The notes below the pieces were generated by a model. The model did not search any database, was not told where the DNA came from, and saw only the letters and a program-made list of their open reading frames with translations. From positions 1 to 39,492 of the forward strand of contig CALXXO010000005.1 of assembly GCA_944392705.1 (NCBI GenBank): a stretch of 39,492 bases of DNA, read 5' to 3'. The number at the start of each line of letters is the position of its first letter. Within the stretch, counting starts at the first letter, position 1. This document shows, piece after piece, positions 1-39,492 of the stretch. The translations under genes and the position numbers were made by a program. Source of the stretch: an uncultured Spirochaetaceae bacterium (GTDB lineage Bacteria; Spirochaetota; Spirochaetia; Sphaerochaetales; Sphaerochaetaceae).

Positions 1-1
1 C

Positions 2-1819
2 GGCAGAGGGATAAACGAGGCCTTCCATCTCTATCCCATGAGGCAGGCGATCGAGGAAGGATACATCCTTGATGTCCTGAAGGGCTATATGCCTTACAAG
101 ACCGCATATCATCTTGATGAGAGCAAGGTCGATGATGATTCCCTTGTGAGCGTCAGGCAGGCCAAGAGAACCATAGCGCACTGGATGACGATCCATCCGA
201 CGAATGTCACGCAGAAGGTCGAATTCATCGTCCAGCACTTCGTCAACAACGTAGCGAAGCTCCTGAATGGCGAGGCCAAGGCGATGGTGGTTACATCGTC
301 CCGTGCCATGGTGCTCCGCTACAAGGCAGGATTCGATCATTACCTGAAGAAGCACCCGGAATATGCCGGGCTGGATATCGAAGGGAAGCTCGGATATATG
401 GTCATCGGAGAGCCTCTCGTTGCGTTCTCTGGCAAGGTCAAGGGAAAGGATGCGATCATGAAGGAGGATAAGGATCTTGATGAGAATCCGTTCTCGGTCT
501 ATGACCCTGATTCGGACTATGATGAGATGAGCCTCAATCCTCCTGATGTCCTTGATATAGAGAAGTCCTTTGATTCCAGGAAATACAGGATGCTCATCGT
601 TGCGAACAAGTTCCAGACCGGATTCAACCAGAAGCGTCTTGTCGCTATGTACGTGGATAAGAAAATCGCCAACGAGATAGAGATCGTACAGACATATTCA
701 AGGCTGAACCGCACGATGGCTGGCAAGGACAGGGTGTTCATCATCGATTTCGTGAATGATCCGGATCAGGTCTATAAGGCGTTCAGGATGTATGACAGCG
801 GAGCCGAGCTTGAGAGCGCCCAGGATTTCAATGTCGTCTATGAGATAAAGCGGAAGCTCGATGACATGGGGATCTATGATGACGAGGATCTTTCCGGCTT
901 CAAGAAGGTGCGTTTTAAGTCGATTGCCGATATGCAGGAAAAGCGTTCGGGCGAAGAGGACAGGAAGGAGCTCTATGCGGCTGTAGCACGTCCTGCTGAT
1001 CGCTGGAACACCCTTGTCAGCGCTGAGCGCCATTCAGTCACGACATGGAAGGAGACCGTTGAGGAATACCGCAGGGCAGGAAACAAGGAGAAGGAGGATA
1101 TCGCCCTCAAGGAGCTTGAGGATGCACAGGAAAGGGTTGCACGCCTTGAGGACTTCAGGAAGCTTCTTGCACGCTTCTGCTCGGCATATGCCTATATCTC
1201 ACAGATAATAAGCTTCGATGATCCTGATATTGAATCTTTTTCTGCTTTTGCCGATATACTCAGACATAGACTTGATGGCTCTGCCGTTGAAGACATCGAC
1301 ATAACAGGAATAGTCCTTACAGGATACATGATAGAAAAGTTAGATACCCCTGATGATGGCTCGTATGATGCTATTCCTACTCTCAAACCGATAAAGGCTG
1401 GTGGCAACCCCCAAGCTGCAAGACTTGGGTATATGAAGGATATCGTAAGCCTGCTGAATGAGGCTTTCGGCATCGATACTCCTACGATACTCAAGGCAAG
1501 GGTCGTCAATGCAATCGCTGATACCGTTGCAGGCGATGATGCGGCAAGGCTTCAGGTAAGGAATACATCCAATTCCAAGGATGCCATCGTCAATGAGGGC
1601 CGCTTCAGGAATATCATCAAGGAAGCAGCCGTGGCTCTCAGGGATAACGAGTTCTCGGAGCTTGCCAATAAGGTCATAAACGACCCGCAGACGATATCTC
1701 CTATAGCATCGCTGATCTACGATCTCGTGAAGGGACAGAAGAGGATCGATATAGAGGATCTTGCGGATTATATGTCAGCAGCAGAGGAGCCTAGGAGAGA
1801 ATATGGGCCAGACGCTTGA
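2..1819 (+). CDS. hsdR: Type I restriction enzyme R subunit (HsdR), C-terminal part, 5' truncated by window edge
   Basis: The reading frame is open from base 2, so the start lies outside the window; 605 residues are visible. They cover the end of the second helicase (motor) domain and the helical C-terminal region of HsdR. Helicase motif V/VI-like sequence is clear around residues 200-240: NKFQTGFNQKRL, then the MYVDK segment and QTYSRLNRT. In this family the subunit drives ATP-dependent DNA translocation and cuts DNA in complex with HsdM and HsdS; the nuclease and Walker A parts would lie upstream and are not visible. The stop codon overlaps the next gene by 17 bases, implying one operon. 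Bases about 1190-1435 use more A/T-ending codons than the flanks. Family assignment is firm; whether the system is intact cannot be judged here. Confidence 0.9.
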   Translation, partial: GRGINEAFHLYPMRQAIEEGYILDVLKGYMPYKTAYHLDESKVDDDSLVSVRQAKRTIAHWMTIHPTNVTQKVEFIVQHFVNNVAKLLNGEAKAMVVTSSRAMVLRYKAGFDHYLKKHPEYAGLDIEGKLGYMVIGEPLVAFSGKVKGKDAIMKEDKDLDENPFSVYDPDSDYDEMSLNPPDVLDIEKSFDSRKYRMLIVANKFQTGFNQKRLVAMYVDKKIANEIEIVQTYSRLNRTMAGKDRVFIIDFVNDPDQVYKAFRMYDSGAELESAQDFNVVYEIKRKLDDMGIYDDEDLSGFKKVRFKSIADMQEKRSGEEDRKELYAAVARPADRWNTLVSAERHSVTTWKETVEEYRRAGNKEKEDIALKELEDAQERVARLEDFRKLLARFCSAYAYISQIISFDDPDIESFSAFADILRHRLDGSAVEDIDITGIVLTGYMIEKLDTPDDGSYDAIPTLKPIKAGGNPQAARLGYMKDIVSLLNEAFGIDTPTILKARVVNAIADTVAGDDAARLQVRNTSNSKDAIVNEGRFRNIIKEAAVALRDNEFSELANKVINDPQTISPIASLIYDLVKGQKRIDIEDLADYMSAAEEPRREYGPDA

Positions 1820-2606
1820 GCTGTTCGGCATAGATGATGTCAGATTCCTTGGTGCCGAGGACCGCTCGAACGGAGGCAAGGTATACAGGCTGTATCGGTT
1901 TGAATATGAAGGCAGCCTCCCTGTCTCATGCCCGCGATGCGGAGGGAAGCTGTATCGTCATGGCACAAGGATGATCAGCCTCATTGCGATGCCGATACAG
2001 GACATCCCTGCTGCATATTCGATTGAGTTCCCGCGTCTTCGATGCCGTGCCTGCGGTGCTATGGAAAGCCCTCATATAAAGGGTGTGGCGGAAGGCCGGA
2101 GATGCACGGAAAAGGCGCTCATTTCGATAGCACGGAGAGGCCTAAGCCATTCATTCGAGGCCGTTGCCGCAGATTATCCTGCGACATCGAATACGATAAG
2201 GAACATCTTCCTCGAATATTTCCATGAGCATGAATCAGAGCATCATCGGACGGCTCCTGCACTTATAGGTATTACCCAGAAGACGCTAGGGCGCAATGAT
2301 TCCGTATACATGGTATTCGATCTTGAGCATGGGGTGCTCTTCGATATGCTCAGCGCTGATGTAAGGGATTCTGTTCAGGAGTTCTTTCTCAGCGTCGAAT
2401 CTCCTGAACGCATATTGCAGATACGGAGCTCTGTAACGTTGCCATTGGACAATGGCATCATTGCCCTCATGCCCGATGCGGAGGTCATACCTGATGGATC
2501 TTGGGAAGAAGCATATATCGATCAGATAAGATTCATTCAGCAGGAATCATTGAAAAAGGGATATTCATTCGAGGTTTTCCGAATAAGAACGCTGTATAAG
2601 CATTGA
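1803..2606 (+). CDS. ISL3-family transposase-like protein with degenerate catalytic core
   Basis: 267 aa. ATG at 1803 was chosen because AGGAGAG lies just upstream and this start overlaps the hsdR stop; an in-frame ATG at 1761 lacks such a site. Residues about 29-75 form a zf-ISL3-like zinc finger (CPRCG ... RLRCRACG), followed near 85-125 by an HTH-like segment (TEKALISIARRGLSHSFEAV). From about 150 the DDE region begins, but the usual GIDE is GITQ, the MD of the second strand reads LPLD, and the usual D-RFH after the PNAE-like motif reads PDGSWEE. The chain ends at the point where functional ISL3 transposases would continue for over 100 residues. No terminal inverted repeats are seen around it. 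It may be a remnant or a domesticated DNA-binding protein translated with HsdR; the latter is inference. Confidence 0.65.
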   Translation: MGQTLELFGIDDVRFLGAEDRSNGGKVYRLYRFEYEGSLPVSCPRCGGKLYRHGTRMISLIAMPIQDIPAAYSIEFPRLRCRACGAMESPHIKGVAEGRRCTEKALISIARRGLSHSFEAVAADYPATSNTIRNIFLEYFHEHESEHHRTAPALIGITQKTLGRNDSVYMVFDLEHGVLFDMLSADVRDSVQEFFLSVESPERILQIRSSVTLPLDNGIIALMPDAEVIPDGSWEEAYIDQIRFIQQESLKKGYSFEVFRIRTLYKH

Positions 2607-2629
2607 AACAGCTGGCAGAATCTTTCCTG

Positions 2630-2660
2630 TTGAGTTCATCCTCTTCATATATGATATAAT
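2630..2660 (+). promoter_or_regulatory. Sigma70-type promoter for the small gene pair
   Basis: Extended -10 TGATATAAT ends at 2660, with a TTGAGT -35-like hexamer at 2630-2635 (19-base spacing). The transcript would start about 17 bases before the GGAGG Shine-Dalgarno of the 2684 gene. Confidence 0.5.
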
Positions 2661-2683
2661 CCTGATCGGAACAGGAGGACCAT

Positions 2684-2893
2684 ATGGCAACGATATCTTT
2701 TGAGCGTGACGTGACTATCAATCCTGATTGGGGCGCAAAGAACCTCGAAGCAGCCATCGATGCAGGTCCATGCAAGATGTTTCAGGAAACTAGGACTCCT
2801 GAGGCAAGAGCCAGGTTCAGGGAATCCATTACTCTCACACCAGAGGATATCGAGAAGCTCAAGAAGGCATATGGGGTAAAAAGCGAGGAGTGA
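2684..2893 (+). CDS. Small protein, antitoxin-like (unrecognised family)
   Basis: 69 aa, ATG preceded by AGGAGG at good spacing and by its own extended -10 promoter. The N-terminus MATISFERDVTIN resembles the short beta-strand N-termini seen in small type II antitoxin-like proteins; the C-terminal half (LTPEDIEKLKKAYG) is a charged helix. No toxin gene is adjacent. Its stop overlaps the GTG start of the next gene (GTGA), so the two are translationally coupled. The assignment to an antitoxin role is inference from size, charge and pairing. Confidence 0.5.
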   Translation: MATISFERDVTINPDWGAKNLEAAIDAGPCKMFQETRTPEARARFRESITLTPEDIEKLKKAYGVKSEE

Positions 2894-3105
2894 ATTCCAA
2901 GGGCATGACAAGCGCAGAACGGCCATACAAACAGATTGTTTTCCCACCTCTGACAAAAGAGCAGGAAAAGGAACTGGAAAATCTCGATGCAATGAGTGAA
3001 GAAGACATAAACACATACGACATTCCCGAGATTGACTTCTCAGATGCCACATTCCGCTATGCAGCTGGCAAGAACAAGAAAGAAGTTTCCCGAGACATCC
3101 GCTGA
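2890..3105 (+). CDS. Small acidic protein, BrnA-like antitoxin tail
   Basis: 71 aa, GTG start overlapping the previous stop by four bases, with the Shine-Dalgarno GCGAGGAG inside the upstream gene. The pattern PPLTKEQEKELENL ... EEDINTYDIPE resembles the disordered acidic linker in BrnA/CopG-like antitoxins. The expected BrnT-like toxin is not seen on either side. The stop codon lies in the loop of a terminator hairpin, closing a two-gene unit. Confidence 0.5.
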   Translation: MNSKGMTSAERPYKQIVFPPLTKEQEKELENLDAMSEEDINTYDIPEIDFSDATFRYAAGKNKKEVSRDIR

Positions 3106-3120
3106 CCCCGGATGTCTTCT
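3093..3120 (+). terminator. Intrinsic terminator after small gene pair
   Basis: Perfect 9-bp stem AGACATCCG / CGGATGTCT with a 7-base loop that contains the stop codon of the 2890 gene, followed by a short pyrimidine-rich tail (TCTATTCC). The weak U-run lowers confidence. Confidence 0.5.
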
Positions 3121-3129
3121 ATTCCGAAG

Positions 3130-3297
3130 CTAAGCCTCAGGATTGAGATCCTCTCTTTCAACAGGGATATCAGGCATCCTCCCATCCTCCATGAAGTCAT
3201 CTGAGAAACCTTTCAGTCCGTTAACGAACGATTTCCAGCTATCTTTTCCCTTGTTGGTTTCAGTATCCATATTCTTATCTGTTTTCACGTCCTTCAT
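3130..3297 (-). CDS. Short ORF matching the C-terminal tail of AbrB/VapB-type antitoxins; likely remnant
   Basis: Up to 55 aa read leftward from ATG at 3297 (or 46 aa from ATG at 3270). The sequence SWKSFVNGLKGFSDDFMED ... PVEREDL is typical of the C-terminal toxin-binding tail of VapB/AbrB-like antitoxins (usual pattern: W..F......DDF..ER). The N-terminal DNA-binding part is absent, because two stop codons lie just upstream in frame, and no good Shine-Dalgarno is present. The toxin partner is also missing. Probably a truncated relic. Confidence 0.4.
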   Translation of the reverse strand: MKDVKTDKNMDTETNKGKDSWKSFVNGLKGFSDDFMEDGRMPDIPVEREDLNPEA

Positions 3298-3375
3298 CGG
3301 CGGCTTCTTGATTGATCTCTATTATCGTGATTGGACAATGCCGTGCTGTCAGGTAATATATCAGGAGGAGAGTCC

Positions 3376-4107
3376 ATGGGAAGGAACCTGATAGTCGGAG
3401 ACATCCATTCACGATATACGAAGCTGATGGCTGTACTTGAGAAGTCAGGCTACGACCCTGCTTCCGATGTCCTATACTCCGTCGGAGATTTCTGCGACAG
3501 GGGCAAGGATGCGGTGATGACGCTTCGTTTCCTCATGGGTATCGGGAATCTCCGGGCTGTTATCGGAAATCATGATATCCTTCTTCAGAACTGGCTCTAC
3601 ACGGGAGAAAGGGATGCTGTATGGAGGCATAATCTCGGAGGCAGCAAGACCGTCAAGGATATCCTCTATCGTAATCACCTAGATAAGCAGGCGCAGTTCG
3701 ATATAGCCCGCTGGCTCAGGCGCATCCCGCTTGCACGGGTCGAGGAGAGATACATCATCGTGCATGGCGGGATTCCCCATGGAAGAACGATCGATGACCT
3801 CGTGGAGTATCAGAATGCAGAGCGTCCGAGCTATACCGATCCATTCGCTTATGATTCGCCAGCATGGGAACGTAACTATATGCTCTCAGCATATGCAGAG
3901 GAGCAGCCAGAGGTCAGCGGAGAGATTTCGATCAATGCAGGGCCGTTCGATACTGATAGGATGATATTCGTCGGACATACACCAACGCTTGATGGAAAAC
4001 CATTCATATCAGAGAGGTATCATCTTGTAGCGCTTGATACAGGAGCAGGATTCAGCGGCCCTTTTACTCTCATGGATATGGATACGCTGGAATACTGGCA
4101 GGCATGA
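3376..4107 (+). CDS. Calcineurin-like metallophosphoesterase (serine/threonine phosphatase type)
   Basis: 243 aa. ATG at 3376 was chosen for the AGGAGGAG Shine-Dalgarno seven bases upstream. All family metal-binding motifs are present in order: GDIH near residue 8, GDFCDRG near 37, GNHD near 63, VHGG near 129 and GHTP near 197. This is the layout of PrpA/PrpE-type protein phosphatases and ApaH-like enzymes, which use a two-metal centre to hydrolyse phosphoesters. The substrate cannot be told from sequence. It stands alone between the antitoxin relic and the 4163 gene; a TTGGAC/TAATAT promoter-like pair at 3331-3359 could drive it. Confidence 0.85.
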   Translation: MGRNLIVGDIHSRYTKLMAVLEKSGYDPASDVLYSVGDFCDRGKDAVMTLRFLMGIGNLRAVIGNHDILLQNWLYTGERDAVWRHNLGGSKTVKDILYRNHLDKQAQFDIARWLRRIPLARVEERYIIVHGGIPHGRTIDDLVEYQNAERPSYTDPFAYDSPAWERNYMLSAYAEEQPEVSGEISINAGPFDTDRMIFVGHTPTLDGKPFISERYHLVALDTGAGFSGPFTLMDMDTLEYWQA

Positions 4108-4126
4108 GCATCAAGTGAATGAATCA

Positions 4127-4135
4127 TGATATACT
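4127..4135 (+). promoter_or_regulatory. Extended -10 promoter for the 4163 gene
   Basis: TGATATACT: TG dinucleotide, one base, then TATACT, ending 27 bases before the start codon and upstream of the AGGAGG Shine-Dalgarno. No convincing -35 hexamer. Confidence 0.45.
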
Positions 4136-4162
4136 CAATGCATTATCGAAAGGAGGTTGAGC

Positions 4163-4798
4163 ATGAAATATGATTATCCTGCCGGGAAGGAAGGCTTCTG
4201 CCATCCGGCTTGTCTCTATCGAAGATATGTGAAGAACACTGGGATAATCTGCCGCAATATCGATGTTGATGAAAGCATCATCGATGCGGAGAAGCACTCA
4301 TCATGCCCTCCTCATATAGACCATTATCTTCATAAGGATCAGTGGCACGCCCTCATACACACGGAGCGCGGCTTCGTGAGCCTTCTGATAGCTACGAAGG
4401 ATCCTCTCCTTGTTGAACCAACGCTTGATGCATATCTTCGCTGGCTGAGGAGACGGAGGAGAAGCGTAGCCATCTGGAAGAAGCCAAAGCTCGTTGATTA
4501 CTTCGACCTTTCTGGTCTTCGCATCAGCGACATCATATACGACGAGTTCATTCTCCCGAAGGAGAGAATCCATGCCATACGGCGCTCCGGGAAGGAATCA
4601 TTCGGAGCATTCCTTGAAAAGATGCCAGAAGATGTCAGGGTCCTTGATAAGGCTCTCAGGGATGCAAAGGCTGGAAAGGACTGGATGGAGATCGCGGATT
4701 CGAAGAAAGCACTGCTCCAAAGGGCTTACGAGCTTTCAGAGACCGGCGTGATATCCAAGGAGGATTTCCTGAGGATCAGAGAGGCATCGTCGTACTGA
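4163..4798 (+). CDS. Conserved-looking protein of unknown function with SHOCT-like C-terminus
   Basis: 211 aa, ATG at 4163 six bases after AGGAGG. I do not recognise the main domain. The N-terminal part has four cysteines within about 40 residues (CHPACLY, GIICRN, SSCPPH), a possible metal site. The middle (residues 85-105) is a basic stretch, RWLRRRRRS. The last 30 residues (KKALLQRAYELSETGVISKE onward) match the SHOCT motif pattern of a short helix pair with GVISxEEF, usually an oligomerisation or tail element. It is the last gene before the repeat-rich non-coding stretch. Not obviously membrane bound. Confidence 0.6.
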   Translation: MKYDYPAGKEGFCHPACLYRRYVKNTGIICRNIDVDESIIDAEKHSSCPPHIDHYLHKDQWHALIHTERGFVSLLIATKDPLLVEPTLDAYLRWLRRRRRSVAIWKKPKLVDYFDLSGLRISDIIYDEFILPKERIHAIRRSGKESFGAFLEKMPEDVRVLDKALRDAKAGKDWMEIADSKKALLQRAYELSETGVISKEDFLRIREASSY

Positions 4799-4830
4799 CG
4801 AGCCTCAGATCTCCGTACACGCTGTGAAAG

Positions 4831-5444
4831 TTTTAACGGATGAGTTGGCAATTTTCGTAAAAAGAATTTTAACGGATATGATTTTCATGGAAATTGATGG
4901 AATGAAGGGATTTTAACGGGTAGAGTTGGCAAAACGATGCTGGAAAGTGGTCAATATCCCGGGAAGTTTTAACGGTTGAAGTTGGAAACCGACATATTGT
5001 CGATCGACAACTCTTCTCGTTATGATACAACTCTTCTCGTTACAATCGCGGGTTTTGAGGACGGGGAGAGTTTATTTTTGACTCTGGAATCGACAACTCT
5101 CTCATTATCATTCGGGTTCTGTATGAGTAAAAATCCCAGGAGTTGACTGGGATCATATGGTAGTGGATTCTGTCACTGCCTGATGCCGAAGGAAATGACC
5201 ACGAGATATGGAATTTGCAATATCAATGTCCATTGAAGATGCAATCCATGTATGAGTCATATCTATTATGGATGGGAGAATATTATAGCAGCCATGCCTT
5301 CTTCTTTCCCTTCAGATTCAGATGACGCATAACGAGAAAGTTGTAAACGGGTAGACGGCCAGAAAGGTATGTAATAACGACTGAAGTTGCAGATTTGTGA
5401 TTGGGAAATTGCTAAATAGTGCGAAATCGTAACGACATGAGTTG
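4831..5444. repeat. Cluster of a short degenerate motif (TAACG-N4/5-AGTTG) in both orientations
   Basis: The 800-base stretch 4799-5607 has no convincing gene. It contains at least nine copies of a 14-15-base motif TAACG(G/A)NNNNAGTTG: forward at 4834, 4914, 4970, 5330, 5375 and 5430, and inverted at 5008-5022, 5028-5042 and 5094-5107. A partial forward copy starts at 4870. The first four are preceded by TTT and mostly followed by GGCAA or GGAAA; the inverted copies have the variant TAACGAGAAGAGTTG. Spacing is irregular, so this is not a CRISPR array. A separate hairpin at 5133-5153 (ATCCCAG/CTGGGAT) lies inside the field. Function unknown. Confidence 0.75.
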
Positions 5445-5568
5445 TTGATTAACATTATGCTCTCGTTGTTTCTCGGATCCTGCGACGAGAGGGGGCCGAA
5501 ATCGAATCATCATATGTCAGGTGTTTCTTTTTATAATGCTGTTTCAAGTTTGTCGTAAAAATAACTAT

Positions 5569-5592
5569 AAACTTTACTAATAATTAAAGTTT
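5569..5592. repeat. Inverted repeat upstream of DUF4143 ATPase
   Basis: AAACTTTA and TAAAGTTT, perfect 8-bp arms separated by 8 bases, lie 16 bases before the ATPase start codon and just ahead of a TATAAA hexamer at 5594-5599. The position suits an operator; the binding protein is unknown. Confidence 0.45.
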
Positions 5593-5607
5593 GTATAAAT
5601 TATAAGT

Positions 5608-6807
5608 ATGAAAATAAATAGGCCGCGATACATGGACATGATGCTGAAGCTTCTTGATGTACCTCTCATAAAGATAGTTAATGGGGTCAGACGATCTGGG
5701 AAATCCACATTGCTGTCACTTTTGGCAGATGAGTTGAAAAAACAAGGAATCCCGGAAAATTGTATCATCTATAGAAGATATACTGCTTTAGAAAATCCCG
5801 AAATCAAAGATTCCGTTTCCATGTACAATGACCTTAGAACTAGAACCGAAGGGAAAGGACGTTGCTATCTGCTTTTGGATGAAGTGCAGGAGGTCGAGGG
5901 GTGGGAGAAGACTGTCAATTCCCTTTTCGAGGATGATGGCCATTGTCTTTATGTCACAGGTTCCAATTCTAAGCTCCTTGCGGGTGAGTTCTCAACATAT
6001 ATTTCCGGACGGTATGTGGAGATATCTGTTTACCCTTTGTCTTTCGAGGAGTTCCGGACATTTAGGAAAAACGCAGGGATTGAAGAAGATGATGTTGGCA
6101 GTTATATAGAATACGGTGGTTTCCCTGTCATCTCTACCGGTAATTTCGATAGTGAGACGGCTTATCAGATAATATATGGAATATATTCATCCATTGTCAT
6201 TAGAGATATCCAGAGAAGGCACAAGATAACGAATCTTGACCTATTTAACAGGGTCGTAGATTTTATTCTGGATAACATGGGAAGGACTTTTTCCGGTGCA
6301 GCAGTGATTAGATTCCTCAAGGGACAGGGACGTACTCAGAATATTGAGCAGGTATACGATTATATAAGATGGCTGGAGGAAGCGTTCGTAGTGTTCCGAT
6401 GCCAGCGGTACGATTTGCATGGTAAGGAGATACTTGCGACACAGGAGAAGTACTATCTTGCGGATCATTCCCTTCTGTATGGCCTAAAGGGATTTCGCGG
6501 CACGGATATGGCGGCAGTTATAGAGAACATAGTATATCTAGAACTTCGGAGACAAGATTACAAGGTGTATGTAGGCAAGCTGTACGACAAGGAAATAGAT
6601 TTCGTAGCTGAGAAGGAGAAAGGAAAGGAGAGGTTGTATGTGCAGGTATGCCGGACCATGCCATCCGATTCAGATAGGGAGATAGCAAATCTCAGGGCAA
6701 TAAGAGACAATTATCCAAAGATGGTGGTCACGATGGATAGGTATGGTTCTGATAATCTTGATGGGATAAGAATCATCCCATTGGACAAATTCCTGCAGTC
6801 CCGTTAA
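5608..6807 (+). CDS. AAA ATPase of the AAA_14/DUF4143 family
   Basis: 399 aa. N-terminal ATPase domain with Walker A GVRRSGKST at residues 26-34, Walker B CYLLLDEVQ near 88-96, and the sensor segment VTGSNSKLLAGEFST near 117-131 followed by SGRYVEISVYPLSFEEF. The second half carries the DUF4143 fold, which contains a PD-(D/E)XK-like core (the YGLKGFRGTD ... EIDFVAEKE segment near residues 290-335). Family members are multi-copy accessory genes of unknown role. No Shine-Dalgarno is visible before ATG 5608; a TATAAA hexamer eight bases upstream raises the possibility of a leaderless mRNA. The upstream repeat field may belong with this gene. Confidence 0.9.
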   Translation: MKINRPRYMDMMLKLLDVPLIKIVNGVRRSGKSTLLSLLADELKKQGIPENCIIYRRYTALENPEIKDSVSMYNDLRTRTEGKGRCYLLLDEVQEVEGWEKTVNSLFEDDGHCLYVTGSNSKLLAGEFSTYISGRYVEISVYPLSFEEFRTFRKNAGIEEDDVGSYIEYGGFPVISTGNFDSETAYQIIYGIYSSIVIRDIQRRHKITNLDLFNRVVDFILDNMGRTFSGAAVIRFLKGQGRTQNIEQVYDYIRWLEEAFVVFRCQRYDLHGKEILATQEKYYLADHSLLYGLKGFRGTDMAAVIENIVYLELRRQDYKVYVGKLYDKEIDFVAEKEKGKERLYVQVCRTMPSDSDREIANLRAIRDNYPKMVVTMDRYGSDNLDGIRIIPLDKFLQSR

Positions 6808-6862
6808 ATCCTGTTGCTACTCTTTTCGTCATTTCATGCATATATTCCGTTTGGAGGTGTAT

Positions 6863-7810
6863 ATGCCAGATACTAGAAAAGTTATGCTTATTGGATGTGG
6901 TATGGTAGGTATGAGTTATGCCTATGCCCTTCTAAATCAGGATATCGTCGATGAGCTTGTTCTTGTTGATGTGAATAAGGATAAGGCAGAGGGGGAAGCG
7001 ATGGACCTCAATCATGGTCTTGCTTTTGCTTCATCCTCTATGAAAATCTATGCAGGGGATTATTCGGATGCCCATGATGCAGATCTTGTTGTTATTGCGG
7101 CAGGGGTGGGGCAGAAGCCGGGAGAATCCAGGATAGATCTTCTTGGAAGGAATGCCGCTGTATTCAAATCGATTATTACCCCTGTTGTCGATTCGGGGTT
7201 CAGCGGGATATTCCTCATCGCTACCAATCCTGTTGATATCATGTCGATGATTACTCTCAAGCTTTCAGGCTTCTCGCCTGACAAGGTAATAGGGTCAGGA
7301 ACAACTCTGGACTCTGCCAGACTGAGGTACCTGATCGGAGAGAAACTCAAAGTCGATCCTAGAAACGTCCATGCCTATGTAGTCGGAGAACATGGAGAAA
7401 GCGAATTCATTCCATGGAGCCAGGCTCATGTATCAACAGTCTCTCTTGATGAGATCAAAGCGAAGTATCCTGAGAGAAATGCAGATTTCGATATGACTGA
7501 AATCGAGGATGAGGTAAGGAATTCTGCACAGAAAATCATAAAGGCAAAGAAAGCTACGTACTACGGTATCGGAATGGCTCTGGTGAGAATCACAAAAGCA
7601 ATATTCTCCGATGAGCATTCAATACTAACGATTTCATCTCTTGTCGATGGTGAATATGGGCTTTCCGGTGCTTATCTCGGTCTGCCATGCATAGTTGCAA
7701 GGGAAGGTCGTGTAAAGCTTCTGGAGCTGAATCTCAGCGATGAGGAAAAGCGGAAACTTGAAAGAAGTGCAACTATAATCAGGGATGCATTCTCAAGCGT
7801 ACAGCTGTAA
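6863..7810 (+). CDS. ldh: L-lactate dehydrogenase
   Basis: 315 aa; ATG 6863 is five bases after TTGGAGG. NAD-dependent interconversion of pyruvate and L-lactate in the cytoplasm. The Rossmann motif GCGMVGMSYA starts near residue 12; GVGQKPGESR near 88 has Gln at the specificity position, which marks LDH rather than malate dehydrogenase; LDSARLR contains the substrate-binding Arg, and GEHGES holds the catalytic His near residue 175. The substrate-loop Arg follows the Gln segment. Length is normal. It is monocistronic, ending in a hairpin shared with the convergent darA. Its product suggests mixed-acid fermentation. Confidence 0.95.
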   Translation: MPDTRKVMLIGCGMVGMSYAYALLNQDIVDELVLVDVNKDKAEGEAMDLNHGLAFASSSMKIYAGDYSDAHDADLVVIAAGVGQKPGESRIDLLGRNAAVFKSIITPVVDSGFSGIFLIATNPVDIMSMITLKLSGFSPDKVIGSGTTLDSARLRYLIGEKLKVDPRNVHAYVVGEHGESEFIPWSQAHVSTVSLDEIKAKYPERNADFDMTEIEDEVRNSAQKIIKAKKATYYGIGMALVRITKAIFSDEHSILTISSLVDGEYGLSGAYLGLPCIVAREGRVKLLELNLSDEEKRKLERSATIIRDAFSSVQL

Positions 7811-7817
7811 GTCTTCG

Positions 7818-7843
7818 TTTCCTCCCTCTTTTGGGGGAGGAAA
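7818..7843. terminator. Bidirectional terminator between ldh and darA
   Basis: Stem TTTCCTCCC / GGGAGGAAA (9 bp) with an 8-base loop, located between two convergent stop codons. The stem's own A/T ends give U-rich tails in both directions. Confidence 0.65.
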
Positions 7844-7846
7844 TTA

Positions 7847-8176
7847 TCAGAACTTCTGTGCCTTGTCGATATCGAGGACGAATATCACACATCCTCCGGC
7901 AGGCACTTCCACCATATTCGCGCCAGACGGATTGAACATCCTCATATCTGCTCCGGATACAGGGCTGAGCTGCATTCTGTGGCCAGCATATTTTTTCAGT
8001 ACATCGATTACCGCATCAACCTTCTCGTCCTCTGTTCCAATCAGGAGAGTTGTATTCTTTGCTTTCAGGAATCCACCGGTTGTGGATAGCTTTGTAACGA
8101 AGAAGCCCTTCTTGTTGAGCTCCTGTACCGTATCTGTCTCATCGGCAGTCTGAATAATTGATAGAATGAGCTTCAT
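7847..8176 (-). CDS. darA: Cyclic di-AMP receptor DarA/PstA (PII-like)
   Basis: 109 aa, preceded by AAAGGAG. The sequence MKLILSIIQTADETDTVQELNKK, the GFFVTKLSTTGGFLK segment (about residues 24-38) and the TLLIGTEDEKVD strand match the PII-like c-di-AMP receptors (YaaQ/DarA/PstA), which bind c-di-AMP as trimers between subunits. Its output in the cell is generally unclear; it implies that the organism makes c-di-AMP. Single gene with its own promoter and convergent with ldh. Confidence 0.9.
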   Translation of the reverse strand: MKLILSIIQTADETDTVQELNKKGFFVTKLSTTGGFLKAKNTTLLIGTEDEKVDAVIDVLKKYAGHRMQLSPVSGADMRMFNPSGANMVEVPAGGCVIFVLDIDKAQKF

Positions 8177-8198
8177 CTGTTTTCTCCTTTTCTGAATA

Positions 8199-8227
8199 TT
8201 ATATCATGCTGAAGATAATGTACGCAA
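8199..8227 (-). promoter_or_regulatory. Promoter of darA
   Basis: On the minus strand, TTGCGT (-35) and an extended -10 TGATATAAT with 17-base spacing, ending about 22 bases before the ATG and upstream of the AAAGGAG Shine-Dalgarno. Confidence 0.55.
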
Positions 8228-8303
8228 ATTCTCAGGCCCTCTGATGCTGAAATGCATTAAGAAAACGCTCTTGTTTTTTGCCTTTTCCAGCTAACATCCA
8301 TCT

Positions 8304-8723
8304 ATGTCTACCTCCATAAGGCTGGCTATCGCAATCGCAATATCCTTTATTCTTGTTTTCTCCATAGCCTTTGTGTTCCTGTACCTTGCAGAATCTGGGA
8401 CTCCTGTTACAGATGAAGATAATGTAAGGGACATTGTCATTGCTCTCGATGGTACGGAATGGAATACCGACTCCAAAGGCAGGAAGAGTTTATCAGAACT
8501 GTTTCATACAGAGCTCAGCGGTAAACTTCATATCGAAAGAGCCGGTGATGAATCAATGCTTTTCTCTTTCGATGGCAATACTGTGATAGTCAATTTTTCT
8601 GAGAATATCCTTTCTGGATTCTTCAACGGAGAATCCTTTTCCGTTACAGTCTCAAGAAGCCATACCGGAGAAGGCGAAGCTGTATCCATCCTCTCCGGCG
8701 AGACTCTTATTGTATTTCACTGA
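8304..8723 (+). CDS. Membrane-anchored hypothetical protein
   Basis: 139 aa. Residues 5-28 ([20 protein letters not shown] onward) form one transmembrane segment or uncleaved signal peptide; the rest is a soluble, probably extracytoplasmic beta-rich domain without cysteines. I do not recognise the family. There is no Shine-Dalgarno; a weak TAACAT hexamer six bases before the ATG is the only start signal. The gene overlaps the end of convergent pyrG by seven bases. Confidence 0.6.
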
Positions 8724-10324
8724 TTGAGATGCTTTTTCAGCGATGCTTCAATGAATGCCATGAAGCATGGATGTGGTCTGTTCGGCCTGGACTTGAATTC
8801 CGGATGGAACTGGACACCCAGGAAGAATGGATGGCTTGGAATTTCCACCGCTTCGACAAGATGCCCATCAGGACTTGTGCCAACGATTCTCATTCCATGC
8901 TTTTCATATTCATCCCTGTATTCATTGGTGAATTCATATCTGTGCCTATGCCTTTCGTATATAAGGCTTTCTCCATAGGCTTTGAACATCGCACTTCCTT
9001 CTGCGACTTTGCACGGGTATGCACCAAGGCGCATTGTACCTCCAAGTGGAATATTGCCCATTTGATCCGGCATCAGGGAAATGACAGGATGCTTTGTCTC
9101 TGAATCGAATTCCGACGAGTTTGCATCGTTGTAGCCGAGAACATTTCTTCCGAACTCAATTACAGCTGTCTGCATACCAAGGCATATTCCGAAATAGGGG
9201 ATTCCTTTCTCTCTGGCGAATTTTGCAGCTTCTATCTTTCCTTCGATTCCTCTTGTGCCAAATCCTCCTGGAACAAGAATTCCAGATACGTTGCCAAGAA
9301 GCGATGGGGCTGTCGATTCATTCAGATCCTCGGCGTCAACCCAGTCTATTACGACTTGAGAATGATGTGCCCATCCTGCGTGCTTCAGAGCTTCTATCAC
9401 GGAAAGATAAGCGTCGTGGAGCTGGATGTATTTGCCAACAATTGCAATCCTCACAACCTCTGTACTTTCCTTCGCTTTCCTGAGCATCCCCCTCCACTCT
9501 GTCATATCAGAAGGGGCGGGTGTAAGGCCAAGTTCCCTGCATACGATAGTATCCAGATTCTCATTCTGAAGCATGATTGGGGCTTCATAGAGAATTGGTA
9601 CAGTGCTGTTTTCTATGACACAGTCCCTCTTCACATTGCAGAACATGGCAATCTTCTGCTTTACCGATTCCTCAATCGGCTCATCGGCGCGGCACACGAT
9701 AATATCTGGGAAAAGGCCCGCGTTCATCATCTCCTTTACGGAGTGCTGGGTCGGTTTTGATTTGTGCTCTCCAGAGGATCGGATATAAGGAACAAGGGTG
9801 ACATGGATGAAAAGACAGTTCTCCTTGCCCTGTTCGATTGAAATCTGTCTTATGGCTTCAAGGAACGGCTGGGATTCTATGTCTCCTATGGTTCCTCCGA
9901 TTTCGGTGATCACAACATCGGCTTTTGTCTTTTCTCCCAGGGAATAGATGAATTTCTTTATCTCATCTGTCACGTGGGGGATTATCTGCACGGTAGAACC
10001 GAGGTACTCTCCGTTGCGTTCTTTGCTGAGAACTGTCCAGAAGACTTTTCCCGATGTTAGATTGGAGAACTTGTTGAGGTCCTCATCGATGAACCTCTCA
10101 TAATGTCCAAGATCGAGATCTGTCTCCGAACCGTCATCTGTGACGAATACCTCTCCATGCTGCAGAGGGTTCATCGTCCCTGGATCTACGTTCATATATG
10201 GATCCAGTTTCTGGGCTGCAACTGTAAGTCCTCTGGATTTCAGAAGGCGCCCGAGACTTGCCGCTGTTATTCCTTTTCCTAGGCCGGATACGACACCGCC
10301 TGTAACGAAAATATGCTTTGCCAT
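8717..10324 (-). CDS. pyrG: CTP synthase
   Basis: 535 aa, full length. It converts UTP to CTP using glutamine-derived ammonia and ATP. The N-terminal synthase domain starts [20 protein letters not shown] (P-loop) and contains the [16 protein letters not shown] and [14 protein letters not shown] motifs. The C-terminal class I glutamine amidotransferase domain contains [11 protein letters not shown], the nucleophile motif GICLGMQ (Cys near residue 380), and the catalytic His/Glu in GVQFHPEF near the end. It lies 11 bases downstream of the ANTAR gene, with GAGGTGA as Shine-Dalgarno, so it probably shares the glnA transcript. A glutamine-consuming enzyme co-transcribed with a glutamine synthetase makes functional sense. 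Confidence 0.97.
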
Positions 10325-10335
10325 AAATCACCTCA

Positions 10336-10896
10336 CTATTCCATTATCCTGAGGATGTAGAGTGCGGCATCTTTCATTGATATCCTTCTATCCATTGCCG
10401 TACGCTCAATCTTTTTATGAGCTTCATCCTCATCCAGCCCTTCTTTCAGGGCCAGCGCGCATTTTGCTTTTCCTATCAGCTTTACCTCGTCTATCCGTCG
10501 TTCAAGGTCCCTTATTTTCCTTGCATTAGCTGCTTTTATGCTTTTCATATATAAGGACAGACGGAGCGCAGAGTAGAGCGTTTGTCTGATGATTGGTTTT
10601 TCCACGGGAATGATGCCATCCTCCGCCATTCTGCCGGAAAGTTCCTGGATGGTTTCTGTTCTCATGAGCATGATGGGGGATGAGTCCACTTCGCTTGCTG
10701 CCATATGTGCAAGCTCCAGCCCTGATTCATCCTGAAGAGGGTAGTTGATTATAATCGAATCCCATTCCTCGTCGAGTATTCTGCGTCTGGCGGCCGCTGC
10801 GGATTGAGCGAGAGAAGCTGTGTACCCTCCTTCTTCCAGGAGGGACCTGAGCATTTCCCTGCTCTTCTCTGTCGACGAAACCACCAGTACTTTCAT
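10336..10896 (-). CDS. ANTAR-domain regulator with degenerate receiver domain
   Basis: 186 aa. Residues 1-120 have the response-regulator receiver fold (MKVLVVSS ... VEKPI with the conserved Lys). However, the acidic pair after the first strand reads SS, and the phospho-acceptor position in IIINYPLQDESG is Asn instead of Asp. A coiled-coil (KIRDLERRIDEVK) leads into a C-terminal ANTAR RNA-binding domain (LIGKAKCALALKEGLDEDEA, then RTAMDRRISMKDAA). ANTAR proteins prevent transcription termination by binding RNA hairpins. The ATG abuts the glnA stop directly, so the gene is co-translated with glutamine synthetase. Phosphorylation control is unlikely from the residues seen; control by complex formation with GS is a possibility, not shown. 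Confidence 0.9.
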   Translation of the reverse strand: MKVLVVSSTEKSREMLRSLLEEGGYTASLAQSAAAARRRILDEEWDSIIINYPLQDESGLELAHMAASEVDSSPIMLMRTETIQELSGRMAEDGIIPVEKPIIRQTLYSALRLSLYMKSIKAANARKIRDLERRIDEVKLIGKAKCALALKEGLDEDEAHKKIERTAMDRRISMKDAALYILRIME

Positions 10897-12162
10897 TTAC
10901 GTTACCAGGAACTCCATATCACGCGCCGTAACTTTTGGGTACCCAGACTGTGCTGCAGTTTCCCAGTCGGCTTTTTTTGCATTGAGGAAGCACTCAACAA
11001 GGTGCTCCGGAAGTATCGATCTGACGAATTCAGAGCCTTCTGCAAGTTCTATGGACTCCTTCAGGTTCTCAGGAAGTTTTCTTCCCTCCTCGATATCCGA
11101 AAGGCGCTCATCGTTTCTGATACCTTCTTCAGCAGCACTTGCAAGCAGAAGAAGAGCAAGATAAGGGTTGCATGAAGGATCGGCAGAGCGGACTTCCAGT
11201 CTCTTCGCGCTCTCATTCCGTGTCTCTGGAATTCTTATCAGAAGCCCTCTGTTACCAGTTCCCCAACTTACAGACCCCGGAGCTTCGAATGATCCAAGTC
11301 TATCGTATGAGTTTGCTACAGGATTGAGGAATACGGAGATTTCGGGAATCCGTCTGAGGATTCCTGCGCACATCTTCTCCTTAACCGCATCGAAGGATTC
11401 CTGTCCCCTGTGGCATGACAGGCTGATATGGAAGCCTGACCCGGATTCATCAAATAGCGGTTTCGGCAGAAATGATGCATAAAGTCCTGAACGATTGGCG
11501 AGCATCTTCACCGCCGATTTGAATGTTATGATATCATCAGCAGTTGCAAGAAGCGTCGAGGGGCGGAATGCTATCTCATTTTGTCCCGGACCCTTCTCAT
11601 GATGGCTTGTTTCGATATAGATGCCCATTTCCTCCAGCATCAGGGATATCTCTCTTCTCAGATTCTCTCCCTTGTCCATTGGCGCGACATCCAGATATCC
11701 GGCCTTATCCATCGGATTGAGAGTTGGATTGCCTTCATCATCAAGTGTGAATAAATAGAATTCGCACTCTGTTCCTGAGCGCATTTCAAGGCCTTCTTTA
11801 AGGAGTTTCCTCTCAAGATTCTTCAGAAGATACCTTGCGTCGCCCTCAAATGGGGTCATGTCAGGGTGCATTATGCTGCAGTACAGTCTTGTGACCCGGC
11901 CATGCTCTGTTGGTCTCCAGGGAAGAACTGCGAGTGTATCGGGGTCAGGAAACAGCAGCAGGTCGGAATCTTCTACATTCAGGAATCCCCTTATTGCCGA
12001 GGCATCGAATCTTATTCCTTCATCAAAAGCCCTCTCCAGCTCGCTTGCGGAGATTGATACGTTCTTGAGTTGTCCGAAGATATCGCAGAATGAAAGGCGC
12101 ACAAAACGCACGCTGTTTTCACTTGCATAGGATAGAACATCCTTCTTGCTGTATCCGTTCAT
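10897..12162 (-). CDS. glnA: Glutamine synthetase, type I
   Basis: 421 aa. ATP-dependent synthesis of glutamine from glutamate and ammonium. Motifs in order: FVRLSFCDIFGQLKN (N-terminal beta-grasp), RSGTECEFYLF (metal-binding Glu near residue 130), ETSHHEKGPGQNEIAF (metal/substrate site near 187-202), GSGFHISLS (near 245), and the VANSYDRLGS and RIPETRNESAKRLEVRSADPS active-site segments. It lacks the adenylylation Tyr region of GSI-beta enzymes, which fits the shorter, feedback-controlled GSI-alpha type. First gene of a leftward glnA-ANTAR-pyrG unit. The Shine-Dalgarno GGTGAGG is weak and can pair with nearby sequence. Divergent from glnN. Confidence 0.96.
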   Translation of the reverse strand: MNGYSKKDVLSYASENSVRFVRLSFCDIFGQLKNVSISASELERAFDEGIRFDASAIRGFLNVEDSDLLLFPDPDTLAVLPWRPTEHGRVTRLYCSIMHPDMTPFEGDARYLLKNLERKLLKEGLEMRSGTECEFYLFTLDDEGNPTLNPMDKAGYLDVAPMDKGENLRREISLMLEEMGIYIETSHHEKGPGQNEIAFRPSTLLATADDIITFKSAVKMLANRSGLYASFLPKPLFDESGSGFHISLSCHRGQESFDAVKEKMCAGILRRIPEISVFLNPVANSYDRLGSFEAPGSVSWGTGNRGLLIRIPETRNESAKRLEVRSADPSCNPYLALLLLASAAEEGIRNDERLSDIEEGRKLPENLKESIELAEGSEFVRSILPEHLVECFLNAKKADWETAAQSGYPKVTARDMEFLVT

Positions 12163-12182
12163 AGCACCTCACCTGTGAGAGA

Positions 12183-12251
12183 GGTATCAGATTGCTGATC
12201 CCTTCAAAGCACCGGATACCGGGAGAGAAAGGCCTCAGCTTGTCTGACGCC
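12183..12251 (-). promoter_or_regulatory. Two-hairpin leader of glnA
   Basis: In the glnA leader RNA two successive hairpins can form: GGCGTCAG / CTGAGGCC with loop ACAAG (12231-12251, one mismatch) and GGGATCAG / CTGATACC with loop CAAT (12183-12202, one mismatch). The second overlaps the ACCTC (181-185 region) that could otherwise pair with the GAGGT of the Shine-Dalgarno at 12166-12170. The tandem arrangement resembles ANTAR targets, but the loops do not fit the A1-G4 hexaloop rule. Confidence 0.35.
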
Positions 12252-12266
12252 TTTGTCAACGAGAAG

Positions 12267-12296
12267 AGAATACACAAAAACAGAGGAATACTTCAA
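12267..12296 (-). promoter_or_regulatory. Promoter of glnA
   Basis: Minus strand TTGAAG (12291-12296), 18-base spacer, TATTCT (12267-12272). This gives a leader of about 100 bases before the glnA ATG. Confidence 0.5.
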
Positions 12297-12319
12297 CAGG
12301 AAATTTGTTTCTTTGAAGT
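12290..12319. promoter_or_regulatory. Dyad between divergent glnA and glnN promoters
   Basis: Arms ACTTCAA (12290-12296) and TTGAAGT (12313-12319) with inner complementarity AGGAAA/TTTCTT. The left arm is the glnA -35; the right arm ends three bases before the glnN -35. Candidate shared operator. Confidence 0.4.
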
Positions 12320-12321
12320 TG

Positions 12322-12350
12322 TTGACTATCCTTTTCCGTTTCGCTATAAC
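12322..12350 (+). promoter_or_regulatory. Promoter of glnN
   Basis: TTGACT, exactly 17 bases, TATAAC. Predicted transcription start about 12357, a few bases before the leader hairpin. Confidence 0.75.
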
Positions 12351-12362
12351 AAAAACAACAAC

Positions 12363-12398
12363 GAGGGTGTTGCAGATATGCTGTAACACTCTTTTTTT
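12363..12398 (+). terminator. Leader terminator (attenuator) of glnN
   Basis: A 13-pair stem (with three G-T pairs) from 12363-12375 to 12381-12393, loop ATATG, runs into seven T (12392-12398). It lies between the strong glnN promoter and the GGAGG Shine-Dalgarno at 12408, so it would stop most transcripts unless read through. This is the layout of transcription attenuation. Confidence 0.75.
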
Positions 12399-12416
12399 AT
12401 AACTTCTGGAGGAAAA

Positions 12417-14501
12417 ATGGAAACAGTCGCAGATTACTTCGGGTCGCTTGTTTTCAACGACGAAGTCATGAGGGAGAGACTCCCTAAGGATATCTACAAG
12501 GCGCTTAAGCGTACTGTTGAGGAAGGAAAGGACCTCGATATCAATGTGGCGAACTCTGTTGCGAATGCCATGAAGAACTGGGCAATCGAGAAGGGGTGCA
12601 CACACTATACGCACTGGTTCCAGCCAATGACCGGAATTACTGCGGAGAAGCATGAAGCTTTCATAGCGCCGGCCGATGGCGGGAAAGTACTCCTGGAGTT
12701 TTCCGGGAAAGAGCTTATAAAAGGAGAGCCGGATGCTTCCTCTTTCCCTTCCGGTGGTCTCAGAGCTACTTTTGAAGCCCGTGGCTATACCGCTTGGGAT
12801 CCGACAAGCTATGCATTTATAAAAGATGAGACACTCTGCATCCCTACTGCATTCTGCTCCTATTCCGGAGAAGTCCTTGATAAGAAAACTCCGCTTCTGA
12901 GGAGTATGGAAGTACTTTCAGCTGAAGCGCTGAAGATTCTCAAGCTCTTCGGTACAGATGCTAAGCGTATCATAACGACAGTTGGGCCAGAGCAGGAGTA
13001 TTTCCTTATTGATAAGAAAGATTATGCAAAACGAAAGGACCTTATATATACAGGCCGCACGCTCCTAGGCGCAAGGGCTCCGAAAGGACAGGAGATGGAG
13101 GATCACTATTTCGGTGCGCTCCGTACGCGTGTCTCTGAATATATGCAGGACCTCGACCGCGAGCTCTGGAAGCTTGGTATCTATGCCAAGACGTCACACA
13201 ACGAGGTTGCTCCTTGCCAGCATGAGCTTGCCCCTATATTTACGACTACCAACATCGCTGTAGATAATAATCAGCTCACGATGGAGATAATGAAGAAAGT
13301 AGCTGAGCGTCATGGCTTCGCTTGTCTCTTGCATGAGAAGCCGTTTGCAGGTGTAAATGGATCCGGCAAGCATAATAACTGGTCTATATCAACCGACAAA
13401 GGTACAAACCTCCTTGAACCCGGTGACAGCCCGAAGGACAATGCTCAGTTCCTCCTCTTCCTCGTTGCCGTGCTGAAAGCTGTCGATGAGTATCAGGATC
13501 TGCTGAGAATGTCGGTGGCTTCAGCCGGTAACGATCATAGGTTAGGTGCTAATGAAGCTCCTCCAGCCATCGTTTCCGTATTCCTTGGCGATGAGCTCAC
13601 TGAAATACTCGATGCAATTGCGGAGGGTAAGCCTGTTGCTGGAAGAACGAAAGAGAAGATGCAGCTTGGCGTCCATGTGCTTCCTGCAATCCCTAAGGAT
13701 ACTACGGACCGCAACAGGACAAGTCCATTCGCATTCACTGGAAATAAGTTCGAGTTCAGGATGCTGGGGTCTTCCTTCTCCGTTGCAGAGCCGAATACAG
13801 TGCTCAATACAATTGTTGCTAAAGAGCTGAGGGATTTCTATGCAGTCCTGTCCGAAGCCAAGGATTTCACGAAGGCTGTGAATGACCTTGTCCGCGATAC
13901 GTATATCGCGCATAAGCGTATTGTCTTCAATGGAAACAACTATTCTCCGGAATGGGTTGAAGAAGCAGCAAGAAGAGGTCTCATGAATCTTGCATCGTCT
14001 CCGGATGCCTACGATACGCTGCTGTCTCCGAAGAATATTGAACTTTTCAGCGAATTCGGAATCTACAGTTCTGTCGAGCTGCATTCACGCTATGAGATTC
14101 TCAATGACGAGTATTCAAAGACAATCCATATCGAAGCGCTGACGATGATTGATATGATCAACAAGCAGGTACTTCCTGCAGTCATGGATTTCTCCACATC
14201 AATCGCAACTGGTATCGCGGCAAAGAAAGCTGCGCTTCCAGAGATGAAGCTCGATGCGGAAATCGGAAGGCTTGCAGAGACAGAAGGGCTTGAGAATGAT
14301 TTGTATAAAGCTGTAAAGGAACTGGAAAGGGCAGTTGCATTTGCAGAGGATTATACTGGTTCACCTCTGGCGCATTATTACAGAAATGCTGTCATTCCAT
14401 TGATGGAAGATGCGAGAACCTTCTGCGATAAGCTCGAGCTTATTGTAGGACAGAAGAACTGGCCATATCCGACATATGGTGAGATGCTCTTCTACGTATG
14501 A
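12417..14501 (+). CDS. glnN: Glutamine synthetase, type III
   Basis: 694 aa, the normal size for GSIII (about 700), which forms double hexameric rings distinct from GSI. Visible family segments: [20 protein letters not shown] near residues 102-121, [11 protein letters not shown] near 180, [18 protein letters not shown] near 260 (metal-binding Glu/His), and [20 protein letters not shown] near 318-337. GGAGG lies five bases before the ATG. Having both GSI and GSIII side by side implies condition-dependent ammonium assimilation; expression is probably limited by the leader terminator. Confidence 0.96.
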
Positions 14502-14509
14502 CCTTCCCC

Positions 14510-14582
14510 GGGCCTTGAGGGTTTTCCTCCTGGCCCATTCGATTAAAAAACCGGAGTTCTGAGGTTTTCCTCATTTCTCCGG
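14510..14582. terminator. Terminators between convergent glnN and rubredoxin genes
   Basis: Main hairpin: CCGGAG (14551-14556) pairs with CTCCGG (14577-14582), with inner TGAGG/CCTCA and a TTTT loop. On the minus strand it is followed by six T, ideal for ending the rubredoxin transcript. A second, less perfect hairpin (GGGCC at 14510 with GGCCC at 14532) follows the glnN stop. Confidence 0.75.
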
Positions 14583-14588
14583 TCTCGT

Positions 14589-14750
14589 TTAGTTCTCCTC
14601 GGAGAACTCTTCTTTTCCAGCACCGCAGAGTGGGCATACCCAGTCAGCTGGTACGTCTTCCCATTTTGTTCCTGGCGCGATTCCGTTATCCGGGTCGCCA
14701 GCAGCTTCATCGTAAACATAACCGCAAAGATTGCAGACATACTTCTTCAT
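14589..14750 (-). CDS. Rubredoxin
   Basis: 53 aa, the classic rubredoxin size. Two CxxC motifs bind one iron: [16 protein letters not shown] (Cys 6 and 9) and [13 protein letters not shown] (Cys 39 and 42), with the conserved aromatic YVY and W between. Starts at ATG 14750, preceded by GGAGG. It is a small cytoplasmic one-electron carrier, in anaerobes usually serving peroxide or superoxide reduction. A Fur-type palindrome sits 13 bases upstream, so iron or peroxide control is likely. Confidence 0.95.
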
Positions 14751-14762
14751 AATGAGCCTCCA

Positions 14763-14785
14763 TTATTGATAATCGTTATCAATAA
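14763..14785. promoter_or_regulatory. Fur-family box
   Basis: Perfect palindrome with 10-bp arms TTATTGATAA and TTATCAATAA around TCG. The core TGATAA-N3-TTATCA matches the Fur-family consensus. It lies between divergent rubredoxin and the symporter gene and could control either. Confidence 0.7.
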
Positions 14786-14854
14786 GGTACTCCAAATGTA
14801 ATCTTCAGTCAATCTTTGTTTATACCGTATAATAACTAAGATAAGGAGAAAGCT

Positions 14855-16321
14855 ATGGAACTCAATACAGGAGCTCTTATAATCGTTGCAGCTTATCTCA
14901 TAGGTATGCTCGTAATAGGCTTTATCGTCGGTAAAATCAAGATCAAGACAAGCAGTGATTATATGCTTGCAGGCCGCAGAATGGGACTTTTCATGGTCGC
15001 CTTCTCGCTTTCGGCTAACAACATCGGGGGTGGGTCAACGACGGGCCTTGCCGATAAAGCCTTCGGCACATGGGGAATGAGTGCAATCTGGTATGTACTT
15101 GCAGCATCTGTTGCAATGATTCCACTTGCATACTTCGCTCCACGCATCAGAAAGACAATGGCTGTCACGATTCCAGAGGTTATTGGGCGCCGTTTCGGAA
15201 AGGGGAGCTCCGTATTCTCTGCAGTCCTGAACATCCTTGCGCTTTTCTGCCTTACCTCATCACAGGTTGCTGCTTCCGGTTCCGTTGTCTCCACTCTCAC
15301 AGGTATTCCAATGAATGTCTGTATGATTATCGCGGGAGTGATTATCATCCTCTATACAACACTTGGTGGTATGATAGCGGATCAGGTATCGGATCTTGTA
15401 CAGTTCATTATCATTCTTTTCGGTCTTGCTATTGCAACTCCGATAGTCCTCAACGGATGCGGTGGATGGGAGGCTATTTCAGCAAAGCTTCCTGGTTCGC
15501 AGCTCAATCCGACTAAGATTGGCTGGGTTGTGATTATCGGATATATATTCAACTACTTCTGTACTTTCCTTTCCGGCCCTGAGATGATAAGTCGCTTTGA
15601 GAGTGCCAAAGATGAGAAAACAGCATTCCGTGCTTCTCTGCTTTCTGGTGTTCTGATGGCTGCAATGGCTATATTCCCGACACTCCTCGGTCTGGCTGCT
15701 CTTGCAATGAAGGATGTCATCCCTGATATCACAGGACCGACGGCAATGATGGCTGTTACAGAGCACTTTGCTCCGACTATCATCACTGGTGTCGTTTCTG
15801 CAGCTATCATCTCGGCAACTATGTCCTCAGCAGATTCAAACCTTCTCTGTATGTCTACGATGTTCATGAATGATATCATGATCCACTACAGCCAGAGGTG
15901 TAGGAACCTTTCAGATAAATCAATGATTTTCTGGACAAGGACCTGCAATGTCATTTTCTGTACTGTCGCTATGCTGATTTCCCTCCTGCAGATAAACATC
16001 GTTACGATGAATACCTTCGCGTTCGCAATCCGCTGTGCAGGACCTTTCGCTGCATACGGCCTTGGAATGGTCGTTCCCCATGCAACAAAGCATTCCGGCC
16101 AGATTTCGATAATCACAGGTACGATAGGCGTTGTCATATGGCAGATTCTCTCCGGTGGTGATTTCTACCTTGGAATCCTTCCTGTTGTATTCGGCTGCGC
16201 TGTCGGAACTGTGACATTCTTCATCGTCAACGCAATTGAATGGAAGCTTGGTGTTGAACCAGCGCCATCTGCATTCCTCTCCGAGAAAGAGAAGAAGGCT
16301 CTCGAGAAGAGCGGTAAATAA
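14855..16321 (+). CDS. Sodium:solute symporter (SSS family)
   Basis: 488 aa with about 12-13 hydrophobic segments. The N-terminal SSDYMLAGRRMGLFMVAFSL motif followed by GGGSTTGLADKAFGTWGMSA is characteristic of SSSF permeases, and the SADSNLL segment near residue 330 corresponds to the conserved SSxxSNL sodium site region. It would import a small organic solute with Na+ at the inner membrane; the substrate cannot be read from sequence. AAGGAG Shine-Dalgarno and a perfect TATAAT at 14828-14833 precede it. Its stop overlaps the thpR start by one base (TAATG). Confidence 0.93.
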   Translation: MELNTGALIIVAAYLIGMLVIGFIVGKIKIKTSSDYMLAGRRMGLFMVAFSLSANNIGGGSTTGLADKAFGTWGMSAIWYVLAASVAMIPLAYFAPRIRKTMAVTIPEVIGRRFGKGSSVFSAVLNILALFCLTSSQVAASGSVVSTLTGIPMNVCMIIAGVIIILYTTLGGMIADQVSDLVQFIIILFGLAIATPIVLNGCGGWEAISAKLPGSQLNPTKIGWVVIIGYIFNYFCTFLSGPEMISRFESAKDEKTAFRASLLSGVLMAAMAIFPTLLGLAALAMKDVIPDITGPTAMMAVTEHFAPTIITGVVSAAIISATMSSADSNLLCMSTMFMNDIMIHYSQRCRNLSDKSMIFWTRTCNVIFCTVAMLISLLQINIVTMNTFAFAIRCAGPFAAYGLGMVVPHATKHSGQISIITGTIGVVIWQILSGGDFYLGILPVVFGCAVGTVTFFIVNAIEWKLGVEPAPSAFLSEKEKKALEKSGK

Positions 16322-16839
16322 TGCGTTTATTCATTGCACTTCTTTTCGATGAAGCAACAGTTGATGCACTTGCAGATATCCGGGACAGTCTCCACGATGG
16401 GGCTGTTTCCGGCTCCTTTGTTCCAAGAGATAATCTTCACCTTACCCTGGAATTCCTTGGTGAATGCAGCCAAGGAGAGAGGAAGCTTGCGGAGAAGGCC
16501 ATGTCATCTCTTTCATTCGGAGAGATTGATATAACCATGGACCGAATTGGTTTCTTCCAACGTCCTGATGGGGATATCTGGTGGGTTGGGGTTGATGAAT
16601 GCAAATCCCTCATGAATCTGCAGCGTGATCTTTCATCAGCTCTCAGAGAGTGTGGTTTTACTCTGGAGAAGAGGAAGTACAGGCCGCATATCACTCTTGG
16701 AAGAAGAGTAATAACACAAACTAGGCCTGGTGCAATTGGACCAATAAAGACTACTGTCCGTGAGATGACTCTGATGCTCTCTGAGCGGGGAAATGGCCGA
16801 ATGGTTTATACGCCTATTTTCTCTGTCAAATCGGAATAA
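16321..16839 (+). CDS. thpR: RNA 2',3'-cyclic phosphodiesterase (ThpR/LigT family)
   Basis: 172 aa. The two H-x-T/S-L signature motifs of the 2H phosphoesterase superfamily are present: HLTLEFLG at residue 40 and HITLGRR near 121. N-terminal MRLFIALLFDEA is typical. Family members open 2',3'-cyclic phosphates on RNA ends. The start codon overlaps the symporter stop (TAATG), so translation is coupled, although the functional link to a transporter is unclear. Confidence 0.92.
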   Translation: MRLFIALLFDEATVDALADIRDSLHDGAVSGSFVPRDNLHLTLEFLGECSQGERKLAEKAMSSLSFGEIDITMDRIGFFQRPDGDIWWVGVDECKSLMNLQRDLSSALRECGFTLEKRKYRPHITLGRRVITQTRPGAIGPIKTTVREMTLMLSERGNGRMVYTPIFSVKSE

Positions 16840-16851
16840 TCTACCTATTAT
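16823..16851 (+). promoter_or_regulatory. Promoter placing transcription start at the 16858 start codon
   Basis: CTGTCA, 17 bases, TATTAT, then six bases to ATG 16858. The predicted +1 is the A of the start codon, giving a leaderless mRNA. Confidence 0.5.
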
Positions 16852-16857
16852 CCCTGT

Positions 16858-17151
16858 ATGGGACATATGGAATTCTGCAACTATCTCGAGAAGGCTGTTG
16901 ATCTGGGCTTGGGGATAATGGTCAGGGAGGAGCTTTTGTATCATGACAGATGGTCTTCTTTTTCCGGTGGCTTTACAGAATGGATGAAGGCCGATTACGA
17001 TGGTGGATTTCTTTCCTGGGGCAATAGGGTGGAAGAGCTTGTCCCCAGCTTAATCGTGCACTTCAGCCAAATTACAGGTATGGGGAAAATCTCAAGCAAG
17101 AATGGGAATCTTCATCTTGAAATCGCAATAGAAATCCCAGATTTGCTTTAG
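16858..17151 (+). CDS. Hypothetical protein
   Basis: 97 aa, family not recognised. The composition is ordinary for a soluble cytoplasmic protein, with a helical N-terminal half and a predicted beta C-terminus (LIVHFSQIT ... LHLEIAIEIPDL). No Shine-Dalgarno is present, but a well-spaced promoter ends exactly six bases before the ATG, which supports a real, leaderless gene. It lies just upstream of the decayed AlbA_2-type gene. Confidence 0.5.
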   Translation: MGHMEFCNYLEKAVDLGLGIMVREELLYHDRWSSFSGGFTEWMKADYDGGFLSWGNRVEELVPSLIVHFSQITGMGKISSKNGNLHLEIAIEIPDLL

Positions 17152-17157
17152 TATTGT

Positions 17158-17800
17158 TTGCGGAGAAGGAATCTAGGAATAGAGACTGAATCTCTTGAAT
17201 ATAAGAAATCAACAGGAGAGCTTAAGGAAGCTATCATCTCCATTGCTTCCATTCTCAATAAGCATCAGAAAGGAGAACTTTATTTTGGAGTGAGAAATGA
17301 TGGTACTCCAGTCGGTCAGATAGTCAATGAGAAGACCCTAAGAGAAATAAGCCAGGCTATAGCGAATCATATAGAACCACGGAACATTCCCTGCAGGGCT
17401 GTCCCCTATGGATTTCATAGATGGAAAGCAAAGGCCAATTCGATGGAATCCACTTATCGCATCAATCCTCTACTATTCTAAGGATATAGAGAGTTTTGGA
17501 ACTGGGTTAAAACGTATCGTTGATGCTTGCAAAGAAAGTAATTGTCGATATGAATTCGAGATACAGAAGTCTGGATTTGTTGTTGTGTTTTACAGAACAG
17601 ATTCTGGAGTTAAATCCCAAGGGCAGGAAGTGAGCAGGAAAATGAGCAGGTAAATTTGAACGAACTCCTATTCTTCTATTGCCCATGAATTAGAAGTCTC
17701 ATATATAACGGCAAGATGCATGATTCATATGTTGGTGGATGCAGGTAAGATTAAAAGGTTCGGAAGTGATAAGAAAGGTGGCTGGAATGTGGTTGAGTAA
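17158..17800 (+). pseudogene. Decayed AlbA_2/HATPase_c_4-type transcriptional regulator (Schlafen-like/RecG-like family)
   Basis: Three pieces of one family occur in order but in different frames. 17158-17400 encodes the AlbA_2 domain (ESLEYKKSTGELKEAIISIA, ELYFGVRNDGTPVGQ). About 17430-17600 in another frame encodes the C-terminal ATPase-like piece (NPLIASILYYSKDIESFGTG and CRYEFEIQKSGFVVVFYR). About 17672-17800 in a third frame encodes the terminal winged helix (SSIAHELEVSYITAR ... GKIKRFGSDKKGGWNVVE, stop at 17800). The middle part, normally over 150 residues with the ATPase helix bundle, is missing. The first piece has only a TTG start and no Shine-Dalgarno. So this is an internally deleted and frameshifted relic. 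Confidence 0.75.
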
Positions 17801-17822
17801 GCTGTAATTTTGCTTATTTGTA

Positions 17823-18419
17823 TCAACTTAAAGCAAATCCTGAATCAGTCTTTATAAGCTTCAGATTCGTTTCGCTTCCCAGTTCGAGAGAGCCGCCGTA
17901 TGTGGCTTTGTAGTCATTGGAAGCTGCAGAGAATGAGATTGAGAATGGAGCAGTTGAATTCAGCATGATGTAGAAAGTTTCACCCTCTTGTATTTCTTTG
18001 ATGAATGGCGCATCTGAATCCATTGCCTGCCTTGGTTGGTTCTCTGCAAGCGTATCGTCCACTTCAAGATTCTCGATTTTCATTCCACTCTCATTTCTAA
18101 TGGAAATCCATAGGCAATCAGGATTGAGGGCAATAGAATCGGAGAACCTGTAGCTCCTTTCTTCTTCGCTATAGAAAAGTCCATCCAGCTCTATTGATAT
18201 ATTACTATTTGTGAGGTTCTCCCTATCGATTGATACAAGTCCGCTCTTGCTTCGTGCGGGAATTGTTATAGGTGTGTTTTCGGAACCTTTTATCACAGCT
18301 ACGACTTCGCTGTCGGAATTATTTTCCAGAGTAGTGGAGCCGCCCAGTACTGTCGATAAATCGCAACTGGAAAGCAGAAGAATAGATAGAACAATAGCCA
18401 GAGCCGTCTTTCGAACCAT
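17823..18419 (-). CDS. Lipoprotein of unknown function
   Basis: 198 aa from ATG 18419. Signal peptide MVRKTALAIVLSILLLSSC with a lipobox ending LLSSC, so the mature protein would begin at Cys 19 and be lipid-anchored. The remaining 180 residues are beta-rich with a Ser/Asn-rich start (STTLENNSDSEVV) and no recognised domain. No Shine-Dalgarno; a TATCAT hexamer lies seven bases upstream. It follows the M18 aminopeptidase gene on the same strand after 62 bases and may be read through from it. Confidence 0.75.
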   Translation of the reverse strand: MVRKTALAIVLSILLLSSCDLSTVLGGSTTLENNSDSEVVAVIKGSENTPITIPARSKSGLVSIDRENLTNSNISIELDGLFYSEEERSYRFSDSIALNPDCLWISIRNESGMKIENLEVDDTLAENQPRQAMDSDAPFIKEIQEGETFYIMLNSTAPFSISFSAASNDYKATYGGSLELGSETNLKLIKTDSGFALS

Positions 18420-18481
18420 ATCACTAATGATATACAAACGATCTCTGGCTATGAGGAGATGATGTGTATTTCCTGAAGAGT

Positions 18482-19795
18482 TTAGTTAATCTTCAAGAAT
18501 GCTTTGTAGCAATCCTTTGCGGAGAGTACATCGCTTACCGCCGTGATTTCCCACGGAGCGTGCATTGAAAGGACAGCAACGCCGCAATCAATCACCTGCA
18601 TTCCGTAATATGCTGCGAACTTTGCAATCGTTCCGCCGCCGCCTGTATCGACTTTGCCCATCTCACACATCTGGTACTTGACGTTATTGTCGTCCATGGC
18701 TTTCCTGAGGGTGGCGATGAACTCTGCATTTGCATCTGATGCGCCGGACTTTCCTCTAGATCCCGTATACTTGTTGAAAACAACCCCATTGCCCATGATT
18801 GAAGCATTCTTCTTGTCGTAAAGGGATGTGTTGAGTGGATCATATGCAGCATTGACATCGCTTGAAAGCATATAAGATAATCTCATCATTCTCTTTAATT
18901 TCAGGCCATCATAGCCGCAGATTCGTGCAAGTACTTCGGCTGCTGCATTCTCCAGGAATACACTGTCCATTCCCGTAGCTCCAACGGATCCAATCTCTTC
19001 CTTGTCCACGAGAAGACAGCAGCTCGTTCTTTTTGCATCCTCTGTCTCAAGTAGCGCATCGAGGGAGGTGAAAGCACAGACTCTGTCGTCCTGCCCATAG
19101 GCGAGGATCATGGATTTATCCAGTCCAAGCATCTTTGCCTTGCCCGCTGGGACAATCTCAAGCTCTGCGCTCTTGAAATCATCCTCTTCCATATCTGCAA
19201 CCTCAGAAAGGATGGAGAGGATCTTTTCCTTTCCCTTATTCTTTGCATCTTCGCCATCCTCGCAGTTCAGCCCAACGACAAGATCAAGGTCTTCGCCTGG
19301 GATGAATTCAGAAGCTGTCTTTTTCATTTGTTCCTGTGCCATATGGGGGAGGATGTCGGAAATGCAGAATGTCATTTCATCATCTTCACCGATGCAGATT
19401 TCCTTCTTTGTCCCATCCTTCTTAACGACAACTCCGTGAATGGCGAGAGGGAGAGTAACCCATTGGTATTTCTTTATGCCACCGTAGTAGTGGGTATCCA
19501 TGTAGACGACGCCCTCGCTCTCATAGATTGGATTCATCTTAACATCCAATCTTGGGGAATCGATATGCGCGCCGAGTATATTCATACCATTCTCAATAGG
19601 CTCTTCTCCGATTCTGAAGAGCGCTATGGATTTTGAATACTGTACGAAGTAAACCTTGTCGCCAGCTTTAAGGGATTGCACATCTTCGATGTTCTTGTAT
19701 CCCTTGGCTTCTGCGAGCTTTATGATTTCACTGATGCACTCCCTCTCTGTCTTGCCGTTATCGAGGAAGGCTCTGTATCGCTTTATCTCGTCCAT
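18482..19795 (-). CDS. M18 family aminopeptidase
   Basis: 437 aa, the usual M18 length. It is a zinc metallopeptidase removing N-terminal residues from peptides. Metal-binding and catalytic elements are visible: AHIDSPRLD (His and Asp, near residue 76), the DKEEIGSVGATG segment with the tandem Glu (near 263), DVNAAYDP (near 313) and the closing SMHAPWEIT with a ligand His (near 408). GGAGG before ATG. M18 enzymes are cytosolic and act in peptide turnover. Confidence 0.93.
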   Translation of the reverse strand: MDEIKRYRAFLDNGKTERECISEIIKLAEAKGYKNIEDVQSLKAGDKVYFVQYSKSIALFRIGEEPIENGMNILGAHIDSPRLDVKMNPIYESEGVVYMDTHYYGGIKKYQWVTLPLAIHGVVVKKDGTKKEICIGEDDEMTFCISDILPHMAQEQMKKTASEFIPGEDLDLVVGLNCEDGEDAKNKGKEKILSILSEVADMEEDDFKSAELEIVPAGKAKMLGLDKSMILAYGQDDRVCAFTSLDALLETEDAKRTSCCLLVDKEEIGSVGATGMDSVFLENAAAEVLARICGYDGLKLKRMMRLSYMLSSDVNAAYDPLNTSLYDKKNASIMGNGVVFNKYTGSRGKSGASDANAEFIATLRKAMDDNNVKYQMCEMGKVDTGGGGTIAKFAAYYGMQVIDCGVAVLSMHAPWEITAVSDVLSAKDCYKAFLKIN

Positions 19796-19855
19796 TTAGA
19801 ACCTCCATCTGCGATATTAACTTCTTTCATAATCAGGTGCAAAGAGATTCCAAAG

Positions 19856-19887
19856 AAAAAAGGCCGGAGATTGATGATTCTCCGACC
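19856..19887 (-). terminator. Terminator of beta-helix lipoprotein gene 1
   Basis: Minus-strand stem GGTCGGAGA / TCTCCGGCC (9 bp, one G-T) with loop ATCATCAA, followed by six T. The 3' half and loop are nearly the same as in the terminator at 21459-21490. Confidence 0.8.
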
Positions 19888-19903
19888 CGATAGAATATTC
19901 TAT

Positions 19904-21377
19904 TCAATCAACGACTTCAAAAATAAAATTGTAGCCAGGATATGAGCTTGCTGGTGTTTTGGTGAGTGTACCATTTGGTAAATCGTCATTTAGAGAATTT
20001 ATTGTTTGATTATCGAGAGTAACTTGATTTGTTTCTTCAGCTCCCTCTATTATATCGTAGCCACCGAGTGGAATCGGATTTGTATATCCAATTACGTCAA
20101 TTGAACATTTTCTCAATGAGATAGAGTTTCCTAATTCATTTGCATCATTGCTGAGAATGTAGAATAGATTCATATCATCACAGTTTTCTTCTTTTCCAAA
20201 ATTGAAAGTAGTATTATTCGCATCGATGGTGCAGTTTTTTGCCGACTGAATATAAATTGCGCTCATACTGTTGCTTGATTGTGTATTTTTATTAATGCTT
20301 GTAAATACGCTATTGGATATTTTTGTTTCGATATTTTCAGATGTCCAAGAATTGCTGTAAATATACAGTGTACCGTAAGCGGTTAGTTCAGTTTCCTCTA
20401 TTGTAATTGTACTTTTCTCGTTTTCATTACCACAGGAATTTATTGTGATGCCGTAATGATTCTTATTAACGGACAGGGATGAATTGTTTCCTATAGCTAA
20501 ATCAAATTGATTGATTTTCTGAAGAACTAATGGATAGCTACCACTTTCTCCACCAATATTGATTGATGTGTTATCAAGTTTAATATCAGCAGAGATGTTA
20601 TTCTTTTCACCGGGATTACTTACAAATATGCCGAATCCAGTATTTTCAGATGAAATATTACTACTCTCTGCGGTAATCTTGATATTTGATTCAGTACTGG
20701 ATGGTACGATACTTATTCCTCGGCCATTCTGAGAAATAGCAAGATTGGAGTTGATTAAGGAAATTGAAGTATTTGAGGCTGTTGATGATATTAAATGTGC
20801 AGAAGTCTGATTTGAACTAAGGTTTATATTCTGTACTGTTAAAGAGGAATTTTCTCCTAATGTGAAAGTTGCCTTCACGTTGGTTTTTCCTGAACTTGTT
20901 CCTCTGATTTCGATGTGCCTTCCATTTGGAATGGAAATTGATTCTTCAGTTTCTATATCAGACGGTATCTCGATTATCTCAATGCCTGAGTTGATTGCGG
21001 AAGAGATAGGCTTTTCTGTTGCTGTGTCAATTATTGCTTTTGTTTTCCAAACTGCCTTAAGTACAAGGCCATCATTTGCGTAAGAAAGTACGTCTCCTGG
21101 ATGGTATGAGTTCCCATCATTTCCTACATACTCAAATATTTCATATCCATCAATATATGGGGCTGCAGAAATTGTGAATGACTGAAACTGATACATTGTA
21201 TATGTTTTTTCGCTTTTATAATCAGCGGAAACGTTGTCATTGATTATTGTTACGGACCATGTGTCAGGGATTGTTATTTCTGGGATTGGGGGGGGGTAAA
21301 ACGTTACGGCAAGAAGTAATCAAAAGAAGTGAAAAGATTATGCAGCTGATAATAAATAACCTTTTTCTGGATTTCAT
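19904..21377 (-). CDS. Phase-variable beta-helix lipoprotein 1, OFF in this assembly
   Basis: Length is 3n+1 because of a C9 tract. From ATG 21377 (AGGAGG eight bases upstream) a signal peptide MKSRKRLFIISCIIFSLLLI with lipobox ITSC is read, then NVLPPP, and translation stops at 21264 after 37 residues. The long frame (430 residues from ATG 21196, open upstream to the tract) begins IPEITIPDTWSVTIINDN, includes an InlB/Flg_new-like piece (SYHPGDVLSYANDGLVLKAV), then a Ser/Asn/Thr-rich repetitive beta-helix. With eight C the two join into 490 residues. The ATG at 21196 has no Shine-Dalgarno, so it is unlikely to be a true start. The gene is more A/T-rich than its neighbours. Confidence 0.8.
21288..21296 (-). 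repeat. C9 homopolymer tract (coding strand) in lipoprotein gene 1
   Basis: Nine C on the coding strand, four codons after the lipobox Cys. A tract length of 8 or 11 joins signal peptide and passenger; 9 gives a stop 10 codons on. Confidence 0.85.
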
Positions 21378-21406
21378 CTCATTTCCTCCTGTGAAAACCA
21401 GGGTCG

Positions 21407-21412
21407 AGTATA
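21407..21412 (-). promoter_or_regulatory. -10 box of lipoprotein gene 1
   Basis: TATACT on the minus strand, 29 bases before ATG 21377 and upstream of AGGAGG. The -35 region is weak. Confidence 0.45.
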
Positions 21413-21458
21413 ACGCTTAATTTGAATCATTTCATCATTCCTTGATTATGTCCTCTTC

Positions 21459-21490
21459 AAAAAGGCCGGAGATTGATGTTCCCCGGCCTT
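21459..21490 (-). terminator. Terminator of beta-helix lipoprotein gene 2
   Basis: Minus-strand stem GGCCGGGGA / TCTCCGGCC with loop ACATCAA and a following T5 run. Twenty bases (AAAAAGGCCGGAGATTGATG on the plus strand) are identical to the terminator at 19857-19876. Confidence 0.8.
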
Positions 21491-21500
21491 AGGTTTGTTT

Positions 21501-23109
21501 TTATTCAGCTGAGCTCTGAATAATCGTTGTTTCCGCGTTTTCTGGCTTAAAAAATGCATTGTCGGCAATCACTTGATCTGCATACTGCGAGGAAGTGAAT
21601 GTTACGCTTTGTCCATTGTAGCTTGAGACATAGACATCGAAAGCATATTCGCTATTGGATTTGTTTACGATAGTCGAATTCTCAACAGTACAAGTTGTTG
21701 GGTAATCATATGAAGTACTTCTGTTTCCAACAAGAAGAGCGGCGTAAGGGGCTTCAAAGTCTGTTCCCCAGTTTTCTTTCAGATACTTGTCTCCAATAGA
21801 GGTATCGTTAAAACTTCCTGTGATAATCTTGCTATCAGTGATTGTGGCATCTCCTCCTCGGAGTGTAATACCATTCCTTGTTCCAGTTATTACAGACTGG
21901 TTTTTGACTGTAAGTGTACCTGGAACATTGAGCATTATTCCTGTACTTCCCTTTGTTCCAGTGAAATTAGCTGTAATATCAGAGTGGTCCACTGTGATTG
22001 TTATATTTTCGGAATATGGATTTGATGCATTTGTGGAAATACCATATGAACCACCTGCAATAATTGTGGAATCCTTCACCGATACCTTAATGTTCGATTC
22101 AGTTGCAGCAATATAAATTGCGGTTCCTTCTGATTCATATTCTACATTATCAAGAGTTAGCGAGGAATCTGCATAAAGACCCAGGTCTGAAGCTTCACTT
22201 GCGTTCTCATCTGCATCAAGCCTGTTCATATACATTTTACCGTTCATGATTGTTACATCGGTTCCTGACTGAATATAGAAGCAGCCGTTGCTTCTTACAT
22301 CGAAAAGATGACCGTTTAGATCTATTTCATATTCATAGATGCCACTTTCAGTTTCCGGCAAAACGTACTTGTTCGTTTCATCTTTGATGATAATATCCTT
22401 TGTCAGTCTTGCTTTGCCTGTGGTTTGGAGCATCTCTTCAAAAGTTGCCTGATCCGTTACTTCATATCCAGTGGCGATGTCAGGGGAGGAGGTTCCATTG
22501 CTTTCGCTTATCGAAGCCGAGATTTTGAAAGAATCCTCGTTATTCTCATCGATAACGATTGCTGCACTCGTATTCTTTATGCTGATACTCTCAGCAGTTG
22601 CGTCTGGGCCAATTGCGATTCCTGCGATTTTGGATTCTTCTGTTGGAGCTGAAACCTGCAGACCTGAGACATCGACTTTGCCGTTATTGACATAGACGAT
22701 GGAAGATAGCGATTCCGAGCCAAGAGTTGAGACGGTAGCTGTAAGATTGCTGAAGCTTACATTCGCATTGTCCCCTACGACGAAAATGGAATCTGCTGAT
22801 GATGTTATAGCTCTTGTATTTGCCGCCGAAGATGTCGATGCTCCGTCTTCTATTATCATGGAGCCGGTGACGATGACATCTTTGTTGAGAGTTATTGGAA
22901 GCAAATAAGATGATGGATTGATTCTCACATTTCTTAGTGTCAATCTGTCGCCATCTGAAGCATTGTTTACGGCATTAGCCAAATCCTGGAGAGAATCAAT
23001 ACTATTTGATTGACTTATACCCCCCCCCAATCGGAACGAAAACATATTCTGTGCATGATCCGAATAAGAACAGGAACAGCACAGCTAGAATAGAGATGTA
23101 TTTCCTCAT
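21501..23109 (-). CDS. Phase-variable beta-helix lipoprotein 2, OFF in this assembly
   Basis: Length is 3n+1. ATG 23109 follows AGGAG and encodes MRKYISILAVLFLFLFGSC, a signal peptide with lipobox FGSC, then TEYVFVPIGGG, and stops at 23002 after 35 residues. The 514-residue overlapping frame carries the passenger: LQDLANAVNNASDGDRLTL, then strand-turn repeats rich in Ser, Asn, Thr and Ile (for example VENSTIVNK, VKNQSVITGTRNGITL), typical of a right-handed beta-helix surface protein. With eight G the product is one 535-residue lipoprotein. Same architecture as gene 1 but weakly similar sequence, so paralogy is remote or modular. Confidence 0.8.
23020..23028 (-). repeat. G9 homopolymer tract (coding strand) in lipoprotein gene 2
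   Basis: Nine G on the coding strand, eight codons after the lipobox Cys. A length of 8 or 11 restores the frame; 9 leads to TAG at 23002. Confidence 0.85.
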
Positions 23110-23127
23110 TTTGTTCTCCTGTCAGAA

Positions 23128-23158
23128 ATTTTAGCACTTCATTGGCTACGATTGTCAA
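23128..23158 (-). promoter_or_regulatory. Promoter of lipoprotein gene 2
   Basis: Minus strand TTGACA (23153-23158), 19-base spacer, TAAAAT (23128-23133), followed by the AGGAG Shine-Dalgarno and ATG 23109. Confidence 0.6.
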
Positions 23159-23178
23159 TGAAAAAGGAGGTCTTCCTT

Positions 23179-23229
23179 GTGACAACACACTGGCATATGA
23201 CAAACTTTTCTTTTCCTGTATCATATTGA
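23179..23229 (+). CDS. Short leader ORF coupled to the membrane protein gene
   Basis: GTG-initiated ORF of 16 codons (MTTHWHMTNFSFPVSY) with a strong AAAGGAGG Shine-Dalgarno eight bases upstream. Its stop overlaps the next ATG as TGATG. The next gene has no Shine-Dalgarno of its own, so this ORF may deliver ribosomes to it. Too short for a protein family call. Confidence 0.45.
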   Translation: MTTHWHMTNFSFPVSY

Positions 23230-24077
23230 TGTTGGTTCATGATATGAGAAAAAGAAGAAGAAAAATCCACACACTGCCATTGAAAGAGCAGATAAAGAGG
23301 GAGCCAGGGCTGTTTACTGTATATATCCTTCTGCGTACAGCTGTCATAGGCATGATGATTGCTCAGATTTTCAACAGAGACTGGCAGAATGTCATGCTCT
23401 GCATTCTTTCTCTATTCTTATTCACGATACCTTCGTTTATTGAACGTAACTGGCACATTGACATTCCGAACACGCTGGAAGTCATCATTCTGTGCTTCAT
23501 ATTCGCAGCTGAGATTCTCGGAGAAATCAGAGCTTTCTATGTGAAGGTGCCAGGATGGGATACTGCGCTGCATACAGTTACAGGCTTCCTTTCTGCCGCT
23601 GTCGGATTCTCTCTTGTAGATATAATAAACAGGAATGAGAATACGAAATTGTATCTTTCCCCTGTCTATGTAGCGATAGGTGCATTCTGCTTCTCAATGA
23701 CGATTGGGGTACTTTGGGAATTCTTTGAATTCGCCGGTGATATGCTTTTCGATCTTGATTCTCAGAAGGATACTATCGTTCATGAAATACACTCGGTGCT
23801 TCTTAATCCTTCGGGGAAGAATATAGCAGTATCGATAAACAACATAACGGATACGACAGTGAATGGAGTATCCCTAGGTATCGATGGCTATCTTGATATC
23901 GGGCTGATTGATACTATGAAGGATCTCTTCGTTAATTTGATTGGTGCGACTGTTTTCTCGATAATAGGCTTCTTCTACATTAAGGGCAGGAGCTCCGGTA
24001 AATTCGCCAAACGTTTCATGCCAACGCTTATGACGAAGAAGAACCTGCCCATCGATGAAATCAAAGAAGAGAACTGA
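23229..24077 (+). CDS. Conserved polytopic membrane protein of unknown function
   Basis: 282 aa from ATG 23229 (ATG 23244 also possible). About six transmembrane segments: TVYILLRTAVIGMMIAQIF, VMLCILSLFLFTIPSF, LEVIILCFIFAAEILG, then an amphipathic GWDTALHTVTGFLSAAVGFS, YVAIGAFCFSMTIGVLWEFFEF, and DLFVNLIGATVFSIIGFFYI. Charged residues within the membrane part (HTVTGFL, WEFFEF, DTMKDL) are reminiscent of an uncharacterised family common in Bacillota. No enzyme motif is recognised. The C-terminus overlaps the convergent metK by 17 bases. Confidence 0.8.
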   Translation: MLVHDMRKRRRKIHTLPLKEQIKREPGLFTVYILLRTAVIGMMIAQIFNRDWQNVMLCILSLFLFTIPSFIERNWHIDIPNTLEVIILCFIFAAEILGEIRAFYVKVPGWDTALHTVTGFLSAAVGFSLVDIINRNENTKLYLSPVYVAIGAFCFSMTIGVLWEFFEFAGDMLFDLDSQKDTIVHEIHSVLLNPSGKNIAVSINNITDTTVNGVSLGIDGYLDIGLIDTMKDLFVNLIGATVFSIIGFFYIKGRSSGKFAKRFMPTLMTKKNLPIDEIKEEN

Positions 24078-25218
24078 GCTCCTCTTTGGCTTTTTTATCC
24101 ACTACTTCCCAGGGGAATATTTTGTCAGTCCTTCCAAAGGCTCCGAAAGAAGCTGAATCGAGATAGATTGGGCGTCTCAGATTATAGCGCTTAATCATTC
24201 CAGCCGGCCTGAGGTCATAGTTCCTTTCTATCCACTTCAGAATTTCCTCTTCGCCGATCTTTCCGCTTCCATAGGTGAAGACTGCAAGGGATACAGGCTC
24301 CGCTACTCCTATTGCATATGCAGCCTGTACTTCACATTCCGATGCTGCTCCAGCTTCAACAATAGTCTTCGCGATATTCCTCAAAGCAAGGGAAGCTGTC
24401 CTATCGACTTTTGTTGGGTCTTTCCCTGAGAATGCTCCGCCACCATGGTGGGCGTAGCCACCATATGTGTCGGCTATAATCTTCCTGCCGGTAAGCCCCG
24501 TATCGGCCGCAGGACCACCGAGGACGAACCTTCCCGTTGGATTGATATAGTATTTTGTGCTGCTATCAATCAAATGCGGTGGCAGGGTAGGCTTGATAAT
24601 CCTCTCCAGTAGCTCATGCCTGAGTTCTTCCAGTTCTATATCCTCATCGTGCTGTGCAGACAGAACCACAGTTGCAATCCTCTTTGGCTCTTTCCCTTCG
24701 TATTCAACAGTCACCTGGCTTTTTCCATCAGGGCGGAGGAAGCTAAGTGTTCCGCTCTCCCTAGCATCCCTGAGGGCCATGGTGATCTTTCTTGAGAGCG
24801 ATAGGGCAAGCGGCATACACTCCTCGCTTTCAGATGTCGCGTAGCCAAACATCATGCCTTGGTCGCCAGCTCCTATAGTGGCCTTATCCTCGAAGGCTGA
24901 ATCGACCCCCATCGCGATATCACCGGACTGCTGATGTATTGTGCAAGTAATATCTGCCGAATCATCGAAGCCGTACTCGCTTTTCGTATATCCTATTGAG
25001 CGGATGACAGACCTTGCAATTGCTTTATAATCCACATCTGCTTTTGTCGTTATCTCGCCCATGATATGAACCGCTCCAGGTTCAGCTGTTACCTCGCAAG
25101 CGGAACGAGAGAGCGGATCTGACCTGAGTAGCGCATCCAGGATTCCGTCTGCAATCTGGTCGCAGACTTTATCGGGATGCCCGTTTGTAATAGATTCGGA
25201 GGTGAATAATCTTCTCAT
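24061..25218 (-). CDS. metK: S-adenosylmethionine synthetase
   Basis: 385 aa. Makes S-adenosylmethionine from ATP and methionine. The signature hexapeptide region appears as GAGDQGMMFGYAT near residue 117, and the P-loop-like GGGAFSGKDPTKVDRT near 260. N-terminal SESITNGHPDKVCDQIAD holds the catalytic His. Length is standard. No Shine-Dalgarno precedes the ATG; a TATAAT lies eight bases upstream, inside the end of the radical SAM gene, suggesting a leaderless mRNA. The gene follows the radical SAM gene by nine bases, and SAM is that enzyme's cofactor. Confidence 0.97.
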   Translation of the reverse strand: MRRLFTSESITNGHPDKVCDQIADGILDALLRSDPLSRSACEVTAEPGAVHIMGEITTKADVDYKAIARSVIRSIGYTKSEYGFDDSADITCTIHQQSGDIAMGVDSAFEDKATIGAGDQGMMFGYATSESEECMPLALSLSRKITMALRDARESGTLSFLRPDGKSQVTVEYEGKEPKRIATVVLSAQHDEDIELEELRHELLERIIKPTLPPHLIDSSTKYYINPTGRFVLGGPAADTGLTGRKIIADTYGGYAHHGGGAFSGKDPTKVDRTASLALRNIAKTIVEAGAASECEVQAAYAIGVAEPVSLAVFTYGSGKIGEEEILKWIERNYDLRPAGMIKRYNLRRPIYLDSASFGAFGRTDKIFPWEVVDKKAKEELSSLL

Positions 25219-25227
25219 AGCTGTGGA

Positions 25228-26595
25228 TTATATAATCTCTGACGGATGGCTGCTACTCCATATTGAGTCAGCTTTCTTCTTCCAGTTCTCAGCAGCATTC
25301 TTGCATTTACTGCAGAGTTCATCGACATCCTCTTTCGCCGCAAGATCTGTGGAGGTGGCACCTGCTGCATGAACCATCTCGGAAAGATCACCATAATTGT
25401 CCAGAAGTGGACATGGTCTTAGATAGTTCTCAGAGAATGGCTGATGCAAAGCATATTGTTTGAAAAGAGGGCTCTGCAGTACTTCAATGAGTGTGTGCTC
25501 CTTAATATTCATGTTCGAATAATGAATGAAGGCACAGGGCTCAGCATCTCCATTTGCATTGATATGGAAATAGTATCTTCCGCCAGCTATGCATCCCTTC
25601 ACATACTCGCCGTCGTTCCAGAAATCCATCGTGAATATTGGTTTTGTCTTCCTGTATTCCCTTATTCTCTCGTACATGAAAGCTCTGTCGTCCGCATCTG
25701 CCATCAGATTTGTAGGGGCGCCGACTCCAACTGGAACGTAAGTGAAGAACCATGCGAATTTAGCGCCTTGTCCTATCATCCAGTCGAAATACTCCTCCGA
25801 ACCTATTACTCTGACATTCTGATGGGTATAGCAGCATGATACTCCGAATGGAAGCTTGTGCTCTCTGAGTATTCTCATTGCTCTTTCAACAGCCTTGAAA
25901 GTACCGTTTCCCCTCCTGAAATCGGTAGCTTCCTCGAAACCTTCTACGGAGATTGCGGGAATGAAATTCTTCACCTCCAGCATAGCTTTTGCAAAGTTAT
26001 CATCAATGAGGGTTCCGTTTGTGAAAGCCATAAATTGTGAATCTGGATGCGCTTTGCATAGTCTGATGATATCTTCTTTCCTGACCAGCGGCTCTCCTCC
26101 AGAGAAGAGGAACATCCTTGTCCCAAGGTCATTGGCCTGATTGATGATTGAATCGATGGTCTCATAGCTGAGATTCAGTTTGTTGCCGTATTCTGCCGCC
26201 CAGCATCCAGTGCAGTGAAGATTGCAGGCAGAAGTAGGGTCTATGAGAATGGTCCAAGGGATGTTGCAACCATATTTCTCCATCTGCGCTTTCTTCCGGC
26301 GTCCACCGAGGATGGTCGCATTGATGATGAAGTTCTCGAATGTCTTTTCCCTTACATCCGGATCTATATCATTCCAGAAACTTTTGACGAACTTGTACCA
26401 TGGACCATCTTTGTCGCTGAGATACTCATGTACATATTTCATCTGCGCTTTGACAGTCCCTTCCTTGGAATCGAAGCGGTCAATCCATTCCATGACGTGC
26501 TCTATTGCTTCATCGGGATTCTTGCCATTGATGTAGTTCAGCGCTGTGCGCATAGCCGCAGCAGCTGCGTTTTCTTTTATACTGTTTCCTTTCAT
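25228..26595 (-). CDS. Radical SAM protein with SPASM-like C-terminal region
   Basis: 455 aa. The [4Fe-4S] cluster motif CNLHCTGC (CxxxCxxC) is near residue 122, followed by the FSGGEPLVRKEDI motif near 163 for SAM binding. The C-terminal region has GCIAGGRYYFHINANGDAEPC plus further cysteines (RPCPLL, ELCSKC), consistent with auxiliary clusters. The substrate is not evident; related enzymes modify peptides or cofactors. Immediately upstream of metK on the same strand, downstream of a TetR regulator. No clear Shine-Dalgarno. Confidence 0.88.
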   Translation of the reverse strand: MKGNSIKENAAAAAMRTALNYINGKNPDEAIEHVMEWIDRFDSKEGTVKAQMKYVHEYLSDKDGPWYKFVKSFWNDIDPDVREKTFENFIINATILGGRRKKAQMEKYGCNIPWTILIDPTSACNLHCTGCWAAEYGNKLNLSYETIDSIINQANDLGTRMFLFSGGEPLVRKEDIIRLCKAHPDSQFMAFTNGTLIDDNFAKAMLEVKNFIPAISVEGFEEATDFRRGNGTFKAVERAMRILREHKLPFGVSCCYTHQNVRVIGSEEYFDWMIGQGAKFAWFFTYVPVGVGAPTNLMADADDRAFMYERIREYRKTKPIFTMDFWNDGEYVKGCIAGGRYYFHINANGDAEPCAFIHYSNMNIKEHTLIEVLQSPLFKQYALHQPFSENYLRPCPLLDNYGDLSEMVHAAGATSTDLAAKEDVDELCSKCKNAAENWKKKADSIWSSSHPSEII

Positions 26596-26651
26596 GAACA
26601 GAATTTAGCTTTGCATTACCGATACGGCTTTGGACAGTTTTCCTTGTTTGT

Positions 26652-27248
26652 TCAATTCAATGTGGTTTTTGTATGTAGAAGATAGCCCTCCGCCAGAAGC
26701 ATACATCCTATACGCAGATTCCTGAGGAAGATAGGAGGAGCACAGGGCTTTTCCTCCGACATCCATCTTATGATCGCAACGAAGATTGCATCGGATGCCA
26801 ACGTGCAGCAGCTCATCCCTTCCTCCACATCGAATATCGTTACAGCAGCTTTTACAATCAGAGGAGAAATCTGGCTGTTGAGATTTGTCACGGCAAGCGG
26901 AGAGATTCCGGTATCGGATATAGCTTTGAAGAATCTTCTGTCCCGGTAGATCAGCCTGCATAGTACTTCAAGCGAACTCCATCCATTCTCAACGCTGCCA
27001 GCCTTCGATATGTATTCGGAAATCATGCTCTCGATTACATAATCCAGCAGTGCTTTCTTGCTGGCGAAATGATAATAAAAGCTCTTACGGCTTATTCCTG
27101 ATTCTTCAGTGATTCTTGTTATCCCGATATCACCATAGCAGGTATCTGCCATGAGCTTCATGAATGTTTCGATGAGCTTCCGCCTTGTCTCATCGGAACG
27201 CTTTGAACGGACATATTCGTTTCTCACTGTTCCCGACCCCCATATCAT
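26652..27248 (-). CDS. TetR/AcrR family transcriptional regulator
   Basis: 198 aa. N-terminal TetR HTH: RSKRSDETRRKLIETFMKL, then GITRITEESGISRKSFYYHF (recognition helix near residues 45-64). The C-terminal ligand domain is unassigned. The ATG at 27248 is used here, but the GTG seven codons later is a plausible alternative start. It is divergent from the threonine ammonia-lyase gene and is followed by the radical SAM gene after 56 bases, so either could be its target. Confidence 0.88.
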   Translation of the reverse strand: MIWGSGTVRNEYVRSKRSDETRRKLIETFMKLMADTCYGDIGITRITEESGISRKSFYYHFASKKALLDYVIESMISEYISKAGSVENGWSSLEVLCRLIYRDRRFFKAISDTGISPLAVTNLNSQISPLIVKAAVTIFDVEEGMSCCTLASDAIFVAIIRWMSEEKPCAPPIFLRNLRIGCMLLAEGYLLHTKTTLN

Positions 27249-27272
27249 TCTAACACATTATTCTTAGATATC

Positions 27273-27301
27273 GTGACAGGATGTTTGCGAATACGTATTA
27301 T
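27273..27301 (+). promoter_or_regulatory. Promoter placing transcription start at the 27308 ATG
   Basis: GTGACA, 17 bases, TATTAT, then six bases to ATG 27308. No Shine-Dalgarno is present, so a leaderless transcript is expected. Confidence 0.55.
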
Positions 27302-27307
27302 TGTTTC

Positions 27308-28504
27308 ATGCTGACGTTAGATACTGTATATCAGGCTTCCTTTGCTCTTAAGGAGGTTGCAAGGGAGACGGACCTGATCCGCGCTCCTCGTATGTTCCCG
27401 TCCGATGATGTATATCTCAAGACGGAGAATCTTCAGACTACAGGATCCTTTAAGGTCCGTGGTGCATATTATAAAATCTCCCGCCTTACCGACGAGCAGA
27501 AAAAGAAAGGTGTAATTGCCTGCTCTGCAGGAAACCATGCACAGGGTGTTGCTCTTGCAGCTTCCAGACAGGGAATCGATGCCGTAATCTGTATCCCTGA
27601 GGGGGCTCCTATTTCCAAAGTCGAAGCTACAAGAGCATATGGGGCAAAAGTCGAACTTGTGAAAGGTGTTTACGATGATGCCTACAATCGTGCTCTCGAG
27701 ATAATGCAGGAGACAGGGCGCACGATGATTCACCCATTCAACGATCCCGATGTAATTGCGGGGCAGGGTACAATCGGCCTGGAAATCCTCCAGCAGCTTT
27801 CCGGTGTCGACTCTATCATCGTTCCTGTTGGCGGTGGTGGGCTTATCGCGGGAGTCGCATTCACCGTTAAGATGCTGAAGCCTGGAGTCAAGGTATATGG
27901 TGTACAGTCCTCTGGAGCTCCATCGATGGTTGATTCGCTCCATGATCACAAGATAGAGTCTCTTCCATCAGTCTCGACAATCTCAGATGGCATCGCTGTT
28001 AAATGCCCTGGAGACCTTACATATTCGCTCTGTGAAAAATATGTTGATGATGTGGTGACTGTCTCCGATGATGAAACGGCTGTTGCCATTCTGGACCTGA
28101 TGGAAAAGCAGAAGCTTGTATCGGAGGGAGCAGGTGCCGTATCTGTTGCGGCCGCTCTCTTCCATAAAGTGCCGCTAAAGGGAAAAACAGTCTGCCTTGT
28201 ATCGGGAGGAAACATCGATGTGACAATTCTCTCCAGGGTCATAAACAGAGCTCTTATAAAGGAAGGGCGCCTTGCGGATATCACAGTTGAGCTTATGGAT
28301 AAGCCAGGACAGCTTGTCGAAGTCTCCTCGATAATCGCAGCATCGGGCGCTAATGTTGTAGGTGTCTTCCATGATAAAACAGGAAACGAGAAATACCTTA
28401 ATAACTGCACGCTCAGGGTTTCCATGGAGACAAGGGATTTCAATCATATAAACGAGATTAAGAAGAATCTTTCAGATGCTGGATTCCAGTTTGTCGGGGA
28501 ATAA
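27308..28504 (+). CDS. ilvA: Threonine ammonia-lyase (PLP-dependent) with C-terminal ACT-like domain
   Basis: 398 aa from ATG 27308; a longer start at 27281 is less likely because it would lie between the promoter elements. Fold type II PLP enzyme converting threonine to 2-oxobutyrate and ammonia. Visible: LQTTGSFKVRGAY with the PLP Lys near residue 51, SAGNHAQGVAL, and the glycine-rich phosphate loop VPVGGGGLIAGV near 178. Residues 325-398 (DITVELMDKPGQLVEVSSII onward) form one ACT-like regulatory domain, as in catabolic TdcB/IlvA short forms. The next gene starts immediately after. Confidence 0.93.
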   Translation: MLTLDTVYQASFALKEVARETDLIRAPRMFPSDDVYLKTENLQTTGSFKVRGAYYKISRLTDEQKKKGVIACSAGNHAQGVALAASRQGIDAVICIPEGAPISKVEATRAYGAKVELVKGVYDDAYNRALEIMQETGRTMIHPFNDPDVIAGQGTIGLEILQQLSGVDSIIVPVGGGGLIAGVAFTVKMLKPGVKVYGVQSSGAPSMVDSLHDHKIESLPSVSTISDGIAVKCPGDLTYSLCEKYVDDVVTVSDDETAVAILDLMEKQKLVSEGAGAVSVAAALFHKVPLKGKTVCLVSGGNIDVTILSRVINRALIKEGRLADITVELMDKPGQLVEVSSIIAASGANVVGVFHDKTGNEKYLNNCTLRVSMETRDFNHINEIKKNLSDAGFQFVGE

Positions 28505-28505
28505 A

Positions 28506-29312
28506 GTGATAGATTTCTTCTTTGATATCGATGGAACGATACTGCCATTCGGAAAGACTGCTCCGGAGAGTGCTGTGAATGCAATCCGCTCTCTCCGGAA
28601 AGCCGGAAACAGGGCTTTTCTTGCAACAGGAAGAAGCCCTGTGGAAGTAAACCCCGATGTATATGCAATTGGTTTTGATGGCGGGGTATTCTCCGCAGGC
28701 GCTGAGGTTATCGCGGATGGAAAGACCATATTCCGGAAGGTTATGACAGATGAAGAAAAGGACATGGTGCTTTCCTACTGCAGCAAAAAGGGATTCAGGG
28801 TGCTTGTCCAGACGGAGAAAGGAACGTATCTTTCTGCTTCCACTCTGGAATTCTGGACGGAGAAGATGCGGCGATATGCAGGGGCAGAGGTCGTACTCTC
28901 TTCGCTTATACTGACAGATGAACTTCCTCCGGATGCCGAAGCGATAAAACTTCTCTATGTCACTGATGACTATCCGATAGAGCTCATAAGAAAGGAGCTT
29001 GGGTCTTCTTTTTCAGTTGTTGAGAATACCGTTGGTCTTCCCTCCAATATGATGGGTGAGATTGTCATGAGCGGGATTACCAAAGCAACCGGTATTGACC
29101 GTGTCCTTGAGTACTTCGGTGATAGCATTTCCTCCAGCGCTGCTTTCGGCGATGGTGCCAATGATATCGAGATGGTTGAGCACGCTGCGCTCGGGGTAGC
29201 TATGGGAAATGCATCTCCATCTTTGAAGGCTGTCGCGGACTGGATTGCTCCTGCTGTGGACGAGGATGGGCTATGTGCCGGAATAGAGTATGTAATGAAG
29301 AGCTTGGGGTAG
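28506..29312 (+). CDS. HAD-superfamily phosphatase (Cof-type)
   Basis: 268 aa if started at GTG 28506, just after the ilvA stop and behind GGGGAA; ATG 28476 inside ilvA is an alternative. HAD motif I DIDGTI (nucleophile Asp) near residue 7, motif II ATGRSP near 38, the motif III Lys in GITKATG near 195, and motif IV FGDGANDIEM near 215, with Cof-type cap between. Such enzymes dephosphorylate sugar phosphates or cofactors; the substrate is unknown. Confidence 0.9.
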   Translation: MIDFFFDIDGTILPFGKTAPESAVNAIRSLRKAGNRAFLATGRSPVEVNPDVYAIGFDGGVFSAGAEVIADGKTIFRKVMTDEEKDMVLSYCSKKGFRVLVQTEKGTYLSASTLEFWTEKMRRYAGAEVVLSSLILTDELPPDAEAIKLLYVTDDYPIELIRKELGSSFSVVENTVGLPSNMMGEIVMSGITKATGIDRVLEYFGDSISSSAAFGDGANDIEMVEHAALGVAMGNASPSLKAVADWIAPAVDEDGLCAGIEYVMKSLG

Positions 29313-29391
29313 TCTGAAAGCTGGATGTGAACAATTTTCTTTCATTCTGTAACAATCCATACTAAACTAAAAGAAACAGGGGAGGCAGAGA

Positions 29392-30000
29392 ATGGAGGAA
29401 AAGAAACGAACAAAGGCTGAATACCGAAGCTCTCTGAGGTCCAAACGGCTGATACGTGAAGCTCTTATCAGCATGATGAAGGAAAAGCCATTCGATAAAA
29501 TAACTATTACGGATATCGTTCGCACGGCAGATATAAACAGAGGGACTTTCTATGCTCATTTCCGTGATATCGACGAAGTTCTCGCATCAATAAGGGAACT
29601 TGCATTTTCTGAACTCAAAGAAGCTTTTGTCGATATGAGTCCGGACCTTATAATCGCGAATCCCCATCCGCTTTTCGAATCATTCTCCGAATTCCTCTCT
29701 AAGGATAAGGAGTACTATCGATTGATTCTCTCCGTGGAGGAGTTCAGAAAATCCATAATGGATTTCCGTTTCCATATCGTTGAATATCTGATGAAAGCTA
29801 CCGCTGTCCAGCATTTCAGCACCAGCCCGGATACTAAATCCTACCTTTTCGGAGCTTTTGATTTCCTTATTTCAGGAATCATGACAATCTATGCAGATGC
29901 ATTGAACGAGGAGATTCAGATAACACTGGAGGATCTTCCTGATCTCCTTACGAAAATAACAGGCTCTGCGATGAGGGAATTACAGAAATCCCTCAGATAA
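29392..30000 (+). CDS. TetR/AcrR family transcriptional regulator
   Basis: 202 aa; GGGGAGG precedes the ATG. TetR N-terminal domain SKRLIREALISMMKEKPFDK then ITITDIVRTADINRGTFYAHF (HTH). The C-terminal part (residues 90-195) resembles the TetR_C_7/DhaS-like helical domain with FGAFDFLISGIMTIY. It stands alone between the HAD gene and the convergent J-domain gene; its target is unknown. Its end overlaps the J-domain gene by eight bases. Confidence 0.88.
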   Translation: MEEKKRTKAEYRSSLRSKRLIREALISMMKEKPFDKITITDIVRTADINRGTFYAHFRDIDEVLASIRELAFSELKEAFVDMSPDLIIANPHPLFESFSEFLSKDKEYYRLILSVEEFRKSIMDFRFHIVEYLMKATAVQHFSTSPDTKSYLFGAFDFLISGIMTIYADALNEEIQITLEDLPDLLTKITGSAMRELQKSLR

Positions 30001-30583
30001 TGCAGCAGCATGGAAAGAATGGAAAACAGCAAGGGAAGAAACCTGTGCTGATTCCTCCGAATGACCGCGAATAATCTTCATATGCAGACCTCCGCCCTGT
30101 CAGCCTGTCCCTGAATGCCAGATACGTCGCGTTCCCCGGTTCCTTGGATATAGCTCTCTCGATATCATTCATAGCCCCGACAGTATCGCCTGTATGGGCC
30201 TTTGCGTATGCCGACAGATAGTACCACCTTCCGGATCTTCTTTCTTCGGGAACAGACCTGAGCGCATTCAGCGCTTCCATGAATCGCCGTGCATTTATAT
30301 AGGCAACCGCTGCCCTGAGCTCTATTGGCTCTTCCTGGCTTTCGCTTCTGTATCCGCCATATCCATAGCTGTACCCATATCCAGAGGAAGAGGATGAGAA
30401 GCTTTCCTTGTGGTTTATTATCTGGTCGTAAGCCGCATTGATTTCCTGCATCTTCCTTGCAGCTTCAGGTGTGTTTCCTGCAACATCTGGATGATATTTC
30501 TTTGCAAGCGCCTTGTATGCTTTCTTGACCTCTTCGTCGGAGGCATCCGGGCTCAGTCCCAGAACACGGTATGGATCAGTCAT
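29993..30583 (-). CDS. J-domain (DnaJ-like) protein with Cys-rich tail
   Basis: 196 aa. A full J domain occupies residues 3-60, including the catalytic HPD motif (KKYHPDVAGN) that stimulates Hsp70. The remainder has a short Ser/Gly/Tyr-rich linker, a TPR-like helical segment (AYINARRFMEALNALRS, YYLSAYAKAHTGDTVGAMND), and an unusual C-terminus FFPCCFPFFPCCCII. It has no zinc finger of canonical DnaJ. Its start overlaps the DUF5685 stop (ATGA), the last gene of a three-gene leftward unit. Confidence 0.9.
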   Translation of the reverse strand: MTDPYRVLGLSPDASDEEVKKAYKALAKKYHPDVAGNTPEAARKMQEINAAYDQIINHKESFSSSSSGYGYSYGYGGYRSESQEEPIELRAAVAYINARRFMEALNALRSVPEERRSGRWYYLSAYAKAHTGDTVGAMNDIERAISKEPGNATYLAFRDRLTGRRSAYEDYSRSFGGISTGFFPCCFPFFPCCCII

Positions 30584-31377
30584 TTCTTCTCTTCCTTGAA
30601 TTTCGACCAGATTCCACTGTATAGGATATTCCTCAGAATGAAAATATGCTGGTCAAGCGGCAGTCGCTCGAACGCTGCAGAAGCTGCAGCTGCTGCATCC
30701 AGGAGCATTCCCCTCATTTTCTCCTCGGTGATATCATCGGAAAGCGGATTGTATGCACCATCCTTTGCATCTTTCTTTCTGTCGCACCAGGCATCGAGGA
30801 GGTAGATGAATCTGCCAAGGCCACAGCCAAGGGCGCGCAGGTCATCGCGGAAGAATGATGATTCATCGTAGACGAAGACTTCTCCTAGGATTTCTCCGAA
30901 GAGGAGGGCCATTGCATCCGCATCCTTTGAGTTCTTCTCCTCTGAATCCGCTATCTTTTCCAGTCCTGTCTTTATGGCTGAAGCTACGCGAGGATATCGT
31001 TTTTCAAGGTCAGGTATGAGGGCGCGCATCTTCTTCTCCTCAGAGCGTCCTTTGCCTTCATCCTTCACTTTGTCCAGAAGGGAGTAGTATCCGAGGAGGA
31101 TCTGCATATCAGCACCATACTCCGAGAAAGCAGTTATTGTGTAATCATGCTCCTTCACTGGGTGAGGAACGCACCTTTCTTTCCCGTTCGTCTCTTCGGC
31201 ATCCGATATATCCGAGAGCACCATCTCGAGGAATACCATATCGTATGAGAGGGCGAGCATGGCTTTCTGCCCGTATTTCTCCCTCAGCACTTTGCACAGG
31301 CCGCAGTAATGTGCTTTGTACCTTTCCTTCTCTTCCTTTGACAAGGAAGATGCATTTGCCAATACATAACCGAACAT
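30580..31377 (-). CDS. DUF5685 family protein
   Basis: 265 aa. MFGYVLAN...KERYKAHYCGLCKVLREKYG at the N-terminus contains the CxxC-like GLC context typical of this family of unknown function; the rest is helical with many conserved Asp/Glu and ends GIWSKFKEEKK. It is placed two bases after the zinc-ribbon gene and overlaps the J-domain gene by four bases, so all three are co-transcribed. In my recollection DUF5685 genes often sit beside J-domain genes, which suggests a shared role; function unknown. Confidence 0.8.
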   Translation of the reverse strand: MFGYVLANASSLSKEEKERYKAHYCGLCKVLREKYGQKAMLALSYDMVFLEMVLSDISDAEETNGKERCVPHPVKEHDYTITAFSEYGADMQILLGYYSLLDKVKDEGKGRSEEKKMRALIPDLEKRYPRVASAIKTGLEKIADSEEKNSKDADAMALLFGEILGEVFVYDESSFFRDDLRALGCGLGRFIYLLDAWCDRKKDAKDGAYNPLSDDITEEKMRGMLLDAAAAASAAFERLPLDQHIFILRNILYSGIWSKFKEEKK

Positions 31378-31378
31378 A

Positions 31379-31777
31379 TCAAGTCTTCTTTATGAACTGA
31401 TGACCGCAATGCGGACAGGTGATGCGGATTTTGCCCTTTCCTTTAGGAACTCTGAGCTCCTTCTTGCATTCGGGGCATTTGAAGTAAGCATGGGTCTTCT
31501 CATCTTCCTTCCTCTTTGCTCTCTCTTCCTTCCTTTCCTTTCTCTGTCTGAAGAAGGAGAGGAACCTGTCGTTCTCTGCTCTTCGTTTGGCTGTATTTGT
31601 GCTGAGCATCCTGAATGCAGCCAGCACGATGAGGATTATTGCCAGTGCGGAAACAGCATACCTTGCCACTTCCGTCGTTATTACAGAAGCAGCCACTGCG
31701 AGTATAAGAGCGACTGCTGTAAGAAATACAGATAATGCATCAGAACCATTTCGTCCTGAGAAAATTCCATTGCCCAT
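31379..31777 (-). CDS. Two-helix membrane protein with C-terminal zinc ribbon
   Basis: 132 aa from ATG 31777. Two predicted transmembrane helices (ALSVFLTAVALILAVAASVIT and VSALAIILIVLAAFRML) are followed by a very basic linker (RQRKERKEERAKRKEDEK) and a zinc ribbon with CPECKKELRVP and CPHCGHQF. No Shine-Dalgarno, but a consensus promoter ends six bases before the ATG. First gene of the unit with DUF5685 and the J-domain protein; the ribbon would face the cytoplasm by the positive-inside rule. Confidence 0.8.
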   Translation of the reverse strand: MGNGIFSGRNGSDALSVFLTAVALILAVAASVITTEVARYAVSALAIILIVLAAFRMLSTNTAKRRAENDRFLSFFRQRKERKEERAKRKEDEKTHAYFKCPECKKELRVPKGKGKIRITCPHCGHQFIKKT

Positions 31778-31783
31778 AAAATG

Positions 31784-31812
31784 AATATCGCAAGGCTGGG
31801 CGAGGTTGTCAA
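31784..31812 (-). promoter_or_regulatory. Leaderless-type promoter of the zinc-ribbon gene
   Basis: Minus strand TTGACA (31807-31812), 17 bases, GATATT (31784-31789, extended by TGC), six bases, ATG 31777. Confidence 0.6.
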
Positions 31813-31816
31813 ATAT

Positions 31817-31825
31817 TGCGATAAT
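31817..31825 (+). promoter_or_regulatory. Extended -10 promoter of GDPD gene
   Basis: TGCGATAAT ending six bases before ATG 31832, overlapping and divergent to the minus-strand promoter. The -35 hexamer is weak. Confidence 0.45.
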
Positions 31826-31831
31826 CCAGGT

Positions 31832-32557
31832 ATGGATATTATTGCACATAGAGGATACAGCGGTGCTTATCCTGAGAATACGATGCTTAGCTTCATGAAA
31901 GCTGTCGAGAATGGCGCGGACGCCATTGAGCTTGATGTTCACCTCTCAAAGGATGGCGAGGTGATGATAATCCACGATGAAAGTCTTCTAAGAACAGCCG
32001 GTGTGGATGGATCGGTTTCCGATTATACCCGAGCCGAACTTGAGAAAATCAGCGCAGGAAAGACCTTTGATGACAGAGTGGGTTTTACCCCGATTCCTTC
32101 GCTGGAGGAATATCTGTCATTCATCAAGGATACAGGGGCTTATACGAATATCGAGCTGAAGACGGCTCCTGTTTATTATCCGGGCATTGAGGAAAAGACC
32201 CTGGCTCTTGTTGATCGTTTCTCCCTTGAAGACAGAATTATCTATTCATCCTTCAACTGGCTTTCTGTGATAAGAATGAAACAGCTCTGCCCATCGTGTT
32301 CTGCCGGATTGCTTTTCGATGGAATGAAGCTGAAGAACATAGGAAGCCTTCTCAGAGAAAGCGGCATTGAATGCTATCATCCATCGTTCAGGATACTGGA
32401 TGATGAAGCTGTCAGAGAGCTTAAGGACAACGGAATAAGGATTAATGTCTGGACGGTGAATGGTGATGAGGAAATCAAAAAGTGCATCGGCTGGGGCATC
32501 GATGGCCTGATTACCAACGAGACTGTCAAGGCAAGGAAGGTGCTTGACTCATATTAA
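31832..32557 (+). CDS. Glycerophosphodiester phosphodiesterase
   Basis: 241 aa. ATG 31832 places the family's MDIIAHRGYSGAYPENTM at the N-terminus; the upstream ATG at 31781 would add an unrelated stretch. Hydrolyses glycerophosphodiesters to glycerol-3-phosphate and alcohol. Catalytic His in AHRG, the acidic pair in AIELDVHL (Glu-x-Asp) and the second His in IIHDESL are all present, and NVWTVNGDEE near 210 is typical. No signal peptide, so cytoplasmic. The fur promoter -35 lies in its last codons. Confidence 0.93.
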   Translation: MDIIAHRGYSGAYPENTMLSFMKAVENGADAIELDVHLSKDGEVMIIHDESLLRTAGVDGSVSDYTRAELEKISAGKTFDDRVGFTPIPSLEEYLSFIKDTGAYTNIELKTAPVYYPGIEEKTLALVDRFSLEDRIIYSSFNWLSVIRMKQLCPSCSAGLLFDGMKLKNIGSLLRESGIECYHPSFRILDDEAVRELKDNGIRINVWTVNGDEEIKKCIGWGIDGLITNETVKARKVLDSY

Positions 32558-32574
32558 TCTGAGAATTATTCTCA
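32544..32574 (+). promoter_or_regulatory. fur/zur promoter with overlapping Fur-family operator
   Basis: TTGACT (32544-32549), 17 bases, TATTCT (32567-32572). The palindrome TGAGAAT-T-ATTCTCA (32560-32574) covers the -10 box. The predicted start is at or within two bases of GTG 32581. Confidence 0.75.
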
Positions 32575-32580
32575 CTTTTT

Positions 32581-32967
32581 GTGAGTCAGTATCATACCAG
32601 GCAGAAGACAGCTATAGCAAAATTCTTTGCAGATAACCGGGATCGGGGTTTCTCTCCGGAGGAGGTGTATGAGAATCTTCCTGAAATCCCGCGTTCCACT
32701 GTTTACAGGATAATCACGCAGCTTTCGTGCTCAGGCTTTTTGAGAAAGACCGGAAGCGATGGACGAAGGGCAGTTTATCAGTATCAGGGGAAGGACTGCT
32801 CCAGCCATATGCACATCAGGTGCATTGAGTGCGGGGCGATTGAGCATCTAGATGCAGATGTAAGCCGCAAGATTGAGGAGATGGTGAACCACTCCTCCGG
32901 ATATACAGCGCTTGAGAGTACCGTGTTCGAAGGACTTTGCAGGAAATGCAGGGAGGGCAGGAGATGA
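32581..32967 (+). CDS. Fur family metal-dependent repressor (Zur-like)
   Basis: 128 aa, GTG start (no Shine-Dalgarno, likely leaderless). Winged helix: SPEEVYENLPEIPRSTVYRI near residues 20-40. Metal sites: HMHIRCIECGAIEHLD near 78-95 and a second CxxC (CRKCREG) near the end that forms the structural zinc site. The palindrome in its own promoter implies autoregulation. Position ahead of a zinc-type importer, with a four-base ATGA overlap to znuA, makes Zur the likeliest subtype, though Fur or Mur cannot be excluded. Confidence 0.9.
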   Translation: MSQYHTRQKTAIAKFFADNRDRGFSPEEVYENLPEIPRSTVYRIITQLSCSGFLRKTGSDGRRAVYQYQGKDCSSHMHIRCIECGAIEHLDADVSRKIEEMVNHSSGYTALESTVFEGLCRKCREGRR

Positions 32968-33887
32968 GAAAACTCCTTCCCGTCATTCTTGTTTTTCTCG
33001 CTGTTTCCTGTGCCGCGGAGGAGTCTTCAGAAGGTTTCTCTGTTGTTGCTTCGGATTTCCCATCATATGATGCTGCGAGGGCGATTCTTGGCGGCAAAGG
33101 GGGCGTCACAATGCTTCTTCCTCCAGGAACGGAGAGCCACAGTTATGATCCCAATCCGAGGGATATGATAAAAATCGCAGAGTGCGATCTTGTTGTCTAT
33201 ACCGGTGGGGCATCCGATGAGTGGGTGAGGACAATACTTTCATCCCTCGATTCCCCTCCGGCCTCCTTTGCTCTGACTGATCAGGTGCAGCTTCTATGGG
33301 AAGAGCAGAAGGAAGGAATGGAGACTGAGGATGGGCACCAGCATGATCACAGTGAACATGAGATAGATGAGCACGTGTGGACAAGTCCTGTAAACGAAGC
33401 CGTAATCATCAGAAACCTCTCTGATGTGATAGTCTCTTTAGATCCCATGAATGAGGATATATATCGCAGTAATGCTGAAGAATATATCGCGAGAATAATG
33501 GAGCTCGATGCTGAATTCAGAAGTATTGTTGAGAACTCTGAAAGGAATACGCTGATATTTGCATCCCGTTTTCCTCTCCTTTATTTCGTAAGGGAGTATG
33601 GCCTTGATTATTATGCGGCATTCCCAGGATGTGCGGAGGAGAGTGAACCAAGCGCCAGGACTGTTGCATTCCTGATAGATAAGGCGAAGGAACTTGAGGT
33701 GCCCTGCATCTTGACAATAGAGCTTTCCTCGGAGCTCATCGCGAGGACCATAGCGGAGGAAGCTGGTTGTGATGTGAGGGTATTCAATACGCTGCACAAC
33801 GTTACAGCTTCCGATTTCCGGAGCGGTAAGGATTATCCTGAGCTTATGGGTGAGAACATAGAGGTATTGAAGGAGGCTTTGAATTGA
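32964..33887 (+). CDS. znuA: Zinc/manganese ABC transporter substrate-binding lipoprotein (ZnuA/TroA family)
   Basis: 307 aa from ATG 32964. Signal peptide MRKLLPVILVFLAVSC with lipobox AVSC; mature protein is lipid-anchored. Metal ligands visible: first His in GTESHSYDP near 57, a His-rich loop GHQHDHSEHEIDEH near 125-140 whose last His (DEHVW) is the second ligand. The usual third His motif reads ASRFPLLYF, lacking His. Partners znuC and znuB follow with overlapping ends. Confidence 0.9.
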   Translation: MRKLLPVILVFLAVSCAAEESSEGFSVVASDFPSYDAARAILGGKGGVTMLLPPGTESHSYDPNPRDMIKIAECDLVVYTGGASDEWVRTILSSLDSPPASFALTDQVQLLWEEQKEGMETEDGHQHDHSEHEIDEHVWTSPVNEAVIIRNLSDVIVSLDPMNEDIYRSNAEEYIARIMELDAEFRSIVENSERNTLIFASRFPLLYFVREYGLDYYAAFPGCAEESEPSARTVAFLIDKAKELEVPCILTIELSSELIARTIAEEAGCDVRVFNTLHNVTASDFRSGKDYPELMGENIEVLKEALN

Positions 33888-34591
33888 CACTTATCAAAGG
33901 CGATGATCTTACTCTCGGCTACGAGGGACAGGCAATAATCTCCGGTCTTTCATTCTCCGTCGATGAAGGTGATTACCTCTGCATAGTCGGGGAGAACGGA
34001 TCCGGCAAAAGCACTTTCATAAAAACAGTACTCGGACTTATCGATCCCCTGAAAGGTCATATTGAATACTGCGGAGGGCTCAGAAAGAATGAAATAGGCT
34101 ATCTTCCGCAGATGTCTGGTATCCAGCGTGACTTTCCTTCTTCTGTCATGGAGGTGGTCCTTTCTGGCTGCCTTAACAGGCATAGAGGGCTTTTCTATTC
34201 TTCGAAAGAGAAGAGCAAGGCAAAGGAAATGCTTGAAAAACTGGGGATGGCAGACAAGGCATTCTCCTCGTTTCAGGAGCTCTCTGGCGGTCAGCAGCAG
34301 CGAGTGCTTCTCTCGAGGGCGCTGATGGCTACGGAGAAGCTTCTCTTCCTGGATGAGCCCACATCGGGGCTCGATGCGAGGACTACCGGGGAGCTTTATG
34401 GGATGCTCAGAGCTCTGAACGGTGCGGGGATAACAATCATGATGGTGACGCACGATATACACCCGGCACTGAACGATGCACGTACAATTCTTCATTTTGC
34501 CCATTCGGGGTATTTCTTCGGACCGAAGGACGCTTACTTCGGCTCTGTTCCAGGGAAGGAATTCTTGAAGGAGTCCGGCCATGATAACTGA
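33884..34591 (+). CDS. znuC: Zinc/manganese ABC transporter ATP-binding protein
   Basis: 235 aa, TTG start overlapping the znuA stop (TTGA) with AAGGAGG seven bases upstream. All ABC motifs: Walker A GENGSGKST near residue 37, Q-loop YLPQMSG, signature LSGGQQQRVLLSRAL near 130, Walker B LLFLDEPTSGLD near 152 and H-loop VTHD near 186. Energises the ZnuB permease from the cytoplasmic face. Confidence 0.94.
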   Translation: MTLIKGDDLTLGYEGQAIISGLSFSVDEGDYLCIVGENGSGKSTFIKTVLGLIDPLKGHIEYCGGLRKNEIGYLPQMSGIQRDFPSSVMEVVLSGCLNRHRGLFYSSKEKSKAKEMLEKLGMADKAFSSFQELSGGQQQRVLLSRALMATEKLLFLDEPTSGLDARTTGELYGMLRALNGAGITIMMVTHDIHPALNDARTILHFAHSGYFFGPKDAYFGSVPGKEFLKESGHDN

Positions 34592-35399
34592 AATCTTTTC
34601 CTATTCGTTCCTTGTCAGGGCTCTTCTTGTAGGGCTTTTCGTATCGCTGGCGGCGTCGCTTTTGGGTGTCAGCCTTGTCCTGAGAAGATTCTCGATGATA
34701 GGTGATGGACTGTCCCATGTCGGTTTCGGAGCGCTTGGTGTATCTGCGCTTCTTTCGCTTCAGCCCATGATAGTAACCATCCCTGTTGTGGTCATTTCCG
34801 CATTCATTCTCCTGAAGGTATCTGAGAAGAGCAAAGGCGGGGATAGTTCCATCGCGCTTATCTCATCTTCTGCGCTTGCCATTGGAGTTATTGCCGTTTC
34901 CACAGCTGGTATAAACACTGATCTCAATGCATTTCTCTTCGGCTCCATTCTCTCAGTTTCCAGAACTGATGGGCTGGTTGCAGGAGCTGTCTCGCTCGTG
35001 ACGCTTCTGTCCTATCTCTGCTTTTATCATCAGATCTATGCCACTACATTCGATACAGCATTCGCGAAAGCTACGGGAATAAACACGGGGCGATACACAG
35101 CGTTGCTTGCGCTTCTCACAGCTCTTGTGATTGTGGTCGGGATGAGGATTCTCGGCTCCCTTCTGATTTCAAGCCTGATTATCTTCCCATCCTCCATTGC
35201 GATGAAGGTGGAGAAAACCTACCGTTCCGTTTCGATTCTTGCGGCAATCGAGTCCGTTGTCGCGTTCCTGATAGGTTTCTTCATGTCCTATCTCTTCTCG
35301 CTTCCAACAGGTGCAAGCATAGTGGCTGTTCATATGATTTTCTTCGTAATCGCAAGCGGAGTGAAAGGTTTGAGGGCAATTTCTGATAGAAGGGGATGA
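34581..35399 (+). CDS. znuB: Zinc/manganese ABC transporter permease
   Basis: 272 aa, about eight transmembrane segments. ABC-3 family pattern: GVSLVLRRFSMIGDGLSHVGFG near residues 28-50 with the coupling-helix region, and ALVIVVGMRILGSLLISSLIIFP near 190. The start overlaps znuC by 11 bases, with AAGGAG upstream. Completes the fur-znuA-znuC-znuB operon; no terminator is seen before the next promoter. Confidence 0.94.
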   Translation: MITEIFSYSFLVRALLVGLFVSLAASLLGVSLVLRRFSMIGDGLSHVGFGALGVSALLSLQPMIVTIPVVVISAFILLKVSEKSKGGDSSIALISSSALAIGVIAVSTAGINTDLNAFLFGSILSVSRTDGLVAGAVSLVTLLSYLCFYHQIYATTFDTAFAKATGINTGRYTALLALLTALVIVVGMRILGSLLISSLIIFPSSIAMKVEKTYRSVSILAAIESVVAFLIGFFMSYLFSLPTGASIVAVHMIFFVIASGVKGLRAISDRRG

Positions 35400-35406
35400 A
35401 TATTTC

Positions 35407-35434
35407 TTGACTATGTTCAGATGTGGTCCATACT
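35407..35434 (+). promoter_or_regulatory. Promoter of sugar operon
   Basis: TTGACT (35407-35412), 16 bases, CATACT (35429-35434), immediately followed by the operator palindrome. Confidence 0.55.
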
Positions 35435-35460
35435 AAGTGTGTGTTCGAACACGCACTTAG
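35433..35460 (+). promoter_or_regulatory. 28-bp palindromic operator, probably for the LacI regulator at the operon end
   Basis: Arms CTAAGTGTGTGTTC and GAACACGCACTTAG, 14 bp each with one T/G mismatch, centred on TTCGAA. It covers the predicted transcription start and its end forms part of the AGGAGG Shine-Dalgarno (35459-35464), so bound repressor would block initiation. Confidence 0.75.
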
Positions 35461-35468
35461 GAGGAAAG

Positions 35469-36950
35469 ATGTTTTCCAATATACCGGAAGTTAAACTTGG
35501 AATGATTGCTGTCAGCCGTGATTGCTTCCCGATTTCAGTATCGGACGGAAGAAGCAAGAAAGTCGTAGAGGAGTGCAGAAAGATTGGAATCGATGTATTC
35601 CTTGCAGGAACCATTGCAGAGAATGAGCGCGATGCAGTGAAAGCTGTTGAGGAGGTAAAGGCTGCAGGATGTACTGCCCTTGTTGTTTTCCTTGGCAATT
35701 TCGGTCCTGAGACCCCGGAGACAATAATCGCATCTTTCTTCTCCGGCCCTGTAATGTATGTTGCGGCAGCAGAAGAGAGCGGGGATAACCTGATAAATGG
35801 CAGAGGTGATGCATATTGTGGAATGCTCAACTGCTCTTACAATCTCGGTCTGAGAAAACTCAGTGCCTATATCCCGGAGTATCCTGTCGGAGATGCTGCT
35901 GATTGTGCAAGGATGATTTCTGAGTTCGTTCCTGTTGCAAGGGCCATAATCGGAGTCAAGAATCTCAAGATAATCACATTCGGACCACGTCCGCAGGATT
36001 TCTTTGCCTGCAATGCCCCGATAAAGGCTCTCTATGATATTGGCGTGGAGATTGAGGAGAACAGCGAGCTGGACCTTCTCGTTTCATATCGTGACCATGC
36101 TGGTGACGAGAGAATCGAGGGCGTTGTCAAGGAGATGGCAGAAGAGCTCGGATGCGGCAATGCATATCCGGATCTTCTCCCGAGGATGGCACAGTTCGAG
36201 CTTACGCTTCTCGACTGGGCTGAAAACCACAGGGGTGCAAGAAAGTATGTTGTCTTTGCCGATAAGTGCTGGCCGGCATTCCCTAAGGAATTCGGATTCG
36301 AGCCATGCTATGTGAACAGCCGTCTCGCTGAGAAGGGTATCCCTGTCGCCTGTGAAGTCGATATCTACGGAGCTCTTTCGGAATTCATCGGTACCTGCAT
36401 AACCGCAGCTCCTGTGACTCTGCTTGATATAAACAACACGGTTCCTAAGGATATGTATGAGAGCGAGATCAAGGGCAAGTATGATTACACTCTAAAAGAT
36501 ACCTTCATGGGCTTCCACTGCGGCAATACCCCGTTCTGCAGACTTTCAGCCGGCGCGATAAAATACCAACTGATTCAGAACAGAACTCTCGAGAATGGCG
36601 GTGAGCCTGATTTCACAAGAGGAACCCTGGAAGGGGATATAGCTCCTGGTGAGATTACTTTCTTCCGTCTCCAGAGCAATGCAGATACAACGCTTCAGGC
36701 ATATGTTGCAGAGGGTGAGATCCTTCCTGTCGCAACGCGTTCATTTGGCGGTATCGGTATTTTCGCAATCCCTGAAATGGGAAGATTTTATCGCCATGTG
36801 CTTATAAAGAAGCATTATCCGCACCATGGTGCCGTTGCATTCGGTCATGTCGGAAGGGCGCTTTATGCAGTTCTTTCCTATCTTGGAGTGGAGGATATCT
36901 CTTTCAATAGGCCAAAGACTATGCTTTACAGCGACGAGTGCCCGTTTTAA
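35469..36950 (+). CDS. L-fucose/L-arabinose isomerase family protein
   Basis: 493 aa from ATG 35469 behind AGGAGG. The C-terminal half has the FucI/AraA-like segments: CEVDIYGALSEFIGT (metal-binding Glu/Asp near 302), LLDINNTVPKDMYE near 325, GFHCGNTPFCRLSAG near 355 with a ligand His, and the HVLIKKHYPHHGAVAFGHVG end. This family interconverts an aldose with a ketose using Mn2+. The identity of the sugar is not decided by sequence; kinase and epimerase partners suggest a pentose route via L-ribulose 5-phosphate. Confidence 0.85.
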   Translation: MFSNIPEVKLGMIAVSRDCFPISVSDGRSKKVVEECRKIGIDVFLAGTIAENERDAVKAVEEVKAAGCTALVVFLGNFGPETPETIIASFFSGPVMYVAAAEESGDNLINGRGDAYCGMLNCSYNLGLRKLSAYIPEYPVGDAADCARMISEFVPVARAIIGVKNLKIITFGPRPQDFFACNAPIKALYDIGVEIEENSELDLLVSYRDHAGDERIEGVVKEMAEELGCGNAYPDLLPRMAQFELTLLDWAENHRGARKYVVFADKCWPAFPKEFGFEPCYVNSRLAEKGIPVACEVDIYGALSEFIGTCITAAPVTLLDINNTVPKDMYESEIKGKYDYTLKDTFMGFHCGNTPFCRLSAGAIKYQLIQNRTLENGGEPDFTRGTLEGDIAPGEITFFRLQSNADTTLQAYVAEGEILPVATRSFGGIGIFAIPEMGRFYRHVLIKKHYPHHGAVAFGHVGRALYAVLSYLGVEDISFNRPKTMLYSDECPF

Positions 36951-36959
36951 GGAGGGGTT

Positions 36960-38528
36960 ATGAATCATGCAGAATGCATCAGGGCAGGCAAGGCTGTTCT
37001 CGGAATTGAGTTCGGTTCGACAAGGATAAAAGCAGTTCTGGTCGATGAATCATGCACGCCGATTGCTCAAGGCGCCTATGACTGGGAGAATCGCTATGAG
37101 GATGGAATCTGGACTTATTTCAGGGAGGATATTCTCTCAGGGCTGAAAGGCGTTTATGCTTCGCTTGCCGAAGATGTCCGGAAGCAATATGGGGTTGTGA
37201 TTGAGAATCTGAGAGCAATAGGTATTTCTGCGATGATGCATGGCTGCATTGAATGCGGCAGTGATGATTCATTCCTTTCGCCGTTTAGGACCTGGAGGAA
37301 TACAGTCACTGCCCAGGAATCAGAGGAACTTACAGCGCTTTTCGATTATCCTATTCCGCAGAGATGGACAATCAGTCACGTATTGAAGGATATAAAGGAA
37401 GGAAAGAGCTGTCTTCCAGAAGTGAAGCATATTTTCACTCTGGCATCTTATGTCCATTTCCTTCTGACTGGTGTCAAGGCTATAGGAATCGGAGATGCTT
37501 CCGGTATGTTCCCTATAGATTTCAGCAAGAAGGATTTCTCAGACAAGGCAAGAAAGCTCTTTGAATCCACATATGGACTGGACGCTGTTGCACTCTTCCC
37601 TGAAGTGAAGCTTGCAGGTGAGGAGTGCGGAACTCTTACTGCTACAGGCGTAGCGCTTCTCGATGAGAGCGGGAATCTTTCTCCTGGTATTCCTTTCGCT
37701 CCGCCAGAGGGAGATGCAGAGACTGGAATGGCTGCGACTAATACTGTTAAGCCAGGAACTGGAAATGTCTCTGCGGGGACGAGCGCTTTTGCAACGATTA
37801 TCCTTGAGAAGCCGCTTTCAAAGGCTTACAGCGCGATAGATATTGTATCCACTCCAGATGGATATCCTGGAGCGATGGCGCACAGTAATAACTGTACAAG
37901 CGACTATGATGCATGGATCGGATTGTTCTCAGAGGTCCTTCATATGATGGGCGCGGATGTGAAGAAAGGAAAGCTGTATGATACGCTTCTCCGATCAGTA
38001 TTCTCTTCTGAAAAAGATGCGGGTGGTGTTCTGAGCTACAGCTTCATATCAGGCGAGCATATTGTAGGACTGCCAAGCGGTATCCCGATGGTCCTCAGAC
38101 AGCCTGATAAGCCTTTTACAGTCTCTTCGCTTATGTGCTCCCTTCTGTACTCAGCTCTTTCGTCGATGCGTATCGGCCTTGATATCCTCTCCGAGAATGA
38201 AGGGGTTAAGGCAGATCTCCTGATTGGACATGGAGGATTCTTCAAAACCAGTGACGTCGGGCTTTATATCCTTTCTTCTGTTACAGGGGTTAGATCGGCT
38301 GTCATGGAAACAGCTGGCGAAGGTGGTGCGTGGGGTGCCGCTATCCTTGCATCTTATATCGGAAGAAAAGAGTCTCTGCCTGAGTATCTTGCAGAGGTTT
38401 TCAAGAGTGCAAAGATGGAGGTATCGGAGCCGGATCCTTATTCAGTAGCTGGTTACGATAGCTATCTAAAGACATTCAGAAAAGGCCTTGCTGTTGAGAA
38501 GGGGGCTCTGGAGGTATTCGATGCTTGA
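36960..38528 (+). CDS. FGGY-family carbohydrate kinase
   Basis: 522 aa; GGAGGGG precedes ATG. N-terminal actin-like phosphate 1 motif [15 protein letters not shown] near residue 13 and MMHGCIECG near 90; adenosine-binding motif near 420 ([15 protein letters not shown]), and [13 protein letters not shown] near 445. It would phosphorylate the ketose made by the isomerase. Closest role by context is a ribulokinase or xylulokinase type. The end overlaps the aldolase gene by eight bases. Confidence 0.9.
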
Positions 38529-39213
38529 GTCTTTGAAAGAGGAAGTCCTGAGGGCAAATCTTGCCCTTCCTAAGCATGGGCTTGTTGTCTTCACCTGGGG
38601 AAATGTATCTGCAATCGACCGTTCTTCCTCCCTGGTTGTCATAAAACCAAGCGGCGTTGATTATGATTCTATGAGCGCCGATGATATGGTCGTTGTAGAC
38701 CTTGAGGGGAATGTTGTGGAGGGAAGGCTTCGTCCTTCCAGTGACACACCTACTCATGTATATCTGTATTCTCACTTTCCGGAAATCGGAGGAATAGTCC
38801 ACACTCATTCCGAATGGGCTACGGCCTGGGCGCAGGCAGGGGTACCTATTCCATGCTATGGGACAACCCATGCCGATTATTTCTATGGTGATATCCCTTG
38901 TGCACGCACCCTGACGGAAGGAGAGGTCGAGAACGAGTATGAGAAAAATACCGGTGTTGTGATAGCCGAAGCCTTTGCAGGGCGTGATGTTATGGCAACT
39001 CCCGGGGTTCTGTGCCATAACCATGGCCCCTTTGCCTGGGGACATAATGCCGCTGAAGCTGTGCATAACGCAGTTGTCCTTGAGGAGTGCGCGAAGATGG
39101 CTGTTATTGCCCGGTCAATAAACCCATCCATAGCTCCAGCTCCTAGCTATCTTATGGACAAGCACTACTTCCGTAAGCATGGCAAGAATGCATACTACGG
39201 TCAGAATACATGA
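38521..39213 (+). CDS. araD: L-ribulose-5-phosphate 4-epimerase (AraD-like, class II aldolase family)
   Basis: 230 aa from ATG 38521, with GGAGG inside the end of the kinase gene. Near-complete match to the AraD/UlaF/SgbE pattern: [40 protein letters not shown], the zinc ligands [10 protein letters not shown] (two His) and the third His in [12 protein letters not shown], plus [10 protein letters not shown] and the ending [16 protein letters not shown]. It converts L-ribulose 5-phosphate to D-xylulose 5-phosphate, feeding the pentose phosphate pathway. The stop overlaps the LacI start (ATGA). Confidence 0.94.
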
Positions 39214-39492
39214 TTACCATAAAGGAGATTGCTTCTAAGGCAGGGGTCTCTCCTGGAACAGTGGATAGGGTTCTTCACAACAGAGGAAGGGTCTCTAAAG
39301 AGAGTGCAGAGCGTGTAAGGCTGGTTGCCAGAGAAGCGGGGTATGTTCCAAATCTCTTTGCTAAGCGGCTCAAGGAGGGCCGTAGCCTTGTCTTTGGCGT
39401 TCTGATTCCGGATATTGACACGGATTATGGATACTGGAAGCAGGTTGTTGATGGAATAGAAGAAGCTCGGAGAGAGATAGAAGCGCTGGATG
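39210..39492 (+). CDS. LacI family transcriptional regulator, 3' truncated by window edge
   Basis: The first 94 residues are visible. Start ATG overlaps the araD stop as ATGA. N-terminal Lac[24 protein letters not shown], hinge-helix region AKRLKEG, then the start of the periplasmic-binding-like domain ([19 protein letters not shown]). Likely the repressor of the whole operon through the palindrome at 35433-35460; its effector would be a pathway sugar or sugar phosphate. Confidence 0.93.

Follow-up and report, generated by a model that had tools for sequence, protein, structure and literature searches.

The window, by which we mean the whole 39,492-base stretch of DNA analysed here, is contig C5 of a MAG (2.12 Mb, 199 contigs, 75% complete) whose genus is Candidatus Ornithospirochaeta. 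Two adjacent genes on its minus strand, here called A and B, each have a start codon, a predicted signal peptide, and a lipobox in one reading frame and a long passenger in another, with a run of nine identical bases at the point where the frame changes. Besides the tracts of A and B, no G/C run of at least seven bases is present anywhere in the window. The two genes and their parts are as follows.

21377..19904, minus strand: gene A, lipoprotein with predicted beta-helix passenger; C9 puts it out of frame (OFF), 490 aa if in frame
21309..21377, minus strand: signal peptide of gene A up to the lipobox Cys, MKSRKRLFIISCIIFSLLLITSC, a sequence prediction
21288-21296, minus strand: putative switch tract of gene A, C9 on the coding strand (G9 on the plus strand), read from the sequence
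23109..21501, minus strand: gene B, lipoprotein with predicted beta-helix passenger; G9 puts it out of frame (OFF), 535 aa if in frame
23053..23109, minus strand: signal peptide of gene B up to the lipobox Cys, MRKYISILAVLFLFLFGSC, a sequence prediction
23020-23028, minus strand: putative switch tract of gene B, G9 on the coding strand (C9 on the plus strand), encoding a Gly-Gly-Gly linker

Reading frames and predicted products of genes A and B

The ATG of each gene (21377 in A, 23109 in B) is preceded by an AGGA/GGAG-type Shine-Dalgarno sequence, and the distance from the ATG to the start of the tract is exactly 81 nt in both. The gene lengths, 1474 nt for A and 1609 nt for B, are of the form 3n+1, the passenger frames run for 430 (A) and 514 (B) codons without a stop, and the homopolymer is the sole lesion in each gene. 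With tracts of 8, 9, 10, and 11 bases, gene A would yield products of 490, 37, 34, and 491 aa, and gene B products of 535, 35, 31, and 536 aa, respectively. A sequence-only reading of this DNA had placed the split between frames at the nine-base runs after the lipobox, and frame arithmetic on both genes reproduces this exact to the base. The same reading had 8 or 11 bases restoring proteins of 490 and 535 aa, which is right for eight and one residue short for eleven; its description of both genes as OFF is correct by frame, but denotes the assembled majority state only. Arithmetically, two independent tracts would give four expression states.

Export and lipidation of both products are predicted. 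The predicted lipobox is LLITSC in A and FLFGSC, a looser match with F at -3, in B, both called from sequence only. A promoter lying inside the genes, at their tracts, was also considered, as GGGGGGGGGTATAAG in B resembles a -10 element, and was dropped because no -35-like hexamer lies at the proper distance.

AlphaFold2 models, built from small alignments that combined sequences of the window with those of relatives, predict both passengers to be right-handed parallel beta-helices (pLDDT 83.2 and pTM 0.85 for A; pLDDT 84.8 and pTM 0.84 for B), in agreement with the beta-helix passengers that had been proposed from the sequence. Foldseek by itself was weak (best E 1.1e-3), whereas the VIA-align matches to beta-helices were clear: A aligned to Vag8 with Z 27.5 (rmsd 3.3, 309 aligned), to the Sf6 tailspike with Z 26.4, and to pertactin with Z 26.0, while residues 166-514 of B aligned to Vag8 with Z 22.7 (rmsd 3.0, 251 aligned), to the L. 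reuteri SRRP adhesin with Z 21.7, and to pertactin with Z 21.4. Proteins with this fold include adhesins, tailspikes, and polysaccharide enzymes. Among the best structural matches are surface proteins of the right-handed parallel beta-helix type, namely Bordetella pertactin and Vag8, Lactobacillus SRRP, and pneumococcal PfbA, but their sequence identity to A and B is 7-15%, and the likeness is one of fold that implies no function. Searches of Pfam and NCBIfam assigned no family to A or B, the single weak matches not being credible, and neither Pfam nor the models revealed a C-terminal beta-barrel translocator of the autotransporter (type V) kind in either protein. In the B model the strands of the helix reach the C-terminal end, and the A model ends without a barrel.

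The surroundings of the two genes contain the following features.

18482..19795, minus strand: conserved left neighbour, M18 aminopeptidase (PF02127, 1.6e-85)
19847..23205, no strand assigned: accessory islet with A and B; edges approximate, from comparison with empty sites
19861..19888, minus strand: terminator-like hairpin 3' of gene A, a consensus match
21459..21490, minus strand: hairpin in the B-A intergenic gap, terminating in T5, AAGGCCGGGGAACATCAATCTCCGGCCTTTTT, read from the sequence and outside the scored scan matches
23128..23158, minus strand: putative constitutive promoter of gene B, TTGACA (23158-23153), 19 nt, TAAAAT (23133-23128); consensus match only
23244..24077, plus strand: conserved, divergent right neighbour, putative membrane protein, from comparison with relatives

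The spacer of the putative B promoter carries no tract. The terminator scan found four matches against 2.3 expected, one of them the hairpin after A, and the hairpin between B and A resembles it. Since B has a promoter-like sequence of its own and a hairpin follows each gene, A and B are probably separate transcription units.

In most relatives examined, the M18 and membrane-protein genes directly adjoin with no lipoprotein gene between them, and these empty sites, at which the gap between the two genes is about 75-100 nt, include the two closest relatives by M18 identity (L263, 89%; L264, 87%). In the window, the islet measures about 3.36 kb and is bounded by the shared flank words GGTGCAAAGAG (19836-19846) and TTTTCTTTTCCTGTATCAT (23206-23224). 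Because the flanking genes adjoin in this way in most of the relatives, the arrangement is most simply read as a joint gain of A and B in the window lineage.

G/C tracts across the genome and genus

Pattern searches of the window genome counted 20 G/C tracts of at least eight bases (four of eight, 13 of nine, and three of ten), all of them next to or in surface-related genes: 19 are associated with lipoprotein genes, and the remaining one lies in a glycosyltransferase gene. Thirteen lie in the promoter spacer upstream of a lipoprotein gene, in the arrangement TTGACA (or a near variant)-N7-12-G8-10-TAnnnT, after which a Shine-Dalgarno sequence and start codon usually follow 20-50 nt on. The tracts of A and B, in contrast, lie outside any -35/-10 spacer and within coding sequence, and together with those of C1, C72, and C136 they make up the five found at the 5' end of lipoprotein frames; one further tract, a C-tract, lies upstream of a lipoprotein start (C90). 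The tract within the glycosyltransferase-like gene (G000:C7:17832-17840; L036 2333-2341) is a C9 and is in frame, and this gene is a candidate phase-variable surface-glycan switch.

Every one of the 48 genomes of the genus carries a G run of eight or longer. In genus DNA, G runs of 3, 4, 5, 6, and 7 bases number 2973, 662, 81, 11, and 1, and those of 8, 9, and 10 or more number 16, 46, and 20, the loci having been partly chosen for tracts, which exaggerates the size of the second mode but leaves the gap at 6-7 unaffected. The G/C tracts are longer than chance, with a separate mode at 8-10 and a near-absence at 6-7. Among 37 tract promoters in genus DNA, spacer length ranges over 15-21 nt and is most often 19, the -10 element ends in T in 35 cases, and a mirrored form with a C-tract beside the -35 is seen at L062, L212, L230, and L231. 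Across the phylum, 50 of 296 Spirochaetota genomes show the promoter pattern, against two control hits. A cultured relative, Bullifex porci, has one tract promoter of this kind (L184), with G9.

Similar arrangements were seen farther afield. Four Spirochaetia genomes from one large genus of another family (G321, G213, G209, and G142) have up to 21 matches each to the promoter pattern, in which the -35 often stands closer to the tract. In unrelated gut Firmicutes, the same design (TTGACA-N10-G8-10-TATAAT-like) stands before tandem paralogues of exported proteins (L095, L105, L181, and L199 in one Bacilli MAG; L113 and L116 in a Clostridia MAG; L123 and L112 in a Bacilli MAG), and near-identical copies there carry G8, G9, and G10; pattern matches in three of these genomes number 14, 11, and 20 with overlaps counted, and control hits 0. 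At three contig ends of G006 (L206, L211, and L237) we observed a repeat ending in GGGGGTTAGTTCAA(T/A)AC-G9-TA, one copy of which precedes a lipoprotein gene, and this repeat possibly breaks the assembly at tract promoters.

Tract length differs in 44 of 82 pairs of related tract loci. The closely related length variants are all promoter tracts, and their lengths are those of the assembled consensus, so that fast change is read between loci and lineages and not within one population: two loci of one genome, L172 (G10) and L195 (G9), have flanks that are 98.8% identical, their counterpart in another genome, L198 (98%+ identical), has G8, L151 (G9) is 92% identical to L222 (G11), and L135 (G10) is 91% identical to L149 (G8).

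A further regularity concerns the bases that follow the tracts. TA stands directly after 27 of the 39 tracts of at least eight bases outside TTGAC-type promoters, as opposed to 6-7% of runs of 3-5, and GGGGGGGGTA occurs 479 times in the genus against 78 for the reversed control. In promoters the TA is the start of the -10 element, whereas coding tracts, at which it holds in different codon phases and with the G-strand as template, have no such reason to carry it. A tentative and on the whole unlikely idea is that the long tracts spread as a small cassette (G8-10 then TA) that is copied into promoters and coding starts in both orientations, and did not grow from chance runs; if this were true, lineages would turn surface genes phase-variable in bulk.

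Among the genomes compared, no close orthologue of A or B was found, the best homologues reaching about 36% and 31% identity, and tract lengths within the two families are compared between distant homologues, the window tracts themselves having been seen at nine bases only. Homologues with tracts of various lengths, which the sequence-only reading had proposed to look for, were found with G8, G9, G11, and C10, in and out of frame. The B homologue L052 (G007; 36% identity) carries its tract, a G8, at the Gly-Gly-Gly-Ile junction that it shares with B and is open throughout as a lipoprotein of 561 aa, and in another B homologue, L059 (G035), a G8 stands where nine bases are needed, which leaves it OFF. 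A G9 lies in the ON frame in C1 of the window genome (L034/L003; 549 aa) and likewise in L078 and L079. Among the A homologues, L082 is in frame with a G9 located within the lipobox region, and L083 (C10) and L081 (G11) are OFF. Six of the 13 coding tracts in the genus are in frame and seven out, with an intact passenger in all 13. This combination of mixed frames and intact passengers speaks against uniformly broken or decaying genes, contradicting the case that the sequence-only reading had set against itself, in which all relatives are broken and their passengers decay, and it makes a uniform assembly error unlikely.

Two variations on the position of the tract were also seen. In L082 the G9 (1351-1359) codes for the residues directly before the lipobox Cys (VGGGC), so its length could alter lipidation besides frame. 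In some B homologues (L058, L070, L077, and L054) a C7-C9 tract lies deep in the gene and not just after the lipobox, and in L058 the reading frame is broken downstream of this internal C tract.

Proposed switching and alternative explanations

Our preferred reading, to which we assign a probability of roughly 0.87, is that A and B are slippage-switched ON/OFF lipoprotein genes within a genome-wide tract-controlled set. The beta-helix domain would be made only at tract lengths that join the signal-peptide frame to the passenger frame, namely 8 or 11, a third of the possible lengths. During replication, slipped-strand mispairing at the run would add or remove bases and so turn each protein ON or OFF in single cells, with both A and B OFF in the assembled state. 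The pair would belong to a group of some 20 surface genes under tract control, the majority of which would be switched via the spacing between -35 and -10, and the likely benefit would be stochastic surface variation in the face of host immunity, phages, and changing gut ligands. We infer slippage within a population, surface exposure, and a function of the variation. The ON/OFF lipoprotein genes envisaged in the sequence-only reading fit well with homologues that are in and out of frame, passengers that stay intact, and tract lengths that differ between near-identical loci, and A and B are part of a set of lipoprotein genes, found throughout the genus, that are apparently switched by run slippage.

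It might be objected that both tracts in truth have eight bases and that A and B are plainly in frame without any switching, the ninth base being an assembly or sequencing error. The window does come from a MAG, homopolymers are a usual error site, and A and B need the same +1 correction. Nevertheless, frame states are mixed among the tracts of the genome, whose lengths are 8, 9, and 10, and a G9 is in frame at C1, which leaves no room for a uniform +1 error; relatives from other assemblies show the same mix of in-frame and out-of-frame lengths, and an error would still leave the A and B tracts in place, far from chance. We therefore consider error quite improbable. Frameshifted surface genes on their way to loss would also be out of frame, as A and B are in the sole genome in which they were seen, and might well be accessory, as the pair is. 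Decaying pseudogenes, however, are hard to reconcile with passenger frames that remain open over their full 430 and 514 codons and give confident folds, with a homopolymer as the only lesion in each gene, and with the intact passengers kept by the other out-of-frame genes of the set, and we regard decay as hardly credible.

Runs of nine identical bases are known RNA polymerase slippage sites. Recoding at N=9, whether by RNA polymerase slippage or by ribosomal frameshifting, would give constant low full-length expression and not a heritable ON/OFF state, and both the slippage-prone nine-base runs and the passengers that are intact though out of frame are compatible with it. Against this, homologues are in frame at other lengths, and recoding has no meaning in promoter spacers, where most tracts of the genome lie. 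As a replacement for heritable switching, recoding appears very unlikely; alongside the ON/OFF switching that we favour, it may leave the OFF state leaky.

Comparison with known phase-variable systems

Switching by homopolymeric G/C tracts is a classic, well-known mechanism, and most knowledge of phase-variable surface repertoires comes from cultured mucosal pathogens. We judge the phase-variable pair described here to be real and its mechanism ordinary; what is newly recognised is the phasome. A literature search in which few subscription journals were covered, judged mainly by titles and abstracts for Ornithospirochaeta and Bullifex, yielded no report of phase variation in Sphaerochaeta, Ornithospirochaeta, or Bullifex. 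Much of the lipoprotein coat of an entire genus of gut spirochaetes, uncultured and presumably commensal, appears to be controlled by tracts, with a single protein family combining promoter and reading-frame switches. Should reads confirm this, there would be many surface combinations per cell population, and direct measurement of switching would be possible in gut metagenomes. Gene callers will miss or shorten such proteins in MAGs.

In Treponema pallidum, poly-G phase variation of envelope genes is known experimentally for tp0126, tprE/G/J, and tprL, with tracts of 7-11 bases and most often 9 in tprL (PMC7864442). The likeness lies in a spirochaete with G tracts and envelope proteins, and the tract of tp0126 is placed between -35 and -10 (PMC7864442), as in most of the tract lipoprotein genes here. 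The switches described in T. pallidum work at transcription, their targets being putative outer-membrane proteins, whereas A and B would be switched by reading frame and encode predicted beta-helix lipoproteins. Because a 17-nt spacing is best in tp0126 (PMC7864442), most of the assembled tract promoters here, with spacings of 18-20 nt, would be expected to be weak or OFF. Campylobacter autotransporters carry poly-G in the promoter (capC) or in the coding sequence (capD), and tract length did not account for whether capC was intact or inactive (PMC7168839). This division between promoter and coding tracts within one surface-protein family is shared with the lipoproteins to which A and B belong; in contrast, capC and capD encode autotransporters with a C-terminal barrel, while A and B have a predicted lipobox and lack a barrel. 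Neisseria porA and opc, whose promoter strength is governed by a poly-G or poly-C tract (as cited in PMC7864442), resemble the other tract genes of the window genome and not A and B.
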